A stretch of DNA of 64,000 bases from Pseudomonas asgharzadehiana (GTDB lineage: Bacteria > Pseudomonadota > Gammaproteobacteria > Pseudomonadales > Pseudomonadaceae), in assembly GCF_019139815.1 (NCBI RefSeq), contig NZ_CP077079.1:1550001-1614000 (forward strand), in the 5' to 3' direction. Position numbers and translations under genes: made by a program. Below are positions 1 through 64,000 of this stretch, one piece after another; within the stretch, counting starts at the first letter, position 1; each line of letters starts with the position of its first letter. The notes under the pieces were generated by a model, which was not told where the DNA came from, ran no database searches, and saw only the letters and a program-made list of their open reading frames with translations.

Positions 1-24
1 CCGTTTAGTGCATTGCGCAAGTTT

Positions 25-2616
25 TTACACCGCGCTTGCAGGCTCCACTGCGGCCGCCGGTTTGGGCAGCGACGACAGGAACGCCATGATCAACGCCGCC
101 ACATACGGCAGCGATTGCACCAGCAGCATCACCACCCAGAAGCGCATGTCATTGCTCGGCAGGCCCTGCACCAGGTAGATCCCCAGCGCCGCGCCCCACA
201 ACAGCAGCATGATGAACATCTCTTCGCGGGCTTCGGAAATAGCCACCCAGAAGCCGTGGTTATCCGCGTTTTTCGGTGTACGAAAGAACGGAATACTGCT
301 GGTGAAGAAGCCATACAGCACCGCCTTGGCGATGGTGTGGGACAACGCCAAGCCGGCCAGGGCCGCGCAGAACGCGTCCTTGAGGTTTACGCCTACCGCA
401 CGGCGGTACAGGAAGATGATCTTGCCCACCTTGAACACGAACAACGCCAGGGGCGGGATCGCGAAAATCAGCAGCGGCGGGTCGACCCGCGTCGGCACGA
501 TGATCATCGCCGCCGACCACAACAGCGCACCGACGGTAAAGAAGATGTTCATGCCATCCGCCACCCACGGCAACCAGCCCGCGAGGAAGTGGTAGCGCTG
601 GCCACGGGTCAGCTCGGTGTCCTTGCCGCGCAAGAGGCTGGCGGTGTGACGCTTGATGATTTGGATCGCGCCGTAGGCCCAGCGGAAACGCTGTTTCTTG
701 AAGTCGATAAAGGTGTCCGGCATCAGGCCTTTGCCGTAGCTGTCGTGGTAATACGCGGCCGACAGGCCTTTCTCGAATACGCGCAGGCCCAATTCGGCGT
801 CTTCACAGATGCACCAGTCGGCCCAGCCCAGTTCTTCGAGCACCGAACGACGGGTCATGGTCATGGTGCCGTGCTGGATGATCGCGTCGCGGTCGTTACG
901 GGTGACCATGCCGATATGGAAGAAGCCTTTGTATTCCGCGTAGCAGAGCTTCTTGAAGGTGCTTTCGTTCTGGTCGCGGTAATCCTGCGGCGACTGCACC
1001 ACGGCGATTTTCGGGTCGGCGAAGTGCGGCACCATGTGCTTGAGCCAGTTTGGCGACACGCAGTAGTCCGAGTCGATCACTGCGATCACTTCGGCATCCT
1101 TGGCCGTGTGCGGGATCAGGTAGTTCAGTGCGCCGCCCTTGAAACCGGCCAGCGGGGCGACGTGGAAGAACTTGAAGCGCGGGCCCAGGGTTTCGCAGTA
1201 GTCGCGCACCGGTTCCCAAACGGCAGGGTCCTTGGTGTTGTTGTCGATGATCAGGACTTCGTAGTCCGGGTAATCGAGGGCGGCCAGGGCATCGAGGGTC
1301 TGTTTGACCATTTCCGGCGGTTCGTTGTAGCACGGCACGTGGATCGACACTTTCGGGCGGTAGTGCGAATCCCCTTCAACCGGCAGGAATTCACGCCGAC
1401 GCTTGTGGGTCCACACCGCTTCGGCCAGTTCGTGGGCTTCGGTGAGCAGCACGATAAATACGCCCAGGGCGCCGAGCGCCAGGAGGATACCCACGGTGAC
1501 GCTGAACCAGGTGCTGTATTGCTGACTGTAGTCGTAGCCGATCCACACCAGCACCGAACCGCACAGGAACGCAATAAACGTCAGGAAGGTACGGCCACGT
1601 TGGCGCAGGGCCGAGCCGTCGATCATCAGCAACGTCAGGGACAGCAGCGCGAGCACCACCGAGCCGATGGCCAGCACGCGCCATTGCGGGATCGCGACCA
1701 CAGGCCCTTCAAAGTTGAATTTCTGCTGGCGCGCAGCGTTGAACACCCCCCAATAGGCGCCTGCCGAACCTTCGTCGCTGACTTTCCACGGCTGATCGAA
1801 GGCCTCGATCACGAAGTAGTTGTAGCCCTGGCGATTAAGCTTGTTCACCAGGGTGCGTAGGTAAATCGCCTGGTCTGCGGGGGACGTTTCGTTGCCACCG
1901 CGCATGCGTCCGTTACTCGGCCAGCCCACTTCCGACAGCAGCAACGGCTTTTTCGGGAACAGTTTCTTCAGGTCCTTGGCACGGTCAAGTACGTACTGGC
2001 CGGCCTTGTCCATCGGGATGAACTCCCAGAACGGCAGGATGTGCGCGGCGATCAGGTCGACGTGCTTGGCCAGTTGCGGGTTTTTTTCCCAGATGTGCCA
2101 TTGCTCGGAGGTGGTCACCGGTACTTTCACGGCGGCGCGCACGCGGTCCAGCAGCACGATCAGTGCCTCTGGGGTGATCTCTTCACGGAACAGCGCTTCG
2201 TTACCCACCACCACTCGTACGACGCTGCGCGAGGTGTTGGCGATCTCGATGGCGCGCTGGATCTCGCGTTCGTTGCGTTCCAGGTCCGGGCTGATCCAGA
2301 TCCCGAGGGTCACGCGCAGGCCGAACTCTTCCGCCAGCTTGGGGATGTCCCCCAGGGTGCCGTCGACCGAATAGGTGCGGATGTTGTCCGTCAGCTTGCT
2401 CATGATCGCAAGGTCCTGACGCATCTGCTCATCGGTGGGGTACTGGTTTTTCTGCGGGTACTGGCCTTGCTGGAACGGCGAGTAGGAAAACCCCGAGATC
2501 TGCTCAGGCCAGTTGGGAGCGGTGACCGGGCGGTTGATCAGCGCCCAGAAGCCGGTGAACAGCGCGGCAATTGCCAGCACCACCACCAGGTTGAGTCCAA
2601 ATTTACGCGATGCCAT
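25..2616 (-). CDS. ndvB: NdvB-type beta-1,3-glucan synthase (GH17-like domain + GT2)
   Basis: About 863 residues. The first 30 residues form a membrane anchor. Residues ~35-300 look like a GH17 glucanase fold, with the two acidic sites NEALF (~138) and LLLSEVGWP (~230). Two or more membrane segments follow, then a family-2 glycosyltransferase (HVPCYNEPPE, DSDYC, CEDAELG, QRFRWAYG), then C-terminal membrane helices. By family knowledge (NdvB, PA1163 in P. aeruginosa) it polymerises and cyclises periplasmic beta-glucans, which are linked to osmotic adaptation and biofilm antibiotic tolerance. I chose the ATG at 2616 (MASRKFG) because the upstream extension is Arg/Pro-rich and unlike the family. 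It is divergent from tcdA. The name is by similarity only. Confidence 0.85.
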   Translation of the reverse strand: MASRKFGLNLVVVLAIAALFTGFWALINRPVTAPNWPEQISGFSYSPFQQGQYPQKNQYPTDEQMRQDLAIMSKLTDNIRTYSVDGTLGDIPKLAEEFGLRVTLGIWISPDLERNEREIQRAIEIANTSRSVVRVVVGNEALFREEITPEALIVLLDRVRAAVKVPVTTSEQWHIWEKNPQLAKHVDLIAAHILPFWEFIPMDKAGQYVLDRAKDLKKLFPKKPLLLSEVGWPSNGRMRGGNETSPADQAIYLRTLVNKLNRQGYNYFVIEAFDQPWKVSDEGSAGAYWGVFNAARQQKFNFEGPVVAIPQWRVLAIGSVVLALLSLTLLMIDGSALRQRGRTFLTFIAFLCGSVLVWIGYDYSQQYSTWFSVTVGILLALGALGVFIVLLTEAHELAEAVWTHKRRREFLPVEGDSHYRPKVSIHVPCYNEPPEMVKQTLDALAALDYPDYEVLIIDNNTKDPAVWEPVRDYCETLGPRFKFFHVAPLAGFKGGALNYLIPHTAKDAEVIAVIDSDYCVSPNWLKHMVPHFADPKIAVVQSPQDYRDQNESTFKKLCYAEYKGFFHIGMVTRNDRDAIIQHGTMTMTRRSVLEELGWADWCICEDAELGLRVFEKGLSAAYYHDSYGKGLMPDTFIDFKKQRFRWAYGAIQIIKRHTASLLRGKDTELTRGQRYHFLAGWLPWVADGMNIFFTVGALLWSAAMIIVPTRVDPPLLIFAIPPLALFVFKVGKIIFLYRRAVGVNLKDAFCAALAGLALSHTIAKAVLYGFFTSSIPFFRTPKNADNHGFWVAISEAREEMFIMLLLWGAALGIYLVQGLPSNDMRFWVVMLLVQSLPYVAALIMAFLSSLPKPAAAVEPASAV

Positions 2617-2833
2617 GGTTATGTCGGGTTCCAAAAGGTGTGGAACGAAAAGAGGTGCCGGCCTGCGCCGAACGGCGCGCATCCTACACCGGCCTTTCCC
2701 CGAGCGTACAGCAGACAGAGAAAAGCCGGACGTTAGTCAGCGAAAGACCATCTAAGTTCTTTACTTGTAGCTTGTCGTTTCGAACTTGTCGCTGCGTAGT
2801 CCATAATGCGCGCCGGTTTTTGGGGTAATGGTC

Positions 2834-3643
2834 ATGAGTACAGAAGATCCGCGGTTTGCAGGCGTCGCCCGCTTGTATGGCATTGAAGGCCTGGAGCGCT
2901 TGAAAGCGGCCCACGTGGCGATCGTCGGTGTCGGCGGCGTAGGCTCCTGGGCAGCCGAGGCCATGGCCCGTTGCGGGGTGGGTGAAATTTCGCTGTTTGA
3001 CCTCGATGACGTCTGCGTGAGCAACAGCAACCGCCAGTTGCACGCGCTGGACAGCACCGTGGGCAAGCCCAAGGTCGAGGTGATGGCCGAGCGCCTGCGC
3101 GGCATCAACCCGGACTGCACGGTGCATGCGGTGGCGGATTTCGTGACCCGCGACACCATGGCCGAGTACATCACCCCAAACATCGATTGCGTGATCGACT
3201 GCATCGACGCCGTTAACGCTAAGGCCGCGCTGATTGCCTGGTGCAAGCGTCGCAAGATCCAGATCATCACCACCGGCGGCGCCGGCGGGCAAATCGACCC
3301 GACGCTGATCCAGGTGTGCGACCTGAACCGCACCTTCAACGACCCGCTGGCTTCGAAAGTGCGCTCTACGTTGCGCCGCGACTATGGTTTCTCCCGCACC
3401 GTGACCCGCCATTACAGCGTGCCGTGCGTGTTTTCCACCGAGCAACTGCGCTATCCCAAGCCGGACGGCAGTATCTGTCTGCAGAAGAGTTTTGTCGGCG
3501 ACGGGGTGAAGCTGGACTGCGCCGGGGGCTTTGGCGCGGTGATGATGGTCACTGCCACCTTCGGCATGGTGGCGGCCACCAAGGCGGTGGACAAGATTGT
3601 CGCCGGGGTGCGCCGGCCTTCAGAGCGGGTCAAGCCCGCCTGA
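2834..3643 (+). CDS. tcdA: tRNA threonylcarbamoyladenosine dehydratase TcdA (CsdL)
   Basis: A ThiF/E1-like enzyme of about 269 residues. The nucleotide-binding motif VGVGGVGSWAAEA is near the N-terminus, followed by DLDDVCVSNSNRQ and TTGGAGGQ, in the E. coli TcdA pattern. It uses ATP to cyclise t6A37 of tRNAs to ct6A. The adjacent convergent sufE/csdA-like pair fits the known Csd sulfur-relay partnership. An ATG at 2828 is also in frame, but the GGGG ribosome-binding sequence at 2822-2825 is only 2 bases from it and 8 from 2834, so 2834 is preferred. Only 3 bases separate its stop from that of the convergent sufE-like gene. Confidence 0.9.
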   Translation: MSTEDPRFAGVARLYGIEGLERLKAAHVAIVGVGGVGSWAAEAMARCGVGEISLFDLDDVCVSNSNRQLHALDSTVGKPKVEVMAERLRGINPDCTVHAVADFVTRDTMAEYITPNIDCVIDCIDAVNAKAALIAWCKRRKIQIITTGGAGGQIDPTLIQVCDLNRTFNDPLASKVRSTLRRDYGFSRTVTRHYSVPCVFSTEQLRYPKPDGSICLQKSFVGDGVKLDCAGGFGAVMMVTATFGMVAATKAVDKIVAGVRRPSERVKPA

Positions 3644-3646
3644 ATG

Positions 3647-4060
3647 TCAGTGTGGCGAGTGGCTGAGTTCGCGCATGCGCTGCAGGACGGCATTCAAGCC
3701 ATTGCTGCGCGACGGCGACAGTTGGCGTGAAAGCCCCAGTTGGTTGAACCAGTCAGGCAAATCCACCGCCTGCAACTCAGCCGCCGACAACCCATTAACC
3801 CGCGCCAGCAATAACGCCACCAGCCCCCGGATCATTCGCGCATCACTGCTGGCGGCAAACTGCCAATGGCCGTCGTGCAAGCGCCCTACCAACCACACCA
3901 GGCTTTCGCAGCCCTGCACCAGGTTGGCATCGACCTTCTCTTCATCGGCCAAGGCGGGCAGACGCTCGCCCCATTGCATCAGCAGGCGCGCACGTTGTTC
4001 CCAACTGCCGACTGACTGGAATGCCGCCAGCGCCGCGACTGCGTCGATTGGCACGCTCAT
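3647..4060 (-). CDS. SufE/CsdE-family sulfur acceptor
   Basis: 137 residues, the usual length for SufE-like proteins. The acceptor cysteine is visible at residue 51 in VQGCES, and a conserved RIxG-like stretch MIRGLVALLL follows. SufE proteins take persulfide sulfur from the active-site cysteine of a partner desulfurase and raise its activity. The start overlaps the stop of the upstream desulfurase gene (ATGA), so the two should be co-translated and work as a pair. CsdE is the better label than SufE because no suf scaffold genes are nearby and tcdA is next door; this is inference. Confidence 0.87.
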   Translation of the reverse strand: MSVPIDAVAALAAFQSVGSWEQRARLLMQWGERLPALADEEKVDANLVQGCESLVWLVGRLHDGHWQFAASSDARMIRGLVALLLARVNGLSAAELQAVDLPDWFNQLGLSRQLSPSRSNGLNAVLQRMRELSHSPH

Positions 4061-5262
4061 CGCAACATATCCAGCGCCTGGTCCAGTGCGTCAAAGAAGC
4101 GCTCCAAGTCGTCTGAATCGTTGTACAGCGCCAGGGATACACGGATCGCTCCTGACAAATGCAGCGCTTTGAACAGCGGCATTGCACAGTGATGGCCGGC
4201 ACGCACGGCGATGCCTTGTTCGGTCAGCAGGTGCGCAAGGTCGGCGTTATGCACGCCTTCTACCACAAAGCTGACCAACGCCACCTGCGGCGCGCCCAGC
4301 ACGTGCACGCCATTGCGCGCTTTCAAGCCGCGTAAGAGGTAGTCGTGCAGGGCGGCTTCGTGGGCCACGACGGCCTGCTGGTCCAGTGAACTCAGGTAAT
4401 CGAGGCTCGCGCCCAAGCCGATCACGCTGGCGATCGGCGGCGTGCCGGCTTCGAAGCCCAGCGGCGCGGGGCGAAAGCTCGCGCTGTGGTAGTCGGCCTG
4501 TTGCACCATCTCGCCGCCGAATTGCCAGTGACGCAGATGATGCAGGGCTTCGTTGCGGCCATACAGCACGCCGACGCCGTCGGGGCCGTAGAGCTTGTGG
4601 CTGGAAAACACATAAAAGTCGCAGCCCAGCGCCTGCACATCGTGGCGGCCATGGACGATACCCTGGGCCCCGTCGATCACGCTCAGGGCGCCGTGGGCCT
4701 TGACGCGCGCGAGCAGGGCTTCCAGCGGTTGCCAGGCGCCGAGTACGTTAGAGAGCTGGCTCACCGCCAGCAGGCGCGTACGTGGGCCGATCAGCTCGGC
4801 GGCGGCATGCAGGTCGATCACGCCGTCATCGCCCAGTGGCAACACCACCAGTTGCAGCGCGCGGCGTTTGGCCAGTTGCTGCCAGGGCAGCAGGTTGGCG
4901 TGGTGTTCCAGGGCGCTGATCACAATCTCATCGCCCGCATTGAATAAGTGCTCAAGGCCGTAAGCCAAGAGGTTCAGCGCAGAGGTCGCGCCGTGAGTAA
5001 ACACGATTTGCCCGGTGTCGCCTGCATTCAGCCACTGCGCAACCTTGCTGCGACTGTCCTCGAAGGCCTGGGTGGCATGAGCCCCAGGCAAATGCTGGGC
5101 ACGGTGCACATTGGCTGCGCCATTGGCGTAGTAATGGCTGATGGCATCCAGCAGGGCTTGGGGTTTTTGCGTGGTGGCGGCGTTATCCAGATAGGTCTGG
5201 TCTTGCCGTTGCAGGGTGGCGATGGCCGGGAAATCGGCGCGCCAGGGGGAGGGCACAAGCAT
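4057..5262 (-). CDS. csdA: Cysteine desulfurase, SufS/CsdA type
   Basis: About 401 residues, fold-type I PLP enzyme, group II desulfurase. LDNAATTQKP lies at the N-terminus, the PLP lysine is K223 in SSHKLYGP, and the catalytic cysteine is C359 in RAGHHCAMP. It converts cysteine to alanine and passes the sulfur to the SufE/CsdE partner encoded immediately downstream (4-base overlap). The ATG at 5262 (MLVPSPWRADFP) was chosen because the open frame upstream of it runs through the inverted repeat at 5282-5311. CsdA versus SufS cannot be settled from sequence alone. Confidence 0.88.
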   Translation of the reverse strand: MLVPSPWRADFPAIATLQRQDQTYLDNAATTQKPQALLDAISHYYANGAANVHRAQHLPGAHATQAFEDSRSKVAQWLNAGDTGQIVFTHGATSALNLLAYGLEHLFNAGDEIVISALEHHANLLPWQQLAKRRALQLVVLPLGDDGVIDLHAAAELIGPRTRLLAVSQLSNVLGAWQPLEALLARVKAHGALSVIDGAQGIVHGRHDVQALGCDFYVFSSHKLYGPDGVGVLYGRNEALHHLRHWQFGGEMVQQADYHSASFRPAPLGFEAGTPPIASVIGLGASLDYLSSLDQQAVVAHEAALHDYLLRGLKARNGVHVLGAPQVALVSFVVEGVHNADLAHLLTEQGIAVRAGHHCAMPLFKALHLSGAIRVSLALYNDSDDLERFFDALDQALDMLR

Positions 5263-5281
5263 GGTGGTCAAGACTCGTATA

Positions 5282-5311
5282 AACGGGCCGCCCCGGAAGG
5301 CGCGGCCCGTT
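5282..5311 (-). terminator. Hairpin between dapD and csdA
   Basis: A perfect 10-bp inverted repeat AACGGGCCGC/GCGGCCCGTT with a 10-base loop, lying 20 bases after the dapD stop. Only a short T-run follows in the dapD direction, so it may be a weak terminator or attenuator that lets some transcription into csdA-sufE. Confidence 0.55.
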
Positions 5312-5330
5312 AGTGGCATCGAGTGGCTGC

Positions 5331-6365
5331 TTAGTTGTGAGCGTGCAGCGCTTCGTTCAGTTCGATCGCCGATTTGTGGGTTTTGCACTCCACGGCACCG
5401 GTCTCGGAGTTACGGCGGAACAGCAGGTCCGGCTGGCCGGCCAGTTCGCGCGCCTTGACTACCTTGACCAGTTGGTTTTTCTCGTCGAGCAGTGCGACCT
5501 TGGTGCCGGCGGTGACGTACAGGCCCGACTCCACGGTGTTGCGGTCGCCCAACGGGATACCGATACCGGCGTTGGCGCCGATCAGGCAGCCTTCGCCAAC
5601 CTTGATCACGATGTTGCCGCCGCCCGACAGGGTGCCCATGGTGGAGCAACCGCCGCCCAGGTCCGAACCCTTGCCGACGAACACGCCGGCCGACACACGG
5701 CCCTCGATCATGCCCGGGCCTTCGGTGCCCGCGTTGAAATTGACGAAGCCTTCGTGCATCACGGTGGTGCCTTCGCCTACATAGGCACCCAGGCGCAGGC
5801 GGGCGGCATCAGCGATACGCACACCGGCCGGCACCACGTAGTCGGTCATTTTCGGGAATTTGTCCACCGAGAACACTTCCAGCAGGTCGCCACGCAGGCG
5901 CGCTTCGAGCTGGCGCTCGGCCAGTTCCGCGATGTCGATCGCGCCCTGGCTGGTCCAGGCCACGTTCGGCAACTGTGGGAACACACCGGCCAGGTTCAGG
6001 CCGTGAGGCTTGACCAGGCGATGGGACAGCAGGTGCAGTTTGAGGTAGGCCTCAGGGGTGGAGGTCAGCGCGGTGTCTTCGGCCAGCAGAGTGGCGACCA
6101 GCGGCGTGTGGCTTTCGGCCAGGCGGCTCAGCAGGGCCGCTTGGGCAGCATCGACGCCTTTAAGTGCGTCAGCCAGTTGCAGGGCCTGGGTCACGGTGAA
6201 GGTGATGGCCTGGTTGCCTTGGGTGTAACCGAGGATCGGTGCGATAGCCGCCACGATTTCAGCCGATGGGTTGAGCAACGGTTGTGCGTAAAACACTTCC
6301 AGCCAAGCACCTTGGCGGTTCTGAGTGCCGACGCCGAAGCCCAGGCTGAACAGGGAATTGGACAT
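5331..6365 (-). CDS. dapD: 2,3,4,5-tetrahydropyridine-2,6-dicarboxylate N-succinyltransferase
   Basis: 344 residues, matching the long pseudomonad/actinobacterial form of DapD rather than the ~274-residue E. coli form. Hexapeptide-repeat (left-handed beta-helix) sequence fills residues ~170-300, for example VPAGVRIADAARLRLGAY, GGGCSTMGTLSGGG and CLIGANAGIGIPLG. It succinylates the cyclic intermediate of the DAP/lysine pathway. dapC, the next enzyme, lies about 3 kb away on the same strand. The short ORF downstream of the window's arsC-like gene is probably in the same transcription unit. Confidence 0.95.
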   Translation of the reverse strand: MSNSLFSLGFGVGTQNRQGAWLEVFYAQPLLNPSAEIVAAIAPILGYTQGNQAITFTVTQALQLADALKGVDAAQAALLSRLAESHTPLVATLLAEDTALTSTPEAYLKLHLLSHRLVKPHGLNLAGVFPQLPNVAWTSQGAIDIAELAERQLEARLRGDLLEVFSVDKFPKMTDYVVPAGVRIADAARLRLGAYVGEGTTVMHEGFVNFNAGTEGPGMIEGRVSAGVFVGKGSDLGGGCSTMGTLSGGGNIVIKVGEGCLIGANAGIGIPLGDRNTVESGLYVTAGTKVALLDEKNQLVKVVKARELAGQPDLLFRRNSETGAVECKTHKSAIELNEALHAHN

Positions 6366-6397
6366 GCTGTTACCTCTACAAAAATGGAAGGGCTGGC

Positions 6398-6760
6398 CTA
6401 CTTGAGGGCCGCCGAATAACTTTCTGGCTTGAAGCCAATCAGGGTTCTGTCACCGAGATCGAGCACTGGGCGCTTGATCATCGAGGGTTGTGCGAGCATC
6501 AATTCAATGGCTTTCGACTGATCGAGATCGGCTTTGCGTTCGTCTTCGAGTTTGCGAAAGGTGGTGCCCGCACGGTTCAACACCACCTGCCAACCGTGCT
6601 CGTTGCACCATTGGGTCAAGTGTTCGCGGTCGATACCGGCCGTTTTGTAGTCGTGGAATTCATAGCTCACCGCGTGCTCATCGAGCCAGGTGCGCGCCTT
6701 TTTCATGGTGTCGCAGGCTTTGATGCCGAAAAGGTGCAAGGTTTTGCTTGAAGCGGTCAA
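6398..6760 (-). CDS. ArsC/Spx-family reductase-like protein (YffB type)
   Basis: 120 residues with a thioredoxin-like ArsC fold. Only one cysteine (KACDTMKKA, ~residue 16) sits at the active-site position. TFRKLEDERKADLD and PSMIKRPVLDLG are family motifs. The E. coli homologue YffB binds glutathione and has not been shown to reduce arsenate, so 'arsenate reductase' labels overstate the evidence. It is transcribed towards dapD with a 32-base gap. No ars genes are nearby. Confidence 0.8.
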   Translation of the reverse strand: MTASSKTLHLFGIKACDTMKKARTWLDEHAVSYEFHDYKTAGIDREHLTQWCNEHGWQVVLNRAGTTFRKLEDERKADLDQSKAIELMLAQPSMIKRPVLDLGDRTLIGFKPESYSAALK

Positions 6761-6972
6761 GGAATTGCCCCCTTTTGGACTGATGAAAACGAAAGGTTAC
6801 GGATTATGCCACGACCAGCGGCTTTGGGTGCCGATCGTCCTGCGCGCTGCGACTTTTGTGCAAAAGCCATCGCGTAGCCTGGGCGGGTACCATAGCCGGG
6901 AAATATGGCACTTCAACGGCTACGTGTTGCCTGATGTGTCGTAGTAAGTCGATTGTCCGGGAAATCCGCGTT

Positions 6973-8616
6973 ATGCAAACCGCCTACACCGTTCTTATCC
7001 TGCTGATGCTGGTCAGCGTTTCGCGTTTGGTGGGGCGTGTCATCCCGCTGCCGCTACCCCTGGTGCAAATTGCCGCCGGCGCCTTGCTGGCCTGGCCCAC
7101 GCTGGGGTTGCATGTGGCGCTGGACCCGGAGTTGTTTCTGTTTCTGTTCTTGCCGCCATTGCTGTTCTCCGACGGTTGGCGCATGCCCAAGCGCGAGTTG
7201 TGGCGCCTGCGCGGGCCGATCCTGACGTTGGCGGTGGGGCTGGTGCTGTTTACCGTGGTGGGTGCCGGTTACTTCATCCATTGGCTATTGCCTACCATCC
7301 CTTTACCGGTCGCCTTCGCCCTGGCGGCGGTTTTATCACCGACAGATGCCGTAGCGGTGTCGGCCATTTCCCAGAACCGTTTGCCCAAGCCGTTGATGCA
7401 TATGCTTCAGGGCGAGGCGCTGATGAATGACGCGTCGGGCCTGGTGACGTTCAAGTTCGCCCTGGCGGCGGCGTTGACTGGGGTGTTTTCCCTTGCCGAC
7501 GCCAGCCTGACCTTTGTATTGGTAGCGGTGGGCGGCCTGGCGGTTGGTGTAGCGCTGAGCTGGCTGGTCGGTCGTTTGCGAGCCTGGATGATCGCCCGTG
7601 GTTGGGATGATCCTGCGACCCATGTGGTGTTCATGTTGTTGCTGCCATTTGCCGCGTATGTATTGGCTGAGCGTCTGGGGGCCTCGGGGATTCTGTCGGC
7701 GGTGGCGGCGGGCATGATGCAAAGCTGGCTCGACCTGCTGCCACGCCAGACGAGCACGCGCCTGCTCAACCGCAGCGTGTGGGCGTTGTTGGAGTTTGCG
7801 TTCAATGGCTTGATCTTCTTGCTGCTGGGCCTGCAATTACCGGACATTATCAAGGCCGTGGTGAGCCATGAGTCGACGCTGTGGCCGGCGCTGCTCTATC
7901 GCGGCCTGGAGGTGCTGGGGATCTTCCTGGTGCTGGTGGTATTGCGTTTTATCTGGGTGCAGAGCATCTGGCGGTTGTCGGGGTTATTGCGTCGCCTGCG
8001 GGGGAAAAGCGAGCTGACATTGGTGCCCACTGCGCGATCCTGTTGGCTCTTGACGGTCGGCGGTGTGCGCGGTGCCGTGACCTTGGCGGGTGTGATGTCG
8101 GTGCCGTTGTTGCTGGCGCCGGGCAAAGACTTTCCCGAGCGCGATTTGCTGATTTTTATTGCCGCCGGCGTGATCCTGTTTTCGTTGGTCGCCGCCTGCA
8201 TCGCCTTGCCATTGTTACTGCGCGGCATCGAAAAGAGCCCCGACGAGAAGCGGCATAACGAAGTGCGTGAAGCCTGGAAAAAAACCGCCGTGGCCGCGAT
8301 TCATGCCCTTGAAGCTGAAGAGCCTGGCGAAAGTGAAACCCCGGACGCCGCCCAGGCCGCGCTGGCCGCCGAACTCAAGGCGCGGCTGATGTCGGAATAT
8401 CGCCATCAGTTGGACGTGTTCAACGACTCGGCCGAAGCCCAGGCGCTGGCGCGTCAGATGGATTTGCTGGAGCGAAAGTTGCGACTCAAGGCCCTGCGCG
8501 CGCAACGCTTGGAGCTTTACAGCCTGAGCCGTCATCACCAGATCGGTGATGACGTATTGCGCGAAGTGTTGGCGGATCTGGATATGAGCGAGGCGAATCT
8601 GGGCGTGATGAAATAG
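6973..8616 (+). CDS. Na+/H+ antiporter, CPA1 (NhaP/YjcE-like) family
   Basis: About 547 residues. Ten or more hydrophobic segments span ~1-415, with the ion-site motif SPTDAVAVSA and the later GGVRGAVTLAG. A charged cytoplasmic tail of about 130 residues follows (~420-547), rich in Ala/Glu/Leu/Arg. It exchanges cytoplasmic Na+ (or K+) for H+ across the inner membrane. The position matches PA3660 of P. aeruginosa, between the arsC-like gene and dapC. I chose the ATG at 6973 (MQTAYTVLILL) since the 39 upstream residues are cysteine-rich and not membrane-like. Confidence 0.87.
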   Translation: MQTAYTVLILLMLVSVSRLVGRVIPLPLPLVQIAAGALLAWPTLGLHVALDPELFLFLFLPPLLFSDGWRMPKRELWRLRGPILTLAVGLVLFTVVGAGYFIHWLLPTIPLPVAFALAAVLSPTDAVAVSAISQNRLPKPLMHMLQGEALMNDASGLVTFKFALAAALTGVFSLADASLTFVLVAVGGLAVGVALSWLVGRLRAWMIARGWDDPATHVVFMLLLPFAAYVLAERLGASGILSAVAAGMMQSWLDLLPRQTSTRLLNRSVWALLEFAFNGLIFLLLGLQLPDIIKAVVSHESTLWPALLYRGLEVLGIFLVLVVLRFIWVQSIWRLSGLLRRLRGKSELTLVPTARSCWLLTVGGVRGAVTLAGVMSVPLLLAPGKDFPERDLLIFIAAGVILFSLVAACIALPLLLRGIEKSPDEKRHNEVREAWKKTAVAAIHALEAEEPGESETPDAAQAALAAELKARLMSEYRHQLDVFNDSAEAQALARQMDLLERKLRLKALRAQRLELYSLSRHHQIGDDVLREVLADLDMSEANLGVMK

Positions 8617-8647
8617 CGGCCGGCAGGCTCTGCACGCCGTCAGGGGG

Positions 8648-9346
8648 TCAGCTGTACAGCCTGCGCGCGATGGCTTTGTCGCCGTCAGAAAGCCAGTGTT
8701 GGGTATCGACACCTTTGGCGTCGTGGGTTACGTAACCGGGGTACGCGTAGTGCATGACGGATCGACTGTCATAGCGTGTGACCTCCAACCGATCACCCAC
8801 CGGCAGTTCCAGGATCTGGCTATAGACCAGTTCTCTGGGGAAATGATCACTGGCGTAAGCCTTGTAGACCGCGGGTTTGTTCCAGTTGATCGTGTGCTCG
8901 GGGTTCTGGTGTTCGTGCAGCAGCCCCAGGGCATGTCCGAACTCGTGCAAAACAGTTGCGCGAAATGTCTTCGAGTCATCGTTGCGCTCCAAATGCAGCG
9001 TGGGCTCGTTCAGGGGGATGTTGCCCGCGTCGGTGCCGATCACGGACCAGTTTCCCTTCAGACTTTCGTCGTCGCAAATGCGGATATCACCCTCTCTGCT
9101 TCTGACGATGCGAAATTGCAGGGCCGGAGTGTTGTGGGCCCACTCCTGGATTGCATCTACCGCCAAGGCGGTGCTTTTTTGATCTTTCAAATCCAACGAA
9201 ACGGTAATAACGCCGGGAGGCCAGAGCTTGCGGTTATCGGCCAGGCCTCTTTTCACTCGCGAAGTGCCGGCAGAAGCTGGCGGTTCGTGGTCGATGGGCG
9301 ACAGGTTGGAAGGGAGGTTGACCGAGTGTTGGGATGTCAGACGCAT
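8648..9346 (-). CDS. Astacin-like (M12A) zinc metallopeptidase
   Basis: About 232 residues. The zinc site HEFGHALGLLHEH (H134, E135, H138, H144) and a Met-turn SVMHYAYP (M198) define a metzincin. LWPPGVITVSLD near residue 41 resembles the start of an astacin catalytic domain, so the protein is almost only a catalytic domain. No Sec/Tat signal peptide or lipobox is visible; the first ~35 residues are polar and could be a pro-segment. It lies convergent to the antiporter gene and downstream of dapC, in a place where related pseudomonads have no such gene as far as I know. Substrate and export route are unknown. Confidence 0.72.
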   Translation of the reverse strand: MRLTSQHSVNLPSNLSPIDHEPPASAGTSRVKRGLADNRKLWPPGVITVSLDLKDQKSTALAVDAIQEWAHNTPALQFRIVRSREGDIRICDDESLKGNWSVIGTDAGNIPLNEPTLHLERNDDSKTFRATVLHEFGHALGLLHEHQNPEHTINWNKPAVYKAYASDHFPRELVYSQILELPVGDRLEVTRYDSRSVMHYAYPGYVTHDAKGVDTQHWLSDGDKAIARRLYS

Positions 9347-9423
9347 GCGTTCTACTCTTGTGGTAATGCGCCGAGTAGTGGCAAGCGCGTGGCAGCTGGT
9401 TCCCTGTGCTATCGCGCCGGGCG

Positions 9424-9448
9424 CCCGCACTGCATTGCACAGTGCGGG
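9424..9448 (-). terminator. Hairpin after dapC
   Basis: CCCGCACTG/CAGTGCGGG, a 9-bp perfect stem with a 7-base loop, 12 bases past the dapC stop. The T-run (TTTT) is on the plus-strand side only, so for dapC the signal is incomplete. Confidence 0.5.
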
Positions 9449-9459
9449 TTTTGCAAGGG

Positions 9460-10659
9460 TTACGACCTGCGCTGAATAAACGCGCGAATCCGTTCAGCCG
9501 CTTCGACGCACTCGGCCAGCGGCGCAACCAGTGCCAGGCGCACTCGCCCGGCGCCCGGGTTGAAGCCATCCACTTCGCGCGACAGATACGAGCCCGGCAC
9601 CACGGTCACGTGTTCCTCCACGAACAGGTCACGGCAGAAGGCGGCGTCGTCGCCATTCACATTCGGCCACAGGTAAAAACCGCCGTCGGGGTGTTGCACG
9701 TCCAGCACCGGCTTGAGGATCGCCAGCACGGCGTCGAATTTCTCGCGGTACAGGTCGCGGTTGGCCAGTACGTGGGCCTCGTCCTGCCAGGCGGCGATGC
9801 TGGCCAACTGGGTTTGTACCGGCATCGCGCAGCCATGGTAGGTGCGGTAGAGCAGGAAGGCCTTGAGGATATCGGCATCACCGGCGACAAAACCAGAACG
9901 CAGGCCGGGCAGGTTGGAACGCTTGGACAGGCTGTGAAATACCACGCAACGCTTGAAGTCCTGGCGACCCAGTTCAACGCAGGCGCTCAGCAGGCCCGGC
10001 GGCGGGGTTTGTTCGTCGAAGTACAGCTCGCTATAGCACTCGTCGGCGGCGATGACGAAGTCGTATTCGTCGGCCAGGGCGATGAGTTTTTTCAGGGTCT
10101 CGACCGGGATCAGTGCACCGGTCGGGTTACCGGGGGAGCACAGGAACAGGATCTGGCAGCGTTTCCAGATATCCGCCGACACCGCATCAAAGTCCGGGTT
10201 GAAGCCATTTTTGTCCAGGCAAGGCAGGTAGTGTGGCTTGGCCCCGGCCAGGAACGCGGCGCCTTCATAGATTTGGTAGAAGGGGTTCGGGCTGACCACC
10301 AATGCATTGTCGCCACGGTTGACCACAGTCTGGGTGAAGGCGAACAGCGCTTCGCGAGTGCCATTGACCGGCAGGATATGGCGCGCCGGGTCCAGCCACC
10401 CCTTGGGCACATCGAAGCGGCGTTCGCACCAGGCGCCGATGGCCTCGCGCAAGGCCGGGATGCCCAATGTGGTGGGGTATACCGCCATCTGGTCGAGGTT
10501 GTTGCTGAGCGCCTCGGCGACAAAGGTCGGCGACTTGTGCTTGGGCTCGCCGATGGACAGCGCAATCGGGCGCTTGTCCGGGTTCGGTGTGACGCTGCCG
10601 AGCAGGGCGCGCAGTTTCTCGAATGGGTAGGGCTGCAGCTGGTTCAGGGCGTTGTTCAT
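9460..10659 (-). CDS. dapC: N-succinyl-L,L-diaminopimelate aminotransferase DapC
   Basis: 399 residues, class I/II PLP aminotransferase. It shows ALSIGEPKHKSP near the N-terminus, NPFYQIYEGAA, CSPGNPTGA, AADECYSE, and the PLP lysine in HSLSKRSNLPG. In the succinylase branch of lysine synthesis it transaminates succinyl-amino-oxopimelate with glutamate, following DapD. The ATG at 10659 (MNNALNQLQPYP) fits the family; the longer open frame runs into the glnD stop region. It lies 38 bases downstream of glnD and is probably co-transcribed. Confidence 0.92.
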   Translation of the reverse strand: MNNALNQLQPYPFEKLRALLGSVTPNPDKRPIALSIGEPKHKSPTFVAEALSNNLDQMAVYPTTLGIPALREAIGAWCERRFDVPKGWLDPARHILPVNGTREALFAFTQTVVNRGDNALVVSPNPFYQIYEGAAFLAGAKPHYLPCLDKNGFNPDFDAVSADIWKRCQILFLCSPGNPTGALIPVETLKKLIALADEYDFVIAADECYSELYFDEQTPPPGLLSACVELGRQDFKRCVVFHSLSKRSNLPGLRSGFVAGDADILKAFLLYRTYHGCAMPVQTQLASIAAWQDEAHVLANRDLYREKFDAVLAILKPVLDVQHPDGGFYLWPNVNGDDAAFCRDLFVEEHVTVVPGSYLSREVDGFNPGAGRVRLALVAPLAECVEAAERIRAFIQRRS

Positions 10660-10697
10660 GGGAATCTCGTGCAAGGCGTTAAAAACTGGAATGAGGT

Positions 10698-13400
10698 TTA
10701 GATCGTCAGGCGCGTCAGCTCGACACCGGGTTCCTGAGTCACGCTCAACTGCTGCACGATGGCTTCCTGCAATCGTAGGCACAGCTCAGGATCGGACAGC
10801 GGCTGGTTGTCGGCGTCGGTAATGAAGAACACGTCTTCCACGCGCTCGCCGAGGGTTGCAATCTTGGCGTTCTGCAGCGACAGGTCGAATTCCAGGAAGA
10901 TCCCACCGATGCGTGCCAGCAGGCCTGGGCGGTCCGGTGCGCTGAGTTCCAGCACCGTGACCGGGCGTTGCGCATCATTGGAGATGGTCACCTGGGGCGC
11001 GAAGGCAAAGTGCTTGAGCTGGCGGGGCACACGACGCTGAATGATGGTGGGGTAGTCGTCCGGGTTGCGCAGGGCTTCGGTGAGGCCTTCGCGAATCTTT
11101 TTCACCCGCGCCGGGTTGTCGCCGATGGAGTCGCCGTCGGTGTCGAGCACGATGTAGGTGTCGAGGGTGAACTGGCTGCTGGAGGTGATCACGCGTGCGT
11201 CATGGATGTTCAGGTTGAGCTGGTCCATGGCGGCCACGGTTACGGCGAAAAAGTCATGCTGGTCGGGGGCGTAGATGAAGATTTGCGTGCCCCCTTCGAA
11301 CTCGCGCTGGGTGGTTTCCTTGATCAGCACCAACGGGCCGCCATCGGCCGGCTGCTGCAGGATCGCGTCGGTGTGCCAGGCCACGTCGCCTGCGGTGTGG
11401 CGCAGGAAGTAGTCGTCGCCCAGTTGCGACCACAATTGCTCGACATCGTCCGGGTCGTTGCCGCCGCGCACCAGAATATCCAGCGCCGCGCTTTGGGTGC
11501 GGCGGATCTGCTCTTCGCGGTCCACCGGGTTTTCCAGGCCACGGCGCAGGGCACGCTTGGTCTCGGTATACAACTGGCGCAACAGGCTGGCGCGCCACGA
11601 GTTCCATAGCGTCGGGTTGGTGGCGTTGATATCGGAGACCGTCAGCACGTACAGATAGTCGAGGCGGGTTTCATTGCCGACGATCTGCGCAAAGTCGTGG
11701 ATCACCTGCGGGTCTGACAAGTCCTTGCGCTGGGCGGTGGTCGACATCACCAAGTGGTTCTGCACCAGCCAGACGATCAGGCGGCTGTCCCATTGCGGCA
11801 GCTGATGACGCTGGCAGAACGCCTCGGCGTCGACCGCGCCGACTTCCGAGTGGTCGCCATGCCGGCCCTTGCCGATGTCGTGATACAGGCCGGCCAGGTA
11901 GATCAGTTCCGGCTTGGGCAGCTTGGCCATCAACTTACTGGCCAGCGGGAATTTCTCTGATACCTGGGTGTATTGCAGCTTACGCAGGTGCTTGATCAGG
12001 TTCAGGGTGTGGGCGTCTACCGTATAGATGTGGAACAGGTCGTGCTGCATTTGCCCGACGATAAAGCCGAATTCCGGCAGGTAGCGCCCAAGGATGCCGT
12101 AGCGGTTCATGCGGCGCAGGTTGCGGTGGATGCCGATCTTGCACTTGAACAGCTCGATGAAGAGGCTGGTGTTACGGATGTCGTTGCGAAAGTCGTCGTC
12201 GATCAGGTGCCGGTTTTCCCGCAGCAGGCGGATGGTGTCGGCGCGTACGCCTTTGATTTCCGGCTGCTGGGCCATCAGCACGAAGATTTCCAGCATGGCG
12301 AACGGGGTACGCCGGAACACGCTGTCGTTGCGCGCCTCGATATAACCGTCATGCAACTGGAAGCGCGCATTGATCGGCTGCGGCGGCGCTTCGTCTTCGG
12401 GGGCCAGGATCACTTCTTCGAAGTGCTGGATGATCAGGTCGCTGAGCTGGGCAATGCTCATGACCACCCGGTAGTACTGCTGCATGAAGCTTTCGATGCT
12501 GGTCTTGGCGTCCTCGCCTTCGAAACCCAGCAGGGTGGCGATGGAGCGCTGGTGGTCGAACAGCAGGCGGTCTTCCGAGCGCCCGGCGAGCATGTGCAGG
12601 GCGTAGCGCACCTTCCACAAAAACTCCTGGGACGAAGCCAGCAGGGCGTTTTCGCTCTCCACCAAAAAGCCTTCGCCGGCCAGGGCGCGCAGGTTCAGGG
12701 TGCCGTACTGGCGACGGGCGACCCACAAAATCGTCTGGATGTCGCGCAGCCCGCCCGGCGAGCCTTTGACGTTGGGCTCCAGGTTGTATTCGGTGTCGTT
12801 GTATTTGTGATGCCGGGCCTTCTGCTCGGCACGCTTGGCCAGGAAGAACTCCTTGCTCGGCCACATATGCGCGGTGCTGGTGACTTCGAGCATGCGCTGG
12901 CGCAGGCGCTCGGGGCCGCAGATGGTGCGACTTTCCATCAGGTTGGTGACGACCGTCAAGTCGGCACGGGCTTCTTCGGCGCATTCGTCGACCGAACGAA
13001 CGCTCTGGCCGACTTCCAGGCCGATGTCCCACAACAGTGTAAGAAACCGCTCAATGGAATCGCGAAAGATCTCATGGTCGGCGCTGTCCAGCAGGATCAG
13101 TAGGTCAATATCGGAGTAGGGATGCAGCTCGCCCCGACCGTAGCCACCGACCGCTACCAGCGCGATATCGGCATCTTCGCTCCAACTGAACTGTTCCCAG
13201 GCCTTTTGCAGGATGTTGTCGACAAACCAGGCGCGGTCTTCGATCAGCCGGCGGATGTCCCGGCCGCTGCGAAAGCGCTCATCGAGCACCTCGTGAGCCT
13301 GGCGGATCGCCTTCTTGAATGCGGCGATGGGGCTCGCCTTCAGGGCCAGCTCGGCCTGGAACTGGCCACGGTCGAAGAGTTCGGGATCCACCTGGGGCAT
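10698..13400 (-). CDS. glnD: [Protein-PII] uridylyltransferase / uridylyl-removing enzyme
   Basis: 900 residues, the usual GlnD length. The nucleotidyltransferase motif [17 protein letters not shown] lies at ~88-104. An HD hydrolase domain ([13 protein letters not shown]) is in the middle, and two ACT domains at the C-terminus bind glutamine ([11 protein letters not shown]..., [17 protein letters not shown]). It senses glutamine and adds or removes UMP on PII proteins, controlling NtrB/NtrC and glutamine synthetase adenylylation. It sits between map and dapC on the same strand, as in P. aeruginosa. Confidence 0.97.
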
Positions 13401-13466
13401 CGATCGGCTTTCCTTTCTATCTGTCAGTCAGTCACAACACGCTGTGGGGGAAAACCTGGGCAACCT

Positions 13467-14249
13467 TCAGGCTGAAACGCGTGGGATCGTGTCGTCGGCG
13501 CGCAAGGTGAAGATCTCGTAACCGGTTTCGGTGACCAGCAAGGTGTGTTCCCACTGGGCGGATAGCTTGCGGTCCTTGGTGATGGCGGTCCAGCCGTCGC
13601 CCAGTACCTTGGTGTCGGCCTTGCCCTGGTTGATCATCGGCTCGATGGTGAAAGTCATGCCCGCCTTGAGTTCCATGCCGGTGCCGGCACGGCCGTAATG
13701 CAGGATCTGCGGCTCTTCGTGAAAGACTGTGCCGATACCGTGGCCGCAGAACTCGCGTACCACCGAGAAACCGTTCTTTTCGGCGTGCTTCTGGATGACT
13801 TCACCGATATCGCCCAGGCGGCAGCCAGGCTTGACGATTTCAATGGCTTTGTACATGCATTCCTGAGTCACCTGGGACAGGCGCTCGGCCCAGACCGGCA
13901 CGGTGCCGACGTGGAACATGCGGCTGGTGTCGCCGAAGTAGCGGTCCTTGATCACGGTGACGTCGATGTTCAGCGTGTCGCCATCCTTCAATGGCTTGTC
14001 GCCCGGAATGCCGTGGCAGACCACGTGGTTGACCGAGGTGCAGATCGACTTGGGGAAGCCTTTATAGTTGAGCGGGGCAGGGATGGCCTTTTGCACATTG
14101 ACTATATAGTCGTGGCAGATCTGGTTCAGCTCTTCGGTGGTGACGCCGGGCTTGACGTGCTCGGCAATCATTTCCAGCACGTCGGCAGCCAGCTTGCCGG
14201 CAATGCGCATGCCGGCGATGTCTTCGGCGGTTTTCAAACTAACGGTCAT
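13467..14249 (-). CDS. map: Type I methionine aminopeptidase
   Basis: 260 residues. The metal ligands of the pita-bread fold are visible: NIDVTV and FGDTSRMF (two Asp), CGHGIGTVFHEEP (His), TIEPMI (Glu) and QWEHTLLVTE (Glu). It removes the initiator methionine from new proteins. It is divergent from rpsB across a 387-base intergenic region, the gene order found in E. coli and other gammaproteobacteria. glnD follows 66 bases downstream. Confidence 0.96.
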   Translation of the reverse strand: MTVSLKTAEDIAGMRIAGKLAADVLEMIAEHVKPGVTTEELNQICHDYIVNVQKAIPAPLNYKGFPKSICTSVNHVVCHGIPGDKPLKDGDTLNIDVTVIKDRYFGDTSRMFHVGTVPVWAERLSQVTQECMYKAIEIVKPGCRLGDIGEVIQKHAEKNGFSVVREFCGHGIGTVFHEEPQILHYGRAGTGMELKAGMTFTIEPMINQGKADTKVLGDGWTAITKDRKLSAQWEHTLLVTETGYEIFTLRADDTIPRVSA

Positions 14250-14466
14250 ACAGGCTCTCTCTAGCGCGACGCGCTGAAATCAATACGGTTTACGGGCGTG
14301 CGACAAAAGGTTACAGAATTCGCACAAGCCACAAAAAACGCGATTCTACCAGACGCGGGTGGTAAACCATGAGCCCCTGACGATCGCTTCTCTCTATAGG
14401 GTGGGGTTAAATCCGCTCTATTCAACGGGTTGCCTATACGCCGCTCACGTCAGGTGTGATTGCGGG

Positions 14467-14497
14467 TTTCGTTTTCGCCCTTCGTGTGGTATAAAAT
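14467..14497 (+). promoter_or_regulatory. rpsB promoter (extended -10)
   Basis: TGGTATAAAAT at 14487-14497 is a strong extended -10 element. A poor -35 (TTTCGT, 14467-14472) lies 17 bases upstream, as allowed when TGn is present. Transcription would start near 14503, giving a leader of about 130 bases. Confidence 0.65.
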
Positions 14498-14499
14498 GC

Positions 14500-14636
14500 G
14501 CCGCTTTCCGGGGATGCCCCGAAAGGCTTAAATCCACACACGTGTCGACACGATGACCTGGGTGCCGGAGGCCTTGATGCCGCTGGTTGGTCATTGGGAT
14601 ACGTGGAGGCCAAACCCGACTTATTAAGGAACTATC
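14500..14636 (+). ncRNA. rpsB mRNA leader (t44-type, S2 autoregulation candidate)
   Basis: The segment between the promoter and the rpsB start codon folds into a hairpin at 14503-14525 (CTTTCCGGGG, loop ATG, CCCCGAAAG, one bulged C). More pairable sequence follows up to AAGGA (14625-14629), the ribosome-binding site. In E. coli the map-rpsB spacer holds the t44 RNA, which is the rpsB leader through which ribosomal protein S2 represses rpsB-tsf. Position and structure match; the homology itself was not tested. Confidence 0.55.
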
Positions 14637-15374
14637 ATGTCCCAAGTCAACATGCGCGATATGCTGAAGGCCGGTGTGCACTTCGGTCACCAGACCCGTT
14701 ACTGGAACCCGAAAATGGGTAAGTACATTTTCGGCGCGCGTAACAAGATCCACATCATCAACCTTGAAAAAACCCTGCCAATGTTCAACGAAGCTCTGAC
14801 TTTCGTAGAGCGCCTGGCCCAGGGCAAAAACAAGATTCTGTTCGTCGGCACCAAGCGTTCCGCTGGCAAGATCGTTGCTGAAGAAGCAGCACGTTGCGGT
14901 TCGCCGTACGTCGATCACCGCTGGTTGGGCGGCATGCTGACCAACTTCAAAACCATCCGTGCTTCCATCAAGCGTCTGCGTGACCTTGAAGTGCAAGCCG
15001 AAGACGGTACTTTCGCCAAGCTGACCAAGAAAGAAGCGCTGATGCGCTCCCGTGACCTGGAAAAGCTCGATCGTTCGCTGGGTGGCATCAAGGACATGGG
15101 CGGTCTGCCTGACGCACTGTTCGTTATCGACGTTGATCACGAGCGCATCGCGATCACTGAAGCCAACAAGCTGGGCATCCCTGTTATCGGCGTTGTCGAT
15201 ACCAACAGCAGCCCGGAAGGCGTTGACTACATCATCCCAGGCAACGATGACGCAATCCGCGCTATCCAGCTGTACATGGGTTCGATGGCTGACGCTGTAA
15301 TCCGTGGTCGCAACCACGTTGCTGGTGGTACCGAGCAGTTCGTTGAAGAAGCTCCGGTAGCCGCAGCTGAGTAA
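14637..15374 (+). CDS. rpsB: 30S ribosomal protein S2
   Basis: 245 residues with the S2 signature ([24 protein letters not shown] at the N-terminus in shortened form, [19 protein letters not shown]). Codon usage is strongly biased, as for highly expressed genes. It is a small-subunit protein needed for late assembly and mRNA binding with S1. The ribosome-binding site AAGGA lies 7 bases before the ATG. It is followed by a strong terminator before tsf, so tsf expression depends on read-through or its own promoter. Confidence 0.98.
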
Positions 15375-15400
15375 GTGACGCCCTGGCGTTGACTCAGTAA

Positions 15401-15429
15401 GCAAAAAGGGGGCTTGGCCCCCTTTTTGC
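15401..15429 (+). terminator. rpsB-tsf intergenic terminator/attenuator
   Basis: GCAAAAAGGGGGC pairs with GCCCCCTTTTTGC over 13 bp around a 3-base loop, with the T-run inside the 3' arm. It probably sets the ratio of S2 to EF-Ts. The A-tract also makes it bidirectional in form. Confidence 0.8.
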
Positions 15430-15566
15430 CACCTCGAAAACCATTTGTCGGCAGCGCAGCTACAACATCTGTAACGTGCAGCGGCTAACAAGGGTGGTTC
15501 GGGAAGAATTGATCCCCCGTTCGATCGGGTGGAATGGTTGAAAACCTATCCAAGAGGAATTTGAAA

Positions 15567-16430
15567 ATGGCAGCAATTACTGCAGCGTTGGTTAAAGAAC
15601 TGCGTGAGCGTACCGGCGAAGGCATGATGGATTGCAAGAAGGCCCTGGAAAAGGCTGACGGCGACATCGAAAAAGCCATTGATGACATGCGTGCTTCCGG
15701 CGCCATCAAGGCTGCCAAGAAAGCAGGCAACGTGGCTGCTGAAGGCGCTATCGCTCTGAAAGAAGACGGCAAGTCTGCTGTTCTGCTGGAAGTGAACTCC
15801 CAGACCGACTTCCTGGCTCTGCAGGACGACTTCAAGGCATTTGTTGCTGCCAGCGTTGAAAAAGCGTTCGCCGACAAACTGACTGACGCCGCTCCGCTGA
15901 TCGCCGCTCAAGAAGCTGATCGCCTGGTACTGGTCGGCAAGGTTGGCGAAAACGTCAACATCCGTCGCCTGGTGCGCGTTGAAGGTGATGTGGTTGGTGG
16001 TTACCTGCACGGCAACAAGATCGGTGTTGCGGTTGTGCTCAAAGGCGGTAACGTTGAACTGGCCAAAGACATCGCTATGCACGTAGCGGCCAGCAACCCT
16101 GAGTTCCTGCTGCCTTCGGAAGTTTCTGCCGAAGCCATCGAGCGTGAAAAAGCTGTGTTCCTGCAGCTGAACGAAGAAAAAATCAAAGGCAAGCCAGAAA
16201 ACATTGTTGAGAACATGGTCAAAGGCCGTATCAGCAAGTTCCTGGCCGAAGCAAGCCTGGTTGAGCAGGCGTTCGTCAAGAACCCTGAAATCAAGGTTGG
16301 CGAGCTGGCTAAGAAAGCCGGTGCTGAAATCGTTTCCTTCACTTACTTCAAAGTAGGCGAAGGCATCGAGAAGCCGGTCGACAACTTCGCTGAAGAAGTT
16401 GCTGCCCAGCTGGCTGCCGCTAAGCAATAA
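15567..16430 (+). CDS. tsf: Elongation factor Ts
   Basis: 287 residues. It has the N-terminal UBA-like segment (ALVKELRERTGEGMMDCKKAL) and the conserved TDF motif in NSQTDFLALQDDF that contacts EF-Tu, followed by the core subdomains. EF-Ts is the nucleotide exchange factor of EF-Tu. The ATG at 15567 is preceded by AAGAGGAA; the upstream in-frame start at 15534 lacks one. It is codon-biased like rpsB and forms the classic rpsB-tsf pair. Confidence 0.97.
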   Translation: MAAITAALVKELRERTGEGMMDCKKALEKADGDIEKAIDDMRASGAIKAAKKAGNVAAEGAIALKEDGKSAVLLEVNSQTDFLALQDDFKAFVAASVEKAFADKLTDAAPLIAAQEADRLVLVGKVGENVNIRRLVRVEGDVVGGYLHGNKIGVAVVLKGGNVELAKDIAMHVAASNPEFLLPSEVSAEAIEREKAVFLQLNEEKIKGKPENIVENMVKGRISKFLAEASLVEQAFVKNPEIKVGELAKKAGAEIVSFTYFKVGEGIEKPVDNFAEEVAAQLAAAKQ

Positions 16431-16452
16431 GACAGTTTTCAACTGTCGCCCG

Positions 16453-16488
16453 AAAGAGGCTGCCCGCTCACGCGCGCAGCCTCTTTTC
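16453..16488 (+). terminator. tsf terminator
   Basis: AAAGAGGCTGC/GCAGCCTCTTT, an 11-bp perfect stem with a 12-base loop, ending in TTTTC. It closes the rpsB-tsf unit and separates it from pyrH. Confidence 0.8.
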
Positions 16489-16639
16489 AAATGGGCAGGC
16501 CAATTTTATTTGGCTTCCCCTCGGAACTGGCTTACAAAGCCGTGTTCCGATGGCGCTGTGATAGCGTCCAGCTAGAGTGAATGCAAGCCGTAAACGGCTC
16601 GCCAAGAATTTTTAAAATACGCCGCAGGAGAGATTCGCA

Positions 16640-17383
16640 ATGGCTCAGCAGGGCAGTGGTTATCAGGCTCGCTATAAACGCATTCTACTCAAGCTCAGCG
16701 GCGAGGCCCTGATGGGCTCGGAAGAGTTCGGGATTGATCCCAAGGTGCTCGACCGTATGGCGCTGGAAGTCGGCCAACTGGTCGGTATCGGCGTACAAGT
16801 CGGCCTGGTGATTGGCGGCGGCAACCTGTTCCGCGGCGCGGCACTGAGTGCGGCCGGCATGGATCGGGTTACCGGCGACCACATGGGCATGCTGGCCACT
16901 GTGATGAACGCCCTGGCAATGCGCGACGCCCTGGAGCGTGCCAATATCTCGGCAATCGTGATGTCGGCTATTTCCATGGTCGGCGTGACCGATCACTATG
17001 ATCGCCGCAAAGCCATGCGCCACCTGAACGCCAAGGAAGTGGTGATCTTCGCCGCTGGCACGGGTAACCCGTTCTTCACCACCGACTCGGCAGCGTGCCT
17101 GCGCGCCATCGAGATCGATGCTGACGTGGTGCTCAAGGCTACCAAGGTGGATGGCGTGTACACCGCAGACCCATTCAAAGACCCGCATGCCGAGAAGTTC
17201 GATCATCTGACCTACGATGAAGTGCTGGATCGCAAGCTGGGTGTGATGGACCTGACGGCTATTTGCCTGTGCCGCGACCACAAGATGCCGCTGCGCGTAT
17301 TTAACATGAACAAGCCCGGCGCCCTGCTGAATATCGTACACGGCGGCGCGGAAGGGACTCTGATCGAGGAAGGCCAACAATGA
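16640..17383 (+). CDS. pyrH: Uridylate (UMP) kinase
   Basis: 247 residues, amino-acid-kinase fold. KLSGEALMG lies at the N-terminus, then [23 protein letters not shown] and [13 protein letters not shown]. It phosphorylates UMP to UDP in pyrimidine synthesis; the hexamer is feedback-inhibited by UTP and activated by GTP. The stop overlaps the frr start (ATGA), so the two are translationally coupled. GCAGGAGAG precedes the start. Confidence 0.97.
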
Positions 17384-17937
17384 TCAACGAAATCAAGAAA
17401 GACGCCCAAGCGCGTATGCAAAAATCCCTGGAGTCTCTGAGCCACGCATTCGGCCAGATTCGTACCGGCAAGGCGCACCCAAGCATCCTGGGCAGCGTGA
17501 TGGTGCCGTACTACGGCACTGACACTCCGCTGAGCGGCGTGGCCAACGTGACCGTTAAGGATTCGCGCACCCTGCAGGTCGTAGCGTTTGAGCGCAACAT
17601 GCTCGCCGCTGTCGACAAGGCCATCCAGAGCGCCGGCCTGAACCTCAACCCGACCAACCTGGGTGAGTTGCTGCTGATCTCCATGCCTGCCCTGACTGAG
17701 GAAACCCGCAAGGGCTTCACCAAGCAGGCGCGCAGCGCGGCTGAAGATGCACGCGTTGCTGTGCGTAACATCCGTCGCGATGCCTTGGGTGACCTGAAAA
17801 AACTGGTCAAGGACAAGGAAATCAGCGAAGACGAAGAGCGTCGTGCCGTTGCCGATATCGACAAGCTGACCAAAGATGCCGAGGCCCAGATCACCAAGGC
17901 CACGGAAGAAAAAGAAAAGGACCTGATGGCCGTATAA
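17380..17937 (+). CDS. frr: Ribosome recycling factor
   Basis: 185 residues, exactly the E. coli length. It forms a three-helix bundle with the conserved RTGKAHPS motif near residue 28 and [13 protein letters not shown] in helix 3. With EF-G it splits the post-termination ribosome. It overlaps pyrH by 4 bases; uppS begins 17 bases after its stop. Confidence 0.97.
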
Positions 17938-17954
17938 GGGGTCAGGACACCTTC

Positions 17955-18710
17955 ATGGAAAAGACCAAGCAGACTGTACCCTCAGTGGTGCCGCGCCATG
18001 TCGCGATCATCATGGATGGGAATAATCGCTGGGCGAAAAAACGCTTTATGCCAGGTGTCGCCGGGCATAAAGCGGGTGTCGATGCGGTGCGGGCGGTGAT
18101 CGAGGTGTGCGCTGAGGCGAAGGTCGAGGTATTGACCCTGTTCGCCTTCTCCAGTGAAAACTGGCAGCGCCCGGTCGACGAAGTCACGGCTTTGATGGAC
18201 TTGTTCTTCAAAGCGTTGCGTCGCGAGGCCAAGCGCCTCAACGATAACAACATCAGCCTGCGCATCATCGGTGACCGCTCGCGGTTCCACCCTGAATTGC
18301 AGGCGGCTATGCGTGAAGCCGAGGCCATTACGGCGGGTGCGGACCGTTTTGTGCTGCAGATTGCAGCCAACTACGGTGGCCAGTGGGATATCGCCCAGGC
18401 CGCGCAACGGCTGGCCCGTGAAGTGCAGGCCGGTCATCTGCGGCCCGAGGACATCACGCCTGAACTGTTGCAAACCTGTCTGGTAACCGGCGACCTGCCG
18501 TTGCCGGACTTGTGCATCCGTACCGGTGGCGAGCATCGCATCAGCAATTTCCTTTTGTGGCAGCTGGCTTACACCGAGCTGTACTTCTCCGACCTGTTCT
18601 GGCCGGACTTCAAACACGATGCCATGCGCACTGCGCTGGCAGATTTCGCTTCCCGTCAGCGGCGTTTCGGTAAAACGAGCGAGCAGATCGAAGCTGGAGC
18701 CCGGGTTTAA
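17955..18710 (+). CDS. uppS: Undecaprenyl diphosphate synthase (cis-prenyltransferase)
   Basis: 251 residues. The substrate motif IMDGNNRWAKKR lies near residue 20, then GHKAGVDAVR, FAFSSENWQRP and RTGGEHRISNFLLWQ, all conserved in UppS. It condenses farnesyl-PP with eight isopentenyl-PP units to make the C55 lipid carrier for peptidoglycan and O-antigen. It abuts cdsA with no gap (TAA then ATG). dxr of the isoprenoid precursor pathway is two genes downstream. Confidence 0.96.
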   Translation: MEKTKQTVPSVVPRHVAIIMDGNNRWAKKRFMPGVAGHKAGVDAVRAVIEVCAEAKVEVLTLFAFSSENWQRPVDEVTALMDLFFKALRREAKRLNDNNISLRIIGDRSRFHPELQAAMREAEAITAGADRFVLQIAANYGGQWDIAQAAQRLAREVQAGHLRPEDITPELLQTCLVTGDLPLPDLCIRTGGEHRISNFLLWQLAYTELYFSDLFWPDFKHDAMRTALADFASRQRRFGKTSEQIEAGARV

Positions 18711-19520
18711 ATGCTAAAACAACGAATCATCACAGCACTGATCCTGTTGCCGATCGCCTTGTGTGGGTTTTTCCTGCTCGATGGTTCCGGTTTCGCCCTG
18801 TTTATCGGTCTGGTCGTCACCCTGGGTGCCTGGGAGTGGGCGCGCCTGGCAGGTTTCAGCGCGCAGCTGCCACGCGTGGCCTACGCCGCTGCCGTGGCAG
18901 TGTTGCTGTTCCTGATGCATACCCTGTCGAGCATCGTCGTGCCCTGGGTGTTGGGCGCTGCGGTGTTGTGGTGGGCGCTTGCGACCTACCTGGTGTTGAC
19001 GTACCCGCGTACCAGCGCGCAGTGGTCCAGCGTGGCCAGCAAGTTGGTGATCGGTTTGTTGATTCTGTTGCCTGCCTGGCAAGGGCTGGTGGAAATCAAG
19101 AATTCGCCGATGGGCAACTGGCTGATCATGGCGGTGATGGTGCTGGTGTGGGGGGCCGATATCGGTGCCTACTTTTCGGGGCGAGCATTCGGCAAGCGCA
19201 AGCTGGCGCCCGCAGTCAGTCCCGGTAAAAGCTGGGAAGGCGTATACGGCGGTCTCGCGCTGACCTTGCTGATCACCGTGGTGGTGGGTGTGGTGCGCGA
19301 TTGGCCGGTGAAGGAAATCTTCCTGGCCCTGGTGGGCACGGCCATTGTCGTCTTCATCTCGGTCGTGGGCGACCTCACCGAAAGCATGTTCAAGCGCCAG
19401 GCCGGGATCAAGGACAGCAGTAACCTTCTGCCGGGTCATGGTGGCGTGCTGGACCGTATCGACAGCCTCACCGCGGCCATTCCGATCTTTGCCGTACTGT
19501 TGTGGATGACCGCTTCGTGA
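18711..19520 (+). CDS. cdsA: Phosphatidate cytidylyltransferase
   Basis: 269 residues with about eight hydrophobic segments. The C-terminal CDP-alcohol signature is [21 protein letters not shown], followed by [13 protein letters not shown]. It makes CDP-diacylglycerol for phospholipid synthesis at the inner membrane. It begins directly after the uppS stop. Its own stop overlaps the GTG start of dxr (GTGA). Confidence 0.95.
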
Positions 19521-20707
19521 GCCGCCTGCAACAAGTAACCGTGCTGGGTGCCACCGGTTCGGTGGGCCTGAGCACCCTGGATGTGATCGCTCGTCACCCG
19601 CAGCGCTATCAAGTCTTTGCTCTCACCGGGTTTACTCGCCTGGCCCAGTTGCTGGCCCTGTGCGTACGCCATGCGCCGCGCTTTGCCGTGGTGCCTGAGG
19701 CGGGCGACGCGCAAGGTCTGCAGGAGGATCTGCGGGCTGCCGGGTTGGCTACGCGTGTGCTGGTGGGGGAGGAGGGCTTGTGCCAGGTCTCGGCCGACGC
19801 CGAGGTGGACACCGTGGTGGCTGCTATCGTCGGTGCCGCGGGCCTGCGCCCGACCTTGGCGGCCGTCGACGCCGGTAAGAAAATCCTGCTGGCCAATAAA
19901 GAAGCACTGGTGATGTCTGGCGCGCTTTTTATGCAGGCCGTGCGTAAAAGCGGTGCCGTGTTGCTGCCGCTGGATAGCGAGCATAACGCCATCTTCCAGT
20001 GCATGCCTGGTGACTATGCCCGTGGCTTGAGTCAGGTAGGCGTGCGCCGCATCCTGTTGACCGCTTCCGGTGGCCCGTTCCGGCAAACTCCGTTGAGCGA
20101 GCTGGAGCATGTGTCGCCAGATCAGGCGTGTGCGCATCCCAACTGGTCCATGGGGCGCAAAATCTCCGTGGATTCGGCAAGCATGATGAACAAGGGCCTT
20201 GAGTTGATCGAGGCGTGCTGGCTGTTCGATGCGCGGCCTGATCAGGTCGAGGTGGTGATCCACCCGCAAAGCGTGATTCATTCCTTGGTTGACTACGTGG
20301 ACGGCTCGGTATTGGCGCAGTTGGGAAACCCCGATATGCGCACGCCGATTGCCAACGCCCTGGCCTGGCCGGAGCGAATTGATTCCGGTGTGGCTGCCTT
20401 GGACCTGTTTGCAATTGCCCGCCTGGACTTCGAGGCGCCGGACGAGCAGCGCTTTCCTTGCCTGCGCCTGGCGCGGCAGGCGGCGGAGGCGGGTAATAGC
20501 GCGCCGGCGATGCTCAATGCGGCAAATGAAGTGGCGGTGGCGGCATTTCTCGAACGGCGCATCCGCTTTCCACAGATCGCGAGTATCATCGAGGACGTCC
20601 TGAGCCTTGAGCCAGTTGTGGCGGTGGATGATCTGGATGCGGTATTCGAGGCGGATGCCAAGGCCCGGGCGCTTGCCGAACACTGGTTGAGCCGCAACGC
20701 GCGTTAG
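19517..20707 (+). CDS. dxr: 1-deoxy-D-xylulose 5-phosphate reductoisomerase
   Basis: About 396 residues. The NADPH-binding motif [15 protein letters not shown] is at the N-terminus, with [31 protein letters not shown] and [16 protein letters not shown] for metal and substrate. It is the second step of the MEP isoprenoid pathway. I chose the GTG at 19517 ([11 protein letters not shown]), which overlaps the cdsA stop; a second GTG at 19502 would add five residues. A GC-rich imperfect hairpin lies at 20707-20735, before rseP. Confidence 0.94.
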
Positions 20708-20760
20708 CCTGTGGGGGCGTTTGCGCCTCCAGGCACTGGATTGGAATGCGGAGAAATTAG

Positions 20761-22113
20761 ATGAGTGCGCTTTACATGATTGTCGGCACCCTGGTTGCTC
20801 TGGGTGTACTGGTTACCTTTCACGAATTCGGTCACTTCTGGGTGGCGCGTCGTTGCGGCGTCAAGGTATTGCGCTTTTCCGTTGGTTTCGGCATGCCGCT
20901 GGTTCGCTGGCATGATCGTCGTGGCACCGAGTTTGTAATCGCGGCCATCCCGCTGGGTGGTTACGTCAAGATGCTCGACGAGCGCGAAGGGGAGGTGCCG
21001 GCTGATCAGTTGGACCAATCCTTCAATCGCAAGACCGTTCGTCAGCGTATTGCCATCGTCGCCGCCGGCCCGATCGCCAACTTCCTGTTGGCGATGCTGT
21101 TTTTCTGGGTCCTGGCCATGCTGGGGAGCCAGCAGGTACGTCCGGTTATCGGCGCGGTTGAGGCGGACAGTATTGCGGCCAAGGCCGGTCTGGTAGCGGG
21201 GCAGGAAATTGTTTCCATTGATGGCGAGCCGACCACGGGGTGGGGCGCCGTCAATTTGCAGTTGGTGCGTCGCCTGGGTGAAAGCGGCACCGTCAATGTC
21301 GTGGTGCGTGAGCAGGATTCCACTGCTGAAACCCCGCGTGCACTGGCCTTGGACCATTGGCTCAAAGGGGCCGATGAGCCTGATCCGATCAAGTCCCTGG
21401 GTATTCGTCCGTGGCGACCTGCACTGCCGCCGGTGCTCGCCGAGCTGGATCCGAAAGGTCCGGCCCAGGCCGCAGGTCTGAAAACCGGTGACCGTTTGTT
21501 GGCGCTCGATGGCCAGGCGCTGGGCGATTGGCAGCAAGTGGTCGACCTGGTGCGTGTCCGTCCTGATACCAAGATTTTGCTGAAAGTTGAGCGCGATGGT
21601 GCTCAGATTGACGTGCCGGTGACTCTGGCGGTTCGCGGGGAAGCCAAGGCGGCCGGGGGTTACCTGGGGGCTGGAGTCAAAGGTGTCGAGTGGCCGCCAT
21701 CCATGGTGCGTGAGGTGAGTTTCGGGCCGTTGGCGGCAATTGGCGAAGGCGCGAAACGCACCTGGACCATGAGTGTGCTGACCCTCGAATCCCTCAAGAA
21801 AATGTTGTTCGGTGAGCTCTCGGTAAAAAACTTGAGTGGACCGATAACCATTGCTAAAGTGGCGGGCGCTTCTGCCCAGTCGGGTGTCGCGGATTTCCTG
21901 AATTTCCTGGCTTATCTGAGTATCAGCCTGGGGGTTCTGAATTTGCTGCCCATTCCCGTATTGGATGGGGGGCATCTGTTGTTTTATCTGGTCGAGTGGG
22001 TGCGTGGTCGCCCCTTGTCGGATCGGGTGCAGGGTTGGGGGATACAGATCGGTATCAGTTTGGTGGTCGGGGTGATGTTATTAGCCTTGGTCAACGATCT
22101 GGGTCGACTGTAA
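20761..22113 (+). CDS. rseP: Site-2 zinc metalloprotease RseP
   Basis: 450 residues. The zinc site HEFGH (residues 22-26) is in the first membrane helix, two PDZ domains lie in the middle (VLAELDPKGPAQAAGLKTGD in the second), and the second catalytic motif is PIPVLDGGHL in the third helix. It makes the second cut in anti-sigma factor RseA/MucA, releasing AlgU/sigma-E under envelope stress. Its place just before bamA and skp fits a link to outer-membrane assembly. Confidence 0.96.
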   Translation: MSALYMIVGTLVALGVLVTFHEFGHFWVARRCGVKVLRFSVGFGMPLVRWHDRRGTEFVIAAIPLGGYVKMLDEREGEVPADQLDQSFNRKTVRQRIAIVAAGPIANFLLAMLFFWVLAMLGSQQVRPVIGAVEADSIAAKAGLVAGQEIVSIDGEPTTGWGAVNLQLVRRLGESGTVNVVVREQDSTAETPRALALDHWLKGADEPDPIKSLGIRPWRPALPPVLAELDPKGPAQAAGLKTGDRLLALDGQALGDWQQVVDLVRVRPDTKILLKVERDGAQIDVPVTLAVRGEAKAAGGYLGAGVKGVEWPPSMVREVSFGPLAAIGEGAKRTWTMSVLTLESLKKMLFGELSVKNLSGPITIAKVAGASAQSGVADFLNFLAYLSISLGVLNLLPIPVLDGGHLLFYLVEWVRGRPLSDRVQGWGIQIGISLVVGVMLLALVNDLGRL

Positions 22114-22133
22114 CGCTTCGCTGAATTGCGAAT

Positions 22134-22158
22134 CTGCCGCATTTTGCGGCAGTTTGTT
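22134..22158 (+). terminator. rseP-bamA intergenic hairpin
   Basis: CTGCCGC/GCGGCAG, a 7-bp stem with an ATTTT loop, followed by TTTGTTTATT. It looks like a moderate terminator, so bamA may also have its own promoter. Confidence 0.55.
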
Positions 22159-22187
22159 TATTGCCAGTTGGAATAAGAAAGGACTTC

Positions 22188-24575
22188 ATGAAACGTCTGC
22201 TGCTAACTGCGGTTCTCACCGTATTGATGATCGCCGAAGTTCACGCCGAGTCCTTCACCATCTCCGATATTCGCGTCAACGGCCTCCAGCGGGTTTCCGC
22301 GGGTAGCGTCTTTGGTGCCTTGCCGTTGAACGTCGGGGAACAGGCTGATGACCGTCGCCTGGTGGAATCCACTCGTGCGCTGTTCAAAACCGGGTTCTTT
22401 CAAGACATCCAACTGGGTCGCGAAGGCAACGTCCTGGTCATCACCGTCGTCGAGCGACCTTCCGTCGCCAGTATCGAGATCGAAGGCAACAAAGCGATCT
22501 CCACTGAAGACCTGATGAAGGGCCTCAAGCAATCCGGCCTGGCCGAGGGCGAGATCTTCCAGCGCGCCACCCTTGAAGGTGTGCGTAACGAACTGCAACG
22601 CCAATACGTTGCCCAGGGCCGCTACTCCGCGACCGTGGAAACGGAAGTGGTGCCGCAACCTCGCAACCGTGTCGGCCTCAAGGTCAACATCAACGAAGGT
22701 ACCGTGGCGGCGATCCAGCACATCAACGTGGTGGGCAACACCAAGTTTGCCGATGAAGACCTGATCGACCTGTTCGAACTCAAGACCACCAACTGGCTGT
22801 CGTTCTTCAAGAACGATGACAAGTACGCCCGTGAAAAACTCTCCGGTGACCTGGAGCGTCTGCGTTCCTACTACCTGGATCGCGGCTATATCAACATGGA
22901 TATCGCCTCCACCCAGGTATCCATCACCCCGGACAAGAAACACGTCTATATCACCGTCAACGTCAACGAAGGCGAGAAGTACAAAGTTCGTGACGTGAAG
23001 CTGAGCGGCGACTTGAAAGTGCCTGAAGACCAGGTCAAGTCACTGCTGTTGGTGCAGAAAGACCAGGTATTCTCGCGCAAGCTGATGACCACTACGTCCG
23101 AACTGATCACCCGCCGCCTGGGTAACGAAGGCTATACCTTCGCCAACGTCAATGGCGTACCGACTCCGCACGATGAAGACCATACCGTGGACATCACTTT
23201 TGTGGTCGACCCGGGCAAGCGTGCCTATGTGAACCGCATCAATTTCCGTGGCAACACCAAGTCCGCCGACGAAGTGCTGCGTCGTGAAATGCGCCAGATG
23301 GAAGGTGGCTGGGCGTCGACTTACCTGATCGACCAGTCCAAGACCCGTCTGGAACGCCTGGGCTTCTTCAAGGAAGTCAACGTCGAAACGCCAGCCGTAC
23401 CCGGTGTGGACGACCAGGTCGACGTGAACTACGCCGTAGAGGAACAAGCCTCGGGTTCGATCACCGCCAGCGTTGGTTTTGCACAGAGTGCCGGCCTGAT
23501 CCTGGGTGGTTCCATCACCCAGAACAACTTCCTCGGTACCGGTAACCGTGTGTCCATCGGCCTGACCCGAAGCGAATACCAGAGCCGCTATAACTTCGGT
23601 TATACCGACCCCTACTGGACTGCTGACGGTGTGAGCCTTGGCTACAACGCCTTCTATCGCACCACCGACTACAAAGATCTCGATGTTGATGTTGCAAGCT
23701 ATGCGATCGACAGCCTGGGTGCCGGCGTCAACGTCGGTTACCCGATCAGCGAGACGTCGCGTCTGACGTTCGGCCTGACCGCGCAACAGGATGAGATCAA
23801 GACCGGTGTGTACACCGTGGATGAAATCTTCGACTTTACCCGTCGCGAAGGCGACAAGTTCCTGAACTTCAAGGCGTCTGCCGGCTGGTCCGAGTCGACC
23901 CTGAACAAAGGCGTGTTGGCAACCCGTGGTCACTCCCAGAGCCTGACCCTGGAAACCACCACGCCGGGCAGTGACCTGTCGTTCTTCAAACTCGACTACC
24001 GTGGCCAGTTGTTCCAGCCGCTGAGCGATAACTACACCATGCGCCTGCACACTGAGCTGGGTTATGGCGACGGTTATGGTTCGACCAATGGCCTGCCGTT
24101 CTATGAAAACTACTACGCGGGTGGTTTCAACTCCGTACGTGGCTTCAAGGACAGCACCCTGGGGCCGCGTGGTACACCAAGCCGTGGTGTTGGCGTGACC
24201 GGTAACCAAGGCACTACGGTCGACTCCGACAATGACCCGCTGCCATTCGGTGGTAACGTGTTGATCCAGGGCGGTGCGGAAATTCTGTTCCCGCTGCCGT
24301 TTGTTAAAGATCAGCGGTCGCTGCGTACGTCGGTCTTCTGGGACGTGGGTAACGTGTTCGACTCCAAGTGCGAACAGGTCACCAACCCAAGCGGCGTGAA
24401 GTCCAACACTCAGTGCAACGACGTGAGCCTCAGCAATCTGGCGAGCTCCGTGGGTGTGGGTGTGACCTGGGTGACTGCGCTTGGCCCGTTGAGCTTTGCT
24501 CTGGCCATGCCGATCAAGAAACCGGATAACGCTGAAACCCAGATTTTCCAATTCTCCCTCGGCCAGACGTTCTAA
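22188..24575 (+). CDS. bamA: Outer membrane protein assembly factor BamA
   Basis: About 795 residues. A signal peptide (MKRLLLTAVLTVLMIAEVHA) is followed by five POTRA domains (~22-420) and a 16-strand barrel. The barrel has the lid-lock motif VRGF (FNSVRGFKDS) and ends in a terminal phenylalanine (SLGQTF). It is the core of the BAM machine that folds outer-membrane proteins. The ATG at 22188 follows AAAGGA; the longer frame from 22161 would spoil the signal peptide. Skp, its client chaperone, is next. Confidence 0.97.
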   Translation: MKRLLLTAVLTVLMIAEVHAESFTISDIRVNGLQRVSAGSVFGALPLNVGEQADDRRLVESTRALFKTGFFQDIQLGREGNVLVITVVERPSVASIEIEGNKAISTEDLMKGLKQSGLAEGEIFQRATLEGVRNELQRQYVAQGRYSATVETEVVPQPRNRVGLKVNINEGTVAAIQHINVVGNTKFADEDLIDLFELKTTNWLSFFKNDDKYAREKLSGDLERLRSYYLDRGYINMDIASTQVSITPDKKHVYITVNVNEGEKYKVRDVKLSGDLKVPEDQVKSLLLVQKDQVFSRKLMTTTSELITRRLGNEGYTFANVNGVPTPHDEDHTVDITFVVDPGKRAYVNRINFRGNTKSADEVLRREMRQMEGGWASTYLIDQSKTRLERLGFFKEVNVETPAVPGVDDQVDVNYAVEEQASGSITASVGFAQSAGLILGGSITQNNFLGTGNRVSIGLTRSEYQSRYNFGYTDPYWTADGVSLGYNAFYRTTDYKDLDVDVASYAIDSLGAGVNVGYPISETSRLTFGLTAQQDEIKTGVYTVDEIFDFTRREGDKFLNFKASAGWSESTLNKGVLATRGHSQSLTLETTTPGSDLSFFKLDYRGQLFQPLSDNYTMRLHTELGYGDGYGSTNGLPFYENYYAGGFNSVRGFKDSTLGPRGTPSRGVGVTGNQGTTVDSDNDPLPFGGNVLIQGGAEILFPLPFVKDQRSLRTSVFWDVGNVFDSKCEQVTNPSGVKSNTQCNDVSLSNLASSVGVGVTWVTALGPLSFALAMPIKKPDNAETQIFQFSLGQTF

Positions 24576-24621
24576 GCGTCTGACCCAAGATAACGACAAC
24601 GGATTCTGTAGGAGTTGCATT

Positions 24622-25125
24622 GTGCGTAAGTTGACTCAATTGGTTCTGCTGGCCACCGTGCTGGTAACCACCCCGGCCTTCGCCGAAATGAAAATCGCCG
24701 TTCTGAACTATCAGATGGCTCTGCTCGAATCCGACGCGGCCAAGAAGTACGCCGTGGATGCCGAGAAAAAATTCGGTCCGCAACTGACCAAGCTCAAGAC
24801 CCTGGAAAGCAGTGCCAAGGGCATCCAGGATCGTCTGGTAGCCGGTGGTGACAAGATGCAGCAAGGCGAGCGCGAGCGTCTGGAGCTTGAATTCAAGCAA
24901 AAGGCCCGTGACTACCAGTTCCAGTCCAAGGAACTGAACGAAGCCAAGGCTGTTGCCGACCGCGAAATGCTTAAGCAGCTCAAGCCTAAACTCGACAGCG
25001 CAGTGGAAGAAGTCATCAAGAAAGGTGCCTTTGACCTGGTGTTCGAGCGTGGCGCAGTGATCGACGTCAAGCCTCAATACGACATCACCCGTCAGGTGAT
25101 CGAGCGCATGAATCAGCTGAAGTAA
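24622..25125 (+). CDS. skp: Periplasmic chaperone Skp/OmpH
   Basis: About 167 residues with a clear signal peptide ending AFA before EMKIAVLNYQ. The rest is a long charged helical (coiled-coil) arm, the tentacles of the Skp trimer. It holds unfolded outer-membrane proteins on the way to BamA. The GTG start at 24622 is set by AGGAG at 24610-24614. lpxD starts 3 bases after the stop. Confidence 0.92.
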   Translation: MRKLTQLVLLATVLVTTPAFAEMKIAVLNYQMALLESDAAKKYAVDAEKKFGPQLTKLKTLESSAKGIQDRLVAGGDKMQQGERERLELEFKQKARDYQFQSKELNEAKAVADREMLKQLKPKLDSAVEEVIKKGAFDLVFERGAVIDVKPQYDITRQVIERMNQLK

Positions 25126-25128
25126 GCC

Positions 25129-26184
25129 ATGACCGCGATTATCAGGCTCGGCGAGTTGGCCGAGTTCCTGGGGGCTACCTTGCGTGGCTCCCCGGAGAAG
25201 GAAATTACTGGGCTAGCCACCTTGCAGGAGGCTGGCCCAGCTCAGTTGAGCTTCCTCGCAAATCCTCAATACCGTAAATACCTCATCGACAGCCGCGCTG
25301 CAGCCGTATTGCTGAAGGCCGCTGATGCTGAAGGGTTTGCCGGGGATGCGCTGGTGGTGGCCGACCCCTACCTGGCCTATGCGCGGGTGTCGCACCTGTT
25401 TGATCCGAAACCCAAGGCTGCCGGCGGTATTCATCCGTCGGCGGTCATCGCCGATGATGCCCAGGTTGACCCTGCGGCGAGCATTGGTGCGTTTACGGTG
25501 ATCGAGAGTGGCGCCCGTATCGCGGCCGGTGTAACGGTTGGTGCGCATTGTTTTATTGGCGCACGCTGCGAAATCGGTGCGGATGGTTGGTTGGCCCCGC
25601 GCGTGACCTTGTACCACGATGTGCGTATCGGTGAGCGTGTGGTAATTCAATCCGGTGCTGTGATCGGTGGTGAAGGCTTTGGCTTTGCCAATGCCAAAGG
25701 TGTCTGGCACAAGATTGCCCAGGTCGGCGGCGTATTGATCGGCGACGACGTGGAAATCGGGGTGAACACGGCTGTCGATCGCGGGGCCCTGGCCGATACC
25801 GTGATCGGTAATGGTGTGAAGCTCGACAACCAGATCCAGATCGCTCACAACGTTCAGATTGGCGATCACACCGCCATGGCCGCATGCGTGGGGATTTCCG
25901 GCAGCACCAAGATCGGCAAGCATTGCATGCTCGCCGGTGGCGTAGGGCTGGTGGGGCATATCGATATTTGCGACAACGTATTCATCACCGGCATGACCAT
26001 GGTCACTCACTCGATTACCGAGCCTGGGGCCTACTCTTCCGGTACCGCCATGCAGCCTGCGGCTGAATGGCGTAAAAGTGCAGCGCGTTTGAGGCAGCTC
26101 GACGACATGGCTCGACGTCTCAAACAGCTGGAAAAGCGTGTTGGGGACGTGACCCCTGGCGGTAATGCTTCATCAGAAGGCTGA
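25129..26184 (+). CDS. lpxD: UDP-3-O-(3-hydroxyacyl)glucosamine N-acyltransferase
   Basis: 351 residues. It has an N-terminal uridine-binding domain, a long hexapeptide-repeat helix (~100-300) with catalytic His in [11 protein letters not shown], and a C-terminal helix. It is the third step of lipid A synthesis. In the same operon as fabZ, lpxA and lpxB. Confidence 0.96.
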
Positions 26185-26294
26185 TACCATTTCCATATCA
26201 AGTGTGCACAGCCGCTAGACTTGCCTCCTTGATTTGCTAGCGGGGCGTGCGTTATTCGCCCGCCCCCAATCTTTATTACAGGCTTCCCCCCGAA

Positions 26295-26735
26295 ATGATG
26301 GACATCAACGAGATTCGCGAATACCTGCCTCACCGTTACCCGTTCCTGCTGGTGGACCGCGTAGTGGACCTCAATGTTGAGGAAAAGCGCATTCGTGCCT
26401 ACAAGAATGTCAGCATCAACGAACCGTTCTTCAACGGTCACTTCCCTGCGCATCCAATCATGCCAGGCGTATTGATCATCGAAGCAATGGCCCAGGCTGC
26501 CGGTATCCTTGGTTTCAAAATGCTCGACCTCAAGCCTGCCGATGGCACGCTTTACTATTTCGTGGGCTCCGACAAGTTGCGTTTCCGCAACCCGGTTACC
26601 CCGGGTGACCAGTTGATCCTGGAAGCCAAGTTCATCAGCTGCAAGCGCCAGATCTGGAAATTCGAATGCCAGGCCTCGGTAGACGGCAAGCCGGTATGCT
26701 CCGCCGAGATCATCTGCGCGGAACGCAAACTATGA
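26295..26735 (+). CDS. fabZ: (3R)-hydroxyacyl-ACP dehydratase FabZ
   Basis: 146 residues, hot-dog fold. The catalytic His is in [13 protein letters not shown] and the Glu in [10 protein letters not shown]. It dehydrates hydroxyacyl-ACPs in fatty acid elongation and competes with LpxA/LpxD for hydroxyacyl-ACP, so its placement among lpx genes balances lipid A against phospholipid. The start at 26295 ([14 protein letters not shown]) matches the family; the stop overlaps lpxA (ATGA). Confidence 0.96.
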
Positions 26736-27508
26736 GTTTGATTGACCCTCGCGCAATCATCGATCCGTCGGCCGTTCTGGCCGCCGACGTTGAGGTCGGC
26801 CCTTGGTCGATCATCGGCGCAGGTGTGGAAATCGGCGAGGGGACTGTCATCGGGCCGCACGTGATCCTTAAAGGTCCGACCCGCATTGGCAAACACAATC
26901 GTATCTACCAGTTCTCGTCGGTAGGCGAAGACACCCCGGACATGAAGTACAAGGGTGAAGAAACACGTTTGGTAATCGGTGACCACAACATCATCCGTGA
27001 AGGCGTGACCATTCACCGCGGTACTGTGCAGGATCGTGCGGAAACCACCCTGGGTGATCACAACCTGGTGATGGCCTATGCCCATATCGGCCACGACAGT
27101 GTGATCGGCAACCACTGCATCCTGGTCAACAACACTGCGTTGGCGGGCCATGTGCACGTTGATGATTGGGCGATCCTGTCCGGTTTCACCCTGGTACATC
27201 AGTACTGCCATATCGGCGCCCACAGCTTTTCCGGCATGGGTACCGCCATCGGCAAGGACGTTCCGGCGTTCGTCACGGTGTTCGGCAACCCGGCCGAGGC
27301 CCGTAGCATGAATTTTGAAGGCATGCGCCGTCGTGGTTTCAGCGAAGATGCGATCCATGCGCTGCGCCGCGCCTATAAGGTGGTGTATCGCCAAGGGTTG
27401 ACGGTAGACCAGGCATTGACCCAACTGACCGAGCCGGCAGCGTTGTTCCCGGAAGTCGCGGTGTTCCGTGACTCGATCCAGGCGTCGACTCGCGGCATCA
27501 CCCGCTGA
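26732..27508 (+). CDS. lpxA: UDP-N-acetylglucosamine O-acyltransferase
   Basis: 258 residues. It has an N-terminal hexapeptide-repeat helix ([26 protein letters not shown]) with the catalytic His region [15 protein letters not shown] and a helical C-terminal domain. It is the first step of lipid A synthesis, using hydroxyacyl-ACP. It overlaps fabZ by 4 bases; lpxB follows after 2 bases. Confidence 0.96.
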
Positions 27509-27510
27509 CC

Positions 27511-28650
27511 ATGGCCAATCTGCGTATCGCGCTGGTGGCGGGAGAGGCTTCCGGCGATATTCTGGGCGCAGGTCTTATGCGGGCTCTCAAGGCCCAGCAC
27601 CCTGCGGTTGAGTTTATTGGCGTCGGCGGTCCGCTGATGCAGGCTGAAGGCCTCACGTCTTACTTCCCCATGGAGCGCCTGTCGGTCATGGGCCTGGTGG
27701 AAGTGCTGGGTCGCCTGCGTGAGCTGCTCGCTCGGCGCAAGCTGCTGATCCAGACGCTTATCGAAGAAAAGCCTGACGTCTTCATTGGCATCGACGCGCC
27801 GGACTTCACCCTCAATATCGAACTCAAGTTGCGTCAGGCCGGCATCAAGACCGTTCACTACGTCAGCCCGTCTGTGTGGGCCTGGCGGCAGAAACGTGTG
27901 CTGAAGATCCGTGAAGGTTGTGACCTGATGCTGACGTTGCTGCCCTTCGAGGCCCGTTTCTACGAAGAGAAGGGCGTGCCGGTTCGGTTTGTCGGGCACA
28001 CATTGGCCGACACCATCCCTTTGCAGGCAGACCGCACAGCTGCGCGTGCCGAACTGGGCTTGCCCGACGGTCCACTCGTCGCATTGATGCCTGGCAGTCG
28101 CGGTGGCGAGGTTGGTCGTTTGGCCAGTGTGTTTTTCGATGCCGCCGAGCGACTGCAAGTGTTGAAGCCAGGCGTGCGTTTCGTGTTGCCCTGCGCCAGC
28201 CCGCAGCGTCGTGCGCAGATCGAAACGCTGCTGGAAGGTCGCACCCTGCCGTTGACCTTGCTCGACGGCCAGTCGCACCTGGCGTTGGCGGCCTGTGATG
28301 CGGTGCTGATCGCCTCGGGTACAGCGACGTTGGAGGCTTTGCTGTACAAGCGTCCGATGGTCGTGGCCTACCGTCTGGCGCCGCTGACGTTCTGGATTCT
28401 CAAGCGCATGGTCAAGAGTCCCTACATCTCTTTGCCCAATTTGCTGGCCCAACGCCTGTTGGTACCGGAGTTGTTGCAGGACGATGCAACGCCCCAAGCC
28501 TTGGCGCAAACCCTGCTCCCCTTGATCGACGGCGGCGAAGAACAGACCCGCGGATTTGACGAGATTCATCGCACCTTGCGTCGTGACGCGTCAAACCAGG
28601 CGGCAAACGCCGTATTGAGCTTGATTGGCCATAAACAGGAAGCCTTATGA
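27511..28650 (+). CDS. lpxB: Lipid A disaccharide synthase
   Basis: 379 residues, family GT19. [18 protein letters not shown] is at the N-terminus, [12 protein letters not shown] and [13 protein letters not shown] in the middle, and [13 protein letters not shown] near the end. It joins lipid X and UDP-diacylglucosamine to form the lipid A disaccharide at the inner membrane. The stop overlaps the rnhB start (ATGA). Confidence 0.96.
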
Positions 28651-29279
28651 GCACGCAGATGGGGCTGGATTTCAGCCTGGTTGCCGAGGCCCACGAACTG
28701 GTGGCCGGGGTTGATGAGGTGGGGCGCGGGCCTTTATGTGGCGCCGTGGTTACTGCGGCGGTGATCCTTGATCCGAGCCGTCCGATCCTCGGCCTCAACG
28801 ACTCGAAAAAACTCACCGAAGCGCGCCGTGAAAAGCTCTTCGACGAGATATGTGAGAAGGCCTTGAGCTGGCATATCGCCCGGGCCGAAGTCGAAGAAAT
28901 CGACCAGTTGAATATTCTCCACGCCACCATGCTCGCCATGCAGCGTGCGGTGGAAGGCCTGCATATCACGCCAAAAATGGCGATGATCGATGGCAATCGT
29001 TGCCCGAAACTGACCATGCCCTCCGAGGCGGTGGTCAAGGGTGATAGCAAGGTGCCGGCCATTGCGGCTGCCTCAATCCTGGCCAAGGTCAGCCGTGATC
29101 GTGAAATGGCGGCTTTCGAATTGATCTACCCCGGCTATGGCATCGGCGGCCATAAAGGCTACCCGACCCCCGTTCATCTGGAAGCCCTGGCCCGCCTTGG
29201 CCCCACGCCGATCCATCGTCGCTCGTTTGCCCCTGTACGGCTGGCTTACGAGACGCGCGGGAGTCTCATCGAGGTTTAG
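28647..29279 (+). CDS. rnhB: Ribonuclease HII
   Basis: 210 residues. The catalytic acids are visible in [12 protein letters not shown] (Asp-Glu), in MIDGNR and in SRDREM. It removes ribonucleotides and RNA from RNA-DNA hybrids. It is in the overlapping lpxB-rnhB-dnaE arrangement typical of gammaproteobacteria. Confidence 0.95.
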
Positions 29280-29354
29280 TCGCGAGGCTGATGTTTTTGC
29301 CAAGGCCCGGTACAATCCGGGCCTTGTTGTTTCCACGTATAAGACAGGATCACT

Positions 29355-32876
<3,522 letters not shown>

Positions 32877-33014
32877 TGCGTCGGTGATGGCATTGCGCCT
32901 GATCTCGACTGAACATTTAATCTCGACCTGAACGCGCCTCTCCCTTAAGGTAAGGCGCGAATAGACAACCGGCTGGCCAGGTACCCCTTGGCCGTCGACC
33001 CAAGACGGACGCTT

Positions 33015-33962
33015 ATGAACCCGAATTTTCTTGATTTCGAACAGCCGATCGCTGACCTGCAAGCCAAGATCGAAGAACTGCGCCTGGTCGGCAATGACAA
33101 TTCGCTGAATATCGGCGATGAGATCGCTCGCCTGCAAGACAAGAGCAGCACGCTCACCGAAGACATCTTCGGCAAGCTAACCAGTTGGCAGATCGCGCGC
33201 CTGGCTCGCCATCCGCGCCGTCCGTACACCCTGGACTACATCCAGCATATCTTCACCGAGTTCGACGAGTTGCACGGCGATCGCCACTTCTCTGACGACG
33301 CGGCCATCGTGGGCGGTATCGCTCGCCTGGACGACCAGCCGGTCATGATCATCGGTCACCAGAAAGGCCGTGAAGTGCGTGAGAAAGTACGTCGCAACTT
33401 CGGCATGCCGCGTCCGGAGGGCTACCGCAAGGCTTGTCGCCTGATGGAAATGGCCGAACGCTTCAAAATGCCGATCCTGACCTTCATCGATACGCCGGGT
33501 GCTTACCCAGGCATCGACGCCGAAGAGCGCAACCAGAGCGAAGCGATTGCCTGGAACCTGCGTGTCATGTCCCGCCTGAAGACCCCGATCATCGCCACCG
33601 TGATCGGTGAGGGTGGTTCCGGCGGTGCGTTGGCCATCGGCGTCTGCGACCAACTGAACATGTTGCAATATTCGACCTACGCAGTGATCTCGCCGGAAGG
33701 TTGCGCCTCGATCCTGTGGAAAACCGCAGAAAAGGCGCCCGATGCTGCCGAAGCCATGGGCATCACCGCTGATCGCCTCAAAGGCCTGGGGATCGTCGAC
33801 AAAGTCATCGCCGAGCCACTGGGTGGCGCGCACCGCGACCCGGCCGCTGCCGCCGCGACCATCCGTGCCGAGTTGAGTTCGCAACTGGCGATGCTCAAGA
33901 AGCTTGATAACGAAGCGCTGTTGGCCCGTCGTTACGAGCGTCTGATGAGCTACGGCCTCTAA
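33015..33962 (+). CDS. accA: Acetyl-CoA carboxylase carboxyltransferase alpha subunit
   Basis: 315 residues. It shows [15 protein letters not shown] at the N-terminus, [24 protein letters not shown], and the oxyanion-hole stretch [13 protein letters not shown]. With AccD it transfers carboxyl from biotin to acetyl-CoA, the committed step of fatty acid synthesis. The ATG at 33015 is chosen over 32988 on family length. It is followed by a REP pair. Confidence 0.96.
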
Positions 33963-33980
33963 GCCGACGCTGGCACTTAA

Positions 33981-34070
33981 TGTGGGAGGGAGCTTGCTCC
34001 CGATGGCGGTGGATCAGCTTGCACATGCGGTGGCTGACACTGCGCTATCGGGAGCAAGCCCCTCCCACAT
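33981..34070. repeat. REP pair (inverted, BIME-like)
   Basis: Left arm TGTGGGAGGGAGCTTGCTCCCGAT (33981-34004, shown as its parts TGTGGGAG, GAGCTTGCTCCCGAT) and right arm (34047-34070) in inverted orientation ending CCTCCCACAT, with 42 bases between. It lies between accA and tilS, so it can also act as an mRNA 3'-end stabiliser for accA. Confidence 0.85.
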
Positions 34071-34122
34071 TTGCTTTGTGTATGCTGGTAAACCTATTCC
34101 AGATTTGCAGCGTTGATGTGTG

Positions 34123-35442
34123 ATGAAACCGGATGTTGCCGCAAGACTCCTGCAAGCCCTGGCCCCCTGGCGCAATGCCCCGGCCTGGCACATCGCATTT
34201 TCCGGTGGGCTTGATTCCACCGTCCTGCTGCATCTTCTCGCCTCCCTGGCAAACACCCAAACCCTACCGCCCCTTCGCGCCGTCCATGTCCACCACGGCC
34301 TGCAAGCTGCTGCCGACGCATGGCCAGCTCATTGCCAAGCGGTCTGCGACAGCCTGGGCGTACCCTTGCGCCTCATGCGTGTGCAGGTGAGGCCGGGCGC
34401 GAGCCTTGAACGTGCGGCGCGGGATGCGCGCTATCAGGCGTTCATGCAGGCAATGGGGGCAGGGGAGGTGCTTTTCACCGGCCAGCATCGCGACGATCAG
34501 GCCGAAACGCTGCTGTTTCGCCTGCTGCGCGGTGCCGGTGTGCGAGGGTTGGCGGCGATGCCTGAGCACCGCCCCTTGGCGCAGGGCCACTTGGTGCGGC
34601 CGTTGCTGGCATTTTCCCGTAGCGAACTGGAAGCCTACGCGCAACAGCATCAATTGCACTGGATCGAGGATCCCTCCAACGTTGATCCACGGTTTTCCCG
34701 CAATTACCTGCGTCACCGTGTACTTCCCAGCCTTACGGAGCGCTGGCCGCAGGCGATCACCCAGCTGGCTCGCACGGCTGAACACATGGCTGAGGCTCTA
34801 GGGCTGCTCGACGAGTTGGCGCAGATGGACCTGCAGCGCGCCGGTCAGCCTTCTGCGTTTCCCTGGTTGCCTCTGCCGTCCCTGGCGCTTGAACCCTTAC
34901 GCCAATTGTCCGATGCCCGCCAGCGTAACGTTTTGCGGTATTGGCTGACGCCACTGACCCGTTTGCCCGACAGCGATCACTGGACCGGTTGGAACGCCCT
35001 GCGCGATGCCAAGGGTGACGCACAGCCTCTATGGCGCCTGGCCGACGGCCAAATGCAGCGTAGCGGTGAACGCATCTGGTGGTTGCCCACAACCTGGTCG
35101 ACGTTTTCCGACGCATCGGTGAGCTGGCCCGATCCCCAACAACCACTCGAGTTGATGGGCAATGGCCAGCTGAGATTTATCGGCCGGGCCCCCGAAGGCC
35201 CGTTGGTGGTCCGCTATCGCCAGGGGGGCGAAATCTTCGATGTGCCGGGGCGAGGTCGGCGTGATCTCAAGCGCCTGCTCAATGAAAGTGGTTTGCCGGG
35301 CTTCGTCCGTGGCAGATTGCCGCTGGTCTATCGGGGCGAGCAATTGCTGGCTGTGCCAAGCGTCGCGGGGGCATGGACCCGCTCGGTGGATGACGGGCAA
35401 TTGGATTGGTTGCCACAGAGCTGCGATCAAGGTTTGAGCTGA
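34123..35442 (+). CDS. tilS: tRNA(Ile)-lysidine synthase
   Basis: About 439 residues. The PP-loop SGGLDSTVLLHLL is near residue 29, GQHRDDQAET and RGLAAM in the N-terminal domain, and a TilS C-terminal domain near the end. It converts C34 of the CAU-anticodon tRNA-Ile to lysidine so that it reads AUA. The ATG at 34123 is preferred over the GTG one codon earlier. It is separated from accA by the REP pair. Confidence 0.93.
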   Translation: MKPDVAARLLQALAPWRNAPAWHIAFSGGLDSTVLLHLLASLANTQTLPPLRAVHVHHGLQAAADAWPAHCQAVCDSLGVPLRLMRVQVRPGASLERAARDARYQAFMQAMGAGEVLFTGQHRDDQAETLLFRLLRGAGVRGLAAMPEHRPLAQGHLVRPLLAFSRSELEAYAQQHQLHWIEDPSNVDPRFSRNYLRHRVLPSLTERWPQAITQLARTAEHMAEALGLLDELAQMDLQRAGQPSAFPWLPLPSLALEPLRQLSDARQRNVLRYWLTPLTRLPDSDHWTGWNALRDAKGDAQPLWRLADGQMQRSGERIWWLPTTWSTFSDASVSWPDPQQPLELMGNGQLRFIGRAPEGPLVVRYRQGGEIFDVPGRGRRDLKRLLNESGLPGFVRGRLPLVYRGEQLLAVPSVAGAWTRSVDDGQLDWLPQSCDQGLS

Positions 35443-35694
35443 TAGCGCCTTTCCGGTAGACTACGCTCCCTTCTTGATACAACTTCTGTGGATTCGCCTG
35501 AATCGCAGCAGTTGCCGATTACCAAGCAGTCTTTGCTGGGCGATTCCAAAAAATGTGTAGCGATCAACGTACCGGTGTTTCATTGCTGGTCTGTCACAAC
35601 GCGGCGGTTTTTTTGAAAGGTGCACTGTGATTAATGCAGGTGATCGGGGGCTTCGGCCTCTCTTCGCTTTCCCCGGCGGCTCGGACCGCTTTAA

Positions 35695-38198
<2,504 letters not shown>

Positions 38199-38233
38199 GC
38201 GGCGTTTCTCCGGTAGACTTTCCCACGCTTTCT

Positions 38234-39645
<1,412 letters not shown>

Positions 39646-39828
39646 TCGCTACTGGTTGGTAGGGCGTGGTAAAAGTCAGCGGATTGCGTCGGAAAGTTCA
39701 CGATAGTGAACATTTCGGCGTTAATCTGATGGCTATCAAGCACAAGCCTGGTTCTTCCAGGCTTCGTGCTATCAGTTGCTTCAAAAGTGATGCATGGCTG
39801 TCTTTTTTCACTGGATACCCGATATTCG

Positions 39829-40107
39829 ATGCGCAGTCCCAATTGGTTGTTCCTCGTCTTGCTCTTGTTGCTGGCTGGCCTGCAGTACCGCCTGTGGGTG
39901 GGTAATGGCAGCTTTGCGCAGGTAAAAGACCTGACCCAGCAAATTGCCGACCAGCACGCCGAAAACGAACGCCTGCTGGAGCGCAACCGCGTCCTCGACG
40001 CCGAAGTGCTCGAGCTGAAGAAAGGCACGGAGACCGTTGAAGAGCGGGCGCGTCATGAATTGGGCATGGTGAAGGAGGGCGAAACCCTCTACCAGTTGGC
40101 CCAATGA
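39829..40107 (+). CDS. ftsB: Cell division protein FtsB
   Basis: 92 residues. A single N-terminal membrane helix (WLFLVLLLLLAGLQYRLW) is followed by a coiled coil (~28-70, TQQIADQHAENERLLERNR) and ERARHELGMVKEGE. It forms the FtsQLB divisome complex. The start at 39829 gives the normal FtsB length. It overlaps ispD by 4 bases, as in E. coli. Confidence 0.94.
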   Translation: MRSPNWLFLVLLLLLAGLQYRLWVGNGSFAQVKDLTQQIADQHAENERLLERNRVLDAEVLELKKGTETVEERARHELGMVKEGETLYQLAQ

Positions 40108-40811
40108 GCAACAGCTTGCCGGCCTTCTGGGCCGTGATTCCTGCCGCGGGCGTCGGTGCCCGTATGGCCGCGGACCGTCCCAAGCAATATTTGCAGCTCG
40201 GTGGACGCACTATTCTCGAACACAGCCTTGGCTGTTTTCTCGATCACCCAGACCTCAAGGGGCTGGTGGTCAGTCTGGCCTGCGATGATCCCTATTGGCC
40301 CACGCTGGCCTGTTCCGTTGACCCACGTATCCAGCGTGCGGACGGTGGTTCAGAGCGCTCGGGCTCGGTACTCAATGCACTGCTGCACTTGAACGCCCTG
40401 GGCGCCAGTGATGATGACTGGGTGCTGGTGCATGATGCTGCCCGGCCCAATTTGAGCCGTGATGATCTCGACAAACTGTTAAGCGAGCTGGTCGATGATC
40501 CTGTCGGTGGCCTGCTGGCCGTACCGGCCCGCGACACCCTTAAACGCGTCGACAAGCACGGCCGGGTGGTGGAAACCGTTGACCGCAGCTTGATCTGGCA
40601 AGCCTACACGCCGCAAATGTTCCGCCTCGGTGCCTTGCACCGTGCATTGGCCGACAGCCTGGTGGCCGACGCAGTCATCACCGACGAAGCCTCGGCGATG
40701 GAGTGGTCCGGCCAGGCGCCGCGCCTGATCGAAGGGCGCTCGGACAATATCAAGGTGACCCGACCGGAGGATCTTGAGTGGCTTAGGTTGCGGTGGGCGA
40801 ATCGGCGCTAG
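40104..40811 (+). CDS. ispD: 2-C-methyl-D-erythritol 4-phosphate cytidylyltransferase
   Basis: 235 residues. The CTP-binding motif VIPAAGVGARMAADRPKQYL is at the N-terminus, with VLVHDAARPN and TDEASAMEW. It is the third step of the MEP isoprenoid pathway. ispF, its usual neighbour, is displaced by about 3 kb by the lysR-adhC-fghA module. It is convergent with the LysR-type gene (35-base gap). Confidence 0.95.
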   Translation: MSNSLPAFWAVIPAAGVGARMAADRPKQYLQLGGRTILEHSLGCFLDHPDLKGLVVSLACDDPYWPTLACSVDPRIQRADGGSERSGSVLNALLHLNALGASDDDWVLVHDAARPNLSRDDLDKLLSELVDDPVGGLLAVPARDTLKRVDKHGRVVETVDRSLIWQAYTPQMFRLGALHRALADSLVADAVITDEASAMEWSGQAPRLIEGRSDNIKVTRPEDLEWLRLRWANRR

Positions 40812-40846
40812 TCGGTTAAACCGTGTCCAGCGCAAACACCGAATAA

Positions 40847-41746
40847 TCACCCGCTGTACTCCGGCCGCCCAGCCAACCCTTCCTTCAAAAAATCCACCAA
40901 CTTCCTGACCTTCGGCGACAAATGCCGCTGTTGCGGATACAACGCCCACACTGCCGTGTTCGGCGGCTGGTGGGCCTCCAGCAACGACACCAACGCCCCG
41001 CTGTGCAAATGTTGCAGCACGTAATAGTCCGGTAACTGGCACAACCCCACCCCCTGCAGCGCCGCATCCAGCACCGCTTGCCCACTGTTGCAGCGCCAGT
41101 TTCCCTGTACTCGCTGGGAAAATTCGCGCCCATCCTGAGCCAGTTGCCAGATATCCGAACTGCCGATCAGGCAGTTATGCCGACTCAGTTCCGACAAGCT
41201 ATGCGGGCGCCCGTACCGTTCCAGATAGGACGGCGATGCGCACAAATACATGCGTCGGGGCGCCAGGCGGCTGGCGACCATCCTTGAATCAGAAAGACGC
41301 CCCAGGCGAATCGCCAGGTCCAAGCCTTCGTGTACCAGGTCGAGCTGGCGATTGCTCAGTTCGATATCCACCCGCAACTGCGGATAAAGCCCCATGAACC
41401 GCGTCACCAGCGGCACGATGAAGCGTTCGCCATAAGCCACTGCGCAGGTCATGCGCAACATGCCTTTGGGTTCGCTGGCCAGGTCGCCCACCGCGCGCAG
41501 CGCTTCTTCGCGGCCGTCTTGCAGGCGCTGGCAATGTTGCAGGAACGTTTGCCCGGCTTCGGTCAGGGTGACTTTGCGGGTACTGCGATACAGCAAACGG
41601 GTTTGCAATCGCTCTTCCAGGCGTGCGACCTGTCGGCTGATATGGGATGACGACACGCCCAGACGCTCGGCTGCCGCCGTGAATTGGCTGCACTCAGCCA
41701 CGGCGACGAACTCGTCGATGCCTTCCCAGCGGTTTTCCTGCGTCAT
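40847..41746 (-). CDS. LysR-family regulator next to formaldehyde detoxification genes
   Basis: 299 residues. The N-terminal winged helix-turn-helix (FVAVAECSQFTAAAERLGVSSSHISRQVARLE) is followed by a LysR substrate-binding domain. It is divergent from adhC over a 105-base gap, so it probably regulates adhC-fghA. The P. aeruginosa gene in the same place is PA3630, which I recall being called gfnR; I leave the symbol blank because that is from memory. The inducer is not visible from sequence. Confidence 0.85.
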   Translation of the reverse strand: MTQENRWEGIDEFVAVAECSQFTAAAERLGVSSSHISRQVARLEERLQTRLLYRSTRKVTLTEAGQTFLQHCQRLQDGREEALRAVGDLASEPKGMLRMTCAVAYGERFIVPLVTRFMGLYPQLRVDIELSNRQLDLVHEGLDLAIRLGRLSDSRMVASRLAPRRMYLCASPSYLERYGRPHSLSELSRHNCLIGSSDIWQLAQDGREFSQRVQGNWRCNSGQAVLDAALQGVGLCQLPDYYVLQHLHSGALVSLLEAHQPPNTAVWALYPQQRHLSPKVRKLVDFLKEGLAGRPEYSG

Positions 41747-41786
41747 GATTATCCCTGTACAGCAATAATGTTTTGCTTTGTGCTGG

Positions 41787-42964
<1,178 letters not shown>

Positions 42965-42972
42965 GGTCGGCC

Positions 42973-43818
42973 ATGAGTCTGGAAAACCTGTCGTGCCAGA
43001 AGAGCTTCGGCGGCTGGCATAAACGTTACAAGCATCACTCGGATGTGCTCGGTTGCGACATGACCTTTGCCGTCTACCTGCCGCCGCAAGCGGAGCAGGG
43101 CGGCAAGCTGCCGGTGCTGTACTGGCTGTCCGGGTTGACCTGCACCGATGAAAACTTCATGCAGAAGGCCGGCGCCCAACGCATGGCCGCCGAGCTGGGG
43201 CTGATCATCGTCGCGCCGGACACCAGCCCGCGCGGGCCCGGTGTGCCGGGTGACCCGGACAGCGCCTGGGACTTCGGCCTGGGCGCGGGCTTTTATCTGA
43301 ATGCCACCCAGGAACCTTGGGCTAAGCACTATCGGATGCATGACTACGTGGTGCAGGAATTGCCGGCATTGGTTGAAGCGCATTTCCCGGCGTCGGACAA
43401 ACGCGGTATCAGTGGCCACTCCATGGGCGGCCACGGTGCATTGGTGTGTGCCTTGCGTAACCCGGGGCGTTACCTGTCGGTGTCGGCGTTTTCGCCGATC
43501 AACAACCCGATGGATTGCCCTTGGGGCCAGAAAGCCTTCTCCCGTTACCTGGGCGACGAGCGCTCGAAGTGGCGTGAATGGGACGCCTGCGTACTGATCA
43601 GCGAAGCCTCGCAAAAGCTGCCGCTGCTGGTGGACCAGGGCGACCGCGACGATTTCCTCGCGGTGCAGCTCAAGCCTGAAGCCTTGCAGCAGGCGGCCAA
43701 GGCAGCCGGGCATCCGCTCGAACTGCGCCTGCAACCGGGCTATGACCACAGCTACTTCTTCATCGCGAGCTTCATCGAAGACCATTTGCGGCACCATGGC
43801 CGTGCTTTGCTCGGTTAA
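42973..43818 (+). CDS. fghA: S-formylglutathione hydrolase
   Basis: 281 residues, alpha/beta hydrolase of the esterase D type. The nucleophile elbow is [10 protein letters not shown] and the N-terminal motif [13 protein letters not shown]. The catalytic His is in YDHSYFFI near the C-terminus. It releases formate and glutathione, completing detoxification with AdhC. It is the last gene of the inserted module. Confidence 0.95.
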
Positions 43819-43842
43819 TGTGCGGCAAAAGTAGGTAGAATC

Positions 43843-43872
43843 ACGCCCTGAATAAAATCGGGGCGTTTTTTT
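43843..43872 (+). terminator. Terminator-like hairpin abutting the ispF start codon
   Basis: ACGCCC/GGGCGT, a 6-bp stem with a 12-base loop, followed by a T-run (43866-43872). The ispF ATG begins at the very next base. It is a typical intrinsic terminator for fghA, but it also holds the only GG-rich stretch that could act as the ispF ribosome-binding site. Confidence 0.7.
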
Positions 43873-44346
43873 ATGCGTATTGGCCACGGCTACGATGTGC
43901 ACCGTTTCGCTGAAGGCGATTTCATCACCCTGGGCGGCGTGCGCATTGCGCACCACCACGGGTTGCTGGCTCATTCCGACGGCGACGTTGTGTTGCATGC
44001 CTTGAGCGATGCCTTGCTCGGCGCGGCGGCGTTGGGGGATATCGGCAAGCACTTTCCGGATACCGACCCGACGTTCAAGGGCGCGGACAGCCGGGTGTTG
44101 CTGCGGCATGTGGTCGGCCTGATCCATGCCAAGGGCTGGAAGGTCGGCAACGTCGACAACACCATCGTGGCCCAGGCCCCGAAAATGGCGCCCCATATCG
44201 AATCGATGCGCGCACTGATTGCCGCAGACCTGCAAATTGAATTGGATCAAGTGAACGTGAAAGCCACCACCACCGAAAAGCTCGGGTTTACCGGTCGTGA
44301 AGAGGGCATCGCGGTGCACTCCGTCGCCTTGTTGCTGCGCGCATGA
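43873..44346 (+). CDS. ispF: 2-C-methyl-D-erythritol 2,4-cyclodiphosphate synthase
   Basis: 157 residues. Zinc ligands are in [11 protein letters not shown] and [28 protein letters not shown] and [18 protein letters not shown] are conserved. It is the fifth MEP-pathway step. It overlaps truD by 4 bases, as in E. coli. No normal Shine-Dalgarno is visible; see the hairpin just upstream. Confidence 0.96.
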
Positions 44347-45388
44347 ATGATCTGCAACTGTTGGGCCCGCGAGCCTATGGCGAAGCCTTGGGCAGCGCCG
44401 TCCTGAAGGCCACCGCTGAAGATTTCCAAGTGGACGAAGTGCTGGATATCCCCCTGACCGGCGACGGCGAGCACCTGTGGTTATGGGTGGAAAAACGTGG
44501 CCTCAACACCGAGGAAGCCGCGCGCCGTATCGCCAAGGCCGCCGGCGTGCCGTTGCGCACCGTCAGCTATGCGGGGCTCAAGGATCGCCAGGCGCTGACC
44601 CGCCAGTGGTTCAGCGTGCAGTTGCCGGGCAAGGCTGACCCGGACATGAAGGGTGCCGAAAACGACACTCTCAAGATCCTTAAAACCGCTCGCCACAGGC
44701 GCAAGCTGCAACGGGGCGCGCATTCGGCCAATGGTTTCACCCTGCGCCTGACCCAGTTGGCCGGCGATACCGCCGCCATCGACGCACGCTTGCAACAGAT
44801 TGCACAACACGGCATCCCCAATTACTTCGGCGCCCAGCGTTTTGGCCATAACGGCGGTAACGTGGTTGACGCCCGTGAGTGGGCCGCTCGCAAGGCTTTG
44901 CCCGAACAGCGCAATGTGCGTTCGCGACTGTTGTCCACCGCGCGCAGTTTTCTCTTTAATAAGGTGCTGGCCGCACGCGTGGCCGACGGTTCGTGGCAAC
45001 GGGCCCAGGTTGGCGACTTGCTGGCATTTACCGACAGCCGCAGTTTTTTCCCGGCTGGCGAAGCTGAATGCAGCGACCCGCGCCTGGCAATCCTGGACCT
45101 GCACCCGACCGGGCCGCAGTGGGGGGAGGGCGATTCGCCCGCAACCGGCGCGACCCATGAACTTGAGCAGGCGATCGCCGCAAGCGAAGCCGATCTGCGT
45201 GATTGGCTGGTGAATGCCGGCATGAGCCAGGAACGTCGCATTCTGCGGCTGCCCATTGGCGGGTTGACGTGGCATTATCCCGGGCCTGACATTCTGCAAT
45301 TGGAATTCGTCCTGCCGGCCGGATGCTTCGCCACTGTCTTGGTGCGCGAGCTTGTTGATCTGGTGCCGGTGGGGCAGACGGACAGCCC

Positions 45389-45401
<13 letters not shown>
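44343..45401 (+). CDS. truD: tRNA pseudouridine(13) synthase TruD
   Basis: 352 residues. The catalytic Asp is in [18 protein letters not shown] (~residue 80) and [15 protein letters not shown] is a TruD signature. It makes pseudouridine 13 in tRNA-Glu. It overlaps ispF by 4 bases and surE by 13 bases, so the ispF-truD-surE-pcm run is translationally coupled. Confidence 0.95.
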
Positions 45402-46815
<1,414 letters not shown>

Positions 46816-47022
46816 TCAATTTTTGCCGACAGTGAATTCTGCTGGTGTGGATGTGTCTTACAGCGGGGTCTATCAAGTCAACATGATGGGCGCAGCGATT
46901 CAACACGCTGGATGATTCGTTTCAGTCGTGTGCCGGTAAAACTTCAATGCCCAGTTATACTTGCGACATATTTCAAGCCTGATACAGGCATACATGTTCA
47001 GCCACCACAAAGGGAGCGGCGG

Positions 47023-47859
47023 GTGAGTCTCACAGGTCTTGCGCAGCGTATGGGTAAAACAAGTTTTCAGCGACTGGTGCTTGGCCTTGTCTTCGGTTCC
47101 TTGTTGGTAGGCTGTTCCAGCTCGCCAAGCAGTGGCGCGCGGGTCGTCGATCGTAATAATGCCGCCCCACAAAAGCCGACGGTCACCACCGGCCAGTACG
47201 TGGTGCGCAAGGGCGATACATTGTTCTCGATCGCCTTTCGTTACGGTTGGGACTACAAGGCGCTTGCAGCCCGTAACAACATTCCTGTGCCCTACACGAT
47301 TCATCCGGGTCAGACGATTCGCTTTGACGGCCGCACCGGCTCAACGCCCACGGCAGTTGTGACAAACACCGGATCTTCGCCGTCGTCTTCGAGCAAAACC
47401 ACCGTCTTTACAAGGCCTGCCGGCACGGTTGCGGCGACGCCTGCAAGCAAGCCGGCACCCGCGCCGCTGCCACCTGCGGGGCCTGCGCCGACCGGTTGGG
47501 GATGGCCCTCAAATGGAGTGTTGATTGGAAAATTCTCTTCAAACGGTAGTTTGAATAAAGGCATTGATATCGCCGGGGATTTGGGACAGCCTGTTTTAGC
47601 TGCGTCTGATGGGACAGTGGTGTACGCCGGGAGTGGTTTGCGGGGCTACGGCGAGCTGGTCATCATCAAACACAGCGATACCTACGTCAGTGCCTACGGT
47701 CATAACCGCAGGCTTTTGGTTCGGGAGGGGCAACAGGTCAAAGTCGGACAGACAATTGCCGAAATGGGGTCAACTGGTACGGACCGGGTGAAACTGCACT
47801 TTGAGATTCGCCGTCAAGGGAAGCCTGTAGATCCGCTGCAATTCCTACCCCGTCGTTGA
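47023..47859 (+). CDS. nlpD: NlpD/LppB-family lipoprotein (LysM + degenerate LytM)
   Basis: About 278 residues. The signal peptide ends in the lipobox LLVGCSS, so it should be an outer-membrane lipoprotein. A LysM domain (YVVRKGDTLFSIAFRYGW) is followed by a Pro/Ala/Ser linker and an M23 domain. The usual first zinc His (H-x-G-x-D) is Asn here (NKGIDIAG), and the H-x-H pair is K-x-H (KLHFEIR), so it is probably an amidase activator and not an enzyme. The GTG start follows AGGGAG. In pseudomonads the main rpoS promoter lies inside nlpD. Confidence 0.92.
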   Translation: MSLTGLAQRMGKTSFQRLVLGLVFGSLLVGCSSSPSSGARVVDRNNAAPQKPTVTTGQYVVRKGDTLFSIAFRYGWDYKALAARNNIPVPYTIHPGQTIRFDGRTGSTPTAVVTNTGSSPSSSSKTTVFTRPAGTVAATPASKPAPAPLPPAGPAPTGWGWPSNGVLIGKFSSNGSLNKGIDIAGDLGQPVLAASDGTVVYAGSGLRGYGELVIIKHSDTYVSAYGHNRRLLVREGQQVKVGQTIAEMGSTGTDRVKLHFEIRRQGKPVDPLQFLPRR

Positions 47860-47869
47860 TGTGTTGCAC

Positions 47870-47899
47870 AGCCTGTTCCTTACGTAGAAGGAACAGGCT
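47870..47899 (+). promoter_or_regulatory. Perfect hairpin in the nlpD-rpoS spacer
   Basis: AGCCTGTTCCTT and AAGGAACAGGCT form a perfect 12-bp stem around the loop ACGTAG, starting 10 bases after the nlpD stop and ending 65 bases before the rpoS start. There is no T-run. It would be part of the rpoS mRNA leader if transcription starts within nlpD. Confidence 0.6.
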
Positions 47900-47964
47900 C
47901 CAGCGTTGCCAAGGATAAAGGCGTCGCTTGAGCTTGAGGTCGAACTCACCAAAGGACTATAACA

Positions 47965-48969
47965 ATGGCTCTCAGTAAAGAAGCGCCGGAGTTTGACATC
48001 GACGATGAGGTTCTCCTTATGGAGACCGGTATCGCTATGGAATCGATGTCGAATGAGGGACCTGTAACACCTTCAGTTCGCACCAAATCCAAGAACTCCA
48101 CCGCGTTAAAGCAACATAAGTACATTGATTACACACGGGCGCTCGACGCGACCCAGTTGTACCTCAATGAAATCGGCTTTTCCCCTCTGCTCACTCCCGA
48201 AGAAGAAGTCCATTTTGCGCGTTTATCGCAAAAGGGTGATCCGGCTGGGCGCAAACGCATGATTGAAAGCAACCTGCGCCTGGTGGTGAAAATCGCCCGA
48301 CGCTACGTCAATCGTGGGTTGTCCCTGTTGGACCTGATCGAGGAGGGCAACCTGGGCCTGATCCGGGCGGTGGAGAAGTTCGACCCTGAGCGGGGCTTTC
48401 GCTTTTCAACCTATGCCACTTGGTGGATTCGCCAGACCATCGAACGGGCGATCATGAATCAGACCCGTACCATTCGGTTGCCGATCCATGTGGTCAAAGA
48501 GCTGAACGTCTACCTGCGGGCAGCGCGTGAGCTGACTCAAAAACTCGATCATGAACCCTCGCCCGAAGAAATTGCCAACCTGCTGGAAAAACCGGTGGGT
48601 GAGGTCAAGCGCATGCTCGGTCTGAACGAGCGCGTGTCTTCGGTCGATGTCTCGCTGGGTCCGGACTCGGACAAAACCCTGCTGGACACCCTGACGGATG
48701 ATCGCCCTACGGATCCTTGCGAACTGTTGCAGGACGATGATCTGTCGCAAAGCATTGACCAGTGGTTGTCTGAGCTTACGGACAAGCAGCGCGAGGTGGT
48801 GATTCGCCGCTTCGGCCTGCGTGGCCATGAGAGCAGTACCCTGGAGGACGTAGGCCTGGAGATCGGCCTGACCCGTGAGCGGGTGCGGCAGATCCAGGTC
48901 GAAGGGCTCAAGCGCTTGCGTGAGATCCTGGAGAGGAATGGCTTGTCGAGCGAGTCGTTGTTCCAATAA
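47965..48969 (+). CDS. rpoS: RNA polymerase sigma factor RpoS
   Basis: 334 residues. Region 1.2/2 ([16 protein letters not shown]), core-binding and -10-recognition regions ([40 protein letters not shown]), region 3 and region 4 with the -35 helix-turn-helix ([18 protein letters not shown]) are intact. It is the master stationary-phase and stress sigma factor. An AAAGGA ribosome-binding site precedes it. The expected downstream neighbour rsmZ-fdxA is missing; a REP-like palindrome and an IS110 element follow. Confidence 0.98.
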
Positions 48970-48991
48970 CGACGCAACCTGAAAGCTTAAA

Positions 48992-49057
48992 TGTGGGAGC
49001 AACTGTCTTGATGACCCTAACTTTGGCATCGCTTTTTAAGACAGCCAAGCTCCCACA
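48992..49057. repeat. REP-like palindrome after rpoS
   Basis: TGTGGGAGC (48992-49000) and GCTCCCACA (49049-49057) form the outer arms; CTGTCTT/AAGACAG form inner arms. It is 23 bases past the rpoS stop and could end the rpoS mRNA. The right arm touches the predicted IS110 junction. Confidence 0.75.
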
Positions 49058-49098
49058 GCTTCAAGCCGTGTGACCTTCAACCACACATCGCTGCCGAT

Positions 49099-50037
49099 TC
49101 AGGCAGCGTGTTCTTTCCATTCGGCTCTATAACGCAGCATCGCGTTCAGCCTGACTAACAAAACACGCATGCATGCAATTAGCGCAACTTTTGCGCGTTT
49201 GCCTTTGTCGCGCAGTGCTTTATAGCGGGCCTGGAATTCAGGCTGTTCCCGGATGACAACCCAGCAGGCCATGTAGAGCGAGCGACGCACGGAAAACCTT
49301 CCGCCGCTAATGTGACGCGCACCTTGGTGTTTCCCACTGTCGTTGTTATACGGAGCGAGGCCCGCTAGCGCCGTGATCGGACGCCTGCCAATCTCGCCCA
49401 GCTCCGGCAGATATGCCATTAGGCTAGCCGCCGTAATGAGCCCGATGCCCTTAACTGAGCACAGGCGTTCGACCTTTTCGCGGTCTAGCCTGTTGGCGGT
49501 TTCGCGAATCAGCTGCTCTATCGCGTTCACAGCCTTGCTCAAGTAGTCGATATGGCTCTGCAACGCCGGTTTTACTACGTCGCAGGAGGCTGTTTTCAGG
49601 CGCCTTCTGTCATCGTCCCTCTGCTGAACAAAGTTCTCTCGCTGCTGGACTAACGCGCGCAACTCGTCATGTTCCGGGCTGGTGATTCGGCTGCTTGGTG
49701 AGTCGAGAACCGCTGCGAACTGCGCAAGAGACTTTGCGTCTATCGGGTCGGTTTTAGCGTGTTGCCCCATCGCCCTGGAAAAACTCTTGGCCCGACGGGG
49801 ATTGACGCAGATGACATTAAGGCCCGCAGCCTGAAGCGCCTTCATGACTTTGCGCTCATAACCGCCAGTAGCCTCCAACACCACGCGTCCGACCTGGTGA
49901 AGCAATAGCCACCCAATCAACCCAGGGAAATCTTCTTCGGCGTTAGCGCAATTTACCCCAACGTCAACCTGATGAACTCGAGCTTCAAGGCTGTCCTTGG
50001 AAACATCAATGCCTGCTGGATAGGAAAACATAGCCAA
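49099..50037 (-). CDS. IS110-family transposase (DEDD + Tnp_20)
   Basis: 312 residues. The N-terminal RuvC-like DEDD domain shows GIDVSKDSLE (D~10), VVLEATGGYE (E) and KTDPIDAKSLA (two D). The C-terminal transposase_20 domain has GIGLITAASLMAYLPELG, ITALAGLAPYNNDSGKHQG and FSVRRSLYMA, with a candidate catalytic serine in NDSGKHQG. All catalytic motifs are intact and the frame is open, so it may be active. The ~180 non-coding bases upstream of its start are strongly structured, which puts it in the IS110 group and not IS1111. Confidence 0.93.
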   Translation of the reverse strand: MAMFSYPAGIDVSKDSLEARVHQVDVGVNCANAEEDFPGLIGWLLLHQVGRVVLEATGGYERKVMKALQAAGLNVICVNPRRAKSFSRAMGQHAKTDPIDAKSLAQFAAVLDSPSSRITSPEHDELRALVQQRENFVQQRDDDRRRLKTASCDVVKPALQSHIDYLSKAVNAIEQLIRETANRLDREKVERLCSVKGIGLITAASLMAYLPELGEIGRRPITALAGLAPYNNDSGKHQGARHISGGRFSVRRSLYMACWVVIREQPEFQARYKALRDKGKRAKVALIACMRVLLVRLNAMLRYRAEWKEHAA

Positions 50038-50040
50038 ACC

Positions 50041-50212
50041 CTCTTACACTAAAAGTGAGAGCGCTCTGGCTTGGCCCACGCTTGTAACTGTTCGAGGTGG
50101 GCTCGTTCAACTGTTCGGGCTCATGTCCAGAGCGGAGAAGTGAGTGGCAGCATGGGCTCCCACACGTGCTTTAAGCACTTCGGGCATTCAGCTTGCCACT
50201 CACCCTCTCACT
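50041..50212 (-). ncRNA. Candidate IS110 bridge (guide) RNA
   Basis: The non-coding left end of the element folds into two stems. One is GTGAGTGGCA (50140-50149) with TGCCACTCAC (50194-50203), extended by GAGA/TCTC. The other is CGCTCTGG (50062-50069) with CCAGAGCG (50127-50134), holding an inner GGCCCAC/GTGGGC-type stem. Each encloses a large loop, as in known IS110 bridge RNAs with target and donor loops. The first loop contains TGTGGGAGC on the minus strand, identical to the REP core at the junction. Transcription was not shown. Confidence 0.5.
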
Positions 50213-50238
50213 CTCAGCTTAATCCCGTATCAAGACAC

Positions 50239-50317
50239 AAGGGGGCTTGCTCCCGATTGTTGAGTGACAGTCAATGGATGCATTGACTGATTCACCGCTA
50301 TCGGGAGCAAGCCCCCT
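50239..50317. repeat. REP pair (inverted) beside the IS110 element
   Basis: AAGGGGGCTTGCTCCCGAT (50239-50257) and its inverse ATCGGGAGCAAGCCCCCT (50300-50317), 42 bases apart, with an inner AGTCAATG...CATTGACT palindrome. It lies 21 bases outside the predicted IS end. The outer TGTGAGAGG on the right side is not matched on the left. Confidence 0.85.
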
Positions 50318-50371
50318 CTCACATTTTTTATGCCTGGCGTTTGTTCGGGTATTTCAAGAAAATCCAGGCAT

Positions 50372-50398
50372 AAAAAAACCCCGCTTTTAAGGGCGGGG
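50372..50398 (-). terminator. Cold-shock gene terminator
   Basis: On the minus strand CCCCGC/GCGGGG is followed by seven T (50372-50378), 25 bases after the csp stop. Textbook intrinsic terminator. Confidence 0.85.
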
Positions 50399-50422
50399 TC
50401 TTTTCGACTAAGTCAGTACAAG

Positions 50423-50632
50423 TTAGATAACTTGAACTTCTTCAGCTTGCATGCCTTTCTGACCGCGGGTAGCGATGAAAGAAACCTGTTGGCCTTCTTT
50501 CAGGCTTTTGAAGCCGTCGGATTGGATAGCTTTGAAGTGAACGAACAGGTCGTCACCGGATTGTGGAGTGATGAAGCCGAAGCCTTTTTCATCGTTGAAC
50601 CACTTAACGGTACCAGTTTGGCGATTAGACAT
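50423..50632 (-). CDS. Cold-shock domain protein (CspA/CapB family)
   Basis: 69 residues. RNP1 (KGFGFITP) and RNP2 (LFVHF) motifs of a single OB-fold cold-shock domain are intact. Such proteins melt RNA structure and act as RNA chaperones, not always cold-induced. AAGGAG is 6 bases before the ATG. The mRNA leader seems to be about 100 bases long, a known feature of temperature-regulated csp genes. Confidence 0.95.
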
Positions 50633-50743
50633 GGTGTAACTCCTTGAACAAAGTTAACTGCGACTCAGGAAAAGCCCTGGCCGAGACTGAGTGCAAAGAG
50701 CAGGAAAAATTCTTGGAGATGGTTGGATCGAAATTCAACATAT

Positions 50744-50772
50744 CGTGTAGAGATTCTCAGTGACACAAGCAA
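50744..50772 (-). promoter_or_regulatory. Possible csp promoter
   Basis: On the minus strand TTGCTT (50767-50772) and TACACG (50744-50749) are 17 bases apart. The match to consensus is only half in each box. It would give a leader of about 105 bases before the start codon. Confidence 0.4.
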
Positions 50773-50779
50773 CACAGTG

Positions 50780-51021
50780 ACGCCACCTTAACCGTTTTTC
50801 CGGAACGTGCCAATGGTATTTCCGAAGGTTTCTCTAATTTCGTGACTGGCGGTGGTATTTACGGTCGCCGGGCACCGTCGTCCGGGTACCGGCCCCGCGG
50901 GCTGCGGCCTATGCCGGGCAGGGCATTCATCAAGAAAACCCCCACGGCCTTTGAACCCCAACGTCTGCCCCGGTAAGATGCCACACAGAATTTTTCCACC
51001 TCGCTATTCAGGACACCCGCC
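50780..51021. other. Spacer between csp and dcd
   Basis: The 389-base gap between the two divergent genes holds the csp leader, this GC-rich stretch with several short overlapping inverted repeats around GCCGGG/CCGGGTACCGG, and the dcd promoter. I see no coding capacity with a ribosome-binding site, and no tRNA or sRNA signature. Confidence 0.5.
50951..50979 (+). promoter_or_regulatory. dcd promoter (sigma-70 type)
   Basis: TTGAAC (50951-50956) and TAAGAT (50974-50979) with a 17-base spacer. The predicted transcript starts about 35 bases before the dcd ATG. Confidence 0.65.
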
Positions 51022-51588
51022 ATGAGCATCAAATCGGACAAGTGGATTCGCCGCATGGCGCAAGAGCACGGCATGATCGAGCCGTTTGTCGAGCGCCAGA
51101 TTCGTGGCGAAGGCGACGAGCGTGTGATTTCGTACGGGGTTTCCAGCTACGGCTACGATGTGCGTTGCGCCGATGAATTCAAGGTGTTCACCAATATCAA
51201 TTCGGCGATCGTCGATCCGAAAAACTTCGACGAAAAGAGCTTCGTCGACGTCAAGAGTGACGTGTGCATCATCCCGCCAAACTCTTTCGCCCTGGCGCGC
51301 ACTGTGGAGTTCTTCCGTATTCCCCGCGACGTGCTGACCATTTGCCTGGGCAAAAGCACCTACGCGCGCTGCGGCATCATCGTTAACGTGACACCGCTTG
51401 AGCCCGAGTGGGAAGGTCATGTAACCCTGGAGTTCTCCAACACCACCACGCTGCCGGCGAAGATCTACGCCAATGAAGGCGTGGCTCAGATGCTGTTCCT
51501 GCAGTCCGATGAGGCTTGTGAAGTGTCCTACAAAGACCGTGCCGGCAAGTATCAGGGCCAGCGCGGCGTCACCTTGCCGCGCGCTTGA
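51022..51588 (+). CDS. dcd: dCTP deaminase
   Basis: 188 residues. It shows [25 protein letters not shown] at the N-terminus (in part), [11 protein letters not shown], and the catalytic Glu region [17 protein letters not shown]. It deaminates dCTP to dUTP, the main source of dUMP for thymidylate synthesis. An AGGA site precedes the ATG. Confidence 0.96.
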
Positions 51589-51695
51589 TCGAAAGGTCCT
51601 ACGCGCAAAGGGAATTAGTCTGCAGAAAGTGACTCTATTGGGTGTACTGCCTCGGCGCGTGTAAAGCGCGCCGAGCCACGCTTGAGGAGTGCCTT

Positions 51696-51893
51696 ATGAA
51701 AATCAACCCGCGAATCAGCGCAGAACTTGCCCGGCTTGAACCCAACCAGATTGGTGTTCTGGCCTGGTCCCTGATGGCCGACCCCACTTATGCGGGCGGC
51801 ATCCCCGGCCAACCCGAGCCGGATTACCCGCAGCCTGCCGAACCTGGTGAGCCGACCCTTCCGGACGAGCCGCCACCCGCGCCTGTTGCCTGA
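51696..51893 (+). CDS. Small proline-rich protein of unknown function
   Basis: About 65 residues. MKINPRISAELARLEPNQIGVLAWSLMADPTYAGG forms a short N-terminal part, and the last 30 residues are Pro/Glu-rich (QPEPDYPQPAEPGEP...PPPAP). The start has TTGAGGAG 7 bases upstream, so translation is likely. No signal peptide or membrane helix. It lies between dcd and the convergent pdeM. I do not recognise a family. Confidence 0.65.
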   Translation: MKINPRISAELARLEPNQIGVLAWSLMADPTYAGGIPGQPEPDYPQPAEPGEPTLPDEPPPAPVA

Positions 51894-51917
51894 TACCTGG
51901 ATGGCCAGTGGGGGCTT

Positions 51918-52568
51918 TCAGTGTACTGGCCAGACCTGCTGGTCGCCGATCACGAAAATTCGGTGATCATCGTCCTGCTCCACCGCGTATCCGCCGGTAA
52001 ACGCTCCAAACGCCGGCAGCAAACTGACCCGCGTACCCAACTGAAAGCACGGCAGGCGCAAACGTTGGTGCCCCTTGCCGCGCAGGCGATACACCGGATG
52101 CACATGCCCCGCCAGCACATGATGGCTGGCATGGGCGTGCGGTTCGTGTTGCAGGGCGAAAGGGCCGAGCAGCAGCGGCTCGGCCACCACCTCGATCCTC
52201 AAGCCGGCAGGTGGATCGCCCGCGCGTTTATCGTGATTGCCGCGGATCAGGGTCATGGGCAGGTCGCGATGGCGCGCCCGCCAGGCATCGAGCGCGCCCA
52301 GGGTGCCGCTGGCATGGGAGCCGGGGCCGTGCAGAAAGTCACCCAGAAAGATCAGCTGTTGGCAGGGATAAGTCGCCAGCAGCCGGTCCAATCGCCGCAA
52401 ATTCTCGGTGGTAGTGCCTTGCGGTACCGGTTGCCCCAGGCTGCGATAGGCAGACGCCTTGCCGAAATGCGCATCGGCGATCAGCAGGCATTGGCGCGCA
52501 GGCCAATACACCGCCTTATCCGCCAGCAGCCAAAGTTCTTCACCCTCAAGCGTCACTGAGCAATGCAT
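51918..52568 (-). CDS. pdeM: Ligase-associated DNA repair phosphoesterase PdeM
   Basis: About 216 residues. The calcineurin-type metallophosphoesterase motifs are LIADAHFGK (D-x-H), LGDFLHG (GD), RGNHDKRAGD (GNHD) and LAGHVHPVYRL (GH-x-H). It is one of four genes known to travel together (exonuclease, ligase, Lhr helicase, phosphoesterase). The ATG at 52568 overlaps the helicase stop by one base, so it is co-translated with lhr. The TTG one codon earlier is less likely. Confidence 0.9.
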   Translation of the reverse strand: MHCSVTLEGEELWLLADKAVYWPARQCLLIADAHFGKASAYRSLGQPVPQGTTTENLRRLDRLLATYPCQQLIFLGDFLHGPGSHASGTLGALDAWRARHRDLPMTLIRGNHDKRAGDPPAGLRIEVVAEPLLLGPFALQHEPHAHASHHVLAGHVHPVYRLRGKGHQRLRLPCFQLGTRVSLLPAFGAFTGGYAVEQDDDHRIFVIGDQQVWPVH

Positions 52569-55048
52569 CAACGTTTCCCGTTATCCGCGACTTTCTCCAG
52601 GTCCTTGACCATCCGCGCGATGCGCTCCGACAGCTTTTCCGAACTCATGCTCTCGCGCATCCGCTCCACCAACAGCGGGAAGGCCAGCGGCGTAGCGCGC
52701 TCGATGACGTGTAAGTCCAGTTTCAGCGCAGACAGACGAGATAAGGTCTCTTCCAGCCGACGAATGTCCAACTCATCACGTAGGACTTCTTCTCCAGCTT
52801 GGGCCAGCAACAGGTTCTGCGGGTCATATTGCTTGAACACTTCAAAGAACAAACCGCTGGACGCCTGCACTTGCCGGGTACTTTTCGGCGCGCCCGGGTA
52901 GCCAGCAAATACCAGCCCGGCAATCCGCGCGATTTCGCGAAAGCGGCGCAAGGCCAGTTCCCCGGCATTCAGGCTGGCCGCCACGTCCGCGAGCAAGTTT
53001 TTCGGGCTGAGCAGCGCGTTGTTCAACACAACCGGCCACTCCACCGCCGTGGCACTCAACAGCTCCAGGCCGTAATCGTTGACCGCAATGGAGAAGGTCA
53101 CCGGTTGCACCTGGCCGACCCGCCACGCCAGCAGGCTTGCCAGCCCCACGTGCACTTGCCGCCCGGCGAACGGGTAGAGGAACAGGTGCCACCCCTCCCG
53201 CGATGTCAACGCTTCGGCCAGCAGATGCTCGCGTGTGGGCAAGCCCGACCAGCGCAACTGCGTTTGCAACAAGGGTTGCACCGCTTGCATCTCCCGGCCT
53301 TCGAAATGCCCGCGCGCCGCCGCTTCGAAGCGCTCTACCACGGCTTGGGCCAGTTCGTTGGAAAGCGGCATCCGCCCGCCATTCCAGCGCGGCACGGCGG
53401 CTTTCTTGACGGTGCTGCGGCGCACATAGGCGGTCATGTTTTCCACGCGCACCAGTTCCAACAAGCGCCCGGCGAACAGGAAGCCATCACCGGGCTTGAG
53501 CCGCGCGATAAAACCTTCTTCGACGCTACCCAGGTTCTTGCCGCCGCCGCCTTTGCTCCAGAACTTCAACTGGATGCTCGCATCGCTGACAATGGTGCCG
53601 ACGCTCATGCGATGGCGCCGCGCCAGTCGTGCGTCGGGGACGCGCCACACGCCGTGCTCATCGGGTTCCACGCGGCGGTAATCCGGATAAGCCGTCAGCG
53701 ACAGGCCGCCATGGCGCACAAACCCCAGGGCCCAGGCCCAATCGGCGTCGGTGAGGTCGCGATAAGCCCAGGCACCGCGCACTTCCTTCAGCAGCGCATC
53801 CGGCGTAAAACCACCCCCCAGCGCCATGCTGACCAAGTGCTGTACGAGCACATCCAGCGGCTTGTAGGGTGATTCGCGGGCTTCGATGCGTCGCGCGGCA
53901 ATCGCGTCCTGGGCTGCCGCCGCTTCCACCAATTCCAGGCTGTGTGTGGGCACCAGCGTCACCCGTGACGGCCGCCCCGGTGCATGGCCGGAGCGCCCCG
54001 CGCGTTGCATCAGGCGCGCCACGCCTTTGGCTGAACCGATCTGCAACACCCGCTCCACCGGCAGTAAATCCACCCCCAAATCCAGGCTGGATGTGCATAC
54101 CACGGCTTTGAGTTGCCCGTCTTTCAAGGCCCGCTCCACCCAGTCACGGGTTTCCCGCGAGAGCGAACCATGGTGCAGGGCGATCACGCCGGCCCAATCC
54201 GGCCGCGCCTCCAATAGCGCCTGGTACCAGATTTCCGACTGTGCCCGGGTATTGGTAAACACCAGACAACTGCGGCTCCCGTCCACCTGCGCCACGACTT
54301 GCGGCAGCATCTTCAAGCCGATATGCCCAGCCCAGGGAAAACGCTCGGCAATCGGTGGCAATAAAGTGTCGACTGTCAGCTGTTTGGCCGTTTGCCCCTG
54401 CACATTGACCCCACCGCCCTGTGGGACTAAGACCTCTAGCGCGTGGGCCTGGTTACCCAGGGTCGCCGAGATCCCCCATACCATCAACCCCGGATGCCAA
54501 CGTCGCAACCGCGCCAATGCCAATTGCAACTGCACGCCACGCTTGTTGCCGATCAATTCATGCCATTCATCCACGACGACCATGCGCAGGTGCGCCAGGC
54601 TCACCTCGCTGTCGGCGCGGGCCAGCATCAGCGTGAGGCTTTCGGGCGTGGTGACCAGTGCGCTCGGCTGGCGACGCGTCTGACGGGCGCGCTCGCTGCT
54701 GCTGGTGTCACCTGTGCGCAGGCCGACGCTCCAGGGAATCTGCAAGGCTTCAAGCGGCGCTTGCAGGGCGCGCGCGGTGTCGGCCGCCAGCGCACGCATC
54801 GGCGTGATCCATAACACCGTCAGCGGTTCGGCGGGTGGCTTGCGTTTACCGGCAACGGGCACGTGGGTGATGGCCAAGCGATTGAGTGCGGCGAACCACA
54901 GCGCATAGGTTTTGCCGGCGCCGGTGCTGGCATGCAGTAACCCGGACTGGCCGTGCTTGACCGCCGCCCACACGTCTTTTTGAAAGGCGAACGGCTTCCA
55001 GCCTTTGGCGGCAAACCATTGCTTGGCGAAGTCGGTGGGTTTTGCCAT
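52568..55048 (-). CDS. lhr: Ligase-associated Lhr-core DEXH helicase
   Basis: 826 residues. The Walker A variant is [11 protein letters not shown] (~40), the Walker B VVDEWHEL, motif III SATLGN, and motif [14 protein letters not shown] winged-helix and Lhr-type C-terminal domain follow. The length is that of the bacterial Lhr-core, a 3'-to-5' ATP-dependent translocase. The normal partner ligase and exonuclease genes are 4.5 kb upstream, beyond the aot operon. It starts 58 bases after aotP, so it may now share that transcript. Confidence 0.92.
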
Positions 55049-55065
55049 ACGGCGGCTGACATTCC

Positions 55066-55091
55066 GGAGGGTCTATTGCCACAGACCCTCC
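55066..55091 (-). terminator. Hairpin between aotP and lhr
   Basis: GGAGGGTCT/AGACCCTCC, a perfect 9-bp stem with an 8-base loop, 15 bases after the aotP stop. No T-run follows in the aotP direction, so read-through into lhr is possible. Confidence 0.45.
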
Positions 55092-55106
55092 AGGCACCGC
55101 AAAGGT

Positions 55107-55871
55107 TTACTTCAAATTGCCACTCAGAAATTGTTGCAGGCGTTCGCTTTTCGGATTACCCAACACGTCTTCCGGCGCCCCTTGCTCCTCCACCAGGCCC
55201 TTATGCAGGAACAGCACCTGGCTCGACACCTTGCGCGCAAAGCTCATCTCGTGGGTGACCATGATCATGGTGCGACCCTCTTCGGCCAGGCCCTGGATCA
55301 CCTTCAGCACTTCACCCACCAGTTCCGGGTCCAGCGCGGAGGTCGGTTCGTCGAACAGCATGACCTCGGGCTCCATCGCCAATGCACGAGCAATGGCCAC
55401 CCGTTGCTGCTGGCCGCCGGAGAGAAACGCCGGGTATTGATCGGCCACTCGCGCCGGCAGGCCGACTTTGTCGAGGTAACGACGGGCACGGTCTTCGGCG
55501 TCCTTCTTGTTGCAGCCCAGCACCCGGCGCGGGGCCATGGTGATGTTTTCCAGCACGCTCATGTGACTCCACAGGTTGAAGTGCTGGAATACCATCGCCA
55601 GTCGCGTGCGCAGGCGCTGCAGCTCGGCTTCGTCGGCCACGCGCATGCCGTGGCGGTCGCTGACCATGCGGATCTGCTGGCCGTCCAGCGTCATGGCGCC
55701 GTCATTGGGGGTTTCCAAAAAGTTGATGCAGCGTAAAAAGGTACTCTTGCCCGATCCGCTGGCGCCGATCAGGCTGATCACGTCACCGGTCTTGGCCTTG
55801 AGCGAGACACCTTTGAGCACCTCATTGTCGCCATAGCTTTTATGCAGGCCTTCAACGGTCAATTTGTACAT
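55107..55871 (-). CDS. aotP: Arginine/ornithine ABC transporter ATPase (AotP-like)
   Basis: About 254 residues. Walker A GASGSGKSTFL, the Q-loop in FQHFNLWSHM, ABC signature LSGGQQQRVAIARALA, Walker B VMLFDEPTSALDP and switch His in VTHEMSFA are all present. The FNLWSHM stretch is typical of the HisP/AotP amino-acid type. The ATG at 55871 (MYKLTVEGLHKSYG) is the family start. It is the last gene of the operon, 13 bases after the deacylase gene. Confidence 0.9.
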   Translation of the reverse strand: MYKLTVEGLHKSYGDNEVLKGVSLKAKTGDVISLIGASGSGKSTFLRCINFLETPNDGAMTLDGQQIRMVSDRHGMRVADEAELQRLRTRLAMVFQHFNLWSHMSVLENITMAPRRVLGCNKKDAEDRARRYLDKVGLPARVADQYPAFLSGGQQQRVAIARALAMEPEVMLFDEPTSALDPELVGEVLKVIQGLAEEGRTMIMVTHEMSFARKVSSQVLFLHKGLVEEQGAPEDVLGNPKSERLQQFLSGNLK

Positions 55872-55884
55872 GGGGCGTGCATCC

Positions 55885-57003
55885 TCAAGGCGAAAGTAGA
55901 TAGCCGCTACGGTAAGCCTGGGTCCCGGCGACATGGCCGATGACCATTCCGGCAGTGGCCATGCGGCGTAGCGAACGGGCGTAAAGCAGGCCTGCGTTCC
56001 GGCAGTGCACGGGCGTTACGCGGTCGGTAATGGGGTCGATGATTTCGGCGATCAGTTGCCCGGCCTCCAGGTATTCACCGGGCAGGGCGCTGAACACCAG
56101 CAAGCCGCCCACCGGCGTGGCCACCGGCTCGACGCCGGCCAGCGGGGTGGCCGGGTAGGGCAGCGCGGGCAGTGGCGCCGGGTCGCCGGTAATGGCGCCG
56201 AAGTGGATCAGGTAGTCGATGATCGCCTGGCAATCGAGGCGGGCCAGGCCGTGGTTCACATCGCCCTGGCCGCGCAGTTCGACGGTCACCGAAAAGCTGC
56301 CCATGGGAATCGGGAAGCGCTCGCCGAAGCGTTGTTGCAACTGCCACCACACCAGGGTGAAACATTCGTCGAAGGACTGCCCACCGGAATCGGTGGCCAG
56401 CAAGTTGGCCTCCGAGCCGATATAGCGCGCCAACGGCTCCACCTGCGGCCAGGCTTCGGGGGTGGTGTACAGGTGGGCCACGGCTTCGAAGTCGCAATGC
56501 AGGTCCAGCACCATGTCGGCCTCGCAGGCCAGGCGTTGCAACACCAAGCGCTGGGACTGCAATTGGGTCGCGGCGTGTTGCTCGGCCAGGGCGGTGCTCA
56601 ATGCCGCGCGGATCAGCCGGGCATTATGTTGCGCATCATCGCCGAGCAATGCCTCGACCCGATCGCCGACGGCTTCGCCGAGGTCGACAAACAGGCGGTT
56701 GAAGTTCTGCCCGCTTTCCAGCTCGTAGCGGCCCAGCGGCGTGTCCATCAGCACCTGTTCCAGGCCCGCCGGGTTGGCGATGGGCACCAGTACGATCTCG
56801 CTCGACAATCGCCCGGCCGCTTCCAGCTCGGCCAGGCGCACCTTCAAGTGCCAGGCCACCAACATGCCCGGCAACTCATCGGCATGCAGCGATGACTGGA
56901 TATAAACCTTGCCTTCGGCCTGGGCAGGGCCGAAGTGGAAGCTGTGAATCTGCCGCGCGGTACCTGGCACCGGCGCGATCAGTTCATGCACCTGATGACG
57001 CAT
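55885..57003 (-). CDS. Succinylglutamate desuccinylase/aspartoacylase-family protein within the aot operon
   Basis: 372 residues, M14-like zinc deacylase. The expected first zinc pair H-x-x-E is seen in SSLHADELPG, the later His in DLHCDFEAVAHLY, and a substrate-site stretch ESGQNFNRLF. A C-terminal beta-rich domain follows (VGGLLVFSALPGEYLEAGQLIAEI), as in aspartoacylase-like proteins. Its position between aotM and aotP matches PA0891 of P. aeruginosa. It might trim an acylated arginine or ornithine taken up by the transporter; this is inference. It starts 10 bases before aotM's stop ends. Confidence 0.8.
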   Translation of the reverse strand: MRHQVHELIAPVPGTARQIHSFHFGPAQAEGKVYIQSSLHADELPGMLVAWHLKVRLAELEAAGRLSSEIVLVPIANPAGLEQVLMDTPLGRYELESGQNFNRLFVDLGEAVGDRVEALLGDDAQHNARLIRAALSTALAEQHAATQLQSQRLVLQRLACEADMVLDLHCDFEAVAHLYTTPEAWPQVEPLARYIGSEANLLATDSGGQSFDECFTLVWWQLQQRFGERFPIPMGSFSVTVELRGQGDVNHGLARLDCQAIIDYLIHFGAITGDPAPLPALPYPATPLAGVEPVATPVGGLLVFSALPGEYLEAGQLIAEIIDPITDRVTPVHCRNAGLLYARSLRRMATAGMVIGHVAGTQAYRSGYLLSP

Positions 57004-57012
57004 AGGATCTCC

Positions 57013-57723
57013 TTAGTGGCTCGGCCCGAGGAAGGCCAGCCAGCGCCGCTCCGCCAGCCGAAACAGGCCGACCAGGGCGAAGGTCACGGCCAGGTAGATC
57101 AGCGCCGCGATGCCGAACGATTGAAAGGTCATGAAGGTGGCCGAGTTGGCGTCCCGCGCGACTTTGAGAATGTCCGGGATCGTCGCGGTAAACGCCACGG
57201 TGGTCGAATGCAGCATCAGGATCACTTCGTTACTGTAGTAAGGCAACGAGCGGCGCAGGGCCGAGGGCATGATCACGTAGGCGTACAGCTTCCAGCCGCT
57301 AAGGCCGTAGGCTTTGGCCGCCTCGACTTCGCCGTGGGCCATGCTGCGGATTGCCCCGGCGAAAATCTCCGTGGTATAGGCGCAGGTGTTGAGGGCGAAC
57401 GCCAGGATCGTGCAGTTCATCGCATCGCGAAAGAACGCATCCAGCACCGGTTGGGCGCGCACGGCGGCGATGCTGTAGATGCCGGTGTAGCAAATCAGCA
57501 GCTGTATATAGAGGGGCGTGCCGCGAAACAGGTAGGTATAGAACTGCACCGGCCAACGCACCAGCCGCTTGTGCGACACGCGGGCAATGGACAACGGGAT
57601 CGACACCAGAAAGCCGATCACCAGCGCGGCGCTGAGCAACCACAGGGTCATGGCCAGGCCGGTGATGTGTTGGCCGTCGCTATAAAGGAACGGGCGCCAG
57701 TATTCCTGCAAGAGTTCGATCAT
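57013..57723 (-). CDS. aotM: Arginine/ornithine ABC transporter permease (AotM-like)
   Basis: 236 residues with five hydrophobic segments of the HisM/GlnP type. The EAA loop contacting the ATPase is EVEAAKAYGLSGWKLYAYVIMPSALRR (in shortened form EAAKAYGLSGW). TPLYIQLLICYTGIY is typical of the family. It overlaps aotQ by 4 bases. Confidence 0.88.
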   Translation of the reverse strand: MIELLQEYWRPFLYSDGQHITGLAMTLWLLSAALVIGFLVSIPLSIARVSHKRLVRWPVQFYTYLFRGTPLYIQLLICYTGIYSIAAVRAQPVLDAFFRDAMNCTILAFALNTCAYTTEIFAGAIRSMAHGEVEAAKAYGLSGWKLYAYVIMPSALRRSLPYYSNEVILMLHSTTVAFTATIPDILKVARDANSATFMTFQSFGIAALIYLAVTFALVGLFRLAERRWLAFLGPSH

Positions 57724-58448
57724 CGCACGGCCTCCCGGGCGCCCGCGGAGTAGCGGCGTTCAAGACGGCGCAAGACAAAGTTGGAGGCGCTCGTGATCAG
57801 CAAGTAGATCAGCGCGGCGAGGACCAGGAAATAGAACAGCTGATAGGTGCTTTTGCCCGCGTCCTGGGCGGCTTTGACCAGGTCGGCCAGGCCGATGATC
57901 GACACCAGCGCGGTGGCCTTGAGCATCACCATCCAGTTATTGCCGATGCCGGGCAGGGCAAAGCGCATCATCTGTGGGAAGGTCACATAGCGAAACCGCT
58001 GGCCGCGCTTGAGGCCATACGCGGTGGCGGCTTCCAACTGACCACGGGGGACGGCCAGGATCGCGCCGCGAAACGTCTCGGTGAAATAGGCACCATAGAT
58101 GAAGCCCAGGGTGATGACCCCGGCGCTGAATGGGTCGATCTCGATGTATTCCCATTCCATAAAGTCGGTAAGACCGGTGAGCCAGGTTTGCAGGCTGTAG
58201 AAAATCAGCAGCATCAGCACCAGGTCGGGCACCCCGCGAATCAGCGTGGTGTAGAGCTGGGCGGGAATGCGCAGGAAGGGCAGGCTGGACAGTTTGGCGC
58301 TGGCGCCGAGCAGGCCCAGCAATACGCTGACGGCCAGGGACAGCACCGACAACTTAAGGGTCATCCAGGTGCCTTGCAGCAACAGCGGGCCGAAACCCTT
58401 CAAGCTGAACGCGCTCAGCCCGAGGGTTTGCAACAGATCTTCGAACAT
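57720..58448 (-). CDS. aotQ: Arginine/ornithine ABC transporter permease (AotQ-like)
   Basis: 242 residues with about five membrane helices, the HisQ-type partner of AotM. The EAA loop is GQLEAATAYGLKRGQRF and the N-terminal motif LLQGTWMTLKLSVLS. The pair forms the inner-membrane channel. A strong terminator-like hairpin precedes it, so the permeases should be made at a lower level than AotJ. Confidence 0.88.
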   Translation of the reverse strand: MFEDLLQTLGLSAFSLKGFGPLLLQGTWMTLKLSVLSLAVSVLLGLLGASAKLSSLPFLRIPAQLYTTLIRGVPDLVLMLLIFYSLQTWLTGLTDFMEWEYIEIDPFSAGVITLGFIYGAYFTETFRGAILAVPRGQLEAATAYGLKRGQRFRYVTFPQMMRFALPGIGNNWMVMLKATALVSIIGLADLVKAAQDAGKSTYQLFYFLVLAALIYLLITSASNFVLRRLERRYSAGAREAVR

Positions 58449-58468
58449 AAATCAGGACCTATGGCGAT

Positions 58469-58497
58469 AAAAAAGCGCCCCTCCAGAGGAGGGGCGC
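58469..58497 (-). terminator. aotJ-aotQ intercistronic terminator/attenuator
   Basis: On the minus strand GCGCCCCTCC/GGAGGGGCGC, a 10-bp perfect GC-rich stem with a 3-base loop, is followed by six T (58469-58474). It lies 8 bases after the aotJ stop and should cut off most transcripts before the permease genes. Confidence 0.8.
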
Positions 58498-58505
58498 CCC
58501 GGGCA

Positions 58506-59285
58506 TTACTTGCCGCTGTACAGGTTCAGATCGCCAAAGTGTTTCTTCTGGATAGTGGCGTAGGTGCCATCATCGTGTAACGCTTTGATACCTTTATCCA
58601 AAAGCGCCTTGAGTTCAGTGTTACCTTTTTTGATACCGACTGCGGTTTTCGATGGCAGCAGCGGGTCGTCAATGGCCGCACTCACTTCGTAGCCGGCACC
58701 GGCTGGCGACTTCAAAAAACCCAGTTCGGCTTGCAGCATGTCCTGCACGGACGCGTCGAGGCGGCCGGACGTCAGGTCAGCGTAAACCTGGTCCTGGTTG
58801 GCGTAGGCCTTGGTGGTCACACCGGCCTTGTCCAGCACAGCCTTGGCGTAGGCTTCCTGAATGGTGCCTTGCTCATAGCCCACGGATTTGCCCTTGAGCG
58901 ATTCAGGGGTGGAGTAACCCGCGCCTTTCTTGAACACCAGCGACGTGGGGCCGGAGAACAGTTCATTGGAGAAGTCGATGGCCTTTTCGCGCACCGGGGT
59001 CACGGTCATGGACGAAATCACACCGTCAAATTTGTTGGCTTTCAGGCCCGGAATCATGCCGTCGAAGTCACTTTCGACCCACTTGCACTTCACTTTCAGC
59101 TCAGCGCAGATGGCATTGCCCAGGTCGATATCGAAGCCCACCAGGCTGCCGTCGGCGGCTTTGGATTCAAACGGCGCGTAGGACGGATCGACACCAAAAC
59201 GCAATTCCTTGTATTCCTTGGCCAAGGCGGAACCTGCGGCCATGCACAGTGCCAGTGCAGAAAGGGTCAGCAATGCTTTTTTCAT
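58506..59285 (-). CDS. aotJ: Arginine/ornithine-type periplasmic binding protein (AotJ-like)
   Basis: About 259 residues. The signal peptide MKKALLTLSALALCMAAGSALA is followed by a mature protein starting KEYKELRFGVDPSYAPFE. The SBP family-3 signature is GFDIDLGNAICAELKVKCKWV. It binds a basic amino acid; arginine/ornithine specificity is inferred from operon order (J-Q-M-deacylase-P). The ATG at 59285 is chosen on the signal peptide; the longer start at 59306 lacks one. No argR gene follows aotP here, unlike in P. aeruginosa. Confidence 0.88.
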   Translation of the reverse strand: MKKALLTLSALALCMAAGSALAKEYKELRFGVDPSYAPFESKAADGSLVGFDIDLGNAICAELKVKCKWVESDFDGMIPGLKANKFDGVISSMTVTPVREKAIDFSNELFSGPTSLVFKKGAGYSTPESLKGKSVGYEQGTIQEAYAKAVLDKAGVTTKAYANQDQVYADLTSGRLDASVQDMLQAELGFLKSPAGAGYEVSAAIDDPLLPSKTAVGIKKGNTELKALLDKGIKALHDDGTYATIQKKHFGDLNLYSGK

Positions 59286-59494
59286 TATGTAATCCCTGGA
59301 AACCAAGATAAGCGCTTGTGGCGCGTGTAGGACTGTTACTGAACGGTGTCAGACGGATCACTGGTAGCAATTTCTGCACCATAGTTCCGGATTTGTTTCC
59401 GAATACTCGTTTTAAAAGGTAGGACTAGGAAGTTTGGAGTGTAGGAGGTGCCCGAAAATGGGCATTGAAAATTGAGTGCACTTTTTCGGGGCGT

Positions 59495-59512
59495 GTGGGA
59501 GGGGGCTCCCAC
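59495..59512 (-). terminator. REP remnant/hairpin after the ligase gene
   Basis: GTGGGAG/CTCCCAC, a 7-bp stem with a GGGG loop, 12 bases after the ligase stop. It looks like a decayed REP core. It may stabilise the 3' end of the exonuclease-ligase mRNA; there is no clear T-run. Confidence 0.45.
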
Positions 59513-59524
59513 CAGGGTTCTGCG

Positions 59525-61159
59525 TCAGGCCAATAGGTCTTGTAGGGTGGCCAAATTATCCGCCTCATCCACGGCCTTATCCTGGCGCCAGCGCAGCATC
59601 CTCGGAAAGCGCACCGCAATCCCGCTTTTGTGGCGCTTGGACAAGGCAATACCTTCAAACCCCAGCTCAAACACCATGCTCGGCGTCACGCTGCTGACCG
59701 GGCCGAATTTTTCCACCGTGGTTTTGCGCACAATGGCGTCGACCTTGCGCATTTCTTCGTCGGTCAGCCCGCTATATGCCTTGGCGAACGGCACCAGGCT
59801 GCGCTCGCTGCCGGGCGGGCCGTCCCACACGGCGAAGGTGTAGTCGCTGTATAAACTGGCGCGCCGACCATGCCCGCGTTGGGCGTAGATCAACACCGCA
59901 TCGACGCTGAACGGGTCGACTTTCCACTTCCACCACAAGCCCATGTCCTTAGTGCGGCCCACGCCGTAAAGGCCGTTGCGGTCCTTGAGCATCATGCCTT
60001 CCACGCCAAGGCTGCGCGAGGCTTCGCGTTGCTGGGCCAGTTCCTCCCAGGTCGCGCCCGTCAATACGGGCGAGGGCTGCAAGACGGGCTGGTTGCACTG
60101 GGCAATCACCTGTTCCAGTCGGGCGCGACGTTCGGCCTGGGGGTGGTTGCGCCAGTCGCAGCCCTGATACTCCAGCAGGTCGTAGGCGAGCACCGCGACC
60201 GGCGCCTCTTCGAGGACTTTTTTGCTCAGGGTTTTGCGGCCGATACGCTGCTGCAACAGTGCAAAGGGTTGCACCGAGTCCTTCCACACCACGATTTCGC
60301 CGTCGATCACCGTGCCATCGGGCAAGCCACTCACCAGGCTGTGGAGTTCGGGGAAGCGTTCGGTTACCAGCTCCTCTCCACGCGACCAGACCCACAACCG
60401 GCCTTCGCGCTTGACCAATTGCGCGCGGATGCCATCCCACTTCCATTCCACCTGCCAGTCGGCGGGTGAGCCGAGCAGCGCCTCAAACTGCTCCACCGGT
60501 TGCGATAGGGCATGGGCGAGAAAAAACGGATAAGGCTGCCCACCGCGTTGCGCATGTTCGTCAGACGATTCGGCGGCGATCAGCTTGAGGTAACCCTCAG
60601 GCGTGGGCCGGTTGGACAGGTCGGTGTAGCCGACCAAACGCTGGGCCACGCGCTTGCTGTCCAGCTCGGCCAAGGCGGCGAGGGCGCGGGTGACCAACAG
60701 TTTGGACACGCCGACGCGAAAGCTGCCGGTGATCAATTTGATGCACACCATCAGGCTGGGTTGATCCAGTTGTGCCCACAAAGTCGGCAAACGTGCGGCC
60801 AGGTCCTGGGGAGACAGGCCGCGCAAGGGTAGGAGTTTTTCTTCCAGCCACACGGCCAGGCCGTCTTCTGAGGTGTAGGTCGATTCTGGCAGCAGCAGGG
60901 AAATTGTCTCGGCCAAATCCCCCACCGCTTGGTAGCTTTCCTCGAACAACCACGGCTCGATGCCCGAGGCTTCGCTGGCCATGTCGCGCAGCAGGCGTGT
61001 CGGTACCAATTGCCGGGGGCGCCCGCCCGCCAGGAAGTACACGGCCCATGCAGCATCTTGCGCGGGGGCTTGCCGCAGGTAAGCCTGCAACGCCGCGAGC
61101 TTGGCGTTACTGGACGTGGTGGCGTCGAGGTTGGCGTACAGTTCGGCGAAGGCCTTCAT
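59525..61159 (-). CDS. ATP-dependent DNA ligase of the Lhr/PdeM-associated type
   Basis: 544 residues. The adenylation lysine is K240 in VEWKWDGIRAQ (K-x-D-G). Other ligase motifs are RFPEL, DGEIVVW, EGMMLKDR and KWKVDPFSV. The N-terminal ~200 residues form a helical DNA-binding domain and a C-terminal OB fold ends it. The start overlaps the exonuclease stop (ATGA), so they form a unit. The two other genes of the repair set are 4.5 kb downstream, past the aot operon. Confidence 0.92.
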   Translation of the reverse strand: MKAFAELYANLDATTSSNAKLAALQAYLRQAPAQDAAWAVYFLAGGRPRQLVPTRLLRDMASEASGIEPWLFEESYQAVGDLAETISLLLPESTYTSEDGLAVWLEEKLLPLRGLSPQDLAARLPTLWAQLDQPSLMVCIKLITGSFRVGVSKLLVTRALAALAELDSKRVAQRLVGYTDLSNRPTPEGYLKLIAAESSDEHAQRGGQPYPFFLAHALSQPVEQFEALLGSPADWQVEWKWDGIRAQLVKREGRLWVWSRGEELVTERFPELHSLVSGLPDGTVIDGEIVVWKDSVQPFALLQQRIGRKTLSKKVLEEAPVAVLAYDLLEYQGCDWRNHPQAERRARLEQVIAQCNQPVLQPSPVLTGATWEELAQQREASRSLGVEGMMLKDRNGLYGVGRTKDMGLWWKWKVDPFSVDAVLIYAQRGHGRRASLYSDYTFAVWDGPPGSERSLVPFAKAYSGLTDEEMRKVDAIVRKTTVEKFGPVSSVTPSMVFELGFEGIALSKRHKSGIAVRFPRMLRWRQDKAVDEADNLATLQDLLA

Positions 61160-62160
61160 GCGCTGGCTTCCTCTTCGTCATCGCCGTATTCAGTGCTGAA
61201 CCCCTGGGCGTCCAGGCCTTTTTCCCGCAGGTGCCGCACCAATACGCCTACAGAACCGTGGGTGACCATCACCCGCTCTGCGCCGGTTTGTTCGATAGCC
61301 CACAACAGGCCCGGCCAATCGGCGTGATCGGACAGCACAAAGCCACGGTCCACGCCACGCCGCCGCCGTGTGCCCCGCAGGCGCATCCAGCCGCTGGCGA
61401 ACGCATCACTGTAATCGCCGAAGCGGCGTATCCAACTGCTGCCGCCGGCGGAGGGCGGGGCAATGATCAGGGCTTGGCGCAGCAAGGGGTCGGTCTTTTT
61501 GAAATCACCGGCATAGAGGGTTTCGGGGATATAGACGCCGGCCTCGCGGTACACCCGGTTCAAGGGTTCGACCGCGCCGTGGCTGAGGATCGGGCCGATG
61601 CCGGCATCGATGCCGTGCAGGATGCGCTGCGCCTTGCCGAAGGAATAGCAGAACAGCACGCTGGCCTTGCCGGCCGCGATGTTCGCCTGCCACCAGTCAT
61701 TGATCCCGGCGAAGATCTGCGCCTGGGGCTGCCAGCGGTAGATCGGCAGGCCAAAGGTCGACTCGGTGATAAAGGTGTGGCAACGCACCGGTTCGAAAGG
61801 CGCGCAGGTGCCATCGGGTTCGACCTTGTAGTCGCCGGACGCGACCCAGACTTCGCCCTGGTATTCCAGGCGCACCTGCGCCGAGCCGAGTACATGCCCG
61901 GCGGGGTGGAAACTCAGGGTGACGCCGTGATGCAGCAGTTTTTCACCGTAGGCCAGGGTTTGCAGGTTGATGTCCTGGCCCAGACGTGAGCGCAGGATGC
62001 CTTCGCCGGGGGCCGCCGCCAGGTAATGCTCGTTGCCGGTACGGGCGTGATCGCCGTGGGCGTGGGTGATGACCGCGCGTTCCACCGGGCGCCAGGGGTC
62101 GATGTAGACATCTGCGGCGGGGCAATAGAGGCCTTCGGGGCGGGCGATGACGAGGTCCAT
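61156..62160 (-). CDS. Ligase-associated metallo-beta-lactamase DNA exonuclease
   Basis: 334 residues, metallo-beta-lactamase/beta-CASP (SNM1/Pso2-like) fold. The H-x-H-x-D-H motif is visible in ITHAHGDHARTG (~33-40), with FHPAGHVLGSAQV (later His), VASGDYK and LSDHADWPG as family motifs. The characterised Pseudomonas relative is a manganese-dependent 5' exo/endonuclease. It is the first gene of the repair unit. No good Shine-Dalgarno precedes the ATG. Confidence 0.9.
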   Translation of the reverse strand: MDLVIARPEGLYCPAADVYIDPWRPVERAVITHAHGDHARTGNEHYLAAAPGEGILRSRLGQDINLQTLAYGEKLLHHGVTLSFHPAGHVLGSAQVRLEYQGEVWVASGDYKVEPDGTCAPFEPVRCHTFITESTFGLPIYRWQPQAQIFAGINDWWQANIAAGKASVLFCYSFGKAQRILHGIDAGIGPILSHGAVEPLNRVYREAGVYIPETLYAGDFKKTDPLLRQALIIAPPSAGGSSWIRRFGDYSDAFASGWMRLRGTRRRRGVDRGFVLSDHADWPGLLWAIEQTGAERVMVTHGSVGVLVRHLREKGLDAQGFSTEYGDDEEEASA

Positions 62161-62235
62161 GGGGTGACCGGGGAGGTGGGCTTGTTACTTATGAGATGAG
62201 GCCGGACACGGAAGTTCTATCTGAATGCATGGGAT

Positions 62236-62273
62236 CCCAATGTGGGAGGGGGCAAGCCCCCTCCCACATTGGG
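62236..62273. repeat. Perfect REP palindrome downstream of the acylase gene
   Basis: CCCAATGTGGGAGGGGGC and its exact inverse (62256-62273) are separated by AA, giving an 18-bp perfect inverted repeat of the REP family. It lies 6 bases after the acylase stop, and may serve as its transcript end. Confidence 0.85.
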
Positions 62274-62279
62274 TGGCTG

Positions 62280-64000
62280 TTATTTCCCCTGTGTCAGGGT
62301 CAACCGCGCCTTCCCATACACCTTCTCAAAGTTCTGCGGCTGCATCGGGAAGCTCAGGTATTGCGCCTTGAGCGAGGGGTCGATGCCGTTGGCATAGTTG
62401 GGGCTGGCCGGGTTGCCCGATTGGCCGATGCCGCCCTGGCCCATCATCGGTTCCGCCTGGCCGAAGTCGACGATCATGCGCAGCGCCGGCACTTGGGTGG
62501 TGTTGAAGTCCTGGCCCCAGCTATACGGCGCGGGGTTCAGGGTGTTGTGGTCGCCACCGGACGCCAGCGGGCCACGAATGATCTGGCCGGCGGCATTCTT
62601 CCAGGTGGTGCTGTGGAGTTTGCCCCACTGCCAGGCCTTGTGATCGGCGCCCAGTTGGCTGTCGCCGGCGGTGATCGCGGTGGCCAGGCTGCGGGCGAGG
62701 ATCGCCGGTTTGTCTTCTTTGGTGGCGGTGCGCACGTCATCCCAGAACGGGCTGTCTTCACGGCCCAGCAGGTGGTCGGCCTGAGCGGCATAGGACAGGT
62801 TGGCGTTGCTCACGAAGGCTTTCCAACTGGCGCTGTTTTCCGGGCCGAGTTCGTCGAGGAAGATCTGCCGGGTGCTTTCCTGCAGGAACAATTCGTACAG
62901 CGCGGCGTCGGCGGATGTCGAGGCAAGGCGGCCGTCGAACGCCATCAGGCGATTCAACGCTTCGCGTGCCTTGGCCTGTTCGACCACCGGCAATGCGTCG
63001 ATTGCCTGCTTCAACGGAAGGGCCATGCCCGGTGCCTGGAACATGGTCTTGAGCTTGGCGGCGAAGGTGGTGGTCTGGTCGTATTGCATGGCGATCAGGC
63101 TGCGGTTGTCATGCTTGCCGGCATTGGCCAGTTGCGCCAGGCGCTCGCTGCGCTCCGGCGCGTCCCACGAGTTGGACAATTGCATGCCATAGCCGCGCGG
63201 CGCGGTGCGCTGGTTGGCGGTGCCGATCCAGCCCTGGGCCGGGTCCTGGTCATAGGGGTGCAACATCGCGTCGGCGTATCCGTCCCAGTCAAAGCGCGTG
63301 TCCCAACCAGGGGAGGGCAGCAGGCCTTCACCTTCGCGGCGGTTAGGGAAGCGGCCGGTGACCTGCCAACCAATATTGGTGGCATCGGCAAACACCATGT
63401 TCAAGGCGATGGCGCGGATTTCCCGGGTGGCATCCGAAGCCTTGGCGACGTTTTGCGCGCGAGACAGGTCGAAGAACGCATCCAGGCTCTTGTCATCTTT
63501 GAAGTCGGCGGTTTGCAGGGCCAGGCCCAGGCCGCTGGTCAGGGCCTGGCTGCTGTTGAGCAGGGCGCCATGACGGGTTTCGTACACCACTTCGCGAATC
63601 GAGCGCTGGCCTTTGATAAAGAAGGTTTCGTTACGCACGCCGGCCGGCAGCCATTTACCGTTGTTCTCGTAGTACAGCGCGTTGCCCTGGCGCTTGACCT
63701 TCTCCAGGAACAGGTCCTGGGTGTCGCCCTTGACCGTGCTCATGCTCCACGCCACTTTGCCGTTGAACCCGGACAGCAGGGTCGGCAGGCCGGCAATCGA
63801 GGCGCCGACGGCCTGGTATTTCGGTGCGCGGATCTGTACGTAGTTCCACGGCGACGGGGCCTGTGGCTGCGCGGCGAGGTCGCCGGCCAACAGGCTTTTG
63901 CCGCTACGGCTGCGTTGCGGGCCGATCGCCCAGTTGCTCGAGGTGGTGACCGCCAGCGAATTGAGGCTGCCCAGTTGCTGGCTGACCGTGTCCAACCCGG
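62280..64000 (-). CDS. quiP: Penicillin-acylase family protein, probable AHL acylase QuiP (5' end outside window)
   Basis: 571 residues plus a few more seen; the frame stays open to the right edge, so the N-terminal signal, alpha subunit and linker are cut off. The visible part is the beta subunit. The N-terminal nucleophile serine is in TSSNWAIGP, near the edge, and [21 protein letters not shown] and [20 protein letters not shown] (in part) are conserved in the family. Proteins of this type hydrolyse long-chain acyl-homoserine lactones. The neighbourhood with the repair cluster suggests quiP, but hacB-type acylases cannot be excluded. Confidence 0.8.

Follow-up and report, generated by a model that had tools for sequence, protein, structure and literature searches.

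The bridge-RNA mechanism is known from elements of the IS110 group, for which IS621 is the prototype (PMC11208160, PMC11208158). PMC11208160 reports IS110 bridge RNAs, guide-target covariation over thousands of elements, REP targeting by IS621 and a promoter at its RE-LE junction, and its Extended Data Fig. 10 places ISPpu10 among the elements whose loops are matched to their targets. The same principle, including natural re-direction, was described for IS1111 and IS110 types (PMC11187229), and REP targeting by ISPpu9, ISPpu10 and ISPa11 is documented in PMC1525189. In ISPpu9, a stable antisense RNA, Asr9, lies over the leader of the tnp gene, and its promoter reaches the first tnp codons. The sense RNA Ssr9 is the complement of Asr9, and where it occurs as orphan copies, these have the A and B boxes of the element ends on either side (PMC8450116). 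Ssr9 may be a second, self-moving bridge-RNA unit, which we put forward as an idea only.

We analysed a window (the whole stretch of DNA studied, 64,000 nucleotides) that carries an IS110-group element on the minus strand (Table 1). With a probability of roughly 0.93, its leader region encodes an IS110-group bridge RNA that would be made from a junction promoter and carry REP and donor loops, with the recombinase joining the partners at CT. In the proposed reaction, the excised circle would join RE to LE, forming a promoter (TTG of RE, the CT core and T of LE, 17 nt, TAAGCT) from which the bridge RNA would be made. The target loop would pair with the REP and the second loop with the RE-LE donor junction, and the DEDD/Ser recombinase would join the circle and the REP at CT.

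Table 1. Observed and predicted features of the element, in window coordinates.
Feature	Position	Strand	Description
IS110-group element	48998-50239	-	1242 bp including one copy of the CT core; LE is the high-coordinate end
Left CT core	50240-50241	-	left target flank (LT) GCAAGCCCC, 50242-50250
Right CT core	48998-48999	-	right target flank (RT) CCCACAT, 48991-48997
Subterminal inverted repeat, left	50229-50237	-	TGTCTTGAT, from sequence
Subterminal inverted repeat, right	49004-49012		ATCAAGACA, from sequence
IS110 recombinase	49099-50031	-	310 aa from ATG; alternative TTG start at 50037
Putative bridge RNA region	50055-50212	-	match to covariance model R1, 180.7 bits
Predicted target-binding stem-loop	50139-50204	-	outer stem 50195-50204/50139-50148; inner hairpin 50166-50178
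Predicted left target guide	50181-50188	-	AAUGCCCG; GCCCG is 50181-50185; G at -1 mismatches C of the host flank
Predicted right target guide	50157-50165	-	GUGUGGGAG; its UGUGGGAG is complementary to CT+CCCACA over the right junction
Predicted donor-binding stem-loop	50064-50132	-	stem CUCUGG 50127-50132/CCAGAG 50064-50069
Candidate left donor guide	50108-50114	-	ACAGUUG, as the RE end ACAGTTG 49000-49006
Candidate right donor guide	50081-50085	-	ACAAG, complementary to the LE start CTTGT 50237-50241
RE inverted motif	49038-49058	-	CTGTGGGAGCTTGGCTGTCTT; holds the word at 49049-49057

Element ends and insertion site

The genome contains three identical copies of the element, each at a REP. The stretch common to the three copies starts inside a REP and ends in CTCCCACAT, and the outer flanks are unrelated; the right CT core and the flank CCCACAT both lie within the common sequence. 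A search for relatives in 57 genomes gave 30 right-flank loci, 29 of them from other genomes, and the left flank was also present beside the right one in five relatives. In three of these five (L107, L109, and L111), an unbroken REPIN stands at the predicted place and reads AAGCCCCCTCCCACA or AAGCCCGCTCCCACA. L108 has a REPIN with two right-flank bases changed, and L110 lacks a REPIN at the orthologous site. These results show that the true right junction is the CT listed in Table 1 and that the element is inserted in a REP. The original prediction had taken the word at 49049-49057 as the 3′ junction and target flank; the three copies and the intact orthologous sites, which put the junction at CT, place this word about 50 bp inside the element.

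The RT was CCCAC in 54 of the 57 copies with both ends parsed, and the constancy of the CT core in relatives is not independent of the method, because the end motifs used to find the copies fix CT by construction. The nearest relative in a named record is that of P. palleroniana LMG 23076 (83% protein identity), and a plasmid search returned two weak matches only. The genome of the window element (G000) also holds, at 3854052-3860517, scattered pieces, 94-97% identical (L004, L005, and L006), that look like a decayed relative of it.

Recombinase

The gene product contains the Pfam domains PF01548 (DEDD_Tnp_IS110) and PF02371 (Transposase_20), and it matched the NCBIfam model of IS110 RNA-guided transposases, NF033542, with 211.8 bits against a cut-off of 140. 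The only solved structures matched were those of ISCro4 (9t56, E=1.6e-31) and IS621 (8wt6, E=6.5e-30). The residues D9, E53, D95, D98, and S232, matched by eye, align with D11, E60, D102, D105, and S241 of IS621, whose catalytic roles are given in PMC11208158. The protein has the DEDD RuvC domain and the Tnp domain with a catalytic serine by which the IS110 group is defined. In-frame TGA codons had been flagged in relatives of about 55% identity; in those read (L027-L032), they were normal end codons or stops further downstream, and this candidate was rejected.

Fold and conservation of the leader

The minus-strand stem 50140-50149/50194-50203 of the original prediction is present, with TGTGGGAGC in its loop at 50156-50164. 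The fold of 50038-50217 has a z score of -5.16, with none of 200 shuffled sequences as stable, and places two stem-loops inside an outer stem. The consensus derived by aligning 20 distinct leaders (A1) resembled the fold of the window sequence. We scored the stems alone, leaving out the pairs that RNAalifold draws between the two guides. Of 678 stem cells, 98.8% were paired, and 10 of the 34 pairs had changed on both sides (mean of shuffled alignments, 3.2); neither value was reached in 500 shuffles, and these p-values overstate the significance because related sequences are not independent. The structure tested was derived from the same alignment. When the partner was slid by 1-3 columns, 27-47% of the cells were paired. 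A lack of covariation in the stems had been named in advance as an outcome that would speak against the prediction; the changes found on both sides fell in the target stem (seven of 13 pairs), the donor stem (two) and the inner donor stem (one), with none in the closing stem among the 20 leaders. The count of further pair types, 17, was not above that of the shuffles (18.1).

The covariance model R1 was built from 20 leaders that include the window sequence. It matched 38 of 398 Pseudomonas genomes at E ≤ 0.01 and, in the class-wide search, two of 369 genomes, one being that of the window. Short R1 hits in draft genomes had suggested short forms of the RNA; this was rejected, since most of the hits fetched were contig ends. 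The copy in G284 and two copies in G391 are genuinely shortened or rearranged. By eye, the leader in L151 (G148), L157 (G284), and L165 (G391) is closely followed by the end of the transposase gene; possibly these short copies are non-autonomous forms that carry a guide, or decayed copies. In L153 (G264:C45), two bridge-RNA leaders stand in tandem about 160 bp apart with N between them, an arrangement that may be an assembly effect.

Target guides and insertion flanks

The word TGTGGGAGC occurs three times in the window against 0.77 expected, and three of 100 shuffles reached three occurrences. The places are the RNA loop (50156-50164, minus strand), the inside of RE (49049-49057, minus strand) and the true junction (48992-49000, plus strand). 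The true right flank, CT+CCCACA at 48992-48999, is the reverse complement of the loop word; the junction word lies on the opposite strand, which is the orientation that base pairing with the right target guide requires. The 9-mer is part of the host REP word TGTGGGAGSGGGCTTGC, present 306 times, so that finding the 9-mer alone near a REP tells little. The case for a putative guide is built on the comparative data instead.

The protein search gave matches at E ≤ 1e-60 in at least 25 of 398 genomes, with at most five candidates scored per genome. A selection of 100 stretches from the matches of the protein and R1 searches, together with the window, made up 101 loci, 95 of which yielded 96 copies, from 35 Pseudomonas genomes, whose left end could be read. 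L148, L156, and L166 were left out for an unreadable left end, and L173-L175 were missed by the motif. At least 8 bases of left flank were available for 93 copies. We took the register of the left guide from the inner hairpin, plus or minus one base, and compared each of 19 guide types with its commonest flank.

Over the 6 bases left of the core, the left guides gave 95 Watson-Crick matches out of 114, and 20,000 reassignments of guides to flanks averaged 76.6 matches, the highest score being 88. The score was 87 when the register was held fixed (mean 70.2, maximum 84). When each distinct 5-base LT was represented by a single type (nine types) and G-U pairs were allowed, it was 49 of 54 (mean 38.9, maximum 48). 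As with the stems, relatedness among the sequences makes such shuffles overstate the significance. Examples of guide and flank are AUUCG/AATTCG (G018), AGCGCG/AGCGCG (G126), AGCCAG/GAGCCAG (G331), AACCCG/AACCCG (G264), and GCCCC/GCCCC (G308); G117 (3/6) and G196 (4/6) fit poorly. To judge from these comparisons, the predicted left guide changes with the left target across relatives. A bridge RNA in LE with a REP-aimed target loop and the guide TGTGGGAG, as originally predicted, is supported.

The prediction had also named siblings with the same loop at unrelated sites as evidence against it. The siblings stood in REP flanks, as predicted, but one guide can accompany several REP forms: the six G307 copies, with a single guide, have five forms of flank. 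Of the two G088 copies, one is inserted in CAAGCCAG. The left guide of the window copy and of its two siblings mismatches at -1 (next to the core), -6, and -8, and neither core base is paired; these three of 14 copies lie outside the left-guide test because the commonest flank per type was scored.

In regards to the right guide, 54 of 74 copies paired at 6/6 positions, 19 at 5/6, and one, with a misread right end, at 3/6. Its covariation with the target, from five types with a known right flank, gave a p value of about 0.05 and is weak because there is so little variation in the right guide. The unusual right flanks CCTACA (G363) and TCCTAC (G161) are accompanied by the guides GGGUAGGAG and GUUAGGAAG.

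Host REP variants

We counted the G form GCAAGCCC-G-CTCCCACA and the C form GCAAGCCC-C-CTCCCACA in 22 element-bearing genomes. Hosts rich in the C form were G000, the window genome (16 G, 290 C), G158 (51, 474), G187 (8, 1056), and G308 (5, 1006). The guide ends in GCCCC in G158, G187, and G308; the elements of these three genomes are close, and the guide change may be a single event. The window element, in its C-form host, has the guide GCCCG, as do its closest relatives, which come from G121 and G174, two hosts in which the G form prevails (193 to 11 and 370 to 52, respectively). Among the 93 copies, a guide G against a flank C at the base beside the core occurs only in the three copies of the window genome. 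A guide C against a flank G was seen in the nominal register in four copies (G391 and G117), which fit better one base over. Other REP forms prevail in G018 (0 G, 5 C) and G161 (0, 0), and the guides there fit their own flanks.

We read the window element as a recent arrival whose guide would not yet be adapted to its host and whose -1 mismatch would be tolerated. Since 290 of the 306 exact sites are of the C form, finding three of three copies in C-form sites is expected without any preference. Among the relatives, bridge-RNA guides and REP variants change in step and so form a natural series, and the three copies with a core-adjacent mismatch to the main host REP make mismatch tolerance and the adaptation of guides to a new host testable.

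Donor guides and circle junction

The candidate donor guides match the element ends over 7 nt (left) and 5 nt (right). The left guide is almost invariant and the right one invariant in A1, and they give no covariation test for this reason. Of 21 distinct RE-LE junctions, 19 read TTGCTT-17-TAnnnT and two (G363 and G018) read TGGCTT-16-TAnnnT. As promoter elements these hexamers are weak: the -10 agrees at 3 to 5 of 6 positions (3/6 in the window), and TTGCTT agrees with TTGACA at 3/6. In the inserted state, the junction TTG is replaced by target bases, and the promoter scan found no promoter-like site in that state.

Inverted motif in the right end

The RE motif repeats, in inverted orientation and with changes, the RE end together with the right target flank, and it forms half a hairpin. 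It was present in 11 of 11 elements (the window and 10 relatives), which come from all 11 genomes of the protein search with at least 68% protein identity. For the eight more distant of these, the mean identity to the window was 0.83 in the motif, 0.98 in the RE end, and 0.56 in the rest of RE. The more distant elements among those listed do not have the motif, and several of them end soon after the gene. After insertion, TGTGGGAG...GCTGTCTT of the element faces its own AAGACAG plus the target CTCCCACA. This hairpin over the right junction arises only after insertion and, folded with the flank, has an energy of -14.9 to -35.8 kcal/mol, the weakest being those of G046 and G158. It is conceivable, if rather doubtful, that RE carries a half palindrome that only the target completes, so that a REP-like hairpin is rebuilt and the bridge RNA picks the target that completes it. 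The rebuilt hairpin may hide the damage done to the REP, or it may terminate and protect transcripts, and any such function is a guess. By eye, the right ends in G288 and G307 (e.g., L095) have a REPIN-like palindrome of their own, as if REP DNA had been captured.

Opposite strand of the leader

The Rfam family RF02234 (sX15) matches the plus strand of the window at 50054-50217 over its full length, with 44.4 bits against a gathering score of 55. An opposite-strand match was obtained in seven of seven other loci (L137, L066, L094, L100, L095, L054, and L102) and exceeded the gathering score in three (L137, 120.2; L066, 61.7; L094, 56.0). In the seven loci scanned, no same-strand match was found at E ≤ 0.001. 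Among 274 genomes of the class, RF02234 occurs in two, that of the window and G430. In G430, the matches to sX15 (120 bits) and R1 (49.5 bits) coincide in position but lie on opposite strands, and the IS110 gene immediately downstream of them is shortened. Because R1 also has weak hits on the opposite strand (29-37 bits, five genomes), we considered that the link might be palindrome noise; this reading was dropped in view of the 120 bits in L137 and the absence of a same-strand RF02234 hit at E ≤ 0.001 in the seven loci. RF02234 is a Xanthomonadaceae sRNA, and IS110 does not appear in the description line shown by Rfam. On the strength of these matches, we take sX15 to be an RNA encoded opposite an IS110 bridge RNA, a reading that would connect this orphan family of Rfam sRNAs with the antisense side of bridge RNAs.

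In 21 of 21 distinct elements, the corresponding antisense position holds a TAnnnT hexamer (plus strand, 50045-50050 in the window), with a best -35 of only 2-4 of 6 positions; the ribosome site and coding put constraints of their own on this region. In the literature covered by titles and abstract openings, with most subscription papers and all preprints outside that set, we found no report of guides that follow REP variants, of a target-completed hairpin or of the sX15 link.

Alternative explanations

The leader might be only a regulatory 5′-UTR with an antisense RNA like that of ISPpu9, with the protein recognising REPs and the loop match being a coincidence. The loop word is a REP word, Asr9 covers the tnp 5′-UTR of ISPpu9 with a promoter that extends into the first codons of tnp (PMC8450116), the RF02234 match lies on the antisense strand, and the antisense hexamer is constant in spite of its poor -35. 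This explanation does not predict, however, that loop bases follow target bases or that a two-loop fold in the IS621 arrangement is conserved. Nor is the accessibility of the ribosome-binding site clearly changed without the 5′ strand: over 23 leaders its mean was 0.45 in full leaders, 0.38 in truncated, and 0.42 in shuffled ones, and we rejected the idea that the closing strand hides the transposase ribosome site. We consider a purely regulatory leader very unlikely; regulation in addition to the guide role may occur. Still less credit goes to the view that the matches of TGTGGGAGC are chance or REP background in a mere IS110 copy beside a REP. The 306 exact genome copies of TGTGGGAGSGGGCTTGC favour it, but within the 64 kb the word occurs at the window element only, related elements keep the same guide register, and variant guides go with variant targets; the shuffles of the left guide already contradict it.

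The element might also belong to the IS1111 group, with its guide RNA in the right end. The repeat TGTCTTGAT/ATCAAGACA is 9 bp long in the window copy and thus within the 7-17 bp range of IS1111 elements (PMC11208160), whereas the criterion of the IS110 group is a repeat of 2-3 bp; in more distant relatives it is about 5 bp by eye (TGTCT/AGACA). Against this assignment, the conserved RNA fold lies in LE and not in a long RE, LE (208 nt) is longer than RE (about 100 nt, and much shorter in some relatives), and the solved structures matched were those of IS621 and ISCro4 only. An IS1111 element is as improbable as the background explanation. An IS110-group bridge RNA in LE is the reading that we prefer.

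Comparison with known systems

The window element resembles IS621 of Escherichia coli in its two-loop LE RNA, REP target, CT core, and DEDD and Ser recombinase (phmmer E=6.5e-30), and its predicted RE-LE junction promoter has a published counterpart there (PMC11208160). It differs from IS621 in its guide and REP sequence, in its longer subterminal repeat, and in a left guide that leaves the core bases unpaired. ISPpu9 is similarly an IS110 element found in REPs, whose tnp leader is long and structured and is covered by a stable antisense RNA; the AG repeat at its ends, its 244-nt tnp 5′-UTR, and the second sense RNA, Ssr9, downstream are its own, and the account of the leader RNA given in PMC8450116 considers no guide role in the parts concerned. 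ISPpu10 of P. putida KT2440 is likewise a REP-targeting IS110 element of Pseudomonas with a predicted bridge RNA. Set beside the window element by description, it may be the nearest named relative, and that the two form one subfamily is a guess. As both the mechanism and REP targeting are published for relatives, the window element is a new example of a known mechanism.
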